From NCBI GenBank assembly GCA_016196755.1, contig JACPXC010000045.1, positions 1 to 64,000 on the forward strand: a stretch of 64,000 nt of DNA, written 5' to 3'. Below the pieces are notes generated by a model that did no database searches, was not told the DNA's origin, and was given only the letters and a program-made list of their open reading frames with translations. Made by a program: the position numbers and the translations under genes. This stretch comes from Elusimicrobiota bacterium (GTDB taxonomy: Bacteria > Elusimicrobiota > Elusimicrobia > UBA1565). Shown here piece by piece: positions 1-64,000 of the stretch (position 1 is its first letter; every line of letters starts with the position of its first letter).

Positions 1-2
1 CC

Positions 3-158
3 AAAGACTGGGACATGATCGAGCCTTCCATGCCCCTCGGTCCCCTCGGCGTGGGGCCCTCGGCGGAGGGATGCCAGGAGATTCAACCAGTTTTCCTTAT
101 ACTGCATCACGCACGAGCGGAAATTAACTTAGGAGCAATGGGTCTAAGGCCGATTTAA
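3..158 (+). CDS. possible C-terminal end of a gene cut by the left edge
   Basis: One plus-strand frame is open from the edge to a TAA at 156-158. It gives 51 residues starting KDWDMIEPSMPLGPLGVGPS. The Pro/Gly-rich start looks protein-like, but the rest is low in charge and I recognise no family. Its upstream part is outside the window. It may be the tail of a real gene or chance. Confidence 0.25.
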   Translation, partial: KDWDMIEPSMPLGPLGVGPSAEGCQEIQPVFLILHHARAEINLGAMGLRPI

Positions 159-182
159 TTCGCCCCGGGCCGCGCGCGCGTC

Positions 183-188
183 TATCCT
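183..188 (+). promoter_or_regulatory. candidate -10 element TATCCT
   Basis: TATCCT lies 6 bases before the ATG at 195 and 24 bases before the ATG at 213. No clear -35 is seen. It would give either a leaderless mRNA from 195 or a short leader carrying the GGAGAGG Shine-Dalgarno used by the ATG at 213. Confidence 0.35.
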
Positions 189-212
189 CTCGATATGGGA
201 GAGGTGAACGCC

Positions 213-863
213 ATGAAGATCTTGCTCCTGATTGCGGTGACTCTTGCGAACCTGACGGCCGCCGCGGCCGAAGTCCCCTCGATCGGGGAAGGTCAGCCGG
301 TCGACCTGGCAACGTCGCTGGGGGTCCCGCGCATCTTTCCGGGCTCCACTAGGCCGCTGCGGGGCGTTCGGCAGCATGGCGGGATGGTCGTCGCCGAATA
401 CGGCGGCCCGAACTACGGAAGCATGTACCTTTACGACCCCGCGACGGGACGGCTTACCCGCCTGCCTTCGTTGAGCATGTATGACGAGCGCGCCTCCAGT
501 CCGCGCCTGCTGCATCTGTCTTACAGCACGCACCACGCTCGGCTGGGCGCCGCCGAGATCGACGCCATGGTCGCCGATTTCATGCAGCGCGTGGCGGAGC
601 TCGGAAATCCGTATTTCACGGACTCCGTGGCTAATCCGGAGATGCGCGAGCGCGTCAGGGCCGCATTGTCGCGGGGCGGAAGCGTCGAGTTCCGGCCCGG
701 AGGTTCCTCCGGTAATCCGCACGAGGCCCGCTTCACGATCGGCCAGAACGGCACAAACCCCTTGGCTCAAGACGGCATTCTGCCCGAGGAGCGGTTCTTC
801 TTGGACTCGAACGCCCGCACGGTCACGGACCGACGGCCGGCGGGCTGGCGCCTCCCCGACTGA
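213..863 (+). CDS. secreted protein of unknown function
   Basis: The 216-residue product begins with a signal peptide: MKILLLIAV, a hydrophobic stretch and a small-residue cleavage region near residues 18-20. The remainder is a soluble domain with Gly/Pro-rich stretches and no family I recognise. I chose the ATG at 213 because GGAGAGG sits 8 bases upstream and the signal peptide starts there. The in-frame ATG at 195 is possible if the transcript is leaderless. The gene ends 9 bases before the convergent stop of the neighbouring minus-strand membrane gene. Confidence 0.6.
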   Translation: MKILLLIAVTLANLTAAAAEVPSIGEGQPVDLATSLGVPRIFPGSTRPLRGVRQHGGMVVAEYGGPNYGSMYLYDPATGRLTRLPSLSMYDERASSPRLLHLSYSTHHARLGAAEIDAMVADFMQRVAELGNPYFTDSVANPEMRERVRAALSRGGSVEFRPGGSSGNPHEARFTIGQNGTNPLAQDGILPEERFFLDSNARTVTDRRPAGWRLPD

Positions 864-872
864 TCGTCGCGC

Positions 873-1316
873 TTACTGCCGTCCGCCCGGCAGCATCCTA
901 AAGATCATCGCGAGGAAATTCTCGACCCGCGGGTCGTGCTCGGTCTGGGCCCCGTACCAGGCTCCCGCGAAGGACCCCGCCGCGCGCACCGCCACGTCGA
1001 GCGCCAGAAACAGCGGACTCGCCAAGGACCGGGAGAGGTCGGAGGCGTCGACGAGCAGCCCGCCGCCCAGCGCCCAGAGCCCGGCGGCTCTCCAGGTCTC
1101 GACGCTGCCCGCCCAGAACACGAAGCCCATGATGAAGGAGCGCACGAAGAGGGAAAGCGAGCCCAGGACGAGGGCGGCGATCGCGATGGTCAGGCCGCCG
1201 AGAGAGAACAGCTCGCCGCCGATCTTCAGGAGCTCGCCGAGGACGCGGTCGAGCACGAGGCCGAGGATAAACGAGAAGATGAACGCGAACAGCAGGGCCC
1301 CGAGCTTGCGGCTCAT
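873..1316 (-). CDS. small multi-pass membrane protein, unknown
   Basis: The 147-residue product starts MSRKLGALLFAFIFSFILG and has about three hydrophobic segments (roughly 5-25, 35-60 and 95-115). Its ATG overlaps the stop of the upstream RnfD-like gene by 4 bases, so the two are almost certainly translated together. I recognise no family. Partnership with the RnfD-like protein is inferred from the coupling alone. The frame stays open upstream of this ATG, but that part is the antisense shadow of the neighbour. Confidence 0.65.
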   Translation of the reverse strand: MSRKLGALLFAFIFSFILGLVLDRVLGELLKIGGELFSLGGLTIAIAALVLGSLSLFVRSFIMGFVFWAGSVETWRAAGLWALGGGLLVDASDLSRSLASPLFLALDVAVRAAGSFAGAWYGAQTEHDPRVENFLAMIFRMLPGGRQ

Positions 1317-2110
1317 CGGTAGCGCCAGGGCTGGGCCGCCACGCCGCGCTCCTCGGGCGGCAGGGCGGAGAACAGCGCGTTGACCGCGAAGAGCGCGTAG
1401 AACGGCGAGTTGCGGACCTCGAAGGCGCGCAGGACGGTCTCCAGAGCGCCCACAGACAGCCCGTAGGCCAGGCGGCGCGGGCGGCCGTCCGGCGTGGTCG
1501 CCGGGTCGGGGACCATGCTGAAGGTGAACAGGCAGAAGATCGCCCCTGTGGCAGGGGCCGCCAGGGAGAGGAACTCGCGGTCCATGAGGACGGCGCTCAG
1601 CGCCGCGCCGGCGAGGAAGGTGGCGGCGTAGGTCAGCGACATATCGAGCCGGCCCGAGCGAGACGTCGAGACCACGCCCAGGGTCGTCACCACGGCCGTC
1701 CCGAGCCAGTGCCCCCCCCAGCGCTCGTCGCCGATCCGCATGTCGGCGCTGGCAAACAGCAGCATGACCACGATGGCGAAGTTGAGCGGGTTGAAGATAT
1801 GCCGCCCGTGCGCGCGCAGCAGGTGCTTGGAGAGGACGGCCAAGAGCCCCACCGCGGCGTAGGGCCAGACCAGCGGGGTGTCGCACATGAGCGCCATCCC
1901 GAAGGCGGGAAAGAAGGCGCTCAAGGGGAAGAGCGGCACTTTCCAGATCAGACGATGGAGAGCCGCGTCGAGCGTGACGCAGACCGCGAGGCCGGTCAGG
2001 ACCTGCTCGGGCCGGCGGCTGAAGCCGGGCGAGAGCAGGGCGAAGACCGTGTACGAGCCCAGGAACAGGATCCCCGTCCAGCGCGGGTCGCGCCAGCTCG
2101 GGAAGATCAT
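1313..2110 (-). CDS. RnfD/NqrB-like integral membrane protein (UnbU-type)
   Basis: The 265-residue protein has 8-9 hydrophobic segments and two RnfD/NqrB-type signatures: HIFNPLNFAIV in the middle and MVPDPATTP near residue 200. RnfD and NqrB are flavin-carrying membrane subunits of ion-pumping redox complexes. Here no other Rnf or Nqr gene is nearby, and I do not see the S(G/A)AT motif that carries covalent FMN. This fits the stand-alone UnbU-type subgroup, whose role is not well defined. It lies at the end of the folE-tal/pgi operon, 3 bases after the tal-pgi stop, and is coupled to the small membrane gene that follows. Confidence 0.7.
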   Translation of the reverse strand: MIFPSWRDPRWTGILFLGSYTVFALLSPGFSRRPEQVLTGLAVCVTLDAALHRLIWKVPLFPLSAFFPAFGMALMCDTPLVWPYAAVGLLAVLSKHLLRAHGRHIFNPLNFAIVVMLLFASADMRIGDERWGGHWLGTAVVTTLGVVSTSRSGRLDMSLTYAATFLAGAALSAVLMDREFLSLAAPATGAIFCLFTFSMVPDPATTPDGRPRRLAYGLSVGALETVLRAFEVRNSPFYALFAVNALFSALPPEERGVAAQPWRYR

Positions 2111-2113
2111 GCC

Positions 2114-4843
2114 TTAGACGGGCGAACGCGCCGCGAAGGCGGCCGCCGCGGCCAGGCGCAGGAGCGCCGAGTCGGGGTCGCCCTTGAGGCGCAGGTAGAC
2201 CGCCCGCCGTCCGGCCGCGGCGAGGGCGCGGAAGTCGCCCAGCGCCTGCGCGCCGCAGAGCTGTCCGAAGCTGAGCCCCGCGCCGGGGATCTCGGCGTCA
2301 GGCCCCCCTTCGCGCGCGAGCACGAGGTAGAGCCCGGTGTCGGGGCCGCCCTTATGGAGCTGTCCGGTCGAGTGCAGGTAGCGCGGGCCGTAGCCGCCTT
2401 GGACCGAGATGCCGGAGGGCTCCGAGAGCGCGCGGCGCAGGGCGGCCAGCGCGTCGGCATGTCGTCCGTCGCTCGGCAGGTAGGCCAGCACGGCCGCGTA
2501 GCCGCCGGGGCGCGACAGCGCGAGGAACCTCGCCAGCGCTTCCTCGGCGGACGCGGCTCCGGCCGTGGCGGCCTTCGCCGCCGGCGAGAAGGCCGCGCTC
2601 CAGGCCTCCTCCTCGGCGTCGGGGGCGGGGACCTCGAGGCGGCCGCGCTCCTTGAGCTCGGCCAGGGCGGCCTTGGTCATGTCCTTGGCGGCCTGCACGT
2701 CGGGCTGGTCGAAGGGGTCGACGCCGAGCTCTTTGCCGAGGACGGCCGTGGCGAACTCCCAGCGGAAGAACTCGGCGGCCACGGCTTCCGGAGCGTCGAG
2801 CTCGAAGCGCAGGACGGGCCGGCCCGCCGACTCGAGCGCCCCGGCCAGAGCCTCCGGCGCGCCGACCGAACCGGCGCGCGAGAGCAGGATGAATACCTTG
2901 TCGGCGGCGTAGGAGCCCGCCTCGCGGGCCGGCTCGCCGGCCACCGGCACCACGCCCTTGCCTTCCTTGCCGACGCTCTCGGCCACGAGCTGCTCGAGCC
3001 AGAGCCCGAAGCCCTCGAGGTCGGGGGCGCCGAGCACTACGAGCTTGTCGCGTCCCGCGCGGGCATGCTCGGCCAGCGCGCGGCCGAGCTCGAGGCCGGG
3101 GTTCCCATCCTCCTCTTTGCAGCGCGCGGCCATGGCGGCGGCGCGCGAGAGCATGGAATGGACGTCCCAACCGGTCAGCGCGGCCGGGACCAGGCCGAAG
3201 AGCGACAGCGCCGAGAAGCGCCCGCCCACGTCGGCCGGGTTGAGGAAGACCTTGCGGAAGCCCTTGGCCGCCGCGTCGGCGGCGAGCTGGGAGCCCGGGT
3301 CGGTGATGGCGCAGAAGCGCGCGCCGTCGCCGCCGGCCTTGGCGTAGAAGTAGTCCATGAGGCGCAGGGGCTCGACGGTGCTCCCCGACTTGCTCGAGAC
3401 GACGTAGAGCGTCTCTGCGGGCGGCGCGGCGCGCTCGCAGGCCAGGACCGCCGAAGGCTCGGTCGAGTCGAGCACGTGAAGGCGCGGGAAGCCCGGGACG
3501 GGCTCGCGCATGGCGCGAAAGACCTCGCAGGCCAGGCTCGAGCCGCCCATCCCGAGGACGACGACGTGGCCGAAACCGGCGGCGCGCGCCTCGGACAGGA
3601 ACGCCTCGACCTCGGGCAGGCGCGCGGGCATCGACTCGGGCAGGTCCAGCCAGCCCAGGGAGTTTCGGATGATCGCCTGGTGGGCGGCGTCGTCCTTCCA
3701 GAACGAGGCGTCCTTGGCCCATATCCGCGCGGCGGCGGCGGCGGGGTCCGGGGCGCTCAGGAGGCGCTCCGCCTTCTCGGCCAGATGCTTGAGGAGGGCC
3801 GCGAAGGAGTCGGCAAACGACTTGACCCCCTCGGCCTCCAATGCTTCGGTGACGGCCGCCAGGTCCACGCCGCGGCGGCCGAGCTCCTCGAGGGTCCGGC
3901 GCGCGTCCTCGACCTCGGTGTCGATCGTCCGGACGGCGCTGCCGTGGTCGCGGAAGGCGTCCCAGGTGGCGGGCGGGATGGTGTTGACCGTGTCGGGGCC
4001 GATGAGCTCCTCGACGTAGACCACGTCGCGGTAGGCCGGGTTCTTGGTGCTCGTCGAGGCCCAGAGCGGGCGCTGGACCCGGCCGCCCTTGGCGGCCAGG
4101 GCCTTGTAGCGTTCTCCGCCGAATATCTGGGTGAAGAGCTTGTAGGCGGTCTTGGCGTTGGCGACGGCGATCCGCCCGCGCAGCGGCGAGTCTTCGGGGA
4201 GCTTGGCGTCGACTGCCGCGTCGATCCGGCTCACGAAGAAGCTGGCCACCGAGGCTATCGGCGCGAGGGGCTCGCCGGCCGCGGCCCGGCGCTCGAGGCC
4301 GGCGAGATAGGCGTTCATGACCGCCATGTAGCGCTCCAGCGAGAAGATGAGCGTCACGTTGACGGGGATCCCGGCGCCCACGGTCTCCGAGATGGCCGAA
4401 AGGCCCGCCCGGGTGGCGGGGATCTTGATCATGACGTTCGGGCGGCCGACGGCGGCGAAGAGCCGCTTGGCCTCGGCGGCCGTGCCGGCCGAGTCGTGCG
4501 CCAGTGTCGGAGAGACCTCGAGGCTTACGAAGCCGTCGGCGCCGCCCGAGGCGTCGAAGACCGGCCGCAGGACGTCGGCGGCCTCGCGGATGTCGGGCAC
4601 GGCCAGGCGCTCGAAGAGCTCCTTGGGGTCGCGCACGCCCTCGGCCAGAGCCTCGCGCAGGGCCGGGTCGTAGACGGCGCCCTTGGTGATGGCTTTCTCG
4701 AAGATCGACGGGTTGGAGGTGACGCCCTTGAGGCCGTCCTCGGCCACCAGCCGCGCCAGCTCGCCGGAGCGCAGCATGTCGCGGCTGATCATGTCGTACC
4801 ACGGGCTCTGGCCGTGCTCGGAGAGCTGCTTGAGGGGGTTCAT
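2114..4843 (-). CDS. tal-pgi: bifunctional transaldolase / glucose-6-phosphate isomerase
   Basis: This 909-residue fusion covers both activities. Residues about 1-370 are a transaldolase barrel with the TSNPSIFEKAI motif and the Schiff-base lysine in MIKIPAT (K140). Residues about 390-909 are phosphoglucose isomerase, with GMGGSSLACEV, SSKSGSTVEP and GGRFSALS binding the sugar phosphate. It links the non-oxidative pentose phosphate pathway to glycolysis in the cytosol. Such fusions are known in several bacterial groups. Its ATG overlaps the folE stop by 4 bases. The length fits a complete fusion and no frameshift is seen. Confidence 0.95.
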   Translation of the reverse strand: MNPLKQLSEHGQSPWYDMISRDMLRSGELARLVAEDGLKGVTSNPSIFEKAITKGAVYDPALREALAEGVRDPKELFERLAVPDIREAADVLRPVFDASGGADGFVSLEVSPTLAHDSAGTAAEAKRLFAAVGRPNVMIKIPATRAGLSAISETVGAGIPVNVTLIFSLERYMAVMNAYLAGLERRAAAGEPLAPIASVASFFVSRIDAAVDAKLPEDSPLRGRIAVANAKTAYKLFTQIFGGERYKALAAKGGRVQRPLWASTSTKNPAYRDVVYVEELIGPDTVNTIPPATWDAFRDHGSAVRTIDTEVEDARRTLEELGRRGVDLAAVTEALEAEGVKSFADSFAALLKHLAEKAERLLSAPDPAAAAARIWAKDASFWKDDAAHQAIIRNSLGWLDLPESMPARLPEVEAFLSEARAAGFGHVVVLGMGGSSLACEVFRAMREPVPGFPRLHVLDSTEPSAVLACERAAPPAETLYVVSSKSGSTVEPLRLMDYFYAKAGGDGARFCAITDPGSQLAADAAAKGFRKVFLNPADVGGRFSALSLFGLVPAALTGWDVHSMLSRAAAMAARCKEEDGNPGLELGRALAEHARAGRDKLVVLGAPDLEGFGLWLEQLVAESVGKEGKGVVPVAGEPAREAGSYAADKVFILLSRAGSVGAPEALAGALESAGRPVLRFELDAPEAVAAEFFRWEFATAVLGKELGVDPFDQPDVQAAKDMTKAALAELKERGRLEVPAPDAEEEAWSAAFSPAAKAATAGAASAEEALARFLALSRPGGYAAVLAYLPSDGRHADALAALRRALSEPSGISVQGGYGPRYLHSTGQLHKGGPDTGLYLVLAREGGPDAEIPGAGLSFGQLCGAQALGDFRALAAAGRRAVYLRLKGDPDSALLRLAAAAAFAARSPV

Positions 4844-5439
4844 TGTTCGGGCCTCCTGGCGAGGGTGAGGAACTCCTCGCGGGTGCGCGCGTCGGAGCGG
4901 AAGGCGCCCAAGAGGGCGCTGGTCACGGTGGGCGAGAGCTGGCTCTGGGCTCCGCGCATCTCCATGCAGAGGTGGCGGGCCCGGATGACGACGCCGACGC
5001 CCTTGGGCTTGAGCTTGCGTTCGAGGGTCTGGGCGATCTCCATCGTCATGCGCTCCTGGACCTGGAGGCGCCGCGCGAAGACCTGGACGATCTTTGGGAT
5101 CTTGGAAAGGCCGACGATCTTTCCGCCGGGGATGTAGCCGACCGTGGCTTTGCCGAAGAACGGCAGCATGTGGTGCTCGCAGAGCGAGTAGAAGACGATG
5201 TCCTTGACCACCACCATCTCGCTGTACTCGGCGTCGAAGAGCGCGCCGTTGATGATCTTATCGACGTCCTGCCAATAGCCGGCGGTGAGCTCCTTGAGCG
5301 AGCGCGCCACGCGGGCCGGAGTCTTCTCGAGGCCCTGGCGCGAGGGGTCCTCGCCGAGGGCCACCAGAGACTTGGCCGCCCAGGCCTCGATGAGCTTGAG
5401 CTCGGGCGTGCCGGGCGCCTTGCCGCGGGGCCGGGGCAC
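4840..5439 (-). CDS. folE: GTP cyclohydrolase I
   Basis: The 199-residue enzyme converts GTP to dihydroneopterin triphosphate, the first step of folate or tetrahydrobiopterin synthesis. The zinc site is visible as CEHHMLPF and RHLCMEMRG. The VGYIPGGKIVGLSK and QVQERMT motifs are also intact. Start is GTG, placed directly after the pepA stop (TAA followed by GTG). Length is normal for the family. It is translationally linked to pepA upstream and tal-pgi downstream. No other folate gene is in the window. Confidence 0.96.
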   Translation of the reverse strand: MPRPRGKAPGTPELKLIEAWAAKSLVALGEDPSRQGLEKTPARVARSLKELTAGYWQDVDKIINGALFDAEYSEMVVVKDIVFYSLCEHHMLPFFGKATVGYIPGGKIVGLSKIPKIVQVFARRLQVQERMTMEIAQTLERKLKPKGVGVVIRARHLCMEMRGAQSQLSPTVTSALLGAFRSDARTREEFLTLARRPEQ

Positions 5440-6894
5440 TTAGAGTCCGCCCAGCCAGTCGAGCGTCGTGCGCACGAGGGCTCCGGTGCCGCCCGGGGCG
5501 CTGAGCGCGGTGCCGCCGTCGGTCCAGGCCGGGCCGGCGATGTCGAGGTGGACCCAGGGCACGTCGCCGACGAACTCGCGCAGGAACAGCCCGCCGACGA
5601 TGGTGCCGGCCTCGCCGCGCACCTTGCCGATGTTGAGCAGGTCGGCGATCTTGCTCTTGATCATGTCCTCGTAGTCCTTGGGGAGCGGCAGTTCCCAGAT
5701 CGCCTCGTCGCAGCGCTTGCTCGAGGCGGTGACCTTGGCCAGGAGGGCCCGGTCGTTGGTCATCGCCGCGGTGATGCCGCTGCCCAGCGCGACGAGCGCC
5801 GCGCCGGTCAGCGTGGCGTAGTCGAGGATGGCGGAGGGCTTCTCGGAGGCGGCCAGGTGCAGGGCGTCGGCCAGGACCAGGCGGCCCTCGGCGTCGGTGT
5901 TGAGGATCTCGACGGTCTTGCCGTTCATGCCCTTGATGACGTCGCCGGGCTTCACCGCGTCCGGGCCGGGGAGGTTGTAGGCCAGCGCGGCGTAGCCGTG
6001 CACCTCGGCCTTGACCTTGAGCCGGGCGAGGACCTTGAAGACGCCGAGGACGAGCGCGGCCCCGGCCATGTCCATCTTCATCGTCTCCATCGACGCAGGG
6101 GGCTTGAGCGAGAGGCCGCCGGAGTCGAAGGTGATGCCCTTGCCGACCAGCGCCACCTTGCGCTTGGCGCCTTTGGGCTTGTAGGTCAGGTGCACCATGC
6201 GCGGTCCGCGCTCGGCGCCGCGGCCCACGGCCACGAGCAGGTTCATCCCCTGCTTCTCGGCCTGCTTGCGGTCGATGACCTCGACGGTGACGTCGCCGCC
6301 GGCCAAGGACTTGGCCACCTCGGCCACGGCCTCCGGGGACTTGTCGGAGGGCGCCAGGTTCACGAGGTCGCGCGTGAAGGTTACGGCCTCGGCGCCCAGG
6401 GCGGCGCGGTCGACGGCGGACTGGACCTTCTTGGCCTCGCCGGCACTGGCGCAGACTAAGCGCACGAGCTTGAGCTTGGGCTCGGCGTCGGGCTTCTTGT
6501 AGTTGGTGAACGCGTACGAGCCTAGCCAGAGGCCCTCGGCGGCGACGGCGGCCTGCGCGCCGGCGGCCAGCCAGAGCGTCTCGAAGCGGGTCTTGTAGGC
6601 GCGGTAGAGCGCGGCGCCGGCCTTGCGGTGCGCGTCGGTCCCGGCGTCCTTGCGCTTGCCCAGGCCGACGAGGACATAGCGCCGCTCCTTGTCGCCGTCG
6701 CGGAACTTGAAGGAGACGGTCTCCCCGGCCTTTCCGGTGAAGCCTTCCTCCTTGGCCTGCTCGGCGAGCGCCTTGCGCGCCTTAGGGGACAGGAACGCGG
6801 CGGCGGGGCCGCCGTCCTCGGTAGCCAAGAGCGCCGTGACCGGGTCGACTGCAGCGTTGAGTTCCGCGAGGGTCCCGGCTTTCACGTCGAGCAT
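5440..6894 (-). CDS. pepA: leucyl aminopeptidase, M17 family
   Basis: This 484-residue cytosolic di-metal aminopeptidase removes N-terminal residues from peptides. The C-terminal catalytic domain carries VGKGITFDSGGLSLKP, MKMDMAGAA and the NTDAEGRLVLADAL signature, which hold the metal ligands and the catalytic Lys and Arg. The N-terminal 160 residues form the less conserved domain. A strong AGGAGG lies 7 bases upstream of the ATG, fixing the start. It is probably important in a genome this rich in peptide uptake genes. Confidence 0.95.
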   Translation of the reverse strand: MLDVKAGTLAELNAAVDPVTALLATEDGGPAAAFLSPKARKALAEQAKEEGFTGKAGETVSFKFRDGDKERRYVLVGLGKRKDAGTDAHRKAGAALYRAYKTRFETLWLAAGAQAAVAAEGLWLGSYAFTNYKKPDAEPKLKLVRLVCASAGEAKKVQSAVDRAALGAEAVTFTRDLVNLAPSDKSPEAVAEVAKSLAGGDVTVEVIDRKQAEKQGMNLLVAVGRGAERGPRMVHLTYKPKGAKRKVALVGKGITFDSGGLSLKPPASMETMKMDMAGAALVLGVFKVLARLKVKAEVHGYAALAYNLPGPDAVKPGDVIKGMNGKTVEILNTDAEGRLVLADALHLAASEKPSAILDYATLTGAALVALGSGITAAMTNDRALLAKVTASSKRCDEAIWELPLPKDYEDMIKSKIADLLNIGKVRGEAGTIVGGLFLREFVGDVPWVHLDIAGPAWTDGGTALSAPGGTGALVRTTLDWLGGL

Positions 6895-6916
6895 GATGAG
6901 TCCTCCTGAGGCGTGG

Positions 6917-7585
6917 TCATGGCTTGTCGAAGACGAAGCGGGTGAGGAAGGCGGCCAGGGCCGCGCCGGCGCCGGGGCCGAACCAATAGACGTAGTGCTC
7001 GACCCAGAAACCGCTGGCCACCGCGGGGCCGAAGGCGCGGGCGGGGTTGAGCGCGGCCCCGGTCAGCGGGCCGGCCATGAGCGCGGCGGCTCCGGCGGCG
7101 GCGCCGACCAGGACGGCGCGGCCGGCCGCGGAGCGTCCGGTGCCGCCGAGCGCGGCCAAGGCGAGGAAGAAGGTCAGCACGGCCTCGAGCAAGGTTGCGG
7201 CGCGAAATCCCAGGCCGGTCGGCAGCGGGGTGCCGAGGTAGGGGGCCTCGGCGGGCGGCAGGACCGCGGCGAAGAGCTGGGCCAGCAGGAGACCCGCGCA
7301 GGCCGCGCCGAGGAGCTGGCAGCCCACGGACAGGGCGGCACGCCCCCAATCGGTGCGCCGCGCGGCCGCCAGCGCCAGGGTCAGGGCGGGGTTGAAGTAG
7401 CCTGTCGAGAAGCGGCCGAGCATCCCGAACACGGCGGCCACGGCAAGGCCTTGGGCCAGGGCCACGCCGATCGGGCCCAGCGAGCCTCGGGTGGCCGCGT
7501 CGGTGCAGACCGCGCCCGCCGCCAGGAAGACCCACCCGAAGGTGCCGAGGAACTCCGCGATGAAGGCCCGAAGGTTTCCGGCCAC
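6917..7585 (-). CDS. MIP family channel (aquaporin)
   Basis: The 222-residue membrane protein has six hydrophobic segments and both pore half-helix motifs: FNPAL near residue 64 and LNPARAFGP near residue 180. The Arg after the second NPA is the selectivity-filter arginine. The short length and lack of a long extracellular loop favour a water channel (AqpZ type) over a glycerol facilitator, but substrate cannot be settled by eye. Start is GTG, 6 bases after the Mrp ATPase stop. Confidence 0.88.
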   Translation of the reverse strand: MAGNLRAFIAEFLGTFGWVFLAAGAVCTDAATRGSLGPIGVALAQGLAVAAVFGMLGRFSTGYFNPALTLALAAARRTDWGRAALSVGCQLLGAACAGLLLAQLFAAVLPPAEAPYLGTPLPTGLGFRAATLLEAVLTFFLALAALGGTGRSAAGRAVLVGAAAGAAALMAGPLTGAALNPARAFGPAVASGFWVEHYVYWFGPGAGAALAAFLTRFVFDKP

Positions 7586-7591
7586 GCGCTC

Positions 7592-8671
7592 TTAACCGGC
7601 CACCGTCTCGATCTCGAGCGTGCGCCGGCGGTGATTCTGGAGGCTGACCTGGGCCGCCACCTGCCGGGCGACGTGGCGCAGGGCGGCGGAGGCCGGGCTG
7701 TCGGGCTTGGCCAGGGTGATCGGCGTGCCGTTCTCGCCCGAGTCGCAGACCGCCGCGTCGAGCGGCACCGCCCCCAGGAACGGGACCATGTGCTTCTCGG
7801 CCAGGGTCTTGGCGCCGCCCTCGCGGAAGGGATGGCTCTGGTGGCTGCAGTTGGGGCAGACGAAGCCGCTCATGTTCTCCACGACGCCGAGCACGGGGAC
7901 GTTGAGCTTCTTGAACATCGCCACGGCCTTGCGCACGTCGGAGAGGGCGATGGTCTGCGGGGTGGTGACGACGACCGCGCCGACCAAGGGGACGGCTTGG
8001 CAGAGGCTGAGCTGGACGTCGCCGGTGCCCGGGGGCAGGTCGACGACGAGGTAGTCGAGCTCCCCCCACTTCACGTCTTTTAAGAACTGCTGGATGGCGC
8101 CGTGGAGCATCGGCCCGCGCCAGATGGCGGGGGTGTCGGGGTCCATCAAGAATCCCATCGAGAAGATCTTCACGCCGTGGCCGAACGCGGGGTCGATCTT
8201 GTTGTCCTTGTCGGCCGAGGGCTTGTAGCCTTGCACGTCGAACATCTGCGGCTGGTTGGGGCCGTAGACGTCGGCGTCGAGGATGCCGACCTTGGCGCCG
8301 TCTTTGGCCAAGCAGACCGCGAGGTTGGCGGCGACGCTGGACTTGCCGACCCCGCCCTTGCCCGAGCCGACGGCCACGATGTTCTTGACCCCGGGGGGCA
8401 GGACGCCGCCCAGGCGGGTGTCGTTGCGCACCTTGGCGGTCATGTTGATCGCCACCTCGGTGACGCCGGGGACCTTGGCCAGGGCCGCGCGGGCGTCCTT
8501 CTCCATGCCTTCCTTGAGCGGGCAGGAGGGCGTAGTCAGGATGTAGTCGAAGCTGACCTTGCCGCCCTCTATCTTGATGTTCTGGACCATGTCCAGCGTG
8601 ACGATGTCGCGGTTGAGCTCGGGCTCCATGCAGCCGCGCAGCGCGTCGAGGACTTGTTCTTTGGTGGCCAT
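7592..8671 (-). CDS. Mrp/ApbC-type P-loop ATPase, iron-sulfur cluster carrier
   Basis: The 359-residue protein joins an N-terminal MIP18 (DUF59) domain, residues about 1-90, to a ParA/MinD-like ATPase with the deviant P-loop GKGGVGKSS near residues 104-112. A CPNC pair near residue 272 is where this family holds a bridging 4Fe-4S cluster for delivery to apoproteins. It heads the minus-strand operon. A -10-like TAAACT lies 6 bases before its ATG and I see no Shine-Dalgarno, so the mRNA may be leaderless. Confidence 0.93.
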   Translation of the reverse strand: MATKEQVLDALRGCMEPELNRDIVTLDMVQNIKIEGGKVSFDYILTTPSCPLKEGMEKDARAALAKVPGVTEVAINMTAKVRNDTRLGGVLPPGVKNIVAVGSGKGGVGKSSVAANLAVCLAKDGAKVGILDADVYGPNQPQMFDVQGYKPSADKDNKIDPAFGHGVKIFSMGFLMDPDTPAIWRGPMLHGAIQQFLKDVKWGELDYLVVDLPPGTGDVQLSLCQAVPLVGAVVVTTPQTIALSDVRKAVAMFKKLNVPVLGVVENMSGFVCPNCSHQSHPFREGGAKTLAEKHMVPFLGAVPLDAAVCDSGENGTPITLAKPDSPASAALRHVARQVAAQVSLQNHRRRTLEIETVAG

Positions 8672-8677
8672 ATAGGA

Positions 8678-8683
8678 AGTTTA
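8678..8683 (-). promoter_or_regulatory. candidate -10 element TAAACT for the Mrp operon
   Basis: TAAACT is 6 bases upstream of the Mrp ATG on the minus strand. No -35 stands out. The spacing is typical of leaderless promoters. Confidence 0.4.
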
Positions 8684-8716
8684 GCAAAAACGTCTACGAC
8701 GGGGCTTGTTCGTGCT

Positions 8717-8738
8717 CAACTGTCCGCGCGGATAGTTG
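8717..8738. repeat. 22-base near-perfect dyad upstream of the toxin-antitoxin genes
   Basis: CAACT and AGTTG flank the palindrome TCCGCGCGGA; only one pair (G/T) is not Watson-Crick. The outer CGGGGC (about 8695-8700) and GCCCCG (about 8748) could close a larger stem around it. Eighteen of its bases, counting the T before it, recur at 31302-31319. It may be an operator or an RNA hairpin. Confidence 0.55.
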
Positions 8739-8824
8739 GTCGTCACCGCCCCGGCAGGGAACTAATTCGAGGGACTGGCGTACAAGTGGGCAGGGTCGGC
8801 GCAGGTCTTGACCCTACGTAAACT

Positions 8825-8838
8825 ATAGGCTACCCTAT
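8825..8838. promoter_or_regulatory. inverted repeat over the toxin start, possible autoregulatory operator
   Basis: ATAGG and CCTAT flank CTAC immediately before and over the ATG at 8837. A TTGACC lies just upstream (about 8808). Toxin-antitoxin operons are commonly repressed by their own antitoxin at such sites; the assignment here is by position only. Confidence 0.35.
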
Positions 8839-9157
8839 GCCAAGAGTAAGGGTTTATCGTCGGGCCGACGGCGGGGCGCCGTTCGTCGAGTGGTTTGAAG
8901 CCTTGAGGGATTTACGCGCTGTCTCGCGAATAGAAGTCCGAGTCAGGCGGGCGGGCTTGGGTGATTTCGGCGACCATCGGTTCTTAGGCGGAGGACTGTT
9001 GGAACTGAGGGTCGACAGTGGCCCCGGCTACCGAGTCTATGTCGGGGTCGGCGGGGCGGGATTGGTGCTTCTTCTGTGCGGCGGAGATAAGAGCACGCAG
9101 GAAATGGATATCAGCAGAGCGCGGGAGTTCTGGGACGACCACCGGAGGCGACAATGA
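8837..9157 (+). CDS. HigB/RelE-type toxin
   Basis: The 106-residue protein matches the phage-derived Gp49/HigB-like addiction toxins: a short beta-rich RelE fold with FVEWFEALRD near the start, then FLGGGLLELRVD and PGYRVYVG in the core. Such toxins usually cleave mRNA at the ribosome. It is followed, with a 4-base ATGA overlap, by its antitoxin; toxin first is the usual order for this subgroup. No Shine-Dalgarno is evident before the ATG. Confidence 0.85.
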   Translation: MPRVRVYRRADGGAPFVEWFEALRDLRAVSRIEVRVRRAGLGDFGDHRFLGGGLLELRVDSGPGYRVYVGVGGAGLVLLLCGGDKSTQEMDISRAREFWDDHRRRQ

Positions 9158-9456
9158 GACCCTATATCGATTTCGACAGGTATCTGCAGAAGCGGCTGAA
9201 GGATCCGAAGGAGGCGGCGGCGTATCTCAATGCAGCCCTAGAGGAGAACGACCCCGATTTTTTTCTTGTGGCCTACTATGACGTGGCGCGAGCTCACGGG
9301 ATGAAAGCCTTGGCCGATAAGGCCAGGCTGCATCGGGTCAGTCTGAAGAAGATGCTCTCGAAGGGCGGCAACCCCGAGTGGAAGAGTTTGTTCCGGGTGC
9401 TGGCTGCTTCCAAACTGCGGATCCGGGTGGAAGCGGTCGCGCCGGGCAGGCGGTAG
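9154..9456 (+). CDS. HigA-type antitoxin with XRE-like helix-turn-helix
   Basis: The 100-residue partner of the preceding toxin has the family pattern: EAAAYLNAALEENDPDFFL, then YYDVARAHGMKALADKARL with the helix-turn-helix, and SLKKMLSKGGNPEW with a DNA-contact helix. It should neutralise the toxin and repress the operon. The stop is followed by 193 bases containing a large palindrome. Confidence 0.86.
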   Translation: MRPYIDFDRYLQKRLKDPKEAAAYLNAALEENDPDFFLVAYYDVARAHGMKALADKARLHRVSLKKMLSKGGNPEWKSLFRVLAASKLRIRVEAVAPGRR

Positions 9457-9555
9457 GCTACAGGCGTAATCATGAGAGTAGTAAAGCGGATCGATGGATT
9501 GAAGTTCGCATTTGGCGGCGCTGCTCATAAGGGGTGGCTTCCCCCGATTTCTAAG

Positions 9556-9611
9556 TTGCGTTTTCATTCATCTCACCTCCAGCGCTGGAGGTGAGCTGAA
9601 TGGAAACGCAA
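9556..9611. repeat. 56-base near-perfect palindrome
   Basis: The two 28-base arms meet at 9583/9584 with no spacer. The core is CACCTCCAGC meeting GCTGGAGGTG. The outer arms are TTGCGTTT and AAACGCAA with TTCA/TGAA between. Only two pairs fail to match (T/C at the 13th base from the axis and T/G farther out). It sits between the toxin-antitoxin pair and the next gene. It could be a terminator, a recombination site or a mobile palindrome. Confidence 0.85.
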
Positions 9612-9649
9612 TTTGGCGCTGATTTCCGGTCGATCTAAAGGGTCCACGC

Positions 9650-10135
9650 ATGAGAAAAGGAAAACAGGCCAGGAAAGCGCTGGCGAACTTCAAGGAAACG
9701 TCTGCCGAGGACATGGCGGACCTTTTCGTGGTCCTCATGGTCGACGGTCAGCCGTTCGTCCGGAGCACCGACATGCTGCTCCGGGACACTTGGCGGGAGT
9801 TCTGGGACCAAGCCAGCGAATGGGCGTTCGTCGAGATCCAGTGGCATTGCGACGATAACAGTCTGGGCGGGGACGACAAGGCGCGCATCGTGAAGTCGAT
9901 CGTGCCCGACCTCTATCACATCGACCTAGATACGGCGGCGCTGACGCCGGTCGACGATTCCGTCTACGCGCGAGCGCGAGCCTGCCGGGAGAAGAGCGGA
10001 CGCCAGTTCGCGTTCCTGTCGCAGGGGATGGATCAGAAGCTCATAGCCGCCGGCCTTGCCCGCCGCATCGAGGAAGTCCACGGCCGGCGGCCCGAGAAGG
10101 GCTTCGTCTGGAACGCGCGGCCGAAGAAGGGCTAG
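9650..10135 (+). CDS. hypothetical cytosolic protein
   Basis: The 161-residue product begins with a basic MRKGKQARKAL and continues acidic, with no signal peptide or membrane segment. I recognise no family. An AAGGG sits about 8 bases before the ATG. It ends with a 4-base overlap with the convergent neighbour. Three Trp in a DTWREFWDQASEW stretch are its most distinctive feature. Confidence 0.6.
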   Translation: MRKGKQARKALANFKETSAEDMADLFVVLMVDGQPFVRSTDMLLRDTWREFWDQASEWAFVEIQWHCDDNSLGGDDKARIVKSIVPDLYHIDLDTAALTPVDDSVYARARACREKSGRQFAFLSQGMDQKLIAAGLARRIEEVHGRRPEKGFVWNARPKKG

Positions 10136-10845
10136 GGCGCCGGCACCAGCGCGTCCTCGGAGGAGGACGGCACGAACAGCCCCGGCATGAGCCCGAACGC
10201 GAAGCTCTTGTCGCCGCCGCCGGCCAGCCAGGCCCTGAGCGTCTCGGAGCGCATGAGCTCCCCGGGCATGTCGCCCTCGAACGCCACCGCCACGGCCGAG
10301 CGCGTGCAGCCCTCGTCGGCCGACGTGCGCGCCAGTTGGCCCGCCTTCTCGTCGCGGCAGTGGATGAGATAGTCGTAGAGGGTCGGGAAAGGCAGCGGGT
10401 TCCCGTCCCTTCCCCTTCGGAATGTTCCCTCGGGGAGCAGGCTGCGGCTGGCGCAGCGCGCGTCGATCGCCCAGCGTTCCCCCTCCCTTTCGGCGGTGAG
10501 GTCGGCGCGCTGGCGGGTGTCATCGGGACCCAACGGGACGATCTTCGAGAATCCCAGCGCGTCCAGGAAGCAGATGGTCCTTATCTCCGCCAACGCCCCG
10601 TCGGCGCGATAGCCGCGCAGGTCGTCGACGCCGAGCCCGGTCCGCAGGAGCAGTTCGTCGGGCGCCAGCCCCGTGGTCATCGCCGCCCCGTCGAAGAGCG
10701 CGCGCAGCGCTTCGGCCGTCCGTTCCGGCTCCGCCCGCCCCTTGGACAGCACCCACCCGTCGAGCCCCGCCAGTTCGCAGGCCTCGAGGTGGGCGACCAG
10801 GCGCGGCGGCAGGCCGGCCTCCTTCAGCGGCTCGGGAAGGCTCAA
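10132..10845 (-). CDS. hypothetical protein, possibly with a nuclease-like core
   Basis: The 237-residue product is soluble with no signal. The first 70 residues are helical and the middle reads LGFSKIVPLGP, RADLTAEREGERWAIDAR, loosely like the beta-strand pattern of restriction-endonuclease folds. The catalytic D-ExK set is not clearly present, so I do not assign a function. It starts 4 bases inside the end of the PorV-like gene and may be co-transcribed with it. Confidence 0.5.
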   Translation of the reverse strand: MSLPEPLKEAGLPPRLVAHLEACELAGLDGWVLSKGRAEPERTAEALRALFDGAAMTTGLAPDELLLRTGLGVDDLRGYRADGALAEIRTICFLDALGFSKIVPLGPDDTRQRADLTAEREGERWAIDARCASRSLLPEGTFRRGRDGNPLPFPTLYDYLIHCRDEKAGQLARTSADEGCTRSAVAVAFEGDMPGELMRSETLRAWLAGGGDKSFAFGLMPGLFVPSSSEDALVPAP

Positions 10846-11819
10846 AACTTGAAAGCGAGCGAGAAGCGGTGGGTGTGGCCGAGGTCGCCGAACGGCACCC
10901 AGGCGTAGTCGGCGCTCCAGCCCTTGATGACGCAGCCCGCGCCCAGCGAGAAGGCCGCCACGCCGTCCAAATCGCTCGGGGAGATGCGGCCGTCATAGCC
11001 CATGCGGACCGAGGCGGCGACCTCCTTCTCGAGCTGGGCGATGAACTCGGTGCCGAAGGACGGGTAATACGTGTTGTCGCGCGGGAAGGCCAGGTCGAGG
11101 CTCAGCAGCCAGTAGGAGAACGGGCGCAGGGTCTGGCCGACGCGGATGTCCATCGGAAGGGGGTCGTCCTGCTCGTGAAAGCGCAGGGTGCCGCCCATGT
11201 TGCGGGCCACCACCGCCGCGGTGTAGGGCATGCCGAGCAGCTCCAGGCGCAGGCGGGCGCCGGCGTCGACCGCCCCGGTCTTGGCGGCGGCGGTGATGCG
11301 CGAGTCGACGAACTTGAGGGCGACGCCCAGGTCGAGGATCTCGGTCACGGTCCCGCCCCAGCCGGCCATAAACGCCGCGTCGCGCGGGGTGAACTCCCCC
11401 CCGGTCTCAAAGCCCGTGTTGTCGACCTCCTTGATGCCGCCGGCGTTGAGGTAGAGGACGCCGACGGCCAGCGTCCCCAGGCCGCTCGGGCGCAGGAAGC
11501 GGCGGCGCGGCTTGATGATGGAGGTGACGGGGTGGGCGTAGGACGCGAAGCTGACCATGACGTCCTGATAGAGGAGGCCCTGCGTGGCCGCACCCTGCCG
11601 CTGGGTGAGCTGGGAGAGGCCGGCGGGGTTGTAGTAGATCGCCGAGGCATCCTCGGACGCGGCGGTCATCGCGTTGCCCATCGAGGCGCCGCGGGCGTCT
11701 CCCCCGAGCTTGAGGAACTCGCCGCCCGAGGTGCCGGCGTAGTCGTTGTTGAACGCGGCCCCCGCCGGCCCCGGGAGGAGGGCCGCGGCGAGCAGGAGCG
11801 GGAGAGCGGCGTTGCTCAT
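10842..11819 (-). CDS. PorV/UPF0164-like outer-membrane beta-barrel
   Basis: The 325-residue protein has a signal peptide (MSNAALPLLLAAALLPGPAGA), then the family hallmark near residue 35: GEFLKLGGDARGASMGNA followed by AIYYNPAGL. The rest is amphipathic beta-strand, ending SLAFKF with the terminal aromatic of outer-membrane proteins. PorV proteins in Bacteroidota shuttle type IX secretion cargo; the relatives in other phyla are less understood. Its ATG overlaps the stop of the giant FlgD-tailed protein, so they form a pair. A longer open frame upstream is only shadow. Confidence 0.8.
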   Translation of the reverse strand: MSNAALPLLLAAALLPGPAGAAFNNDYAGTSGGEFLKLGGDARGASMGNAMTAASEDASAIYYNPAGLSQLTQRQGAATQGLLYQDVMVSFASYAHPVTSIIKPRRRFLRPSGLGTLAVGVLYLNAGGIKEVDNTGFETGGEFTPRDAAFMAGWGGTVTEILDLGVALKFVDSRITAAAKTGAVDAGARLRLELLGMPYTAAVVARNMGGTLRFHEQDDPLPMDIRVGQTLRPFSYWLLSLDLAFPRDNTYYPSFGTEFIAQLEKEVAASVRMGYDGRISPSDLDGVAAFSLGAGCVIKGWSADYAWVPFGDLGHTHRFSLAFKF

Positions 11820-14800
11820 CTTTCGATCGCGAACTTGACGACGGTCTGCGAGCCGTCGTCTCCCCGGACCAAGGCGAAGTACACCCCGCTGGCGGTGCGC
11901 AGGCCGGCGTGGTTGAGGCCGTTCCAGATGAGCGTGCCGGCGTTGGAGGCCCCGAAGCCTATGTCCCGGACGAGCTCGCCCGAGAGCGTGAAGATTCGCA
12001 CCGAACCCGAGGACGGCAGGTTGTCGATGGCGAGGCCGGTATGCCCGGCGAAGGCCACCGAGTCGAACTTGCCGCCGCTGCCGGGCCGCCAGGGCCGCGG
12101 GTAGACGCGCACCTGGTCGGTGTTGGGTTTGATGCCCGTCGGGCCGAACAGCGCGAAGATCGAGAAGTGGCTGGTCAGGCCCAGCACGCGCCGGTTGGCG
12201 GTGTCGACGCTGGAGGGCAGGGCCTCCCAGCGCGTGACGGCGGGGTTGAGGGTGTAGACCTTGAGGTTCTGCGCCGGGATCGGCGGGAAGGTCCCGTCGA
12301 CTAGGCCGTTGCTGTCGGCGTCGGGGTAGGGGATGGCCAGCGTGACCGTCGAGCCCAGGTTGCCGGTGAAGATGTTCCCGCTGACGGTAGCGACGATCTC
12401 GAAGATGCTGCCGGGGACCAGGGTCTGGCCGGTGGGCGGCGAGGCGATGCCGTCGGAGAGGATCTGCGGTGAGATCTCGATGGGCACGGTCAGAGGCGAG
12501 GAGGAGATCAGGATGACTCCGGCGCCGCCCAAGGCGTTGGGCGGTATGGTGATGCGCAGGCCGTCGTTGGGGGAGGGCGGCGTCACGATGGACGGCCGCG
12601 CGGAGGCGTAGTCGCCGCCGATCTGGGCGGCGGTGACGGCGGCGGTCTCGATGTGGACCTCGTCGATGTCGCCGCGAAACGACCGGTCGAAGCTCGTCGT
12701 GCCCGAGCGCCGGCTGCCCACCGAGAGGCTGCCGGCGGTGGCGCGCCGGGTAGTCGGGGCCGAGGTCATGGTGTTCGAGAGGTTGCCGTCCACATACATC
12801 GAGAGGCTGGGGGCGCCCCCCGACTTGTAGACGCCCGCCACATGGACCCATTCCCCGGCCCGCAGCGACTGGGTCGAGAACACCGTAAAGAGCGTCCCGG
12901 CCGCGCTGCGCACGCCGAAGCGCCAGCGGCTGTTGGAGGAGACGTCGAGGATGAAAGTCTCGTCGGTGCCGGAGCCCTTGACCACCACTCCCGCGTCCTG
13001 GACCTGGTTGACGGCCGTGGGGTTGAGCCACGCCTGGACCGTGACGTCGCCGGTCCCGACCAGCGAGGCGGCGTGCGGGACGGTCATGACGCCGTCCGAG
13101 ATGCCGGGGAAGCGCCCGGCGTTGCCGAGCCCGGCCTGACCGGGCACGAAGGTCGGCGTCGAGCCGCCGATGACCCCGCTCATCGTCCCGTGGTTGAGGA
13201 ACTGCGTGGCGTCGGCCGCCCGCGTGCCGCCCGACTCGTCGAAGTGATAGACCGCCACGGTCTGAGACCGGAAGGCGTAAGGGGTCGGCGGCGTCGGGGT
13301 CGACGAGACGGAGGCGAACTGGTCCGTGGTGAAGGACACGACGGTATCGAAGGCGCTGCCCGAGCCGCTGAAGCCCGAGGCTCTGACCCGCGCGAAGTAG
13401 CCGGTGCTGGTCAGCAGGCCGCCGACCGAGGTTTCCGTGCTGGTGACGCTGACCGCCACCGAGAGCGACGAGAAGTCGGCGCGCGTCGAGACCTGGACCT
13501 GGTAGGAGGTGTTGGCGGGATTTCCGTTGGCGTTCCAGACCGTCCGGATGGTGGCGGTCGCCACGTTCGTCACCTGGGTGCCCGTGGGCGGACGGGGGTC
13601 GGTGAAGAGCGTGACCACCGGGCCGAAGGTGCCGGAGCCCGAGGCGTTGTTGGCGCGCAGGCGCGCGCCGAAGAGGGCGTTGGGGTTCAGGTTCGTCACC
13701 GTGTGGTTGAGGCCCGCGGTGACCGCGAGGTTGGTGCCGGTGTCGCTCTCCAGCGTATAGCTCGTGGCGGTCGGCACGGCGGTCCAGGTCCAGAGGATCG
13801 AGGAGGAGCCGGCGGCGGCGCCGACCAGGGACCCCGGCGGCGAGGGCAGGGTGGTGAAGGTGCCGGTCAGAAACCCCGTCAGGTTCGTGCCCGGCGTGGC
13901 CGCGTCGCCGGCGCGCCCGTTGATCGCCCGGACCCGCACGTCGTAGGTGGTCTGCGGCGAGAGGGCCAGGAGGCCGGTCGTCACCCCGGTCAGGTTGCTG
14001 GAAAAAGAGGCGGGCGAGGATACGGTGTTGACGAAGTTGTCGGGCGAGATGCTGACCTCAAAGCGCGTGTAGTTCGGGTTGGTCGAGGCCCAGGACAGCA
14101 CGGCGCTCCCGGTCGAGATCGATGTGATCAGCAGCCCGGTGGGGGCCTCGGCCAGGGTATAGGCGCTGGCCGAGGGCGTCAGCGGGCTCTCGCCGAAGTC
14201 GTCGACGGCGCTGACCCGGACGCCGAAGATGGTGTTGATCCCTACCGCGGGCCTGGAGTAGCTGGCCACGGGCTGGGAGGTCACGACCACCGCGTTGGTG
14301 GCGGCGTTGTAGACCCGGAAATGCCCGGCCGAGCCGCTCAGGCGGCAGAGCCGGGTGCCGCGGTTCCAGGTCCAGTCGAGCTGGGTGGCGGAGGCCGGCG
14401 CGGCCGCCAGGAGCGACGGAGCGTCGGGGACGGACTCGATCACGGTCATGGGTGTGGTCGTCTTGCGGGTGTTGCCGACCTTGTCCTGGAAGCTGAAGGA
14501 CACGGTGTTCGCGGCCCCCGCCTTGAGGGCGATGGGCCCGACGTTGATCGTCGAGATGACGGTGTCGCCGTCGGCGAAGGTGGGCGGCGTGTAGTGGGTG
14601 GCGGGGACGAGCTGGGTGCGCGTGAAGGGCACGGAGGCCGTGGAGGTGGTGCGGTGCGAGAAGACCCCCGAATAGATGTCCCCGTCCACCTCGTCGTCGC
14701 TGAGCGCCGTGTTGTAGACCCGCACCTCGTCGATCGCGCCGTTGAAGACCGCGGTCGAGGACTTCCGGCGCCCGACCACGAACGGGTAGGAAGTCTGCAG

Positions 14801-15598
14801 GGGGTCCAGGCCGGTGAAGGTCTGGGTGGCGACGAGGACATGGTTGTGGAAGAGCTTGGCCACCGAGCCGTTGAAGGTCAGGGTGACGAGCTGCCACTCG
14901 TTGACCTTGACGAAGCCGCCCGTGGAGGCGATGACGTGGTTGACCCCGAAGGTGTCGACCAGGTTCGCGAAGAGCTCGCCGTTGTTGCCCGGCACGCCGT
15001 GCCACAGGTGCGGGCCGGAGTTGAAGGCGTTGCCGTACTCGAGGATGGGCGCCTGGGTCAGGTTGGCCGGGAAGATCCAGGCCTGGAGGGTCAATTGGCT
15101 GGTCGTGCTGTTGAGCGAGGCGTCCGCGTTGATCGTGATGTCGTCGCCGCTGGCGGTCCCCTGCCAGTTGAAGCAGCGGTCGCCGGCCAGGCCGGTATGG
15201 CAGGGCGTGACGACGTTGTCGTTGAGCAGGTCGCTGACGGTGATGGTGTGGGCTAAGGTCGTCGAGCTGGCCGTGGTCGTCGCTCCGGCGCCGACGGCGG
15301 CGTCGTCTAGGTGCAGGTGCAAAAGCAGGCTCGACGGGGCGGCCCCTCCGCCGATGTGCTGGGTCCTCCCGACCCGGAGTCCCATGCCGGGGTTGGGGTT
15401 GGTCGCGTTGTCCTGGTCGCGGACGGCGATCCTAAACGACGCTACGCCCGTCGACGTGATGGCCGAGTTGGTCTGGAAGTTCCCCTCGCAGTCGGTCACC
15501 GCGAAGTTCGAGAACGTCGGGGGGATGGCGTCCGCGGCGGCGGCGGGGGCCGCTAGGCCGGAAAGCAGGAGCCAAGGCAGGACGAGGGCCGCCCTCAT
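11816..15598 (-). CDS. giant secreted LamG / fibronectin III protein with FlgD-like C-terminus
   Basis: The 1260-residue product has a signal peptide ending in AAAADA. It then has a LamG/concanavalin-like domain (about 130-305), around four fibronectin type III repeats (about 390-766), a second LamG domain (about 783-993), a beta-sandwich region with IPPNALGGAG (about 1000-1165) and a C-terminal FlgD-Ig-like module. That module contains VRIFTLSGELVRD and ASGVYFALVRGDDG and ends VVKFAIER. Such C-termini resemble type IX sorting domains. I chose the ATG at 15598 over 15640 because the signal peptide starts there and TATACT lies just upstream. Probably a surface adhesin or glycan binder. Confidence 0.8.
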   Translation of the reverse strand: MRAALVLPWLLLSGLAAPAAAADAIPPTFSNFAVTDCEGNFQTNSAITSTGVASFRIAVRDQDNATNPNPGMGLRVGRTQHIGGGAAPSSLLLHLHLDDAAVGAGATTTASSTTLAHTITVSDLLNDNVVTPCHTGLAGDRCFNWQGTASGDDITINADASLNSTTSQLTLQAWIFPANLTQAPILEYGNAFNSGPHLWHGVPGNNGELFANLVDTFGVNHVIASTGGFVKVNEWQLVTLTFNGSVAKLFHNHVLVATQTFTGLDPLQTSYPFVVGRRKSSTAVFNGAIDEVRVYNTALSDDEVDGDIYSGVFSHRTTSTASVPFTRTQLVPATHYTPPTFADGDTVISTINVGPIALKAGAANTVSFSFQDKVGNTRKTTTPMTVIESVPDAPSLLAAAPASATQLDWTWNRGTRLCRLSGSAGHFRVYNAATNAVVVTSQPVASYSRPAVGINTIFGVRVSAVDDFGESPLTPSASAYTLAEAPTGLLITSISTGSAVLSWASTNPNYTRFEVSISPDNFVNTVSSPASFSSNLTGVTTGLLALSPQTTYDVRVRAINGRAGDAATPGTNLTGFLTGTFTTLPSPPGSLVGAAAGSSSILWTWTAVPTATSYTLESDTGTNLAVTAGLNHTVTNLNPNALFGARLRANNASGSGTFGPVVTLFTDPRPPTGTQVTNVATATIRTVWNANGNPANTSYQVQVSTRADFSSLSVAVSVTSTETSVGGLLTSTGYFARVRASGFSGSGSAFDTVVSFTTDQFASVSSTPTPPTPYAFRSQTVAVYHFDESGGTRAADATQFLNHGTMSGVIGGSTPTFVPGQAGLGNAGRFPGISDGVMTVPHAASLVGTGDVTVQAWLNPTAVNQVQDAGVVVKGSGTDETFILDVSSNSRWRFGVRSAAGTLFTVFSTQSLRAGEWVHVAGVYKSGGAPSLSMYVDGNLSNTMTSAPTTRRATAGSLSVGSRRSGTTSFDRSFRGDIDEVHIETAAVTAAQIGGDYASARPSIVTPPSPNDGLRITIPPNALGGAGVILISSSPLTVPIEISPQILSDGIASPPTGQTLVPGSIFEIVATVSGNIFTGNLGSTVTLAIPYPDADSNGLVDGTFPPIPAQNLKVYTLNPAVTRWEALPSSVDTANRRVLGLTSHFSIFALFGPTGIKPNTDQVRVYPRPWRPGSGGKFDSVAFAGHTGLAIDNLPSSGSVRIFTLSGELVRDIGFGASNAGTLIWNGLNHAGLRTASGVYFALVRGDDGSQTVVKFAIER

Positions 15599-15611
15599 AA
15601 GGTTATGGGGC

Positions 15612-15617
15612 AGTATA
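15612..15617 (-). promoter_or_regulatory. candidate -10 element TATACT for the giant secreted protein
   Basis: TATACT is 13 bases before the ATG at 15598 on the minus strand. No convincing -35 is seen. It argues for that start over the one at 15640, which lies upstream of the box. Confidence 0.4.
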
Positions 15618-15650
15618 GCGGGGCGACGGGCCGAATCCATTGCGGCGTTG

Positions 15651-17138
15651 TTAACGGGAGCGGAGCCAGGCCAGGGCCTCGGTTCGGGACGTGACCGCCC
15701 CCTCCGCCTGGGCCTCGGTCAAGGCGCGCAGGACCTCGCCCACCTCCGGGCCGGGCTTGAGCTTGAGGGCCTTCATCACGGCGTTGCCGTCGAGGAGCGG
15801 GGTGGGGCGGGTCCGGGCCGGCGAACGGAACCAGCGCGAGAGCAAGAGGCCGACCACGCGCAGGTGGTGGAGGGTCTTGCCGGCGTCGCCGCGCGCCCAG
15901 CGCGGCAGGGGCGTTCCCGGCTCCGCGGCGGCGGCCTCGAGGCCGCGCTCGACCGACTTGGGCTCGAGATAGCTGGCGTGGTCGGCCCAGCAGACCAGCA
16001 GCTGGGTCACGCCCCGCTCGCCGAGGTCGCGGAAGAAGCGGTAGACGGCCTTGTCGGTGATGGGGCCGCCGGCCGCCAGGTGTCCGGGCCGCAGGTGGTG
16101 GCGGACCCAGGCTTCCACCGAGTCCTGCTCGTCGCGCGAGAAGCGCAGGCGGGCCAGGGCCGCCCGCGCGCGCCCGGCGCCGACCTCGTCATGGCCGAAG
16201 AAGCGCAGGCGGCCGCCGACGCGCTTGGCGCACTCGGGCTTGGACACGTCGTGGAGCAGGGCGCCGAGGCGCAGGAGCTCCGAGCGTCCGCCGCCCGCCT
16301 CGAGAACTGCGCCGATCTCGGCATGGTGGTCGGGGAACACGGTGCCAAGCGAGGCGAGCAGGAAGTCGACGCGTTCCACGGTCCGGAGCGAGTGCTCCAT
16401 GACCCCCCCCGGCCCATAGTAGGAGCGCGCGCAGGCGCGCGCCGGCTCCAGCTCCGGGAAGACCTCGGTGAGGATACGGGCCTCGTCGAGGCGTCTGAGC
16501 CAGACGGCGCTGTCGGGGGCGGCCAGAAGGGACATGAGCTCGGCGCGGACGCGCTCGCCGGCGGGGCGCCGGATGAGGGCGCGGTGGCGCTTGGCCCAAG
16601 CCAGGGTGCGGGTCTCGGGTGCCAGTCCGGTGCGCGCTCCCAGCCGGAACAGGCGCAGGATGCGCAGGGGGTCCTCGGGGAATACCTTCTCGGCGGTGGC
16701 GCGCAGGAGGCCCGCGCGCGCGTCGGCCAGGCCGCCTAAGGGGTCGAGCAGGGCGGCCGCGCCGGCCAGGGGCAGGGCCATGGCGTTGACGGTGAAGTCG
16801 CGCCGCGCGAGGTCGGCGGCGATGCTCCCGCCCTGGACGCGCGCCACGTCGACCTGGGCCGCCGGACGTCCGGGGGCGGCCTTGAGGCTCAGGCGGTGGA
16901 TGTCGAGCCCGGCGTCGAGCGGGAACGCCGAGGCGCCGCCCAGCCGGCGGGCGAGGCGGCGGGCGTAGGGCCCGGCGGGGCCGCTGACGGCCAGGTCGAG
17001 GTCGACCAACGGACCGCGCGCGCCGAGCGCGGCGTCGCGGAGGAGCCCGCCGACCAGCCAGCCCTCCTCCCCGGGCGCCAGCGCGGCCCGGGCCGCCGCA
17101 AGAAGCGGGTCACGGCGGAGGGCCTCGAGGCCGCTCAT
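15651..17138 (-). CDS. tRNA nucleotidyltransferase / poly(A) polymerase family with HD domain
   Basis: The 495-residue protein begins with a class II nucleotidyltransferase head: GWLVGGLLRDAALG and the catalytic DLDLAV acids near residue 45, then RRDFTVNAMAL and the GGLADARAGLLRAT turn. The C-terminal half has an HD phosphohydrolase-type site, LLHDVSKPECAK near residue 297. It is expected to add or repair the CCA end of tRNA; strict CCA versus poly(A) or A-adding activity cannot be told by eye. It lies downstream of a dispersed repeat copy and 52 bases before the giant secreted protein. Confidence 0.88.
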   Translation of the reverse strand: MSGLEALRRDPLLAAARAALAPGEEGWLVGGLLRDAALGARGPLVDLDLAVSGPAGPYARRLARRLGGASAFPLDAGLDIHRLSLKAAPGRPAAQVDVARVQGGSIAADLARRDFTVNAMALPLAGAAALLDPLGGLADARAGLLRATAEKVFPEDPLRILRLFRLGARTGLAPETRTLAWAKRHRALIRRPAGERVRAELMSLLAAPDSAVWLRRLDEARILTEVFPELEPARACARSYYGPGGVMEHSLRTVERVDFLLASLGTVFPDHHAEIGAVLEAGGGRSELLRLGALLHDVSKPECAKRVGGRLRFFGHDEVGAGRARAALARLRFSRDEQDSVEAWVRHHLRPGHLAAGGPITDKAVYRFFRDLGERGVTQLLVCWADHASYLEPKSVERGLEAAAAEPGTPLPRWARGDAGKTLHHLRVVGLLLSRWFRSPARTRPTPLLDGNAVMKALKLKPGPEVGEVLRALTEAQAEGAVTSRTEALAWLRSR

Positions 17139-17147
17139 GACGGTGAG

Positions 17148-17197
17148 CGACCGAGCGCTATCGCGAGGAAGTGGCGCATCCGAGGTTATGGGCGCGC
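17148..17197 (+). repeat. dispersed repeat, intergenic copy
   Basis: This copy carries CGACCGAGCGC followed by TATCGCGAGGAAGTG and ends TCCGAGGTTATGGGCGCG. It aligns without gaps to the copies at 33387 and 61373, with a few substitutions. It fills the gap between the ligase and CCA-enzyme genes, and its TTA supplies the ligase stop codon on the minus strand. Confidence 0.85.
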
Positions 17198-18787
17198 CCG
17201 CGCCGCCTTGGCCAGCTCGGCGTCGCGCAGGACGCGCTTGAGGACCTTCTGCAGGGCGTTCTTCGGCAGCTCGGGCACGAGCTCGATGTCGCGCGGACGC
17301 TTGTAGGCGTCGAGCTTCTCGCGGCAGAAGCGGTGGAGCTCCGCGGTGTCGGCCGCGGCGCCTTGCCGCAGGACGATGAAAGCCTTGATGCGCTCGTCGT
17401 TGTCGGCGTCGGGGATGCCGACCACGGCGGCCTCGGCCACGTCGGGATGGCCGGAGATAACCTGCTCGACTTGGGCCGAGAAAACCTTGAGGCCCTTCAC
17501 GATGATCATGTCCTTTTTTCGGTCGCGGATGTGGAGATAGCCATCCGCGTCGACGACGCCGATGTCGCCGGTCTTAAACCAGCCCGACGGCGTCATCGCC
17601 GCGCGAGTGGCTTGGGCGTCGTGGAGGTAGCCCTTCATGACGTTGGGGCCCTTGATGAGGACCTCCCCCTCCTGCCCCTCGGGCAGGAGCGCGCCGTCCT
17701 CGGCGGCGACGGCGACCGACACGTCGGCGATCGGCGGGCCCACCGAGCCGACCCGCAGGCGGCCCGGGCGGTTGATCGTGGCCACCGGGGAGGTCTCGGT
17801 CAGGCCATAGCCCTCGAGGATCTCCAGGCCGAAGGCGGCCGCGAACTCCCGGTGGGTCTGGGGCGAGAGCGGGGCGGCTCCGGAGACCGCGATGCGTACC
17901 TTGCGGAAGAACCAATAGCGCAGGACCCAGGCCTTGAGGCCGCAGGCCTGCTTGGCCAACAGCGAGTAGACCTGCGGCACGGCCGCGAACACGCTGACCC
18001 GGTGGCGGCCCATGAGTGTGAGCCAGGGCTTGGGCGGCGTCAGCGAGGCCACGATCACGTTCTTGCCGCCCAGGCGCAGAGGGATGAGGACGCAGGCCGT
18101 CCAGGCGAAGCTGTGGAACATGGGCAGGAGCGTCATCGAGACGTCGGACTCACTCAGGCCCATGGCGGAGATCGAGGCGTCGCAGTTGGAGACCAGGTTG
18201 CCGTGGGTCAGGACGACGCCCTTGGGCCGGCCGGTCGTGCCCGAGGTGTAGAGCACGGCGGCGGCGTCCTCCGCCGACACCTCCGAGGCGTCCTCAAAGG
18301 GCGGCTGGGCGTCGACCGCGTCCCAGAAGTTTTCGGTGGCCCCCGCTTCGGGCCCGCCGCGGCGCGCGCCGGTGCGGCGCCGCTCGTCGGTGGTCCACAC
18401 CCGGGTCAGCGCCGGGCAGTCCTTCTGGGCGCCTTGCACGCCCTTGAGGAACTCGCGCGAGGCGACGACGGCCTTGGCGCCGCAGTGCCGGAACATGTAG
18501 GCCAGCTCGTCTGGCTTGGTGATCATGAAGTTTATCGGCACGGCGACGGCGCCGATGCGCACGAGTCCCAGATAGGCGACGACGAAGGCGGGGTCGTTGC
18601 GGTGCACGATGCAGACGTGGTCGCCCTTGGCGAGCCCGGCCTGGCGGAACGCCGCCGCGGCACGCAGGACCAGGTGCCGGAGGGCTTGGAAGGAGGTCTC
18701 CTCCTCGGCCCCGTCCTTTACGGCAAGGAGAGCGACGGCGGCGGGCTTGCGGGCGGCTGAGCGGTCGAGCAGGTCGTTGAGGTTCAT
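17186..18787 (-). CDS. AMP-forming acyl-CoA synthetase (fatty acid type)
   Basis: The 533-residue ligase activates a carboxylic acid with ATP and CoA. The P-loop-like YTSGTTGRPKG is near residue 180, GYGLTETSP near 328, and the adenylate-binding TGDIGVVDADGYL with the RKKDMI hinge near 410-430. The C-terminal catalytic lysine is in KNALQKVLKR. Long- or medium-chain fatty acids are the likely substrates, from the motif context. Its ATG overlaps the stop of the transporter permease by 4 bases. Its own stop lies inside the dispersed repeat. Confidence 0.9.
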   Translation of the reverse strand: MNLNDLLDRSAARKPAAVALLAVKDGAEEETSFQALRHLVLRAAAAFRQAGLAKGDHVCIVHRNDPAFVVAYLGLVRIGAVAVPINFMITKPDELAYMFRHCGAKAVVASREFLKGVQGAQKDCPALTRVWTTDERRRTGARRGGPEAGATENFWDAVDAQPPFEDASEVSAEDAAAVLYTSGTTGRPKGVVLTHGNLVSNCDASISAMGLSESDVSMTLLPMFHSFAWTACVLIPLRLGGKNVIVASLTPPKPWLTLMGRHRVSVFAAVPQVYSLLAKQACGLKAWVLRYWFFRKVRIAVSGAAPLSPQTHREFAAAFGLEILEGYGLTETSPVATINRPGRLRVGSVGPPIADVSVAVAAEDGALLPEGQEGEVLIKGPNVMKGYLHDAQATRAAMTPSGWFKTGDIGVVDADGYLHIRDRKKDMIIVKGLKVFSAQVEQVISGHPDVAEAAVVGIPDADNDERIKAFIVLRQGAAADTAELHRFCREKLDAYKRPRDIELVPELPKNALQKVLKRVLRDAELAKAARARP

Positions 18788-19668
18788 CGCTGCCTCGGGT
18801 CTAGGATGTCGCGGAAGGCGTCGCCTAAAAGGTTCCAGCCCAGCACGAAGAGGAAGATGGCCGTTCCGGGGATGACCACCGTGTGCCAGTAGGCCAGCGG
18901 GCTGCCGGAGGCGCCGAGGATCCAGTTGCGCGACATCGAGATGAGCTGGCCCCAGTCGGCATAGCCCACCGGCGCGCCGAGGCCGAGGAATGAGAGCGCC
19001 GCCGCCGAGAGCACGACGGCGCCGGTGTTGAGCGAGGCCACGACCAAAACGGGGTAGATCGAGTTGGGGATCACGTGGCGGAAGAGGATGCGCATGTCGC
19101 CGGCTCCCAGCGCGCGGGCGGCCAGGACGAACTCGCGTTCCTTGACGGTGAGGACGTCGCCGCGCACCAGACGCGCGTAGGACGGCCAGGAGACCGCCGC
19201 CAGCGCCAGCACGACGTTGTCGAGGCCGGGGCCGCGGACGGTTACGACGACCACGGCCAGGATGACGCTCGGCAGGGCCATGACCACGTCGGTGAGGCGC
19301 ATGAGCAGCTCGTCGAACCAGCCGCCGTAGAATCCGGCCAGTCCCCCCACCAGGATCCCGACCGCCAGCGAGACGAACACCACCTTGACCCCGATGCTCA
19401 GGGCCGTGCGCGTCCCCCAGACGATGCCGTAGTAGAGGTCGTACTGCTGCTCGGTGGTGCCGAACCAGTGGCGGGCGTCGGGGCGGCGGGGGTCGGAGCT
19501 GTAGCCGTCCTGCGGGATGAGGTAGGGGTCGCGCGAGTTGGGCGCGGGCCGGGCCAACAGCGGCGCCGCGGCCGCGATGAAGCCGAAGGATGCCAAGAGC
19601 CCCAGGCCGGCCAAGGACAGCGGTTTGCGCCTGAGGTTCTTCCAGGCCGCCTTGAGCGCGTCCCTCAT
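18784..19668 (-). CDS. peptide ABC transporter permease, DppC/OppC family
   Basis: The 294-residue inner-membrane protein has an N-terminal hydrophobic segment (about 18-40), a periplasmic loop with HWFGTTEQQYD, and five more segments. The ATPase-docking EAA-like loop reads EFVLAARALGAGDMRILFRHVIPN. It pairs with the DppB-type gene just upstream (4-base overlap). No ATPase gene accompanies this set; those at 38-40 kb are candidates. Confidence 0.9.
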   Translation of the reverse strand: MRDALKAAWKNLRRKPLSLAGLGLLASFGFIAAAAPLLARPAPNSRDPYLIPQDGYSSDPRRPDARHWFGTTEQQYDLYYGIVWGTRTALSIGVKVVFVSLAVGILVGGLAGFYGGWFDELLMRLTDVVMALPSVILAVVVVTVRGPGLDNVVLALAAVSWPSYARLVRGDVLTVKEREFVLAARALGAGDMRILFRHVIPNSIYPVLVVASLNTGAVVLSAAALSFLGLGAPVGYADWGQLISMSRNWILGASGSPLAYWHTVVIPGTAIFLFVLGWNLLGDAFRDILDPRQR

Positions 19669-20687
19669 TTAAAGCGGATCCGCGGGTCGACTACGGCGTA
19701 GAGGATGTCGGCGGCCAGGTTGCCCAGCACGAACAGGCTCGAGGTGAGCAGGGCCACGCCCATCACGGCGGGCACGTCGAGCTGGAGCGCGGCCTGCGCG
19801 ACCCAGCGCCCGATCCCGGGGTAGGCGAAGACGGTCTCGGTGATGAGGACGCCGCCCAGAAGCTGGACGAACAGGATCGAGGCGATCGTGATGACCGGGA
19901 TCCAGGCGTTGCGGCGGGCGTGCGCTATGACGGCGGCTTCCGACAGGCCCTTGGCGCGCGCGGTGCGCACGTAGTCCTTGCCGAGCTCCTCGAGCATGGA
20001 GGAGCGGGTGACCCGGACGAGGAGGGCCATCGTGATGTAGGTCAACGTCGCCGCGGGCAGGACAAGGTGCCTGAGGGCGTCCACGAAGAGGGCCCACTCG
20101 CCGTTGAGGAGCGAGTCGAGCAGGATGAGGCCGGTGAAGGCGTTGAAGGCGGCGTCGTGGACCACGATGTCCGACTCCAGCGAGTAGCGGCCGGGCGGAA
20201 AGAGGTTGAGGACGCCGTAGAAGACCATGAGGAGGATCAGCCCCAGCGCGAACGACGGCAGGGAGTAGCCGGTGATCGAGATGAAGCGCGAGAGCTGGTC
20301 GACGAGCTTGTCCTTGTGGACCGCGGACAGGGTGCCGAGCCAGACCCCGAGCACCATGATGGGGATGAAAGCCAGCACGGAGAGCTCGATGGTCGCCGGG
20401 AAGAACGCCCGCACCGCCTCGGTGACCGGCATCTTGGCGGTCTCGGAATAGCCCAGGTCGCCGCGCGCCACCTTTCTCAGCCAGCGCAGGTACTGCTTGT
20501 GGAACGGGTCGCGCAGGCCGTGCTCCCGGATGACCGCCTCGAGCGAGGAAAGCTGGCGGGGGTCCTTGATATACAGGGACGCCCGGCTCTCCGGCGAGAG
20601 GGTCTGGAACAGCCCGAAGAGCAGCATCGTCACCCCGGCCAGGACGAGCGGCAGCATGGCCAGGCGCTTGAGGACGAACTTGGCCAA
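19665..20687 (-). CDS. peptide ABC transporter permease, DppB/OppB family
   Basis: The 340-residue permease has the standard start MAKFVLKRLAMLPLVLAGVT, an N-terminal helix, a periplasmic segment with GLRDPFHKQYLRW, and the docking loop DYVRTARAKGLSEAAVIAHARRN. It forms the channel with the next gene and lies 7 bases after the binding-protein gene. An insertion with NLFPPGRYSLESD makes it slightly longer than typical. Confidence 0.9.
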   Translation of the reverse strand: MAKFVLKRLAMLPLVLAGVTMLLFGLFQTLSPESRASLYIKDPRQLSSLEAVIREHGLRDPFHKQYLRWLRKVARGDLGYSETAKMPVTEAVRAFFPATIELSVLAFIPIMVLGVWLGTLSAVHKDKLVDQLSRFISITGYSLPSFALGLILLMVFYGVLNLFPPGRYSLESDIVVHDAAFNAFTGLILLDSLLNGEWALFVDALRHLVLPAATLTYITMALLVRVTRSSMLEELGKDYVRTARAKGLSEAAVIAHARRNAWIPVITIASILFVQLLGGVLITETVFAYPGIGRWVAQAALQLDVPAVMGVALLTSSLFVLGNLAADILYAVVDPRIRFK

Positions 20688-20694
20688 GGGAGTG

Positions 20695-22479
20695 CTATTC
20701 CTTCCAGACCGTGTAGAACGGCGACATGTACGGCGAGTCGGGCCAGACCGCGTTGTATTCGAAGCCCTTCACCCACTTGCGCTGAGTGCGGTAGCGCACC
20801 GCGTTGAGGATGAAGATCGTCGGGCAGTCCTCGTAGGCGATGGCCTGCACGCGCTTGTATAGTTTCTCGCGCTTGGCGGGGTCGATCTCGCGCATGGCCG
20901 AGTTGATGAGCGCGTCGGCCTCGGCGTTCTTGTAGTGCTGGAGCTGGGGGTACTTCGCGCTCGAGTGCATGAACGGGAAGGCGAAGTTGTGGGCGTCCGG
21001 GTAGTCGGGCGCCCAGCCCAGGATGAACATGGGGAGCTTCGAGGAGTTGGACTGGTCGAGGAAGGTCGACCACTGGATGGCTCGCGTGTCGATCTGGAAC
21101 TTGGGGTTGATCGACTCGACGGCGCGCTTGAGCATGTTCGCGATGACCTCGCGCGGCTGGTTGCCGCTGTTGTAGGCGATCGTGAACTTGAAGCCCTTCT
21201 CCCACGCCTTGCCGCCGTGGGCCTTTCGGAAGTACTGCTCGGCCTTCTGCAGGTCGAAGGGGTAGTTGGGCTGGCTCGGATTGTGGCCGGGCAGGCCGGC
21301 CGGGATGAAGCCGCTGGCGCGCGTCCCCTTGCCGCGGTTGACGTCCTTGATGAAGCCCTCGGCGTCGAAGGCGTGGGCAAATCCCAGGCGCAGGTCCTTG
21401 TCGGAGAAGAAGTCCGACGGGATGCCTTCGCCGTCGAGCTTGCCCGAGCCGACGTTGGGGTTGCCCTGGACGTCGATCTTGAAGACGAAGAAGATCGTCG
21501 GGTTCATGTCGATGCGCGGCAGGTCGTCGATGACCTCCACGCCGTCGATCGACTCGAGCAGGGGCTTGGCCAGGCTGTCGGCGTAGATCGAGTCGGCGTC
21601 GCCGGCCGCGAGCATCAGCTTGCGGGTCTGGAACTCGTCGACGCCCTTGACCACGACGCGCTTGAGCTTGGCGGGTTCCCGCCAGTAGCCCGCAAAGCGC
21701 GTCATGATGATCTCCTTGGTCTTGGAGTCCCAGCGCTCGAGCATGAAGGGGCCGGTCCCGTCCGGGCGGCTGTGGAAGCCCTCGGAGGTTTTCTGGGGGT
21801 TGTTGTGCTTCTTCCAGGTCTCCTTGCTCCCGTCCCAGGCGCCCACCGACGCGCCGTAGGCCTTCGAGACGACCGGCGCCCAACTGGCCAGCACGGTGAG
21901 GATAGGGGCAAACGGCTTGGAGAGCTTGAGCACGACCTTGTCGCCGTCGACGGTCACCGCCGCGGCCACCTTGTCGTAGACGTCCTCGATGAGCTTGCCG
22001 GCCTCGTCGCGCGTCGAGGCCAGGCCGGTGACCGGCTCGAGGAGCAAAGAGGACGGCCCGCCGTTTCGGTCGTAGAGCATGAAGCGCATGAGCGAGTAGC
22101 GCACGTCCTCGGGCGTGACCTCCCCGCCCTGGTGGAACTTGACGCCTTTGCGGATCGGGAAGGAATAGCTCCGGCCGTCGGCGGAGACGAGGCCGTTGGC
22201 GACGCTGGGGACTTTCTCGGAGATCAGGGGCTCGAGCTCCGACATGCTCGAGCCTCTGTATTGGACCAGCGGTTCGTAGAGGTTCAGGATGATGGCGTGG
22301 CTGGCGGTGTCATAGGCCCAGGCTGGGTCGAGCGAGTCGATGTCCTGGATCGTGACGTGGACGAAGGTGGTCTTGTCGTGGGCGCCGCCGGGCTGGGCGG
22401 CCGGCGCGGGCGCTTCCTTCTTGCCGCAGGCGACGGCGAAAGCGAGGCTCAGGACCAGCGGGGCTAGGTTCCGGCGCAT
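20695..22479 (-). CDS. peptide-binding lipoprotein, extracellular solute-binding family 5
   Basis: The 594-residue product has a lipoprotein signal (MRRNLAPLVLSLAFAVACG, with Cys-18 as the lipidated residue). It then shows the family 5 fold: LDPAWAYDTASHAIILNLYEPL, the long mid-region FSDKDLRLGFAHAFD and LPMFILGWAPDYPDAHNF near the C-terminus. It captures peptides or similar ligands for the DppBC-like permeases. GGAGAG lies 4 bases before the ATG. No ATPase is in this operon. Confidence 0.92.
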   Translation of the reverse strand: MRRNLAPLVLSLAFAVACGKKEAPAPAAQPGGAHDKTTFVHVTIQDIDSLDPAWAYDTASHAIILNLYEPLVQYRGSSMSELEPLISEKVPSVANGLVSADGRSYSFPIRKGVKFHQGGEVTPEDVRYSLMRFMLYDRNGGPSSLLLEPVTGLASTRDEAGKLIEDVYDKVAAAVTVDGDKVVLKLSKPFAPILTVLASWAPVVSKAYGASVGAWDGSKETWKKHNNPQKTSEGFHSRPDGTGPFMLERWDSKTKEIIMTRFAGYWREPAKLKRVVVKGVDEFQTRKLMLAAGDADSIYADSLAKPLLESIDGVEVIDDLPRIDMNPTIFFVFKIDVQGNPNVGSGKLDGEGIPSDFFSDKDLRLGFAHAFDAEGFIKDVNRGKGTRASGFIPAGLPGHNPSQPNYPFDLQKAEQYFRKAHGGKAWEKGFKFTIAYNSGNQPREVIANMLKRAVESINPKFQIDTRAIQWSTFLDQSNSSKLPMFILGWAPDYPDAHNFAFPFMHSSAKYPQLQHYKNAEADALINSAMREIDPAKREKLYKRVQAIAYEDCPTIFILNAVRYRTQRKWVKGFEYNAVWPDSPYMSPFYTVWKE

Positions 22480-22555
22480 GATTCTCTCCTTAATAAAGCC
22501 TGGGCCGATGATAACAAAACCTGGAACTTATTGTGGCTCGGAGTGTCGAAGTGCT

Positions 22556-23761
22556 ATGAGAAACCCGATGCCGCGCCTGCTTGCCGTGTTCGTCGCCGCG
22601 ACGTTGGCCGTTCCCGCCCATGGAGGCCCTTCCATGTCCACCAGCCCGCTCAGCCGAGGCGGCGCCGAGTTCGCCGTCGACCTGTACAAGAGGCTGGCTG
22701 TCGAGAAAGGCAACCTTTTCCTGTCCCCCTATAGCGTCGCCGGCGTCCTGGCGATGGCTTACGGCGGCGCCAGGGGTAAGACCGCCGCGGAGATGGCTAA
22801 GGTCCTGCGCCTGCCGGGCCCGCCCGAGGAGACCCACCGCCTCTTCGGCGAGCTCAACGCCTCGCTCGACGCGGCGGGCAGGGACGGAGAGGTTGAGCTC
22901 CGGGCAGCGAACGCCCTCTGGGGCATGAAGGGCTACGCGTTCAAGAAGGAGTTCCTCGCCCTTCTCTCCGGGAGTCACGGGGCGGGTCTGCGCGAGTTGG
23001 ATTTCGGCGCCTCAGCGGCGGCCGCCGACGCCATCAACGGATGGGTCGAGGCGGAGACCAAGGAGAAGATCAAGAAGCTCATCGACCCCGGGGCTCTCGG
23101 CTCGGACACCCGGTTGGTCCTGACCAACGCCATCTACTTCAAGGGGCTCTGGCAGTCCCAGTTCAAGAAAGTCAGCACCAACGACCAGCCGTTCACGACG
23201 GCGGCGGGCGGAAAGGTCCAGGCGCCGCTCATGAGCCAGCTCGGAGACTTCGGCTACCACGAGACGCCCGAGCTGCAGGCGCTGGAGCTGCCCTATCGGG
23301 GCGAGCGCCTATCGATGGTCGTCCTTCTGCCGAGGAAAGCCGACGGACTGCCGGCCCTTGAGCGCTCGCTGACGGCCGTCGGGCTGTCGGCGTGGCTGGG
23401 GAAGCTCGAGACGCGCGAAGTCCTGGTCTATCTGCCCCGCTTTAAGACCACCGCCCAGTTCGGGCTGGCGCCGACCCTAGGCGCGATGGGGATGCCGGCG
23501 GCGTTCGCGGGCGGGGCCGACTTCTCGGGGATCGACGGCGGGCGCGAGCTCTTCGTCTCGGCCGTGGTCCACAAAGCCTTCGTCGACGTCAACGAGGAGG
23601 GCACCGAGGCCGCGGCGGCCACCGGGATGACGCTGGGGATCGAGTCCGTGGCGCCCGAGCCTCCGACGTTCCGCGCCGACCATCCGTTCCTGTACCTCAT
23701 CCGCGACAAGGCCACGGGGAGCATCCTCTTCATGGGGCGGCTCGAGGACCCGAAGGCGTAG
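22556..23761 (+). CDS. secreted serpin (serine protease inhibitor)
   Basis: The 401-residue protein has a signal peptide (MRNPMPRLLAVFVAATLAVPAHG) and a full serpin fold: NLFLSPYSVAGVLAMAYGGA, LTNAIYFKGLW, and the hinge EEGTEAAAATG near residues 348-358. The loop then reads MTLGIESVAPEPP before FRADHPFLYLI. By counting from the hinge as in alpha-1-antitrypsin, the scissile bond would be Glu-Ser, though the loop may shift it. The small-residue hinge implies a working inhibitor. I chose the ATG at 22556 because the signal starts there. Confidence 0.92.
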   Translation: MRNPMPRLLAVFVAATLAVPAHGGPSMSTSPLSRGGAEFAVDLYKRLAVEKGNLFLSPYSVAGVLAMAYGGARGKTAAEMAKVLRLPGPPEETHRLFGELNASLDAAGRDGEVELRAANALWGMKGYAFKKEFLALLSGSHGAGLRELDFGASAAAADAINGWVEAETKEKIKKLIDPGALGSDTRLVLTNAIYFKGLWQSQFKKVSTNDQPFTTAAGGKVQAPLMSQLGDFGYHETPELQALELPYRGERLSMVVLLPRKADGLPALERSLTAVGLSAWLGKLETREVLVYLPRFKTTAQFGLAPTLGAMGMPAAFAGGADFSGIDGGRELFVSAVVHKAFVDVNEEGTEAAAATGMTLGIESVAPEPPTFRADHPFLYLIRDKATGSILFMGRLEDPKA

Positions 23762-23861
23762 GGAACTTTTCGCCCCCCGTTGGCGTATTAACGTCCTGGG
23801 GCTTAAACCAAGCGAGCGGGTCGCGTCGTTTCTGAGCCGGGATGGCCTTCTCACGGAGGTC

Positions 23862-24119
23862 ATGCGGTGGTCGGCCGAGGTCCCTGGACGATGGGAGGCC
23901 GACCGGCCTGGCGCCGCCATCGTGCAAATCCGTAGACGGCGAGGTCTCAGCCAGCGCGCGCTGGCTGAGCTGGCAGGCGTCGGTCAGGGCCACGTCCAGC
24001 GCGTGGAGGCCGGCCTCGACCGCCGTGTCTCGACCTTGAAGCGCTTGCTGGCAGCGATGGGCTGCAAGCCGCTTCTGGCCTTGGCTCCGCTGACCGCGGC
24101 GGATTGTGAATCACCATGA
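23862..24119 (+). CDS. small XRE-family DNA-binding protein (HipB-like)
   Basis: The 85-residue protein has a helix-turn-helix: IRRRRGLSQRALAELAGVGQGHVQRVEAG, followed by STLKRLLAAMGCKPLLALAP. GGAGG lies close to the ATG. The frame is open upstream but has no usual start codon there. Proteins of this size often act with a HipA kinase or other toxin, but none follows. A perfect 7-6-7 dyad spans its stop codon. Confidence 0.75.
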   Translation: MRWSAEVPGRWEADRPGAAIVQIRRRRGLSQRALAELAGVGQGHVQRVEAGLDRRVSTLKRLLAAMGCKPLLALAPLTAADCESP

Positions 24120-24126
24120 TGATTCA
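24107..24126. promoter_or_regulatory. 20-base dyad over the stop of the XRE gene
   Basis: TGAATCA and TGATTCA flank CCATGA, which contains the TGA stop. It could be the site bound by the encoded regulator, or a weak hairpin without a U-tract. Confidence 0.4.
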
Positions 24127-24256
24127 AACTGTGTCTGGACGCAGCTTGAAGCATCCATTTGCGTCAGTTCTTGGCGCCGGACTTTGGCTTAGCCTGGGTC
24201 CTTTGGGTCCGGCCGCCGCGGGCCTAAATCCCCTGACCTCTTGGCGGCTGCAGTGC

Positions 24257-24262
24257 TATCCT
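24257..24262 (+). promoter_or_regulatory. candidate -10 element TATCCT
   Basis: TATCCT is 6 bases upstream of the ATG at 24269. A CTGACC lies 18 bases further upstream as a possible -35. The spacing suggests a leaderless transcript. Confidence 0.4.
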
Positions 24263-24268
24263 CAAAGG

Positions 24269-24904
24269 ATGCGATTAGCCCTGCTGGTTCTGCTTGCCGC
24301 CGTCCCCTCCTTCGCCCAGGAGAGCCGCGAGCCGGCGATTAAGGCGATCAATCCCGAAGCCGAGCTGATCCTGCGCTTTTTCGATACGCCCGGCGGCCTC
24401 GGCGTCATCCAGGTGGCCGCGGCCGGCGGGGCTGCGCGCAAGTCCTTATCCCTGGTCCCGCAGTACGCAGGCCTAGAGACCGAGTTGACCTTCACCGGGC
24501 CCGGACCCCTCGACCGATTGGAGAAGTTGGCGGCCGCGCCTGAGGCGGCCGGCTCCGACATCGAGGCCCCCGAAGACCTCCGCGACGCCTTGGGCGCCAT
24601 GACGCCGATGCCGCCAGGCGCCACCCAGCTCCCGCCCATGGCAATCTTGAAGAACGGTGCAGTTTCGGAAACGCAACATGAAGGTCTGACCCCGAACGCA
24701 ACAAAGCCGGCCGTTATCGTAGGCCCGGCCGGCTGGTTGGTCCTGACTCGGAAGACTGGCCGCGTCATCCGTCCTCTAAAGACCCCGGCGGATCTGGAGC
24801 GTTGGGCGAACACCGCCGAGCTTCAGCGCCGTGCCTATGAGTCGATGATAAAGCCCGCCTTCGTCAGCCCCAGCGCGCCGATCCCTCCCTCCGCCCCGCA
24901 TTAA
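24269..24904 (+). CDS. secreted protein of unknown function
   Basis: The 211-residue product has a short signal peptide (MRLALLVLLAAVPSFAQ) and a Pro/Ala-rich soluble part with no family I recognise. A stretch AVIVGPAGWLVLTRKTGRVIRP may form a small beta domain. I chose the ATG at 24269 for the signal peptide; the frame opens earlier with no signal. It overlaps the convergent phosphatase stop by 4 bases. Confidence 0.55.
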   Translation: MRLALLVLLAAVPSFAQESREPAIKAINPEAELILRFFDTPGGLGVIQVAAAGGAARKSLSLVPQYAGLETELTFTGPGPLDRLEKLAAAPEAAGSDIEAPEDLRDALGAMTPMPPGATQLPPMAILKNGAVSETQHEGLTPNATKPAVIVGPAGWLVLTRKTGRVIRPLKTPADLERWANTAELQRRAYESMIKPAFVSPSAPIPPSAPH

Positions 24905-25545
24905 TTGAAGAGTCCGACGAGCTGGGCCGGCGCCGTCACCTCGAAGTCGGGCTTGAGCTTGCGCACGGCGGCGGGCTTGCCGTAGCCGTAGAGGGCCGCT
25001 ACGGAGACGGTCGCGGCGGCCTTGCTGGCCTGCATATCGGCGGTGGAATCTCCCACGTAGGCGGCCCGGCTTGGTTTCACCGAGAACCGCTTGCAGGACT
25101 CGAGGAGCGGCATCGGGTCGGGCTTGCGGGCCTTGAAGGCCTCTGCGCCGTAGACGGCGGCGAAATGAGCGGCTAGTCCAAGCTTGGCCACCAACGCGTC
25201 GGCGAAGGGCTGCGGCTTGTTGGTGACGATGACCTTCTTGATGCCCTTGTAGTGCTCCAAGACTCCCATCATCCCGGGATAGACGGCCGTGGTGTCGACG
25301 AGATGCTTCGCGTAGAGCGTCTCGAACGAGACTACGAGGCCGTCGAGGCGCGCCGCGGGGGCTTTCCCCTCCAACAGCTGGTCGAACACGTAGCGCGGCC
25401 CCTGGCCGATGAGGCCGCGGATGCGGTCCTGCGGGTGCGGCTCGAGGCCCGCCGCCACCAGCGAGCGGTTGACCTGGGCGGCGATGTCGGCCATCGAATC
25501 GATCAGCGTGCCGTCCATGTCGAACATGAGGAGCTCGATGGTCAT
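24901..25545 (-). CDS. HAD phosphatase, phosphoglycolate phosphatase-like
   Basis: The 214-residue enzyme has the HAD motif DMDGTLIDS with the nucleophile Asp near residue 9. The helical cap is at about 15-80, followed by VTNKP, then KPDP and GDSTADMQA for the metal site. It probably hydrolyses 2-phosphoglycolate, a product of DNA end repair and oxidised nucleotides, but related HAD enzymes take other phosphate esters. Its ATG overlaps the OppC stop by one base (TGATG). Confidence 0.88.
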   Translation of the reverse strand: MTIELLMFDMDGTLIDSMADIAAQVNRSLVAAGLEPHPQDRIRGLIGQGPRYVFDQLLEGKAPAARLDGLVVSFETLYAKHLVDTTAVYPGMMGVLEHYKGIKKVIVTNKPQPFADALVAKLGLAAHFAAVYGAEAFKARKPDPMPLLESCKRFSVKPSRAAYVGDSTADMQASKAAATVSVAALYGYGKPAAVRKLKPDFEVTAPAQLVGLFN

Positions 25546-26441
25546 CAGCCGACCTTCTTGGGGTCGAAGGCGTCCTGGAGGGCGTCGGTGAGCATGTTGA
25601 ACGCCATGACCAGGACGAAGAGCAGGACCGTGGCGCCGGTGACCTCCCACCACTTGCCGGCCGCCAGGTCGAGTCGGGCGTTGGCGATCATGACGCCCCA
25701 GCTGGGCTCCCCGGCGATGCCGAGGCCGAGGAACGACAGGATGACCTCGTTTTTGACCGCGGCGATGAAGTCCAGCGAGAGGAACACGAAGATGAGGTGG
25801 GTCAGGTTCGGCGCGATGTCGCCGAAGATGATGCGCCACTTAGAGGCCCCGAAGGACTCCGAGGCGAGCACGAACTCCATCTCCTTGAGACGCATGACCT
25901 CGGCGCGGACGTTGAAGTAGATCCCCACCCAGAACGTGCAGGTCAGGGCGACGACCACGCCGAGGAAGCCCCGGCCGAAGGCGTAGGAGATGCTGACGAT
26001 CCAGAGGATGAACGGCACCGAGTTGATGGCCGTGTAGACCCAGAGCAGGAGGGCGTCGACCCAGCCGCCGAAGTAGGCGGAGATGCAGCCGAGGACCACG
26101 CCGATGAGGACGGCGCAGACCGAGACGATGAGGCCGATCGCGAAGGCCTGCTTGATGGAGTAGACGAGCTTGGTGAGGACGTCGCGGCCCTGGATGTCGG
26201 TGCCAAGCAAAGAGCGCGCGCGGACGCCCGGGTCCTTGATGGTGCTGTAGTATTCTCCCGGGCGCACGAACTGCGGGCCCACGGCGGTCGTGGCCTGGTC
26301 GAGGGTGCAGAACAGGCCGAGCTTGACCCCCGCGGCGACCAGGCCGAATACGGCGACGACGGCCAGTCCCGCCATGCCGAAGCGGTCGCGCCGGAACTTG
26401 CGCAGCGACTTGCGGATCAGCGACTCGCCGCGCCCGGTCAC
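25545..26441 (-). CDS. peptide ABC transporter permease, OppC family
   Basis: The 298-residue permease starts at a GTG that overlaps the OppB stop (GTGA). It has an N-terminal helix, the LLGTDIQGRDVLTKLVY motif and the docking loop EFVLASESFGASKWRIIFGDIAPN. A short periplasmic part between residues 40 and 80 carries two Cys-free loops. It completes the Opp set whose ATPases and binding protein lie just upstream. A longer open frame upstream of the GTG is shadow. Confidence 0.9.
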   Translation of the reverse strand: MTGRGESLIRKSLRKFRRDRFGMAGLAVVAVFGLVAAGVKLGLFCTLDQATTAVGPQFVRPGEYYSTIKDPGVRARSLLGTDIQGRDVLTKLVYSIKQAFAIGLIVSVCAVLIGVVLGCISAYFGGWVDALLLWVYTAINSVPFILWIVSISYAFGRGFLGVVVALTCTFWVGIYFNVRAEVMRLKEMEFVLASESFGASKWRIIFGDIAPNLTHLIFVFLSLDFIAAVKNEVILSFLGLGIAGEPSWGVMIANARLDLAAGKWWEVTGATVLLFVLVMAFNMLTDALQDAFDPKKVG

Positions 26442-27388
26442 GAGAGCTTGACCCTCGGGTCGACGAGGCTGTTGAGGATGTCGGCCAGGGCGTTGGCCAC
26501 CACGACCAGGAGGGCGATGAGCATCGTGAAGGCCCGGATGACGGGATAGTCCGCGGAGTCGATCGCGTGCAGCAGCTTGTAGCCGAGGCCCGGGATGACG
26601 AAGAACGACTCGAGCAGGAAGGACCCCGCGATCATGAGCGGCAGCGCCACGACGACCCGCGCGATGATCGGGATGAGGATGTTCTTGAGCACGTGCTTGA
26701 AGAGGATCTTGCGCGTGCCGGCTCCGTAGGCCTTGGCCGTCCGGACGTACTCCTTGTTCATCTCTTCGACGGCCACCGCGCGGAAGAAGCGCGTGTCGTA
26801 GCCCAGCGCCACGAAGGCCGAGATGAGGTTCGGCAGCAGGATGTAGGGCAGGCAGTCCGGGAAGCCCCGCTCGTAGCCCGAGATCGGGAAGCTGACCCAG
26901 CCGTGCTGGCTCGGGACGAAGGCCAGGAAGTACTGGGCGAAGATCATGACCGCCACGTAGGAGAGGGCCATCCCCACCGTCGCCCCTCCCACGATGAGCT
27001 TGTCGAGGAGGGTTCCGCGCCAATAGGCGCAGGCCAGGCCCAGGACGATCGAGACTCCCGAGTAGAGCACGAGGGCGGGCAGGGTGACCGCCACCGAGGG
27101 TCCCACGCCCTGGAGGAACATCCGCGAGATCGGTTCCCGGGCCGACATCGAAAATCCCAGGTCGAAGGTGACCAGCTGCTTCATGCTGGTCAGGTATTGG
27201 ACGACGAGGGGCTTGTCGAGGCCGAGCTCGCGGCGCATCGACTCCACGTCGGCCGCCGTGGCGTTCTTGCCGAGGTAGAGGTAGACCGGGTCGTCGCCGA
27301 CGACGTTGAAGATGACGAAGACCAGGATCGACACCCCGAGCAGGGTGGGCAGGGTGCCGGCCAGCCGGCGCAGGATGTAGGTCAGCAC
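26438..27388 (-). CDS. peptide ABC transporter permease, OppB family
   Basis: The 316-residue inner-membrane protein has the standard MLTYILRRLAGTLPTLLGVSI start, the ELGLDKPLVVQYL periplasmic segment and the docking loop EYVRTAKAYGAGTRKILFKHVLKN. It is one base after the binding-protein stop and overlaps oppC by 4 bases. Unlike the DppB gene at 19.7 kb, it comes with its own ATPases. Confidence 0.91.
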   Translation of the reverse strand: MLTYILRRLAGTLPTLLGVSILVFVIFNVVGDDPVYLYLGKNATAADVESMRRELGLDKPLVVQYLTSMKQLVTFDLGFSMSAREPISRMFLQGVGPSVAVTLPALVLYSGVSIVLGLACAYWRGTLLDKLIVGGATVGMALSYVAVMIFAQYFLAFVPSQHGWVSFPISGYERGFPDCLPYILLPNLISAFVALGYDTRFFRAVAVEEMNKEYVRTAKAYGAGTRKILFKHVLKNILIPIIARVVVALPLMIAGSFLLESFFVIPGLGYKLLHAIDSADYPVIRAFTMLIALLVVVANALADILNSLVDPRVKLS

Positions 27389-27389
27389 G

Positions 27390-29192
27390 CTACTTCGCGT
27401 CCCCCCACTCCGCGAGACGGATGTACTTGGCGTGGTTCGAGAGCATCTCCTCGGGCTTGAAGTTCAGCGTGCCCGGCGGGATCAGGTAGTCCCGCGTGCG
27501 CGCCATCGCGCCGTGGAACGGCTGGTCCTCGAGGATGATGGCGTTGATCTTCTGGTAGATGACGTCGCGCTCTTTCGACGGCGGCAGCGGCAGGGCCTGC
27601 TCATAGAGGGCGTTGACCTCGGGGACGTCGTAGTTGAAGTTGTTCGAGCCCGGGCTCTTGTTGGGGCCGTAGGCCAACTGGACGAAGTTCTGAGCGTCGG
27701 GCCAGTCGCCGCCCCAGGCCAGACCCATGATCTGGCAGCGCTTCTCCTTGAGTTTCTTGGAGAGCTCGGCGAAGCGCATCGCCTCGTAGCGGATCTTGAC
27801 GCCGATGCGCTCGGCGTTCTTGATGAAGAACGCCGACTGCTCGACGGTGCGCCCCTCCTCCGAGCCGCACTCCTGGAGCTCGGGCAGGCCTTTGCCCTCG
27901 GGGTAGCCGGCCTCGGCCAGGAGCTTCTTGGCGCGCTCGAGGTCGGGGCCCCTGTAAGGGTGCTTGACCGTCGGGTCGAAGCCCTGCACCCCGGGCGGCA
28001 CGATGCCCGCGTAGATCACGTTCAAGCCGTTGTAGAACAGGTCGTTCTCGGCCTCGATGTCATGCGCCAGCGCCAAGGCCTGGCGCAGCTTCTTGCCCTT
28101 GCCGCGGCCGCCGACGATCGGGTCCTCGAAGTTGAAGCCCCGGTAGATGAAGTCGAGCAGGAACAGCGGGTAGTAGGCGTACTTGGCGGCGTAGTCCGGA
28201 TTGAGGATGCGCTCGCCCTTCGCGTCGCGCTCCCAGATCTTCTTGTTGCCTTCCTTGGACTTGAGCTTGAAGACCTCCTCGGTGAACTCGCCGGGGACGC
28301 GGCCGAAGGCGAACTTGCCCGAGCGGAACTGCAGCCAGTAGGGCTGCATCTGGGAGAACTCGTGGACGACGACCTTGTCGGCGAACGGGATGCGCTTGCC
28401 GGCGTCGGCCAGCCGGCCGGCGGCCTGGTCCGCGGGCTCCCCTTCCGTCGGGTAATAGTCCTCTCGGTACTTCTCGTTGCGCACCAACGTATAGCGCGCG
28501 TTCTTCTGCCACTCGTCGAGCTTGAAGGGCCCGAGGCCCACCGTATGGTTGGCGAAGTCCTCCCCGTAGTGGCGCGCGCATTCGAGCGGATGCGGGGCCA
28601 TGGACTCCTTGGCCAGCACCCACATGATCTGGGGGAACGGGCGCTTGAGGCGGAACTGGAGCGTGTGGCGGTCGAGCGCCTTGAGGTCGTCGATGACGGT
28701 GTCGTAGTCGAAGGGCTTCGCGGCGGCCTGGGTCCGCAGGCCGTTGAGCCCCTCGATGAGGCCCTCGATGGTCCACCAGGTCTGGGACTTGGTCTTGGGG
28801 TCGGCCTTGCGGTACATCGCGTGGACGAAGTCCTTGGCCTCGAACTCGCGGCCCTTGCCGCCGGTCTCCTTGAAGCATGCGTCGTCGGGATAGAAGATGC
28901 CCGGCTTGAGCTTGATCGTATAGGTGCGGCGGTCCTTGGAGACCTCGGGCATCGCCGCGGCCAGGGCCGGCTTGAGCTTGAAGGGCCGGGCCAGGTACTC
29001 GTACTCGTAGAGCGTGTCGTAGGTCAGACCGACGAGGTCGGCGTCGTAGACCGAGGCCACCATGTTGGGGTCGGCGGAGCCGGACACCGCCACGGCGCCG
29101 TACACCAGCACCTTCTCGCCGGGCTTGCCTCCGGACTTGGAGCAGGCGGCCAGGGCGGCGGCGGCGATGACGATCAGGGTCTTGGTCTTCAT
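27390..29192 (-). CDS. oligopeptide-binding lipoprotein, family 5
   Basis: The 600-residue protein has a lipobox LAAC (signal MKTKTLIVIAAAALAAC). The family fold follows: VYDADLVGLTYDTLYEYEYLARPF near residues 45-70, a charged mid-region, and MGLAWGGDWPDAQNFVQL near the C-terminus. AAGGAG lies 5 bases before the ATG at 29192; a GTG at 29196-29198 would also work but has a poorer leader. It feeds the OppBC permeases that follow. Confidence 0.92.
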   Translation of the reverse strand: MKTKTLIVIAAAALAACSKSGGKPGEKVLVYGAVAVSGSADPNMVASVYDADLVGLTYDTLYEYEYLARPFKLKPALAAAMPEVSKDRRTYTIKLKPGIFYPDDACFKETGGKGREFEAKDFVHAMYRKADPKTKSQTWWTIEGLIEGLNGLRTQAAAKPFDYDTVIDDLKALDRHTLQFRLKRPFPQIMWVLAKESMAPHPLECARHYGEDFANHTVGLGPFKLDEWQKNARYTLVRNEKYREDYYPTEGEPADQAAGRLADAGKRIPFADKVVVHEFSQMQPYWLQFRSGKFAFGRVPGEFTEEVFKLKSKEGNKKIWERDAKGERILNPDYAAKYAYYPLFLLDFIYRGFNFEDPIVGGRGKGKKLRQALALAHDIEAENDLFYNGLNVIYAGIVPPGVQGFDPTVKHPYRGPDLERAKKLLAEAGYPEGKGLPELQECGSEEGRTVEQSAFFIKNAERIGVKIRYEAMRFAELSKKLKEKRCQIMGLAWGGDWPDAQNFVQLAYGPNKSPGSNNFNYDVPEVNALYEQALPLPPSKERDVIYQKINAIILEDQPFHGAMARTRDYLIPPGTLNFKPEEMLSNHAKYIRLAEWGDAK

Positions 29193-29194
29193 GG

Positions 29195-30171
<977 letters not shown>

Positions 30172-30175
<4 letters not shown>

Positions 30176-31191
30176 GCCTCGGCCGCCGTTGGCGCGTGGA
30201 CGCCGGGCTCCAAAGCGTGGAGGCAGGCGGCCCGGCGGCCGGTTCCCATGACGCTCAAGGCCGGGTCCTGGGTACGGCAGTCGTCTTCGGCCCGAAAGCA
30301 GCGCTCGGCGAAGCGGCAGCCGGCGGGGAGGTTGTGGATGTCCGGGACCATGCCGGGGATGGCGTAGAGCGGCTTGCGAACGCCGCCGCGCGAAGCTTCC
30401 AGGTCGGGGATCGAGTCGATGAGGCCGCGGGTGTAGGGATGCTTGGGGGCGGCGAAGAGCTCCTCGATAGGGGCCTCCTCGACGATGCGCCCGCAGTACA
30501 TGACGTTGACGCGGTCGCAGGTCTCGGCCACGACACCCAGGTCGTGGGTGATGAGGAGGACGGCCATCCCGGTCTCTTTCTGGAGCTTCTTGATGAGGTC
30601 GAGGATCTGGGCCTGGATCGTCACGTCGAGCGCGGTTGTGGGTTCGTCGGCGATGAGGATCTTGGGGTTGCAGGAGAGCGCCATCGCTATCATCGCGCGC
30701 TGGCGCATCCCGCCGGAGAGCTGGTGCGGGTACTCGTCGACGCGCTGCGACGGAGCGGGGATGCCGACGTGCTCGAGGAGCTCGATGCTCCTGGCCCGGG
30801 CTCTGTTCCTGTCGAGGTTTTGATGGCGCATGAGCACTTCGCTCAATTGGTTCCCGATGGTGAACACCGGGTTGAGGGCCGTCATCGGGTCCTGGAAGAT
30901 CATCGCGATCTCGGCGCCGCGGATGCGCTTCATCTCGCGCTCCGGGAGCTTCATGACGTCGCGGCCGTTGATGACGATGCGGCTCGAGGGCAGGATGACG
31001 CCGGGCGGGTTCGGGACCAGGCGCATCAAGGAAAGGGAGGTGACGGACTTTCCCGAGCCCGACTCGCCGACCAAGCCCAGGGTCTCCCCCTCCTTCAGGG
31101 TGAAGGAGACGCCGTCGACGGCGCGGGCCACGCCGTCCTCGACGTGGAACTCGGTGACGAGGTTCTCGACCTCGAGGAGGGTCTTGGACAC
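30172..31191 (-). CDS. oligopeptide ABC transporter ATP-binding protein, OppD family
   Basis: The 339-residue ATPase has Walker A GESGSGKS, the signature [15 protein letters not shown], Walker [13 protein letters not shown] and H-loop THDLG. The C-terminal AGCRFAERC cluster typical of OppD is present. Start is GTG with a perfect TATAAT 8 bases upstream and no Shine-Dalgarno, suggesting a leaderless start of the operon oppD-oppF-binding protein-oppB-oppC-gph. Confidence 0.92.
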
Positions 31192-31199
31192 TTCGCGCG

Positions 31200-31205
31200 A
31201 TTATA
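31200..31205 (-). promoter_or_regulatory. -10 element TATAAT for the opp operon
   Basis: A perfect TATAAT on the minus strand lies 8 bases before the GTG of oppD. No obvious -35 at 17 bases. The opposite strand here reads ATTATA, so the site could serve both directions. Confidence 0.5.
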
Positions 31206-31301
31206 GGAAATTCACTCCGCCGAGACGGCGGCGCCATCTTCCCTACGTCCAGTTGGGCGAACTGCGTGCGCGCTTCGCGCACGGCCAATCAAACCCGAGG
31301 A

Positions 31302-31319
31302 TCAACTGTCCGCGCGGAT
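31302..31319. repeat. second copy of the 18-base sequence seen at 8716-8733
   Basis: TCAACTGTCCGCGCGGAT is identical in both places. Here the right arm is partly degenerate but keeps GTT opposite AAC, so the dyad remains. Both copies lie between divergently read gene groups. Confidence 0.65.
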
Positions 31320-31358
31320 CGTTCGATTCACGGATAACGCATGGCGAGCGCTCTGCTG

Positions 31359-31389
31359 ATTTCCGCTTACGGATTGAGCGGAAATTTTT
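31359..31389 (+). terminator. Rho-independent terminator-like hairpin
   Basis: A 9-base perfect stem (ATTTCCGCT with AGCGGAAAT) and a 9-base loop are followed by TTTT. The U-tract makes it a plus-strand terminator; the minus strand has no such tract. Confidence 0.6.
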
Positions 31390-31394
31390 GTTTT

Positions 31395-31413
31395 CCTCCA
31401 GCTGGAGGTTTTT
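31395..31413 (+). terminator. second terminator-like hairpin
   Basis: CCTCC-AGCT-GGAGG is followed by TTTTT. The same CCTCCAGC/GCTGGAGG core is at the centre of the 56-base palindrome at 9556. Confidence 0.5.
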
Positions 31414-31476
31414 GAAAATTTACGACTAAAAAGTAAGCACTAATCGATAACCCGGTCGCCACTTTGCGCGGCCCCC

Positions 31477-31505
31477 TTGACTGAAAGGGGCGGGCGGGGT
31501 ACTCT
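31477..31505 (+). promoter_or_regulatory. sigma-70-like promoter of the imuA-imuB-dnaE2 cassette
   Basis: TTGACT (31477-31482) and TACTCT (31500-31505) are separated by exactly 17 bases. The expected start of transcription would fall within the palindrome at 31511. Confidence 0.7.
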
Positions 31506-31510
31506 ATCCG

Positions 31511-31524
31511 TGTACATATGTACA
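31511..31524. promoter_or_regulatory. LexA-like operator palindrome over the imuA start codon
   Basis: TGTACATATGTACA is a perfect 14-base palindrome, 5 bases after the -10 box, and contains the ATG at 31518. ImuA-ImuB-DnaE2 cassettes are normally repressed by LexA, whose sites are short palindromes that vary by phylum. The site is placed where a bound repressor would block polymerase. No lexA gene is in the window. Confidence 0.6.
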
Positions 31525-32189
31525 GTAACGCCGAAGGGGTGCCCGAGGGCCTGGCCGGCCTCGTGATGACCGGTGCCGACTTGGCGCGCCGGTTGGAAGA
31601 GCGCAAGCGCCGTCCGCTACGTTCGGCGGCGGCGTTGGAGCGTCTCTCGGGCGGGGCTCTCAGCCGCGGCACTTTGATCGAGCTCTGCGGTCCCCGCTCG
31701 AGCGGGCGCTTCGCCATCGCCCTGGCAGCTCTCGCCCGCGCCACACGCGTCGGCGAGGCCTCCGCCCTCATCGATCTTGGAGACCACTTGGACCCGCGCG
31801 CCGCCGAGGAAGCCGGGATCGAGCTCGCGCGTCTGCTTTGGGCGCGACCGCGCACTCTGAAGGAGGCCCTGGTTTGCGCGCATGCCGCGGTCGGCGCGGG
31901 CTTCGCTTTCGTCGTCCTCGACCTCGGCGAGCGCCGCGGCGACCGCGTCGCGGCCGCGAGTTGGCTTCGTCTGGCTCGCGCGGCCGAGGCTGGTCAGGCC
32001 GTGGTACTCCTCGTCTCGGAGCGTCCCACGGCCGGCCCCGCCGCGGCCTCTATCGTCACGGTCGAGTCCGCTCGTGCCGTCTGGGACCATGACGGTCCCC
32101 CTCTTTTCGCCGGCCTCTCGAGCACGTTGTCCCTGCGCAAGCGCCGCGGCGGCGGAGGCGGCCGTTTGTCTCTGCAGCTGCCGCTCTGA
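31518..32189 (+). CDS. imuA: ImuA-like RecA-related protein
   Basis: The 223-residue protein is a RecA-fold relative: LSRGTLIELCGPRSSGRFAIALAALA replaces a Walker A, and FAFVVLDLGERRGD replaces Walker B, so ATP binding looks degenerate. These traits, its size and its position before imuB and dnaE2 identify ImuA (also called SulA2), a structural subunit of the mutasome. The ATG at 31518 lies inside the operator palindrome with no Shine-Dalgarno, so a near-leaderless mRNA is likely. An ATG at 31566 is an alternative. Confidence 0.78.
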   Translation: MYSNAEGVPEGLAGLVMTGADLARRLEERKRRPLRSAAALERLSGGALSRGTLIELCGPRSSGRFAIALAALARATRVGEASALIDLGDHLDPRAAEEAGIELARLLWARPRTLKEALVCAHAAVGAGFAFVVLDLGERRGDRVAAASWLRLARAAEAGQAVVLLVSERPTAGPAAASIVTVESARAVWDHDGPPLFAGLSSTLSLRKRRGGGGGRLSLQLPL

Positions 32190-32205
32190 CTTCCCTACTT
32201 TCCCT

Positions 32206-33723
32206 ATGTCTGGCACCCGAGTCGCCTGCCTCATCGTCCCCTCTTTCCCGCTCGCCGCGCGTCTGCGCGGGGAGCCGGAGACGCGGCCGTTGGCTTTGCT
32301 CGACGGCCCGCGCAACGCGCCGGTGGTCGTGGCGCTCAATGAAGAGGCGCGCAGGGCGGGGCTCCGCACGGGGCTCAGCCTGCCGCAGGCGCGCTCGCTC
32401 CTGCCGGGGCTCGAGGCCAAGCCGCGCGACTTGGAGGCCGAGCGCGGGGCGCGCGAGGCCCTGCTCGAGGCGGCGGCGGCCTCCTCGCCGGTCGTCGAGG
32501 AGGGCGGGCTGGGGCTCCTCTACCTCGACTGGACCGGGATGGGCGATGAGCGCTCGCTCATGCGCTCGCTGACGGGCGCCTGCCTGCGCGCGGGGCTGCC
32601 GGCCCAGGTCGGCGTGGCGGGCGGACGTCTCGCGGCGCGTCTGGCGGCGCCCAACGGCACGGTCGTCTTGCCCGGAGAGGACGCCTGGTTCCTCGCCGCC
32701 CAGCCGGGGGCGCGCCTGGGCTTGTCCGAGGAGGCGGCGACGGCGCTGTCGCGCTGGGGTCTCTATACCGTGGGCGCCTTCGCGGCGCTGCCGGCCGGGG
32801 AGGTCGAGGCGCGCCTCGGCCGCGAGGGGTTGGAGCTCCATCGCGCGGCGCGGGGCTTAGACGACCGGCCGCTCATCGGCGTCCGCGGCGTCCGCGTCCC
32901 GCGCGAGGGGCTCGAGCTCGACTGGGTCGTGGCCGATCTCGAGGCCCTGCTCGAGGCCGCCTCGCGTCCGCTCGCGCGGCTCGCCGCCCGTCTTGCCGCG
33001 CGCGGCGAAGCCTGCCGCGCGCTGACGGCCGACCTTTCCCTCGACCCTGTCGGAAAAGATCAGCGCACGGTCTCCCTGGCCGCGCCGTCGGCCGAGCTCA
33101 AGACCTGGCTGGCCCTCTTGCGCCTCGAGTGGAGCGAGCGTCCGCCGTCGGCGGGCGTGACGGGGCTGTCGTTTGCGGCCGAGCCGGTGAAAGCGCGGCG
33201 CACCCAGCTCGGCCTCTTCGGTCCCGCGGCGCAGTCGCCCGACGCCTTGGCGGGGTTCCTCGTCCGGCTCTCGGCGCTGTTGGGTCCGCGTCGCCTCGGC
33301 TCGCCGCGCGCGGTCGACAGCCGCCGGCCCGAGCTCTTCGACCTGTCCCCCTACGCTCCCCCGCCTCCTCCGGAAGAAACCACCTCCGACCGAGCGCTAT
33401 CGCGAGGAAGTGCCGCTTCCGAGGCCGTGGGGGCGGCCGAGCCCGACGAGCGCCTGGCCTGCGTGCCGCGAGCCCTGCGCCCCCCCGTCGAGCTCGAGGT
33501 CCTCGTCGAGCCCGAGGAACTGCGCCCCCTGCGCCTGAGCGGCGGCGACATCGCGGGCGCCGTGCAGTCGGCCGCGGGGCCGTGGCGCATGGAGGAGGGC
33601 TGGTGGAATGACGTCCCCGAGGCGCGCGACTACTGGGACGTAGGGCTCTCAGACGGCGGCGCCTACCGGGTCTTCCGCGACCGCCGCAGCGGGCGCTGGT
33701 ATGCCGATGGCATCTACGACTAG
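32206..33723 (+). CDS. imuB: ImuB, inactive Y-family polymerase homologue
   Basis: The 505-residue protein has the Y-family fold with the motif LLYLDWTGMG. It lacks the acidic catalytic pair of true DinB enzymes, as expected of ImuB, which docks the mutasome on the clamp. QLGLF at residues 334-338 matches the beta-clamp binding motif. The C-terminus has the DUF6504-like end RDYWDVGLSDGG to WYADGIYD. Residues about 394-411 ([17 protein letters not shown]) are encoded by the dispersed repeat, in a Pro-rich linker. The start is the ATG at 32206, 16 bases after imuA. It overlaps dnaE2 by 23 bases. Confidence 0.88.
   Translation: MSGTRVACLIVPSFPLAARLRGEPETRPLALLDGPRNAPVVVALNEEARRAGLRTGLSLPQARSLLPGLEAKPRDLEAERGAREALLEAAAASSPVVEEGGLGLLYLDWTGMGDERSLMRSLTGACLRAGLPAQVGVAGGRLAARLAAPNGTVVLPGEDAWFLAAQPGARLGLSEEAATALSRWGLYTVGAFAALPAGEVEARLGREGLELHRAARGLDDRPLIGVRGVRVPREGLELDWVVADLEALLEAASRPLARLAARLAARGEACRALTADLSLDPVGKDQRTVSLAAPSAELKTWLALLRLEWSERPPSAGVTGLSFAAEPVKARRTQLGLFGPAAQSPDALAGFLVRLSALLGPRRLGSPRAVDSRRPELFDLSPYAPPPPPEETTSDRALSRGSAASEAVGAAEPDERLACVPRALRPPVELEVLVEPEELRPLRLSGGDIAGAVQSAAGPWRMEEGWWNDVPEARDYWDVGLSDGGAYRVFRDRRSGRWYADGIYD
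33387..33437 (+). repeat. dispersed repeat, in-frame copy inside imuB
   Basis: The copy reads CGACCGAGCGC, TATCGCGAGGAAGTG, CCGCTTCCGAGG, CCGTGGGGGCGG. It is translated as [17 protein letters not shown] in the linker between the polymerase-like part and the C-terminal domain. All bases from GAGCG to CCGTGGG match the copy at 61373 except one. Confidence 0.9.
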
Positions 33724-36700
33724 GTATGCCGAGCTCTCGGCGGCCTCGGCGTTCTCGTTCTTGCATGGGGCCTCCCAGCCCGAGGAGCTGGCCGCGCGCG
33801 CGGCGGAGCTCGAGCTCCCGGCGGTCGCTCTCTGCGACGCGCGCGGGCTCTACGGCGCGCCGCGTTTCTATAAGGCCTGCAAGGCGGCCGGGGTGCGGCC
33901 CTTGGTGGGCGCGGAGCTCGACGTGGACGGCGAACCGCTCAAGCTCCTGGCCATGTCGCGAGACGGCTATCGGAACCTCTGCCGCCTCCTCACCGAGGGC
34001 GCCTTGGGGAGACCGAAGGGCGAACAGTCCTACGACTGGGGGCTTCTAGAGCGCTATGGGGCGGGCCTCCACGCGCTGACGCGCTCGCCGTCCCACCTCG
34101 CTCGTTTGAGGTCTCTTTTCCCCGGCCGCTTTCACGCCGAACTCCAACGCCATCGTCTGCGCGCTCAAGAGGCCGAGAACCGCGCCCTCCTGCGCTTGGG
34201 CGTCCCGGTCCTCGCCACCAACGGAGTCAGATACGCGCGTCCCACCGACAAGCCGGTCTACGATGCGCTCTGTTGTCTGCGTTGGAAGACGACCATTGAC
34301 CGCGCCGGCCGCCGTTTGGAAGCCAACCGCGAGCGCCATCTCAAGGACGGCGCCGAGATGGCCCGCCTCTTCGTCGACCTGCCCGGGGCCTTGGCCGAGA
34401 GCGCGGCGCTGGCCGAGCGGCTCGAGTTCACGCTCGACGACCTGGGCTACCGCTTCCCGGAGTTCCCGCTCCCCCCTGGCCACGACCCGGATTCCTTCCT
34501 CAAGTCCCTCGTGGAAGAACGCGCGCCTGTGCGCTTCATCCCCGACTCGCCGAAGGCCCGCGCCCAGATCGCGCACGAGCTCGCCATCATCGCGAAGCTC
34601 GGCCTGGCCGGCTACTTCCTTGTCCTCTGGGACATCATCGAGTTCTGCCGCCGCGAGAAGATCCTGGTGCAGGGCCGCGGCTCGGCGGCCAACTCGGCGG
34701 TCTGCTTCGCGTTGGGGATAACGGCCGTCGACCCGGTGCGCATGGAGCTGCTCTTCGAGCGTTTCCTCTCGGAGGAGCGCGGCGAGTGGCCCGACATCGA
34801 CCTGGACCTTCCCTCCGGCGGCCAGCGCGAGAAGGTGATCCAGCACCTCTACGCGAAGTACGGCCAACGCGGCTGCGCCATGACGGCCAACGTCATCACC
34901 TACCGTCCCAAGCTGGCGATGCGCGACGTCGCCAAGGTGATGGGCTACTCGGCCGAGCGGGTCGACAAGCTCTGCAAGGGCATCACCTCGCGCGAGGGCG
35001 GCTCCCAGGCCGGCCTCCTCGAGCAGGCCCGCGCCGCGGGACTGGACCCCGCCGAGGGCCGCGTGCGCAAGACGCTGGCCCTATGGAAGCGCTTCCTGAA
35101 CCTCCCCCGCCATCTCGGCCAGCACTCGGGCGGGATGGTGCTGACCGAGGGGCGTTTGGACGCGGTGGTCCCGCTCGAGCCGGCGGCGATGCCGGGACGC
35201 GTCGTCATCCAGTGGGACAAGGACGACTGCGCCGACCTGGGGCTCATCAAGGTCGACCTCTTGGGGCTAGGGATGATGGCGGCCTTCGAGGCGGCGCTGC
35301 CGATGATCGAACGCCATGAAGGCGTCACGGTCGACCTGGCGGCTCTTCCTCAGGACGACCCGGAGATCTATGCCATGCTCGGGCGGGCGGACACGGTAGG
35401 GGTCTTCCAGCTCGAGAGCCGGGCGCAGATGGCTTCGTTGGTGAGGCATCTGCCCGAGCGCTTCTACGACATCGTCGTGCAGGTGGCCATCATCCGCCCG
35501 GGGCCGATCACGGGCGGGATGGTGAACCCGTTCTTCGCGCGTCGGCGCGGGCGGGAGCCGGTGACGTATCCCCATCCTTGTCTCGAGCCGATCCTAAAAC
35601 GGACCTTGGGAGTCCCTCTCTTTCAGGAGCAGCTCCTGCGCATGGCGATGACGGCGGCGGGCTTCTCAGGCGGCGAGGCCGAGGAGCTCCGGCGCGCCAT
35701 GGGCTTTAAGCGCTCGGCGGAGAGGATGGAGGCGGTGGAACTGCGCCTTCGCGCGGGGATGACCAAGAAGGGCATCGGCAGCGCGGCGCAGGATCAGATA
35801 TCCAAGCTCATCACCTCGTTCGCGCTCTACGGCTTCCCCGAGTCCCATGCGGCGAGCTTCGCCTTGTTGGCGTATGCCAGCGCGTATCTCAAGGTCCATC
35901 ACCCCGCGGCGTTCTACGCGTCTCTGCTCAACTGCTGGCCGATGGGCTTCTACCATCCCGAGACGCTGGTGCAGGACGCGATGCGGTGGGGCATCCCGGT
36001 TCATCCCATCGACGTACAGCGTTCCGGAAGGCTCTGCCGGTGGGAGGAGAATGGGGTGCGGTTGGGGATGCGGTTCCTCAAGGGCTTCGCTCATGAGGCT
36101 GCCGACGCCGTCGAAGCGCACGCGCCGTTCACGGACACGTGGGACCTGGCGCGCCGGGCGGGGCTCTCCGCCAAGGAGCTGGACCTGCTGGCCGGCGGCG
36201 GGGCGTTGGCCGGTCTGGGTCTTACGCGGCGCGAGGCGTTATGGCAGGCCGCGAAGGCCGGGCGCCCGGCGGGTCCGCTGTTCTCGGAGTACAAGGATAT
36301 CTCGCCGTCCCCCCTCCCTGAGATGGACGCGGAGGACGAGACGTTGGCCGACTACGAGAGCTCGGGGCTGACGGCCGGGGTGCATCTCTTGGCGCATCGG
36401 CGCGCCCACCTGAGAGAACTTGGGGCGCTGTCGATCGTGGAATTGGAATCCGTGCCCGCGGGCTCATCGGTGAAGGTGGCGGGCTTGGTCATCGCGCGCC
36501 AGCGTCCCCCGACGGCGCGCGGGTTCACGTTCATCACGCTGGAAGACGAGACGGGCTTGGCGCAGGGGATCATCCCGCCGGCGCTGTTCGCCTCGCATCG
36601 CGCGGCGCTGACGGCGCCGGTGCTGCTGCTCGAGGGGCCGCTCAGCAAGGCGCCGGGGCACCTGTCTGTGCGGGCGACGGCGCTATGGCCGGTGGAGTGC

Positions 36701-36729
36701 GAGGGCGAGGTGCCTAGCCACGACTATCA

Positions 36730-36733
<4 letters not shown>
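33701..36733 (+). CDS. dnaE2: error-prone DNA polymerase, DnaE2 (ImuC)
   Basis: The 1010-residue C-family polymerase performs translesion synthesis with ImuA and ImuB. The N-terminal PHP domain (about 1-200) has FSFLHGASQPEEL. The palm has the three-Asp motif PDIDLDLPSG near residue 364, and VAIIRPGPITGGMVNPF, PLFQEQLLRMAM and HAASFALLAYASAYLK follow. The C-terminal OB domain begins near 920. The start is either the ATG at 33701 or the ATG at 33707; both overlap imuB. Length is typical of DnaE2 and shorter than replicative DnaE. Confidence 0.95.
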
Positions 36734-38193
<1,460 letters not shown>

Positions 38194-38211
38194 TGTGGGG
38201 TTTTTAGCAAA

Positions 38212-39228
38212 TTACGACTCCACCAGAGCCGCGGCGCTGGGCTTGGATCTAAACGGCGCCGGCGGGCAGGCCGCGCTGTGGCCGGGCCGGGCCTCGGCCA
38301 GCGCCGGGTCCGACACGCGGCAGGCCGGCAGCGCGTAGCGGCAGCGCGGGTGGAAGCGGCAGCCGGAGGGCGGGTCGAGCGGGCTCGGCACGTCGCCCGC
38401 CAGGAGGATGCGCTTGCGGCGCTTCTCGAGCCCGGGGTCCGGCGCCGGCACGGCCGAGAGCAGGGCTTCCGTGTAAGGATGCTGGGGATCGGCGAAGAGC
38501 TCCTCGGTGGGAGCCGACTCCACGATGCGGCCCAGATACATGACGGCGGTGCGGTTGCAGAGGTGGCGCACCACCGAGAAGTCGTGGGCGATGAAGAAGT
38601 AGGTCAGGCTGAACTCCTTCTGCAGGTCCTGGAGGAGGTTGAGCACCTGGGCCTGGATCGAGACGTCGAGGGCGGACACCGGCTCGTCGAGGACGACCAG
38701 TTTGGGGTTGAGCGCCAACGCCCGGGCGATGCCGATCCTTTGGCGCTGGCCGCCCGAGAACATGTGCGGGTAGCGCTCCAGCGCCGTCTTCGGCAGGCCC
38801 ACCACGTCCATGAGCTCGGCGACGCGGCGGCGGCGCTCGGTCCCGCTCGGCAGCATCCCATGGATCGCGAACGGTTCCTCGAGGATGTCGGACACCGTCA
38901 TGCGGGGATCGAGGCTGGAGAACGGGTCCTGGAAGACCACCTGGATGTCGCGCCGCAGCTGCCGTAGGGCCGCGGGCTTGAGCGCGAAGACGTCGCGTCC
39001 CTCGAAGAAGACCTTGCCGGCTGTGGCGGGCTCGAGCTTGAGGATGGTGCGCCCCAGCGTGGTCTTGCCGCAGCCCGACTCGCCGATGAGCCCGAAGGTG
39101 TCTCCCTTATAGACGCTCAGCGAGACCCCGTCGACCGCAAAGACCCGGCGCTTGGGTCCGAGGAAGGACTCGGCGGGGGCCTCGAAGTGCTTGACTAAGC
39201 CGCGCACTTCGAGCAGCGGTTCGCTCAC
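38212..39228 (-). CDS. peptide ABC transporter ATP-binding protein, OppF/DppF family
   Basis: The 338-residue ATPase has Walker [10 protein letters not shown], signature [15 protein letters not shown], Walker [13 protein letters not shown] and H-loop AHDFS. The C-terminal [15 protein letters not shown] cysteines are present. Start is GTG overlapping the partner ATPase stop. No permease or binding-protein gene is adjacent; the ATPase-less dpp set at 18.8-22.5 kb is the natural candidate partner. Confidence 0.91.
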
Positions 39229-40217
39229 GGGGCCGCCGCCGGGGTCTTCCCCTCGACGAGCCAGCAGTTCGACATGCGCCCGCCGGGGAGCGGGAACGGG
39301 GGCGGGTCCTCGGCGGCGCAGCGCTCGAGCGCCTCGGCGCAGCGCGGGGCGAAAGGGCAGCCCGCGCGCGGCGCGGCGAGGTCCGGCGGCTGGCCGGCGA
39401 TCGCCGCCAGGCGCTCCTTGCGCGTGTAGATCGAGGGCACCGAGCCCAGGAGCGCCCTTGTATAAGGATGGGCGGGGGTCTTGAAGACCTCGTGGACCGA
39501 GGCCTTCTCCACCGCGCGTCCCGCGTACATGACGACGACGTCATCGGCCATCTCGGCCACCACGCCGATGTTGTGGGTGATGAGGACCATGGCCATCTTG
39601 AACTCGCGCTGGAGCGCCTTCATGAGCTCGAGTATCTGCGCCTGGATCGTCACGTCGAGAGCGGTGGTGGGCTCGTCGGCGATCAGGATGTCGGGGTCGC
39701 AGGCCAGGGCCATGGCGATCATCGCGCGCTGGCGCATCCCGCCCGAGAACTGGTGCGGGTAGTCGCGCGCGCGCTTCTCCGGCGCCGGGATTCCCACCTT
39801 CCCGAGGAGCTCGACGGCCCGGGCCGCGGCCGCGGCGTCGGAGGCGCCCTTGTGGAGGGCCACCGACTCGGCGATCTGCTCCCCCACCCGCATGACCGGG
39901 TTAAGCGAGGTCATCGGCTCCTGGAAGATCATCGCCAGGCGGTCGCCGCGCAGGCGGCGCAGCTCGGCCTCGGGGAGCTTGAGCAGGTCGCGGCCCCGGT
40001 AGAGGACCTCGCCCGCGGTGATCCGCGCCGGCGGGACGGGCAGGAGGCGCAGGATGGAGAGCGCGTGGACGCTCTTGCCGGAGCCGGATTCCCCCACCAC
40101 GGCCAAGGTCCGGCCGGCGTGCAGGTCGTAGCTCAGCCCGTCGACGGCCACGACCCGGTAATCCGGGGTGACGAACTCGGTCTTTAGCCCCCGGACCGAG
40201 AGGATGGGCTCCGTCAA
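39225..40217 (-). CDS. peptide ABC transporter ATP-binding protein, OppD/DppD family
   Basis: The 330-residue ATPase has Walker A GESGSGKS, signature [15 protein letters not shown], Walker [13 protein letters not shown] and the H-loop THNIG, in which the usual Asp is replaced by Asn. The C-terminal AGCPFAPRC cysteines are present. The only suitable start is TTG at 40215-40217, overlapping the stop of the AsnC-domain gene as TTGA; longer versions run into that gene in another frame. Confidence 0.88.
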
Positions 40218-40447
40218 ATGGCGGTCGTCACCAAGGTCTCGGTGGAGAGCACGCCCGGGATGGACCGGATGTCCTCGACCACCGTGTTGGAGAGGCTGGG
40301 GAGGTCTTCGGTCTCCATATCGAGCACGAGGTCCCAGCGCCCGAAGACGGCCGAGACATGGGAGACGCCGCGGGTCTTCTTGATCTTCGACAGCGCGTCC
40401 TTCTCCTTGCCCGACATCAGCCTGACGAGAACGAGTCCAGTGACCAT
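40214..40447 (-). CDS. stand-alone Lrp/AsnC ligand-binding (RAM) domain
   Basis: The 77-residue protein MVTGLVLVRLMSGKEKDALS matches the ligand-binding half of Lrp/AsnC regulators and has no helix-turn-helix. The GRWDLVLDMETED and VLSTETLVT strands are typical. Such short forms can bind amino acids and modulate full-length Lrp proteins. Here it is the first gene of the ATPase operon and is coupled to it by a TTGA overlap, which hints at amino-acid sensing tied to peptide uptake. Confidence 0.8.
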   Translation of the reverse strand: MVTGLVLVRLMSGKEKDALSKIKKTRGVSHVSAVFGRWDLVLDMETEDLPSLSNTVVEDIRSIPGVLSTETLVTTAI

Positions 40448-40490
40448 GGGTGATTGACTCCCGCTGTCGATGATTTTTGCGTCGAGAAAG

Positions 40491-40496
40491 TATACT
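40491..40496 (+). promoter_or_regulatory. -10 element TATACT between divergent genes
   Basis: AGTATACT (40489-40496) is palindromic and so could act as a -10 both ways, toward dtd (13 bases from its ATG) and toward the AsnC-domain gene. No strong -35 is visible on either side. Confidence 0.45.
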
Positions 40497-40509
40497 AAAA
40501 TCGCCTAAG

Positions 40510-40953
40510 ATGCGGATTCTGCTCCAGCGCGTGGCGAAGGCCGAGGTGCGCACCGAAGGCCAAGCGGCGCGCGTCATCGGCAAGGGCTTGAGCGCCTTCG
40601 TGGGAGTCGGTCCGACCGACGATGCCGCCACGGCGCGGCGCATGGCGGAGAAGACGGCCGGCCTGCGCGTCTTCCCCGACGACGCCGGCCGCTTCGACCG
40701 CTCGGTGGTCGACGTAGGCGGCTCGGCCCTGGTCGTCAGCCAGTTCACGCTCTACGGGGACGCGCGCAAGGGACGGCGGCCGGACTTCACCGGGGCCGGG
40801 GCTCCCGGGATGGCCGAGCCGGTCTATCTCGCCTTCGCCGAGGCCCTGGCCGGACTCGGGGTGCCGGTCAAGACCGGCTGGTTCGGGGCGCGCATGGATG
40901 TGGAACTCGTCAACGACGGACCCGTGACGCTATGGCTCGACTCGCAAGCCTGA
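40510..40953 (+). CDS. dtd: D-aminoacyl-tRNA deacylase
   Basis: The 147-residue enzyme hydrolyses D-amino acids wrongly attached to tRNA. The two family motifs are intact: SQFTLYGD near residue 77 and NDGPVT near the C-terminus. The start is the ATG at 40510; an upstream in-frame ATG would place the start before the -10 box. It overlaps the following signal-peptide protein by 22 bases. Confidence 0.95.
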   Translation: MRILLQRVAKAEVRTEGQAARVIGKGLSAFVGVGPTDDAATARRMAEKTAGLRVFPDDAGRFDRSVVDVGGSALVVSQFTLYGDARKGRRPDFTGAGAPGMAEPVYLAFAEALAGLGVPVKTGWFGARMDVELVNDGPVTLWLDSQA

Positions 40954-41435
40954 CCCTGACCCTGGCCGCGGCGCTGGCCGTCCTGGCGAGCCCGGCCCGG
41001 GCCCAGCTCGAGACCGGCATCGGCGTCTCCCCCGACGCCGGGCTCTTCGCGCTCGACGCCCCGGCCAGCACCCAGCCGGCGGCGACCCCGCTGGCCTTGG
41101 CGCTGGCGCTGGCCTTCGACGCGACGACCTGGGCGGCGGTGGGCGTGTCGACCGAGGCGACGCCGGGTGCTATGGCCGAGCTCCTGGCGCGCGGCTATTA
41201 CCGGCTCGAGATCCTGCAGTTGACCCTGCTGGCGCGCGGCTCCGGCGAGCGGCTCCTGGACCTGCGTACGCGCCGCACCAAGGACGGGCGCACCCTGCGC
41301 GCGCTGGCCGAGGCGGCCAAGCTCCCTTACGACCAGACCCTCGACCGGGCCGAGGAACTGGCCGCCGTCGTCGACGCCCGGCTCAAGGATCTGGAGAGCG
41401 TGCCGGCCGTCCCGAAGCCGACGAGAGCCCCATGA
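40932..41435 (+). CDS. secreted protein of unknown function
   Basis: The 167-residue product has a signal peptide (MARLASLTLTLAAALAVLASPARAQ) and an Ala/Leu-rich helical remainder with EELAAVVDARLKDLESV near the end. No family recognised. It starts inside dtd and overlaps the next gene by 4 bases, so it is part of the dtd operon. Confidence 0.6.
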   Translation: MARLASLTLTLAAALAVLASPARAQLETGIGVSPDAGLFALDAPASTQPAATPLALALALAFDATTWAAVGVSTEATPGAMAELLARGYYRLEILQLTLLARGSGERLLDLRTRRTKDGRTLRALAEAAKLPYDQTLDRAEELAAVVDARLKDLESVPAVPKPTRAP

Positions 41436-41947
41436 GGCCGCTCTTGGTCCTGCTCCTCCTGGCTTCCTGCCGGCCGTCCGACGCCCCCGCCAAGGGGCGC
41501 GGGGTCGGGGCCGGCGAGCTGGTCCTGCCGCTCGTCCCGCGTCCGGCCGCGCGCCCCAAGGCGGCGGTGGTCTCGTTTCCCGACGGCTCGCGCGTCCGCG
41601 TCCCGGTCGCCGACACCGCCCAGGCGCGCGAGCGCGGGCTTATGTTCCGCTCGGCGCTCGGAGCCGACGAGGGGATGCTCTTCGCCTTCGGCTCCGACCA
41701 GCAGTTGGGCTTCTGGATGAAGAACACCTTCGTGGATCTCGATATGCTCTGGCTCGACGGCGACGGGAAGGTCACGACCCTCCATGAGCGTGTCCCCAAG
41801 TCTACCGCCCAGACGCCCGAAGACCAGGTCGCCACGCGCGCGGGCTTCGGGAGCTATGTCCTCGAGCTCGCGGCGGGTCAGGCCCAACGGCGCAAGACCG
41901 GCGTGGGCGCGGTCCTCAAGTTGGAGATAGTCGAGGAGACGCCGTGA
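41432..41947 (+). CDS. DUF192 lipoprotein
   Basis: The 171-residue protein has a short lipoprotein signal (MRPLLVLLLLASC). The DUF192 domain follows: RVPVADTAQARERGLMFR, then GMLFAFGSDQQLGFWMKNT and LDMLWLDGDGKV. DUF192 proteins are small secreted beta-barrels of unsettled function found in many phyla. It overlaps neighbours by 4 bases on both sides. Confidence 0.85.
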   Translation: MRPLLVLLLLASCRPSDAPAKGRGVGAGELVLPLVPRPAARPKAAVVSFPDGSRVRVPVADTAQARERGLMFRSALGADEGMLFAFGSDQQLGFWMKNTFVDLDMLWLDGDGKVTTLHERVPKSTAQTPEDQVATRAGFGSYVLELAAGQAQRRKTGVGAVLKLEIVEETP

Positions 41948-43323
41948 CGCGCCTCCTCGCCGCGCTCTGGCTGGCGCTCCCGTCCGCGGCCTCGGCGGCG
42001 CCGCTCTCCCCCCTGGGCCGCGCGGCCGCCGAGACCCTCAAGGCCCTGGTACGCATCGACACCTCCAATCCCCCGGGCAACGAGCGCCCCGCCTGCGAGA
42101 GCCTGGCCGAGGTCCTCGCCGCGGCCGGCGTCCCGTACGAGATCGTCGAGTCGACCCCCGGGAGGGCCAGCCTGGTCGCCCGCCTCAAGGGAGACTCCTC
42201 GCGCCGCCCGCTCCTGCTCCTGGCCCATCTCGACACGGTGGGCGTCGAAGCCGAGCGCTGGAGCTTCCCCCCCTTGGCCGGCGACGAGAAGGACGGGGCC
42301 GTCCGCGGGCGGGGTGCTGTCGACGACAAGTCGATGGCGGCGGTCTTCGCCGTCGTCCTCGCCGACCTGGCCAAGCGTGGAGTCCGCCTCAAGCGCGACG
42401 TCGTCCTGGCCGCCGTCGCCGACGAGGAGTCCGGGGGGCGATGGGGCATCAAGTGGCTGCTCGAGCATCGCCCGGAGCTGCTCGACGCCGAGCTGGCCCT
42501 CAACGAGGGCGGCACCACGTTCACGCGCGGCGGCAAGGTCCGGATATTCGCCGTCCAGGTCCAGGAGAAGGAGTACCTCGACCTGACGGTCACGGCCCGC
42601 GGCGCGGGCGGCCACGCCTCGGTGCCCGATCCGGACAACGCCGTCCTGCGCCTGGCCCGGGCGCTGGTCCGGCTCGACGAGCGCCGCGTCGAGCCCCGGG
42701 TCTCCCCCGTAGCGCGCGCCTACTTCGAGGCCCTGCGCGGCATCGAGACGCCCGAGCTCTCGGCCGCCTTCGACGACCTGCTCTCCGACGACGAGGAGCG
42801 CGTCGAGCGCGGCGGCGAGCTCCTGCGCGAGAACCCCTACTATTGGGCCATGGTCGCCGATACCTGGGCGCCCACTTTGCTCTCCGGGGGCTTTCGCGAG
42901 AACGTCCTCCCCTCCGAGGCGCGCGCGAACCTCAACGTGCGCCTGCTCCCGGACACCGACTCCGAGCGCTTCCTCGAGGACCTGCGCGCCGTCGCCGAGG
43001 ACGCCGGCGTCGGCCTCGAGATGGTCTCGGGGCCCGAGGGCGCCCCGCCTCCGGCGGCCCCGCTCGACGGAGCGTTCTGGACCGCGCTCCGCGGCGTGGT
43101 GGCGGGCCTGAGCCCGGGGGCCGTCGTCGTCCCGTCGATGTCCGTCGGCTCGACCGACGCGGCTGTGCTGCGCCGCCGGGGCGTGGCGGTCTACGGCCTC
43201 GAGTTCCCTCTCTCGCCCGACGACCAGTCCCGGATCCACGGACACGATGAGCGCATGCCGCTGGCAGGGCTCGAGTACGGCGTGACGCTGGTCTCCCGGC
43301 TGGTCACGGAGCTGGCCCGATGA
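41944..43323 (+). CDS. M20-family metallopeptidase, secreted
   Basis: The 459-residue protein starts at GTG with a signal-like MTRLLAALWLALPSAASAAP. The di-zinc site is visible: LAHLDTVGVE, RGAVDDKSMAA, DEESGGRWG and HGHDERMPLAG. A dimerisation domain lies at about 190-310. It removes C-terminal residues or splits dipeptides. The signal suggests periplasmic action, consistent with feeding peptide importers. Confidence 0.88.
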   Translation: MTRLLAALWLALPSAASAAPLSPLGRAAAETLKALVRIDTSNPPGNERPACESLAEVLAAAGVPYEIVESTPGRASLVARLKGDSSRRPLLLLAHLDTVGVEAERWSFPPLAGDEKDGAVRGRGAVDDKSMAAVFAVVLADLAKRGVRLKRDVVLAAVADEESGGRWGIKWLLEHRPELLDAELALNEGGTTFTRGGKVRIFAVQVQEKEYLDLTVTARGAGGHASVPDPDNAVLRLARALVRLDERRVEPRVSPVARAYFEALRGIETPELSAAFDDLLSDDEERVERGGELLRENPYYWAMVADTWAPTLLSGGFRENVLPSEARANLNVRLLPDTDSERFLEDLRAVAEDAGVGLEMVSGPEGAPPPAAPLDGAFWTALRGVVAGLSPGAVVVPSMSVGSTDAAVLRRRGVAVYGLEFPLSPDDQSRIHGHDERMPLAGLEYGVTLVSRLVTELAR

Positions 43324-44834
43324 GCCCCGTCCAGGCCCGCGTCCTGGCGTTTTTCTCCGGGGCCTGCGTCCTCGTGCTCGAGCTCGTGGGGACGCGTCTG
43401 CTCTCCCCGGTCTTCGGCTCGTCGATCTACGTCTGGTCGGCGCTGATCACCGTCACGCTGGCCGCGCTGGCCGTGGGCGCCTGGTTGGGCGGGCTCCTGG
43501 CCGACGGCAGGAAGCCCGAGCGCTGGCCGCCGCGGCTCTGCGCCGCGGCCGGGCTCTGGCTGGCCGCGGTGCCGCTCATCCGGCGCGGCGTGCTCTTGGC
43601 GGCGACCGGCCTCGGCCTCAAGACCGGAGCGCTGGCGGCGGCGGCGGTCCTCGTCGGAGGCCCTCTGACGGCGCTGGGCGCGCTCGCTCCGCTCTGCGTG
43701 CGCTGCTGCGCCTCCGACCTGGCCCGGGTGGGCCGCGCGGCCGGCGGGGTCTCCTCGCTCTCGACGGCCGGCAGCGTCCTCGGCGCGCTCGCCGCGGGCT
43801 TCTGGCTCCTGCCGCTCCTGTCGGCCCCCGTCGTGGTCGAAGGGACGGCGGCCTTCCTCCTGGCGGCCGGCGCGTTTCTGGCCTGGGGCCCGCGCAAGGG
43901 AGCGGTCGGGGCTGTCGCGGGGGCGCTCGCCTGCTGGGCGGCTTTCCGGACCGTCCCGCCGCCGGGCTCGCGCCACCATATCGTGCGCGAGAGCGTCGAC
44001 TCGCTCTACGGCGCGGTCCGAGTGGTCGACCGCGAGGACTGGAACAGCCGGGTCCTCTTCATCGACGGCGTCGCCAACACCCTAGCCGAGCTCGCCACGC
44101 TCAAGAACACCTCCGACTACATCGCCGCCTTCGAGCTGGCGGCCGCCGCGAGGCCGGAGGCCAAGCGCGCCCTCGTGGTGGGCCTTGGCGGCGGGGCCAT
44201 CGTCGGCCGGCTGCGCGACGGCTGGGGCATCCCGGCCGACGCCGTCGAGATCGACCCGACGATCGTCCGCATGGCCGAGCGCTGGTTCGACTTCAAGCCC
44301 AGCGGCGAGGTCATCATCGACGACGGCCGGCGCGTGCTCGAGCGCGAGGGCCCGTCCTACGGCCTCATCTATCTGGACGCGTTCGCCGGGGACTCGAGCC
44401 CCGAGCAGATCTTCAGCGTGGAGTCCTTCCGGGCCGCGAAGCGGCGCCTGGCGCCGAGGGGTCTGCTCATCGTCAACCTCATCGGCACCGCTACCGGGCC
44501 GGACAACGACCTGGCGCGCGCCGCCCAGCGCACCCTGCGCGAGGTGTTCCCCTCGGTCTCCATGCTGGTGGCCAGCCGGACCTTGGACTGGCGCACCGGC
44601 ATCACCAACCTGGTGTTCTTCGCCGGCGACGCGCCGGCCCTGCCCGCCGCCGGCGTCGCCGGCCGTCCCGAGCTTCTGCAGTATTGGATCTCGGTCTCGG
44701 ACCGTTGGGTCGACCCCGGTCCGGACGGACGGCTGCTGACTGACGACTCCTCCGCCATGAGCTACCTCACCGCCCCGGGGATGGCCCGGATGCGCACGCA
44801 GATGCTCGCCCATCGCGAGGGCGTCGAGCTTTGA
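43320..44834 (+). CDS. fused membrane / spermidine-synthase-like protein
   Basis: The 504-residue protein has an N-terminal membrane part of about 6-8 segments (MSPVQARVLAFFSGACVLVLELVGTRLLSP, written in two pieces by domain: segment 1 near 10-30). It is followed by a SpeE-like Rossmann fold with VVGLGGGAIVG near residue 288 and an acidic VEIDPTIVRMAE. The residues that bind putrescine in true SpeE are not obvious, so the methyl- or aminopropyl-transfer substrate is unknown. The family is common in large genomes. It overlaps the next gene (TTG start) by 4 bases. Confidence 0.78.
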   Translation: MSPVQARVLAFFSGACVLVLELVGTRLLSPVFGSSIYVWSALITVTLAALAVGAWLGGLLADGRKPERWPPRLCAAAGLWLAAVPLIRRGVLLAATGLGLKTGALAAAAVLVGGPLTALGALAPLCVRCCASDLARVGRAAGGVSSLSTAGSVLGALAAGFWLLPLLSAPVVVEGTAAFLLAAGAFLAWGPRKGAVGAVAGALACWAAFRTVPPPGSRHHIVRESVDSLYGAVRVVDREDWNSRVLFIDGVANTLAELATLKNTSDYIAAFELAAAARPEAKRALVVGLGGGAIVGRLRDGWGIPADAVEIDPTIVRMAERWFDFKPSGEVIIDDGRRVLEREGPSYGLIYLDAFAGDSSPEQIFSVESFRAAKRRLAPRGLLIVNLIGTATGPDNDLARAAQRTLREVFPSVSMLVASRTLDWRTGITNLVFFAGDAPALPAAGVAGRPELLQYWISVSDRWVDPGPDGRLLTDDSSAMSYLTAPGMARMRTQMLAHREGVEL

Positions 44835-45673
44835 GCGCGGTTGTCCTGGCCGCGGCGCTCAGCACCGGGACGCTCTTCCAGACCAGCGGCTTCTCCGCCC
44901 CCGAGAGCGCGCTGTGGGATCCCGAAGCGCGGGTGTTCTACGTCTCGAACATGGCGGGGACGCTCACGGCCAAGGACGGCAGTGGCTGGGTGGCGAAGCT
45001 GTCGGAGGACGGGCGCCTGCTGGCGCCGCGCTGGGTCGGCGGCTTTCATTCCCCCAAGGGGCTGGCCCTCTCCCGCGGGCGCCTCTACGTCGCCGACATC
45101 GACCAAGTGGCCGTGATCGACCCCGCCTCCGGCAAGGTGGAGCGCCGCATCCTCGTCCCGGGCGCGGTCTTCCTCAACGACGCGGCCGAGGCTCCTGACG
45201 GCTCCGTGTACCTGTCCGACACCGCCGTCGGCGCGATCTTCCGGCTCGCTCCCGACGGCTCGGTCGAGGAATGGGCGCGCGGCGACCGCCTCGAGGGCCC
45301 CAACGGGCTCAAGGTCCGGGGCGGGCGGCTCTACGTCGCGGCCTGGGGCATTCCCGCCGCCGACTTTTCGACCAAGGTGCCCGGGCGCGTGTACTGGCTC
45401 GACCTCAAGACCAAGCAGCGTTTCGACGTCTCCCCGGTCCCGCTCGGGAACCTCGACGGCCTCGAGCCCGCCTCGGGCGGCGGCTGGCTGACCACGGACC
45501 TGGCGGCCGGAAAGCTCTGGCGCGTGGCCGAGAAGGACGGCTCCGCGGTCCTTATAAAGGAAGGGCTAAAGGGCCCCGCCGACCTCGGCTACGACCCCCG
45601 GCGGCGCCTCATCGTCGTCCCGCAGACCGGGGCCGACGTCGTCATCGGCCTCGACCAAGACAAGCTTCCTTAG
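44831..45673 (+). CDS. SMP-30/gluconolactonase/LRE-like beta-propeller
   Basis: The 280-residue product starts at TTG, inside the previous gene's stop. Repeating blades appear as ALWDPEARVFYVSN, SPKGLALSRGRLYVADI, DAAEAPDGSVYLSDT and GPNGLKVRGGRLYVAAWG. A short hydrophobic N-terminus may be a signal. SMP-30 relatives hydrolyse sugar lactones, but some are structural. It converges on the next gene with a 4-base overlap. Confidence 0.8.
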   Translation: MSAVVLAAALSTGTLFQTSGFSAPESALWDPEARVFYVSNMAGTLTAKDGSGWVAKLSEDGRLLAPRWVGGFHSPKGLALSRGRLYVADIDQVAVIDPASGKVERRILVPGAVFLNDAAEAPDGSVYLSDTAVGAIFRLAPDGSVEEWARGDRLEGPNGLKVRGGRLYVAAWGIPAADFSTKVPGRVYWLDLKTKQRFDVSPVPLGNLDGLEPASGGGWLTTDLAAGKLWRVAEKDGSAVLIKEGLKGPADLGYDPRRRLIVVPQTGADVVIGLDQDKLP

Positions 45674-46212
45674 TCGCCGGGTTCGGACATGTACATCGGG
45701 GTGTCCGGCTCGTTGACCGGAAACTCCGGGACCGGCTCCTCGACGGGCGGCGGACGCCGCGCCGGCGGGCGGCGGCGGGGCCGCGGGGCGACGTAGGGGT
45801 CGTCCTCGCCGGGGTCCCCGCCAAGCTCCAGGTGCAGGCGGACGACCCTCGCGCCCTCGACCGCGTAGGCCACCGCGTCGCCGCGGCGCAGCTGGCCGAT
45901 CATGAGCGGGCGCTCGTCGGCGGCGAAGCTCAGGCGCGCGGAGTCAGGGACCTGATAGGCCTGTTCGACGCCGTCCTCGTGCTCGAGAACGACCTTGCGC
46001 TCCTTGGCGTCCACCGAGACCAGGCGGCCGAGGCCGTGGGCTTTGACGCCGGCTTTCCCGGGCGGAGTCGGCGGCGGCAGTTCCTCGCGCTCGGAATCGG
46101 AATCGAACATAACCCGTCCCTCCTCGGGCGGCGGCTCGGCGGGAAGCGGGGTAGCGGCGTGCTGGGCGGCCGAAGCGGAAAGAGCGAAGGCCAGCAGGAA
46201 GACTGTCATCAT
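45670..46212 (-). CDS. secreted Pro-rich small protein coupled to the SpeE-MFS gene
   Basis: The 180-residue product has a signal peptide (MMTVFLLAFALSASAAQ). A short domain reads GRLVSVDAKERKVVLEHEDG and RRGDAVAYAVEGARVVRLHL, like a small OB or SH3 barrel. A Pro/Arg-rich tail follows. The start may be either of two adjacent ATGs (46212 or 46209). The first overlaps the upstream gene stop as TGATG, so it is translated with it. Function unknown. Confidence 0.6.
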   Translation of the reverse strand: MMTVFLLAFALSASAAQHAATPLPAEPPPEEGRVMFDSDSEREELPPPTPPGKAGVKAHGLGRLVSVDAKERKVVLEHEDGVEQAYQVPDSARLSFAADERPLMIGQLRRGDAVAYAVEGARVVRLHLELGGDPGEDDPYVAPRPRRRPPARRPPPVEEPVPEFPVNEPDTPMYMSEPGD

Positions 46213-49007
46213 CCGGGCTCCTTTCCGTAGGACTTCATCAGGAAATCGAAGAGCGACTTCGCCTTCTCGTGGTCCGGGTCGGCCTTGAGCGCCTCGCCCA
46301 GCGCGTCGGCGGCCTCGCCGCCTTTGCCGTCGTCCATCGACCACTGCGCGGCCTTCATCCACATGTCGGCGGCGCGCGTGCCCTTGAGGCGCTTGGCGGC
46401 GGCCACCGCGGCGCGGCGGGCCCCGGCGTCGTCGCCGGTGGCGCGCCAGGCGTCGGCGGCCACGAGCAAGGCCTCGACGCTGGGATGCGCCATGTCGCCG
46501 AGCGCCGTCAGGGCCTCCCCGGGCCGGCCGTTCTCGAACTCGATGCGCGCCAGCCAGACCCGCGGGGCCTCGGCGCCAGGGCGTGCCTTGGCCCACTCCT
46601 TGGCCAGAGCCAGGCGCCAGGCGTCGCGGCGGCCGGAGTTGTAGGTGAGGACGGCGGCATATTCCTCGTCGCTCAAGCGCCGCTTCTTCCAGGCCAGGTA
46701 GCGGCGCAGCAGCAGCTCCTCGCGCCGCGGACCGAAGCCGTCCTCGACGCTCTCGAGCAGCTCGGCGATCGAGCGCAGGTAGCGCCCGCGCGGCGCGGCG
46801 TACTCGAGGAAGGGGCGCAGGTCCTGGTTCAGGCGGCCGTCCTTGGTCGATTCGCGGGTGCTGGGGTCGCCGACCGTCTGGAGGGAGAGCAGGGCGCCTA
46901 GGCCGGGCAGGCCGCCCTTCTTGAGCAGCTCGGCCGGCGGGCCGCTCAGGCGCCGGTCCATGGCCGCGAAGTCGGGCTCCGTACGGCCGTTGAAGCCCAC
47001 GACGAACGCGTCGGCGCCGTTGGTGCGCCAGATCGAGACGTCGTCGAAGGCCTCCGAGAAGCTGCGTAGGACGCTCTTGACCGCCTCGTCGTCGGTCTCA
47101 TAGACGTGGAACCATTGGACCATGACGCCGCCGGGCGCCAGCCGAGAGCGGGCCAGGCGGAAATACTCGACGGTGAACAGGTTGCCGACCCCGGCGATCC
47201 AGGGGTTCGAGGGCTCGCTGACGATGGCGTCCCAGGTCCCCTTCGCTTTGCGCAGGACGGCCCGTCCGTCGCCGACATGGAGGCGCAGGCGAGGGTCTCT
47301 GAGCGGAGCGCCGCTGTTGCCGTTGAAGAAGGCCGAGGCGGCGACGACGGCCGGGGAGATCTCGACGACATCGAGGCGCTCGATGGGCCAGAGCAGGGAG
47401 GTGCCCGCGGTGACGCCCGAGCCCAAGCCTACCAGCAGGGCGGTCTTGGCCTCGGGCCGCAGGACAAACGGGAGCTGGCCCAGCAGGCGCTGGGTGCTCA
47501 TGTCGACGCCGTTGGAGGCGTCGGCCTTCCCGTTGATCATCAGCGCGCGCAGTTTCTCGGCGGGCATCTCCATGACGCTGACCGAGGCCTCGGCGTCGTC
47601 CTGCTGGAAGAGGACCGCGCGCCGCAGGCGCAGGGCGTCGAGGTATTCGTGGAACGAGAGGTCGAACACTCCCTGGAAGCGGTGGGTGCCGACCGCCAGG
47701 AGCAGGCGGTCCCAGGAGCCTCCCCAGAGCAGGTGCACCCCGAAGGCCGCGGCCCCGAAGGCCGCCACGGCGGCGCGGCGTCGGCGCGGCCAGGAGCCGT
47801 CGGCGCCGACGATCAGGGCGCCCAGCGTGATGTTGACGGCGGCCCCCGCCGTCAAGAGCCCTTGGACGCCGAGCGCCGGCAGGAGGTAGAGGCCCGCCGT
47901 CATGGCGCCGACCACGTTTCCCAAGGCGGCCACGGCGCCGACGGCACCCACGCCGGTGCCGATCATCCCCAGCCGCGCGGCCGCGGTCCGGCTGGCCAGC
48001 GGAAAGGCCGCGCCGAGGAAAGCTGTGGGAAGGAGGGTCAGGAGGAAGCAGAAGCCCAGCTTGCCGGCCTCGAAGAAGTAGTAGCCGCTCTGCGTCTTGG
48101 CGATCAGAGCACTCATCCGGTAAAACAGCCAGGGCAAGCGCTCGTAGACCGGCCAGAAAGCCAGGACGGCCAGCCCGGCGCCGAGCTGGGCCAGGCCGAA
48201 CAGACGCGCCGAGGGCCAGCGGGGCAGGCGGCCCGTGGCGACGGCCAGCGAGCCCAGCCCCATGCCGGCGACAAATCCGGTCAGCATCGCCGTGAAGGAG
48301 TATGTCGAGGCGCCGAGCACGACCGCCATCATCCGGACCCAAGCCGCCTCGTAGCACAGCGTGACGACGCCCGAGACTAAGACGGCGGCAAGGACCAGCC
48401 AGGCCGGCACCCTGTCGGCGCTCTCCGCCTCCGGCTCCGGCGCGACGCCGGGTTCGGGGCCGAAGTCGCGGTCGAAATAGTAGGCGCCGACGGCCACGAG
48501 CAGGCCCACCCCGGCGAAGAGATGGCTGGTCCCGATCAGGCCCAGCCATGGGATCAGCACGAAGCCGGAGAGCAGCGCCCCGAGCGCCGCGCCGGCGTTG
48601 TTGACCGTGTAGAGCCGGGAGACGGTCCGCTCGAGCCCCCCCTCGGAGTGTACGCCGCGCGCCAGGGCCGGCAGGGTCCCTCCCATGAGTACCGCCGCCA
48701 GGGTGACGAGGAGGATGCCGCCCGGCAGAGGCAGGACCCAGGGGGCGACGAAGCCGCAGAGCGCTATCCCGAGCTCGAGGAGAGCGAAGAGACGCAGGGG
48801 GCGTTCGGCTTCGTCGGCGGAGGGGCCGAGCAGGAAGCCGCCGGCGGCCAGGCCGCCTAGGAAGGCGGCCAGCACGGCCGCCTGAGCGGCGGCGTTGCCG
48901 CCGAGGGTGAGGGTCAGGAACTTGGCCCAGACCACCTCGTAGCCCAGCGCGCAGGCGCCGGAGAGGAGGAAGAAGACGCCGACGACGAAACGCGAGGCGC
49001 GCGTCAC
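46209..49007 (-). CDS. MFS-like membrane protein fused to spermidine-synthase and TPR domains
   Basis: The 932-residue protein has about 12-14 membrane segments at residues 1-430. It then has a SpeE-like domain with LLVGLGSGVTAG near residue 490, VVEISPAVV and the EPSNPWIAGVGNLF motif. TPR-like helices occupy the C-terminal 200 residues (ADAWRATGDDAGARR). Start is GTG. Proteins of this layout are widespread and their substrate is unknown. The gene at 43320 has a similar but smaller plan. Confidence 0.78.
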   Translation of the reverse strand: MTRASRFVVGVFFLLSGACALGYEVVWAKFLTLTLGGNAAAQAAVLAAFLGGLAAGGFLLGPSADEAERPLRLFALLELGIALCGFVAPWVLPLPGGILLVTLAAVLMGGTLPALARGVHSEGGLERTVSRLYTVNNAGAALGALLSGFVLIPWLGLIGTSHLFAGVGLLVAVGAYYFDRDFGPEPGVAPEPEAESADRVPAWLVLAAVLVSGVVTLCYEAAWVRMMAVVLGASTYSFTAMLTGFVAGMGLGSLAVATGRLPRWPSARLFGLAQLGAGLAVLAFWPVYERLPWLFYRMSALIAKTQSGYYFFEAGKLGFCFLLTLLPTAFLGAAFPLASRTAAARLGMIGTGVGAVGAVAALGNVVGAMTAGLYLLPALGVQGLLTAGAAVNITLGALIVGADGSWPRRRRAAVAAFGAAAFGVHLLWGGSWDRLLLAVGTHRFQGVFDLSFHEYLDALRLRRAVLFQQDDAEASVSVMEMPAEKLRALMINGKADASNGVDMSTQRLLGQLPFVLRPEAKTALLVGLGSGVTAGTSLLWPIERLDVVEISPAVVAASAFFNGNSGAPLRDPRLRLHVGDGRAVLRKAKGTWDAIVSEPSNPWIAGVGNLFTVEYFRLARSRLAPGGVMVQWFHVYETDDEAVKSVLRSFSEAFDDVSIWRTNGADAFVVGFNGRTEPDFAAMDRRLSGPPAELLKKGGLPGLGALLSLQTVGDPSTRESTKDGRLNQDLRPFLEYAAPRGRYLRSIAELLESVEDGFGPRREELLLRRYLAWKKRRLSDEEYAAVLTYNSGRRDAWRLALAKEWAKARPGAEAPRVWLARIEFENGRPGEALTALGDMAHPSVEALLVAADAWRATGDDAGARRAAVAAAKRLKGTRAADMWMKAAQWSMDDGKGGEAADALGEALKADPDHEKAKSLFDFLMKSYGKEPG

Positions 49008-49048
49008 CTCGCAAGCATATCCCGGTAGCGGGGAGGAGGCAAGAGGCG

Positions 49049-49054
49049 TACAAT
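49049..49054 (+). promoter_or_regulatory. -10 element TACAAT before the first DUF2079 gene
   Basis: TACAAT is 6 bases before the ATG at 49061, with no Shine-Dalgarno between. The second DUF2079 gene has the same box 7 bases before its ATG. Confidence 0.5.
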
Positions 49055-49060
49055 GCTTCG

Positions 49061-51238
49061 ATGACGGCGTCCGCGGTTTCCGCGATCAGGGCTTGCTACG
49101 ACGCCGGGCTGAGCGCGGTCTCCTTTTCCGTCTTGGCCGGGGCGGCCGCCATCGCGGCGGTCGGTCCTTTGCGGGCGAGGCTGGAGGCCGCGCTGGCGCG
49201 CGGGGACGCGCTCGAAGGAAAGCGCGCGGCGGCGCTCCTTCGCGCCGCGGCCGTCCTGCTCCTGCTCGGCGCCCTCGCGCTGAAGGCTGTCCAGTACCTC
49301 TCCTTCCAACTGCTCTCCGACGCCGCCGTCATCGCCAACACGGCCGCCTCGGTCCTCGACGGCCGGGGGCTGGCCTGCTCGATCGACGGCACGCCCAGCG
49401 TCCTGACGGTCCATTTCGCCTTCTTCATCCCGCTCTTCCTGTCCCCCCTCCTCCTGGCGTGGCCGAGCATCCTCGTCCTCGCGCTGGCGCAGGCCGCGGC
49501 GGTGGTCTCGTGCATCGCGGCCGCGTATCGGATCGCCGCGCGGACTTCGCGTTGGGCGGGCCTCTTGGCCGCGACGGCCGTGGCCTGCCATCCTCTCCTT
49601 CACGAGCTCCTGACGGCCAACGTCGAGAACGCGGTATGGGGCGCGCCTCTGGCGCTATGGGGTCTGGAGCGCTGGACCGCTGGCCGCCGCCCCTGGGCGG
49701 TCTGGCTCTGGGTCCTGGCGCTGACGACCCGGGAGTCCTTCCCGTTCACCGTAGCGGGGCTGGGCGTCTGGTGGGCGCTGACGGAGGGCCGCGAGAACCG
49801 GAGTCGGGTCCCCATCGCGGCGGCCGTCGTCCTCGGAGCGGCGCTGCTGTGGCTCCTCGAGATGAAGGTCGTCTGGTCGCACGCCTACGGAGACTCTCTG
49901 AACGCGGGCTATTGGAGCCGCTACGCGCATTTCGGGGCCAACAGCACGGAGGTCATGGCGACCGTCTTTCGGCGCCCTTGGCGTCTGGCGCTCTGGATGC
50001 TCCGTCCCGAGGGCTGGGTGCTCCTCCTCCGGGAGGCGGCTCTGATGGGCCTGGCGCCGCTGGCCGCCCCGGCGGCGTTGCTCCTCTACGCGGCCTCGGC
50101 CTCCCATTATCTCCTGCAGGAGACCTACAACCTCTCGGTCCAGAACGCGTCGTACGTCTTTGGGCCGCTGGCTTTCGCGGCGGCTTCCGGCCTCGCCCGA
50201 CTCGATGCCCATCCGCGCCTGGCGGGCCGCCGGGCCTGGCTCGCCGTCCCCGTCCTTCTTGCGGCCGGCATCGGCCTGCGCGACGCCTCGCGCGTGGTGC
50301 ATCCCAGCCTCGGACTCGACATCGTCTCGGCCGGGCCGGCGCTGGTCGGGCGCGTGCCCCGAGGGGCGTCCGTCTGGGCTGACGAGTTCGCCGGCCTCTG
50401 GCTGAGCGCCCGCCCCCAGGTGAAGCTGCTCAGGGTCGGAGGTCTTCCGGTCCGCTTCGAGCGGCTGCTGTTCCGTCCCGAATACGTCCTGCTGAGGAAG
50501 GTCTCGGCGGCCACCATGCCGCCGGAGGAGCGCGCGAGGACGTTCTCGTTTTTCGCCCGCGAAGGCTACGTCGCGGTGGCCGACTCGGGCCCGCTGGTCC
50601 TGGTCAAGGACCCGGAGGCTCCCCATGGCCGGTCGGGTTCCCCGGCGCTCTCCCTGCCGCCCGGGTCCGGAGACCCGGCCCTGGCGGCTCGCTGGCTGGG
50701 GGCGCTCTTTGACTCCGAGCGGACCAGGACGGCTTTGGCGGCCTATCCGCCCGACCTCCGCGTCGAACCCTACGCCGCCGAGGAGCACGTCAACCTGGGC
50801 CGCGCGTTGTCGGGCCGCGGCCTCTACCCTCTTGCGTCCTCCCATTTCCGGGCGGCGTTGGCGCTGCAGCCCGACCTGCTCGAGGCGCACAACAACCTCG
50901 GAAACGCCCTCATGGCCCAAGGCCGGATGGCGGAGGCGGAGGCCTCGCTGCGCGCCGCCTTGGCTCGCGCTCCCGGCAATTCCAAGGTTCGCTACAACCT
51001 CGGCAATGTCCTGCTGAAGACCGGCAAGCTGGCCGAGGCGGCCGCGCAGTTCGAGGCCGGGCTGGCGGCGGAGCCGCGCAACGCGCAGCTGCTCAACAGC
51101 CTGGGCGCGGCGCACCTCCTGTCGGGACGGCGCGACGCCGCGCGCGCCGCCTTCGAGGCGGCGCTGGCGGTCGATCCGGGGCTGACCGACGCGGCGGAGA
51201 ATCTGAGGGTCCTGGGCCGGCGCGCTAAAGGCAGCTGA
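49061..51238 (+). CDS. DUF2079 membrane protein with TPR tail (paralogue 1)
   Basis: The 725-residue protein has about 10-12 membrane segments in residues 10-400. It carries DUF2079 traits: VHFAFFIPLFLSPLLL, a GRGLACS loop and the ALTTRES motif. A soluble domain follows, containing FRPEYVLLRK. Three or more TPR repeats begin near 565 (LEAHNNLGNALMAQGRMAEAE). DUF2079 is thought to relate to glycosyltransferases of the PMT/GT-C type, with the acidic loop near the first helix. It shares length and plan with the gene at 52205. Confidence 0.75.
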   Translation: MTASAVSAIRACYDAGLSAVSFSVLAGAAAIAAVGPLRARLEAALARGDALEGKRAAALLRAAAVLLLLGALALKAVQYLSFQLLSDAAVIANTAASVLDGRGLACSIDGTPSVLTVHFAFFIPLFLSPLLLAWPSILVLALAQAAAVVSCIAAAYRIAARTSRWAGLLAATAVACHPLLHELLTANVENAVWGAPLALWGLERWTAGRRPWAVWLWVLALTTRESFPFTVAGLGVWWALTEGRENRSRVPIAAAVVLGAALLWLLEMKVVWSHAYGDSLNAGYWSRYAHFGANSTEVMATVFRRPWRLALWMLRPEGWVLLLREAALMGLAPLAAPAALLLYAASASHYLLQETYNLSVQNASYVFGPLAFAAASGLARLDAHPRLAGRRAWLAVPVLLAAGIGLRDASRVVHPSLGLDIVSAGPALVGRVPRGASVWADEFAGLWLSARPQVKLLRVGGLPVRFERLLFRPEYVLLRKVSAATMPPEERARTFSFFAREGYVAVADSGPLVLVKDPEAPHGRSGSPALSLPPGSGDPALAARWLGALFDSERTRTALAAYPPDLRVEPYAAEEHVNLGRALSGRGLYPLASSHFRAALALQPDLLEAHNNLGNALMAQGRMAEAEASLRAALARAPGNSKVRYNLGNVLLKTGKLAEAAAQFEAGLAAEPRNAQLLNSLGAAHLLSGRRDAARAAFEAALAVDPGLTDAAENLRVLGRRAKGS

Positions 51239-52166
51239 GGATCAGCCAGGCCGCGGCGGAGAGGTAGAGGGCCAGCAGGACGGCCAGCGCCTGGCGGTCG
51301 GCCGTCACCGCGCGCGCCACGCTGCCGCGCTCGAGGAGCCAGGTGCTGCGCACCACCACGCCCAAGCCGGAGATCATGAAAAGGTAGGCGCCCAGGTAGA
51401 CCTTGTCCATGAGGACCAGGTAGGAGATCTCCGGCAGCTCGTCGTTGAGGGTGATCTGCAGGGCCACCACCGTCAATAGCGCGGTGATGCCTATCCCGAC
51501 ACGCGAGTCCACGTGACGGGGGTGGAAGAGGAACATGAGCGCCGCGCAGAGCACCACGCAGAGGATGGGCACCAGGAGCTTCGCCGCGTAGGTGAGGCGC
51601 GGCCGCTCGATGGGGACCTCGAGACGCACGCGGGAATAAGTCTCCGGGCGGGTCCGCCGAGGGTCGCCGAAGGCCGTCGGATAGGCCCTTGGAGCGACGC
51701 TCAAGCGCGGCTTGCCGATGCGGAACCCCGGCAGCTCCAGGGCTGGGTCGACGGTGGCGGCGTCGGGTCCGGCGCGGTACTCGAGCTCGTCGGCCCCGCG
51801 CCGGTGGTCCTCGAAGTCCACCACAAGGGTCTGGCGGTCGAAGGGATAGTCGTCGAGCCGGAGCTTCCGGCTGAAGCGGCCGTTGACGCGCACGACCTGG
51901 TAGAGCTCCCCCCCGGCGCGCACCGGCTTCTCGTGGTCGAGCTGGCGGGTCTGGCTCCAGGTCTCGAAGGGGTTGATGAACTCCAGTGTGGCGGCCGGGT
52001 CGAGCGCGGGGTCGGTCCAGCGGAACCAGAGGTAGAGGTCCACGCTGTAGCTGTGGGTCTTCACGTCGAGGTCGTGGATGTCGTTGACGTGCACGCCGAC
52101 CGAGACGGGCGACGGCGACCCGGCGGCGGGGAGGGCCAGGCAGGCGGCCAGGGCGGCGGCGAGCAT
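51225..52166 (-). CDS. pentameric ligand-gated ion channel homologue
   Basis: The 313-residue protein has a signal peptide (MLAAALAACLALPAAGSP). A beta-sandwich ligand-binding domain follows, with the pro-loop DDYPFDRQTLVVDFED that stands where the Cys-loop is in animals, without the cysteines. Four membrane helices follow: M1 LLVPILCVVLCAAL, M2 RVGIGITALLTVVALQITLN, M3 YLVLMDKVYLGAYLFMI and M4 ALAVLLALYLSAAAWLI. This is the plan of the prokaryotic channels GLIC and ELIC. AGGAG is 6 bases before the ATG. It overlaps the DUF2079 gene end by 14 bases. Confidence 0.9.
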   Translation of the reverse strand: MLAAALAACLALPAAGSPSPVSVGVHVNDIHDLDVKTHSYSVDLYLWFRWTDPALDPAATLEFINPFETWSQTRQLDHEKPVRAGGELYQVVRVNGRFSRKLRLDDYPFDRQTLVVDFEDHRRGADELEYRAGPDAATVDPALELPGFRIGKPRLSVAPRAYPTAFGDPRRTRPETYSRVRLEVPIERPRLTYAAKLLVPILCVVLCAALMFLFHPRHVDSRVGIGITALLTVVALQITLNDELPEISYLVLMDKVYLGAYLFMISGLGVVVRSTWLLERGSVARAVTADRQALAVLLALYLSAAAWLILSCL

Positions 52167-52177
52167 GGTCGTCTCCT

Positions 52178-52183
52178 AGTATA
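52178..52183 (-). promoter_or_regulatory. -10 element TATACT for the ion channel gene
   Basis: TATACT on the minus strand is 11 bases upstream of the ATG, directly before the AGGAG Shine-Dalgarno. It is divergent from the TACAAT promoter of the second DUF2079 gene. Confidence 0.45.
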
Positions 52184-52191
52184 ACACAAGG

Positions 52192-52197
52192 TACAAT
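52192..52197 (+). promoter_or_regulatory. -10 element TACAAT before the second DUF2079 gene
   Basis: TACAAT is 7 bases before the ATG at 52205 with no Shine-Dalgarno, the same arrangement as at 49049. Confidence 0.5.
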
Positions 52198-52204
52198 CCC
52201 GGCA

Positions 52205-54382
52205 ATGGGAGCCTTCATCGCGGCCGCGGCCGGCGCGCACGACGCTCTCCTGGCCGGGTTGGGCGGGGCGGCTTGGGCCGCCGCGGCGGCGCTCCTCGTT
52301 CCCAAGGTCCGGGAGTGGATATCCCTGGCGCTGGATAGGCTGGACGCCGCTGGGCCGGGGTCCCTGGCCCGTGCCGTCTTGGCCTGCGGGGCGCTGGCGG
52401 CAGCGTATCTCTGCTTTCTGAAGTCGTGCCAGTACTACGGTTTCCAGCTTCCCTCCGACACGTCATATATGGTCAATTCCACCGCCAATTTCTTGGCGGG
52501 CCGCGGCCTGGCCTCGACCGTCTTCGGCGTGCCCAGCGTCCTTTCGGTGCATTTCGCGTTCTTCGTCCCCGTGTTCCTGTCCCCGGTCCTGTTCTTCTGG
52601 CCCAGCGCGCTGGCGCTTTTGTTCCTGCAATCCGCGGCCCTGGCCTCGATGGGCCCGGCGGCTTACTTCCTGGCGAGGCGGCGCTGCGGGAACGGGTTGG
52701 CGCTGGTGCTCATGGCCCTAGTCCTGGCGCATCCCTCGCTGCAGGCGATGGCGGCCTCCAATCTCGACGACGCGGTCTTTCTCGCTCCTCTCACCTTATG
52801 GGGGATGGCGCTGTGGGCGTCGGGGCGCGGCCGGTGGGCGGCGGTCGCGCTGCTCTTGGCTCTGACGACCCGCGAGCAGGTGCCGATCACGATCGCCGGC
52901 GCGGGGCTCTGCTGGGGCCTGTTCGCCGACCGGCCTTGGCGCCGGCGCGCCGTCGAGGGAGCGGCCGTCGTCCTCGGCGCGGCGGCGCTGTGGTTTGCCG
53001 AGATGCGGGTGGTGGCGGCCCATGGCAGCGCTCTTGAAGCCGACCTTTTTTCGCGCTACTCCAACCTGGGCAATACCCCCTCGGAGGTCATCGGGACCGT
53101 CCTGAGCAGGCCCTGGCTTCTCGCGCGCGCGATGGTATGGCCTCCGGCGCATATCGCTCCGTTGGCCGCGACCGCGCTGTTTATGGGGCTTTTCCCCTTG
53201 GCGCATCCACCGACCTTCGTCTTTTTCTGGCTGTCCTCCGCGCACCACCTCCTCCAGGCGAATTACGTCTTCGAACTGCGCGAGGGGGCCTACTCATTTG
53301 CCCCTTTGGTCCTGGCCGCCGCTTTCGGACTCGCAAGACTCGGGGCTCTGCCGAAGCTTCGAGGGCGACGCGCCTGGATCCTGGCGCCGGCGCTGGCCGC
53401 CGTCGGCCTCGGTCTGCGCGGCGCCCCGCGTACCCTGCTCACAGGATTTGGGGAGCAGTACCTCCAGGCCGCTCCGCCGCTGGCGGCGCTGGTGCCTCCC
53501 AAGGCCAGCGTATGGGCGGAGGAGTATGTCGGAGTTTGGCTGGCGGCCCGGCCGGAATTGAAGCTCATCCACGGGGACCGGCTGTCGCTGCGCTTCGACG
53601 AGCTGCTGTTCCGGCCTGAATACGTTCTGTTGGATAAAGGGACCCTGCTGTTTCTTCCGCCCGATGACAAGGAGCGGGTGCTGGGTTTCCTGGCGCGGGA
53701 AGGCTACGCCAAGGTGTCGGAAGCGGGCTCCCTCGTGCTCCTCAAGGATCCCGACGCTCCGCGCGGAGGCTTCTCTCCGTCTTTGACGCTCGAGCGGCGA
53801 GCGGAGGACGCCGGCCGTCTCGAGGCCTATCTGGTCGGGATCTTGGATTCGGAGCGCAGCCGGACCCTCCTCGCGGACCTTCCTCCCGACCTTCGATACG
53901 AGCCTGAGGGAGCGGACCAGAGGATGCGATTCGCCCAACTTCTCCTTACGCGCGGTCTCACGGCGCAGGCGGCGCCGCATGCCAAGCAGGCGGTGGCTAT
54001 GCGGCCGGATCAATGGGAGGGTCGGGCCGTCCTGGCCGATGTCCTGGCCAAGCAAGGGGATTGGGAGGGAGCTCTGCGCGAGTATGAGGCCGCTGCGTCG
54101 CTCAACCCGCGCTCCGCCGACGTGCTCATGGGCGTCGGAAATCATCTGCTCCGAGGCGGCAAGGTCGGAGCGGCCCTGCGCCGCTACGACGAGGCTCTGC
54201 TGCTGGAGCCGGGCAAGTCGGCCCTCCACTCCAACCGCGGGGTGGCTCTCCAGCTGATCGGCCGGCGGGAGAAGGCCCGCCTGGCGTTCCTTGAGGCGCT
54301 GCGCCTCGATCCCGGCAACGCGACCGCCAAGCGCCACCTCGCTCAACCCGCGGTGGCTGAGCGCCCCGTCCCGAAACGCTAG
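52205..54382 (+). CDS. DUF2079 membrane protein with TPR tail (paralogue 2)
   Basis: The 725-residue protein matches paralogue 1 along its length: VHFAFFVPVFLSPVLF, LALTTREQ, FRPEYVLLDK and a TPR tail with LLEPGKSALHSNRG. It has about 10-12 membrane segments. The shared length and promoter box suggest a local duplication that kept the ion channel between the copies. Function probably concerns the cell envelope, by family. Confidence 0.75.
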   Translation: MGAFIAAAAGAHDALLAGLGGAAWAAAAALLVPKVREWISLALDRLDAAGPGSLARAVLACGALAAAYLCFLKSCQYYGFQLPSDTSYMVNSTANFLAGRGLASTVFGVPSVLSVHFAFFVPVFLSPVLFFWPSALALLFLQSAALASMGPAAYFLARRRCGNGLALVLMALVLAHPSLQAMAASNLDDAVFLAPLTLWGMALWASGRGRWAAVALLLALTTREQVPITIAGAGLCWGLFADRPWRRRAVEGAAVVLGAAALWFAEMRVVAAHGSALEADLFSRYSNLGNTPSEVIGTVLSRPWLLARAMVWPPAHIAPLAATALFMGLFPLAHPPTFVFFWLSSAHHLLQANYVFELREGAYSFAPLVLAAAFGLARLGALPKLRGRRAWILAPALAAVGLGLRGAPRTLLTGFGEQYLQAAPPLAALVPPKASVWAEEYVGVWLAARPELKLIHGDRLSLRFDELLFRPEYVLLDKGTLLFLPPDDKERVLGFLAREGYAKVSEAGSLVLLKDPDAPRGGFSPSLTLERRAEDAGRLEAYLVGILDSERSRTLLADLPPDLRYEPEGADQRMRFAQLLLTRGLTAQAAPHAKQAVAMRPDQWEGRAVLADVLAKQGDWEGALREYEAAASLNPRSADVLMGVGNHLLRGGKVGAALRRYDEALLLEPGKSALHSNRGVALQLIGRREKARLAFLEALRLDPGNATAKRHLAQPAVAERPVPKR

Positions 54383-54385
54383 GCG

Positions 54386-54404
54386 ACTCCGTCCTGGACG
54401 GAGT
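54386..54404. terminator. hairpin after the second DUF2079 gene
   Basis: ACTCCGT and ACGGAGT flank CCTGG, then TCTAAA. The U-tract is weak, so it may be a terminator or only a hairpin. No gene is seen between 54383 and 54522. Confidence 0.4.
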
Positions 54405-54522
54405 TCTAAAGTCCGGCACCTTGGACGATGCTTGTAGCGGTGGGGGAACCTTTTTTGGGGGTCCGGCGTATTATTGGTAGGGCCAAGGGCCCTGGTGGCG
54501 GCAAGTCCTGGGGAGGTAATAT

Positions 54523-54831
54523 ATGGCGATGCCGAGGAAAGCGCGGCCGGAACTGGCGACCAAAGAGGACCTGCGCGCCGCGTTCGTCAAGGTCGCCGTC
54601 GAGCTTCAGGACCGTCCGACCCGCTCGGAGATGCGCGAGGGATTCGACGCGCTAAAAGGTCAACTGGATCGGATGATGGGGACTCTCGACCGGATCTCGG
54701 GTGAGAACTTCGACATCCGGCGCACGCTGACCGTCTTCGACGCGATGTTCCGCGACAATCGCCGTATGATCGAGTCGCATGAGCGGCGCCTGACGACCCT
54801 TGAGGTCGGCCTCCCCCCGCCGACGGCCTGA
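54523..54831 (+). CDS. small coiled-coil protein
   Basis: The 102-residue protein has no signal or membrane segment. Residues about 12-95 are strongly helical with heptads (LKGQLDRMMGTLDRIS, then MIESHERRLTTLE), typical of coiled coils. GGAGG is 7 bases before the ATG. Function unknown. The 107 bases that follow contain a TCCCCG/CGGGGA hairpin and no gene. Confidence 0.6.
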   Translation: MAMPRKARPELATKEDLRAAFVKVAVELQDRPTRSEMREGFDALKGQLDRMMGTLDRISGENFDIRRTLTVFDAMFRDNRRMIESHERRLTTLEVGLPPPTA

Positions 54832-54938
54832 CAATCCCCGAATGGCCGCGCGGGGACAGTCTCTAGAGCTTCTCTCTTGCTCGGCGAAGCTACTTGTCAC
54901 GTAGACAGCGGCCGTCCGATAAAGCTTAGTCGTTGGAG

Positions 54939-56129
54939 CTATCTGCAGAGGTCTTTACGAGCTTCCGCAAGGGCATCCAAGGCAATCTCCCGTCGATGCA
55001 TTAGTACGAACAATAATGGAATCGTGAAGATGTAGATGTAATATTCGGCGACATCGAGTACCAAATCCCTCTGATCCAATGACACGGCGTCGCGGCCGAG
55101 AAGGGTATTTTTGGATAGCGCAACAATCATCTTGTAGTTGCGATCCCCGGGGGATAAGAGCGCAGATTTTATGCGAATAGCAGTTCCGGCTTGATCTTCT
55201 TTCCGGAGGCCATAGTATTCAAGTGGTTGCTCTAGTAGGCCTAAGAAGTCCTGCCCACTCGTATCTATCGTGATACCAACGTTGGTTATTGGTTTTGAAC
55301 CTCGATTTTCAAGTGTAAACCAGGACAGAAATACCGTGCTCTCGTTCATGGCGCGATAGAATTTCAACCGAACTTCCGGATCCGCAAGCTTCTCCCCCAA
55401 CGGATAGAGAGGGTCTTTGGCAAAGATAGCGAAAGCGGATAGTGCTGAACCTGGAGCCGCTTTCCCTGCGCGAGCGACCAAAAAGGAAAGGAGATTTGGA
55501 TCCTTCTTTGGAAGGATGGAGGTGTCCATGTCGTTCAGCGCGAAGTAGTGGCTAGAACTTGATACTGCGAGTTCACTGAATAGATCAAATCGCCACCAGT
55601 GGGCGAACAGAGCAGGTGGCGAATTCTGAAGGGTCTTCAGGCTGTCGACATTCGAGAGTTTTAGGAAGTTCCTAACTCGGGTATGAAATCTGGTGTCGGC
55701 ATCCTCATATCCCAGCGCATTTTTTACTTGCTTTAGCTTGAAGGCTGTGGTCTCCGACTCAGTTCTAATGTCGGCCGGCTTCGCTCTGGAATGTAACACT
55801 CCCAGAACTTTGAAATGTTTTTCTCTCTGAAAGAATAGTCGGACATCGTCCAGCTGCGAGCCGTCGGGATATGTAAAGCGAGCATTGAGTATGGGGAACT
55901 GCTCGAATAGCGTTTGTTTCTCAGCTTCCGGAAAATTCGTCGCCTGTAGATAGTTGCGCAGTGCGCCTACATCAACGATCGCCACCGGATTCTGCGCGCG
56001 GAGCTCTACGGGGCCTTCAAGAAGAGGTGTCCTGACTAGGATGCCAACGACCAGCGCGGCTCCTCCTAGTAGAGTGAGATACTCTTTGAGTATGGATAAG
56101 AGCACTGAGGAGCGAGTCAAATAACTCAC
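54939..56129 (-). CDS. AT-rich orphan membrane-anchored protein
   Basis: The 396-residue product begins at GTG and has a membrane segment near residues 16-33 and a second near 365-382, leaving most of the protein on one side. I recognise no family in between; PITNVGITIDTSGQDFLGLL may be a beta-sandwich. Base composition is clearly more AT-rich than the surrounding genes and codon use differs, suggesting recent acquisition. It lies between the coiled-coil gene and the lipid cluster, and starts 11 bases from the carboxylase stop. Confidence 0.65.
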   Translation of the reverse strand: MSYLTRSSVLLSILKEYLTLLGGAALVVGILVRTPLLEGPVELRAQNPVAIVDVGALRNYLQATNFPEAEKQTLFEQFPILNARFTYPDGSQLDDVRLFFQREKHFKVLGVLHSRAKPADIRTESETTAFKLKQVKNALGYEDADTRFHTRVRNFLKLSNVDSLKTLQNSPPALFAHWWRFDLFSELAVSSSSHYFALNDMDTSILPKKDPNLLSFLVARAGKAAPGSALSAFAIFAKDPLYPLGEKLADPEVRLKFYRAMNESTVFLSWFTLENRGSKPITNVGITIDTSGQDFLGLLEQPLEYYGLRKEDQAGTAIRIKSALLSPGDRNYKMIVALSKNTLLGRDAVSLDQRDLVLDVAEYYIYIFTIPLLFVLMHRREIALDALAEARKDLCR

Positions 56130-56140
56130 TGCTCGGCTAG

Positions 56141-57742
56141 TTAGAGCGGGATGTTCCCGCGGTTCTCGTGCTCGCCGGGCCGGCGCTTCTCGCGCAGGAA
56201 CCGGAGCGCCCGCGCCACCTTGTGGCGGATCTGGGCGGGCTCGATGACCTCGTCGACCGAGCCGGTCGACGCGGTCTGATACGGGGAGGCGAAGCGGTCC
56301 TTGTACTCCTGGGTGAGCTCGGCGCGGAGCTTGGCCGCCTCTTCGGCGTTGGCGGCGCCCTTGATCCTCTTGGAGTGCAGGATCTCGATGGCGCCGGCCG
56401 GGCCCATCACGGCGATCTCGGCGCAGGGCAGGGCGAAGTTGAAGTCCCCGCGCAGGTACTTGGAGCTCATCGCTATGTAGGCGCCGCCGTAGGCCTTGCG
56501 TAGGACCACGGTGATCTTGGGGACCGTGGCCTCGGCGTAGGCGTGCAGGAGCTTGGCGCCGTGGCGGATGATGCCGCCGTGCTCCTGCTGGACGCCGGGC
56601 CAGTAGCCCGGGACGTCGACTAAGGTCAAGATGGGGATGTTGAAGGCGTTCAAGAAGCGGATGAAGCGCGCCGCCTTGTCCGAGGCGTCGATGTCGAGCG
56701 CGCCGGCCTTGACCGCCGGGTTGTTGGCGACCACACCGACCGCGTCGCCGCCCAGGCGCATGAAGCCCACGACGATGTTCTTGGCGAAGTCATGCTGGAC
56801 CTCGAAGAACTTGTGCTCGTCGGCGATCTGCCAGACGATGTGGTGGACGCGGTAGGGCTTGCGGGGGTCGACCTCGCACATGGCCTCGAGCAAGGGCGTG
56901 GTCCGGCGCACCGGGTCGGGGTTGGCCACGCGCGGGGCGCGTTCCCAGCGGTTAGGCGGCAAAAACGAGAGCAGCTCCTTGACCTGCCGGAAGCAGTCCT
57001 GCTCGGAGTTGGCCAAAAACTGGCAGACGCCGGACTTGGCGGAGTGGGTCTTCCCCCCGCCGAGCTCCTCGAAGGAGACCGTCTCGCCGGTGGCGGCCTT
57101 CACCACCTCGGGGCCGGTGACGAACATGTTGCTCGAGCCGTCGACCATGAAGACGAAGTCGGTCAGGGCCGGGGAGTAGACCGCGCCGCCGGCGCAGGGC
57201 CCCAGGATGACGGAGATCTGCGGGATGACGCCCGAGGACTTCACGTTGCGGTAGAAGATCTCCGCGTAGCCGTCGAGCGAGTCGACGCCTTCCTGGATGC
57301 GCGCTCCGCCCGAGTCGAGCAGGCCGATGACCGGGATGCGGTTGTCGTAGGCCAGGTCCATGACCTTGCAGATCTTCTTGGCGTGGGCGAGCCCCAGCGA
57401 GCCGCCGAGCACGGTGAAGTCCTGCGAGAAGACCGCCACGTCGCGCCCGCCGATGCGGCCCAGGCCGGTGATGACGCCGTCGCCGGGGATGTGCTTGTCC
57501 TTGAGCCCGAAGTCGTCGCAGCGGGTCGTCACCAGGAGGTCGAGTTCCTGGAAGGAGTCCTCGTCGAGGAGGTAGTGGACGCGCTCGCGGGCGGTGAGTT
57601 TGCCCTTGGCCTTCTGGGCCTGGACGCGGGCCGGATCGCCGCCCTCTTGGGCCTTTTCGATGATCTCGCGCATCTGGCGGAGGCTCGGAGGCGCCTCCCC
57701 CCGCTTGCGGCGCTTGGGCTTGGCGTCTTTCTCGTGGATCAT
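56141..57742 (-). CDS. acyl-CoA carboxylase, carboxyltransferase beta subunit
   Basis: The 533-residue enzyme resembles propionyl- or methylmalonyl-CoA carboxylase beta subunits. The N-terminal crotonase-like half has GRDVAVFSQDFTVLGGSLG and the GGARIQEGV oxyanion region. The C-terminal half has VPGYWPGVQQEHGGIIRHGAKLL, written here as a single region near residues 380-405, and YGGAYIAMSSKYL. It would carry carboxyl groups onto acyl-CoA for the synthase. The biotin carrier and carboxylase subunits are not in the window. Its ATG overlaps the transferase stop by 4 bases. Confidence 0.88.
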   Translation of the reverse strand: MIHEKDAKPKRRKRGEAPPSLRQMREIIEKAQEGGDPARVQAQKAKGKLTARERVHYLLDEDSFQELDLLVTTRCDDFGLKDKHIPGDGVITGLGRIGGRDVAVFSQDFTVLGGSLGLAHAKKICKVMDLAYDNRIPVIGLLDSGGARIQEGVDSLDGYAEIFYRNVKSSGVIPQISVILGPCAGGAVYSPALTDFVFMVDGSSNMFVTGPEVVKAATGETVSFEELGGGKTHSAKSGVCQFLANSEQDCFRQVKELLSFLPPNRWERAPRVANPDPVRRTTPLLEAMCEVDPRKPYRVHHIVWQIADEHKFFEVQHDFAKNIVVGFMRLGGDAVGVVANNPAVKAGALDIDASDKAARFIRFLNAFNIPILTLVDVPGYWPGVQQEHGGIIRHGAKLLHAYAEATVPKITVVLRKAYGGAYIAMSSKYLRGDFNFALPCAEIAVMGPAGAIEILHSKRIKGAANAEEAAKLRAELTQEYKDRFASPYQTASTGSVDEVIEPAQIRHKVARALRFLREKRRPGEHENRGNIPL

Positions 57743-58490
57743 AGGGGTGCCTCTTGGGGACGCGCCGCGTAGGCGACGCTCAGGATGCGGGCGTCGTCCT
57801 CGGCCCGCGAGTCGAAATGGATGATGGGGCGCCCCAAGGCCGCCCAGCGCGCCTCGGCGGCGCCGTGCAGCTCGAGCCGGCGGTCCTCGCCGCTCAGGAC
57901 CAGGCGGATGTCCCAGAAGCCCACCGATAGGCCGGTGCCGAGGAGCTTGGCCACCGCCTCCTTGAGCGTCCAGAGCCGGGTCTGCTCCACGGGGTCGGCC
58001 AGCATCCAGGGCGCCCACTCGGACTCGTGGGCCATGAGCTCGAGGAACGAGGCCGCTCGCGGAGCGATCGTCTCGAGGTCGACGCCCACCAGGGCCCAAG
58101 GCTCGCAGACCGCCGCGGCTCCCCAGCCCGCGGAATGCGAGAGCGAGAGCGTCCCGTCGCCGATGACGCGGCCGCCCGGAAGGCGGGCGAAGGGCATGCC
58201 GTCCTCGCGGTTGCCGAGCGTGATGTCGCTCGGCTTGAGGTAGAGCCCGGCCTGCTGGAGGCGCCAGCCGAGCAGGCGCTTGGCGGCCAGGCGCGCCGCG
58301 ATCCATTCGCGCAGGCGCTTGGGCGTCTTGAGCCCGGCGGCCGTCCCCAGCTCGGAGGCCGACAGCGCCTCCTGCGGCGCGGCGCCTTCGACGGCGGCCG
58401 CCACGGCCTCCGCCTCCTCGGGCTTGCAGAGCGCTAGGCGATAGGGCTTCTCGAGAGCGGCGGCGTTCGGCAGGGTCGAGGCGCCGGGGG

Positions 58491-58494
<4 letters not shown>
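57739..58494 (-). CDS. Sfp-type 4-phosphopantetheinyl transferase
   Basis: The 251-residue enzyme should transfer phosphopantetheine from CoA to carrier domains. The signature VGVDLETI near residue 138 and LWTLKEAVAKLLG near 172 carry the Mg-binding acids. Its neighbours leave little doubt about the target: it overlaps the megasynthase stop by 4 bases. The megasynthase carrier domains carry Thr at the modified position, so this enzyme may be adapted to Thr. Confidence 0.9.

Positions 58495-64000
<5,506 letters not shown>

Follow-up and report, generated by a model that had tools for sequence, protein, structure and literature searches.

The window analysed here, 64,000 nucleotides of an Elusimicrobiota contig, carries on the minus strand at 51225-52166 a gene for a subunit of a pentameric ligand-gated ion channel (pLGIC). 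The gene runs from an ATG at 52164-52166 to a stop codon at 51225-51227 and encodes 313 amino acids. An earlier note on this DNA had delimited the same open reading frame, which is real, and left its strand unstated. Since the five nucleotides AGGAG lie just ahead of the ATG and an in-frame TAG lies four codons upstream, the N-terminus can be taken as fixed. A promoter-like site on the same strand just upstream of the gene (52178-52205; TTGCCG, a 16-nt spacer and TATACT) is the sole sigma-70-like match within 51000-52600, where 0.1 would be expected from shuffled sequences, and a transcript starting from it would be almost leaderless.

On either side of the channel gene is a plus-strand gene for a DUF2079 protein with C-terminal TPR repeats. 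The first, at 49061-51238, overlaps the 3' end of the channel gene by 14 bases (51225-51238), as previously described; the overlap is tail-to-tail between convergent genes and so implies no operon. The second, at 52205-54382, is divergent and leaves a gap of 38 bp at the channel start. The two proteins are paralogues with 43% identity, and a third copy is found elsewhere in the genome (G000:C28). Two proteins combining a membrane domain with a spermidine-synthase-like part are also encoded nearby, at 46209-49007 (minus strand, with TPR repeats) and 43320-44834 (plus strand). A 396-residue open reading frame at 54939-56129 (minus strand), which adjoins a carboxyltransferase gene, has hydrophobic ends and no match in Pfam or NCBIfam.

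Architecture and family identity of the channel protein

The protein begins with a hydrophobic segment (residues 1-18; 52113-52166, minus strand, as are all of its parts below), which we regard as a putative signal peptide. The signal named in the earlier note is present as a hydrophobic stretch, but it is short, at about 18 residues, and has no basic n-region. This region is missing throughout the window's genus, and clearer signal peptides are found in orthologues of other genera (L016, L019). AlphaFold2 places a helix at residues 2-9 with low confidence. We also considered Cys9 (LAAC) as part of a lipobox and rejected this, as the preceding stretch is too short and the cysteine is absent from orthologues.

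Residues 19-188 (51603-52112) form the extracellular ligand-binding domain, a beta-sandwich according to the predicted fold and the alignment. It is followed by four helices: M1 (residues 193-214; 51525-51590), the pore helix M2 (219-240; 51447-51512), M3 (246-279; 51330-51431) and, after a very short M3-M4 loop, M4 (283-312; 51231-51320). These boundaries come from an AlphaFold2 monomer built on a four-sequence alignment, with moderate confidence overall (pLDDT 68.5, pTM 0.56) and a pLDDT below 50 at the end of M2. In a Foldseek comparison with the PDB, the model matched only pLGICs among the 50 matches listed, with E-values down to 1.7e-17 and a probability of 1.00; these include GABA-A, glycine and GLIC receptors (E about 1e-17). 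Structure prediction had been put forward beforehand as the means by which the channel identity might fall, and the fold obtained is that of a pLGIC.

Profile searches agree with the fold. The protein matches the NCBIfam profiles TIGR00860 (LIC; 1.4e-22) and NF033918 (LGIC_1; 3.1e-17) significantly, but its scores of 80.1 and 62.9 bits lie far under the curated cut-offs of 280.2 and 500, respectively, which places it outside both named subfamilies. In Pfam, the ligand-binding domain PF02931 is above its gathering cut-off (27.2 versus 26 bits) and the transmembrane domain PF02932 slightly below (26 versus 28.1 bits). Searched against the PDB with phmmer as a single sequence, the protein found an ELIC/GABA-A chimera as its best match (1.5e-13); with a subfamily profile the best match reached 2.2e-24, followed by GLIC and ELIC.

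The conserved residues of the Pro-loop or pLGIC superfamily have been tabulated (PMC4795631, Table 1), and all of them are present here. The YPFDRQ Pro-loop occupies residues 107-112 (51831-51848), with Tyr107, Pro108 and Asp110 of the [F/Y]PxD motif (x being Phe109) invariant across 15 subfamily members. Equally invariant are the pre-M1 salt-bridge arginine Arg188 (GLIC Arg192), the M1 14' proline Pro200, the basic 0' residue Arg222 and the 9' leucine Leu231 of M2, and Pro245 of the M2-M3 loop. The aromatic residue of beta9 (GLIC Trp160) is Phe148, and Trp, Phe or Tyr in all members. The ectodomain (residues 19-188) has no cysteine, and with it no strict Cys-loop pair flanking the Pro-loop. 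A Cys-less Pro-loop receptor is the expectation for bacteria, and the earlier label of a Cys-loop channel was a misnomer. The channel identity that came with that label holds on profile, motif and fold. Computation demonstrates homology, fold, motifs and the conservation of the named residues; the protein is almost certainly a member of the pLGIC superfamily, and very probably a functional ion channel.

Distribution, descent and genomic neighbourhood

Because a genome search with PF02931 missed the window's own gene, presence was scored with a subfamily profile (A1). Orthologues with 55-80% identity to the window protein occur in 8 of 341 Elusimicrobiota genomes, in two families. Two further genomes of the phylum have other pLGIC types, so that any pLGIC detectable with this profile is found in 10 genomes and none in the remaining 331, in keeping with the rarity and scatter noted before. 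In the alphaproteobacterial order that includes Hirschia, 7 of 299 genomes carry the same subfamily; a genome holds a single copy. In a tree of 21 rows the elusimicrobial members form one group (support 91/98) and the alphaproteobacterial members another (88/95), with the outer long branches unsure. Values of dN/dS between 0.25 and 0.44 among four elusimicrobial copies indicate purifying selection. The distribution is sparse but partly vertical, and fits either descent within the two families accompanied by losses or one old transfer. Carriage by a plasmid or phage was considered and rejected: the best plasmid matches are only about 30% identical (Azospirillum, Streptomyces), and no relatives were found in phages or IMG/VR.

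The position of the channel between two DUF2079 genes had raised the idea of a functional unit in envelope biosynthesis. Direct adjacency, with the 14-bp overlap on one side and the 38-bp gap on the other, speaks for such a unit. However, the channel gene and the two DUF2079 genes are on different strands, which excludes a common operon, and a check of relatives found no conserved adjacency. No homologue of the window genes (at 1e-8) was detected near seven elusimicrobial orthologues or at the Hirschia locus, and an all-against-all comparison revealed no neighbour common to different elusimicrobial genera. Instead, the genes immediately flanking the orthologues vary by genus and are housekeeping or regulatory genes of unrelated kinds, for example a protein kinase, a methyladenine glycosylase, an aminotransferase and an acyl-CoA dehydrogenase. 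Some orthologue contigs are short (7-9 kb), but three genomes are independent of this limit. In G004 an orthologue of the DUF2079-TPR gene (51%) is on contig C61 and the channel on C125. Genomes G001 and G002, of the same genus, have the channel and no close DUF2079-TPR homologue (at best 35% in G001, and TPR-only matches in G002). Since neighbours are not conserved and the two genes are separable, the envelope hypothesis finds no comparative support and is extremely improbable; the adjacency in the window is accidental. A polyamine link through the fused MFS/spermidine-synthase-like genes was dropped in the same way: they have no homologue near any orthologue and are therefore not used as evidence for an amine ligand.

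In four of seven alphaproteobacterial genomes, the channel gene has downstream of it a gene for a secreted von Willebrand A protein (L073:9071-10398, L076:9427-10170, L077:6577-7943 and the end of L075), with a rhodanese-like gene in between in two. Outside Elusimicrobiota, the von Willebrand A protein is a candidate for a functional partner of the channel. A search of elusimicrobial genomes, run without a positive control, detected no homologue.

Pocket, pore and gating

For comparison, the 15 members of the subfamily were aligned with GLIC, the ectodomain of ELIC, two other elusimicrobial channels (the periplasmic-binding-protein fusion of G038 and the GLIC-type channel of G036) and homologues from Azospirillum and Streptomyces. 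Between the beta2 tryptophan (Trp50) and the loop A asparagine (Asn65) all 15 members have 14 residues. The fusion has 12 residues there and the homologues from Azospirillum and Streptomyces have 14, against 32 for GLIC and 36 for ELIC. Compared with GLIC and ELIC, the subfamily segment is thus 18-22 residues shorter, and the W-x-P motif is missing in every member. Trp82 and Pro84 of AChBP are described as belonging to a conserved path that links the ligand box with the inner sheet (PMC549065), and we take them to be the W-x-P motif of this segment. A search of solved structures with the 92-residue short-ectodomain stretch alone gave no match. Other bacterial pLGICs have the short segment too, and it probably figures in older alignments; we therefore make no claim of its newness.

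Within this compact ectodomain, four pocket residues are invariant in all 15 members: Tyr45 (52032-52034; ELIC Tyr38, loop D), Glu62 (51981-51983; ELIC Glu77), Glu119 (51810-51812; ELIC Glu131, loop B) and Tyr162 (51681-51683; the loop C tyrosine of ELIC). A fifth, Tyr177, is Tyr, Phe or His in the alignment. In ELIC, Glu77 and Glu131 adjoin the amine of bound bromopropylamine, and mutants at these positions are unresponsive (PMC3119659; its loop C numbers 174 and 187 are 175 and 188 when counted from the PDB sequence). Both glutamates are kept in the Azospirillum and Streptomyces homologues. They are replaced by Arg and Ile in GLIC, by Ile and Gln in the GLIC-type elusimicrobial channel and by Gln and Ala in the fusion, which argues that the pair is not merely structural. 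Two other ELIC pocket residues are not kept, with Phe133 corresponding to His121 (variable) and Asn103 to Val91, and with the beta2-to-loop A segment and its W-x-P missing, the geometry of the pocket may differ from that of ELIC. Taken together, these residues suggest an amine-type agonist, a prediction to which we give somewhat less than even odds.

For selectivity, position -2' of M2 is Asp or Glu in all 15 members (compare GLIC Glu222) and is the sole residue that supports a cation pore; position -1' is Ser, Ala or Gly, resembling the anion-type A-R motif (PMC549065). On this footing the channel is probably cation-selective. The weak Pfam scores, and a literature which as far as we found holds no experiment on subfamily members, might be taken to suggest a non-conducting ligand-binding relic or a receptor without channel function. 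Yet M2 is among the most conserved stretches, the gate and -2' residues are kept in all members and dN/dS is well under 1, so that this reading is very unlikely.

The best explanation, at a probability of roughly 0.5, is an amine-gated, cation-selective homopentamer that opens to the periplasm; we infer the pentamer, the side, the ligand, the selectivity and the role. The single Cys-less subunit would most likely form a pentamer in the inner membrane, its five beta-sandwich domains projecting into the periplasm. The ligand would be a small primary amine bound at the interface of two subunits. As in ELIC, two glutamates (Glu62 and Glu119) would hold the amine, and Tyr45, Tyr162 and Tyr177 would box it in. 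Closure of the pocket would then be relayed to M2 by way of the YPFD Pro-loop, Arg188 and the M2-M3 loop with Pro245, and the Leu231 (9') girdle would open. Since the Asp220 (-2') ring would favour cations, binding would be expected to give a cation influx and depolarise the cell.

Two other ways of gating were weighed against this. The invariant glutamates could bind the amino end of a zwitterion, with Arg49 and Arg93 holding its carboxylate, or alternatively Ca2+. Both arginines are invariant alongside Glu62 and Glu119 in the 15 members, and DeCLIC demonstrates calcium control among prokaryotic pLGICs (PMC9897478). ELIC and GLIC, however, likewise have arginine at the position of Arg93, whose role may be structural, and a zwitterion- or divalent-gated channel seems rather unlikely. 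Still less likely, by a small step, is a GLIC-like proton-gated cation channel that has no organic ligand and senses periplasmic pH through titratable residues close to where ectodomain and membrane meet, chiefly His38, along with Asp29. Here GLIC Glu26 corresponds to Asp29 (Asp in 15 of 15), Glu35 to His38 (His in 12 of 15, including all Elusimicrobiota), and the -2' acid is kept. Glu35 is the key proton sensor of GLIC, but the E35H mutant is less proton-sensitive (PMC5760087), and His38 is Asn or Tyr in three members. The titratable set Glu35, His235 and Glu243 of GLIC reads His38, Val233 (never His) and Asn241 in the window protein, and Asp32 is Val35. Proton gating also leaves the invariant pair of pocket glutamates unexplained.

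The amine-gated reading can be carried further to the subfamily as a whole, whose short ectodomain keeps an ELIC-like acidic amine pocket. Its members could be amine-gated cation channels whose minimal ectodomain arose by loss of the beta2-to-loop A segment of GLIC and ELIC, and whose natural ligand a small screen would find; this is possible, though doubtful.

Comparison with known channels

Prokaryotic pLGICs and fusions of a periplasmic-binding-protein domain (PBP-I) to a pLGIC have been known since 2004 (PMC549065). An inventory of 2016 counted 193 bacterial pLGIC sequences without mention of Elusimicrobiota in its main text, and described the in vivo role of prokaryotic members as unstudied (PMC4795631). 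We found no literature joining Elusimicrobiota with ligand-gated channels. The window gene is therefore an addition to a known, rare bacterial channel family in a phylum not previously highlighted. If it encodes an ordinary pLGIC, it merely extends the family to another phylum. The subfamily is compact and single-copy, and with its invariant ELIC-like pocket and its deletion of 18-22 residues it allows a specific prediction of ligand class. It also serves as a natural experiment on whether gating requires the beta2-to-loop A segment, which has been assigned to the signal conduit (PMC549065).

The pore of ELIC, from Erwinia (Dickeya) chrysanthemi, has its acidic residue at -1', whereas that of the window protein is at -2'. 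The two proteins share the Cys-less Pro-loop, the four helices and the very short M3-M4 loop, and the quartet Glu77/Glu131 and Tyr38/Tyr175 (Tyr174 in PMC3119659) corresponds to Glu62/Glu119 and Tyr45/Tyr162. They differ in their low identity, in the beta2-to-loop A segment, which is 22 residues shorter in the window protein, and in Phe133 and Asn103, which are not kept. With the proton-gated GLIC of Gloeobacter, the window protein has in common the architecture, the Pro-loop, the pre-M1 arginine, the M1 and M2-M3 prolines and the acidic -2' ring (Glu222, here Asp220). GLIC, however, has no glutamate pair, its His235 and Glu243 are absent from the window protein, and its beta2-to-loop A segment is 18 residues longer.

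Within the phylum, the GLIC-type channel of G036 (L022:9220-10245; PF02931 at 2.6e-20), with its W-x-P segment present, belongs to a second pLGIC lineage. The fusion of G038, from the same order (L021:7829-9970), is a 714-residue protein in which an N-terminal Peripla_BP_6 domain (3e-46) is joined to a pLGIC. It has the same short beta2-to-loop A segment as the window protein but differs in the extra domain and in lacking the glutamate pair (Gln, Ala), as though the added domain had taken over the sensing of ligand.
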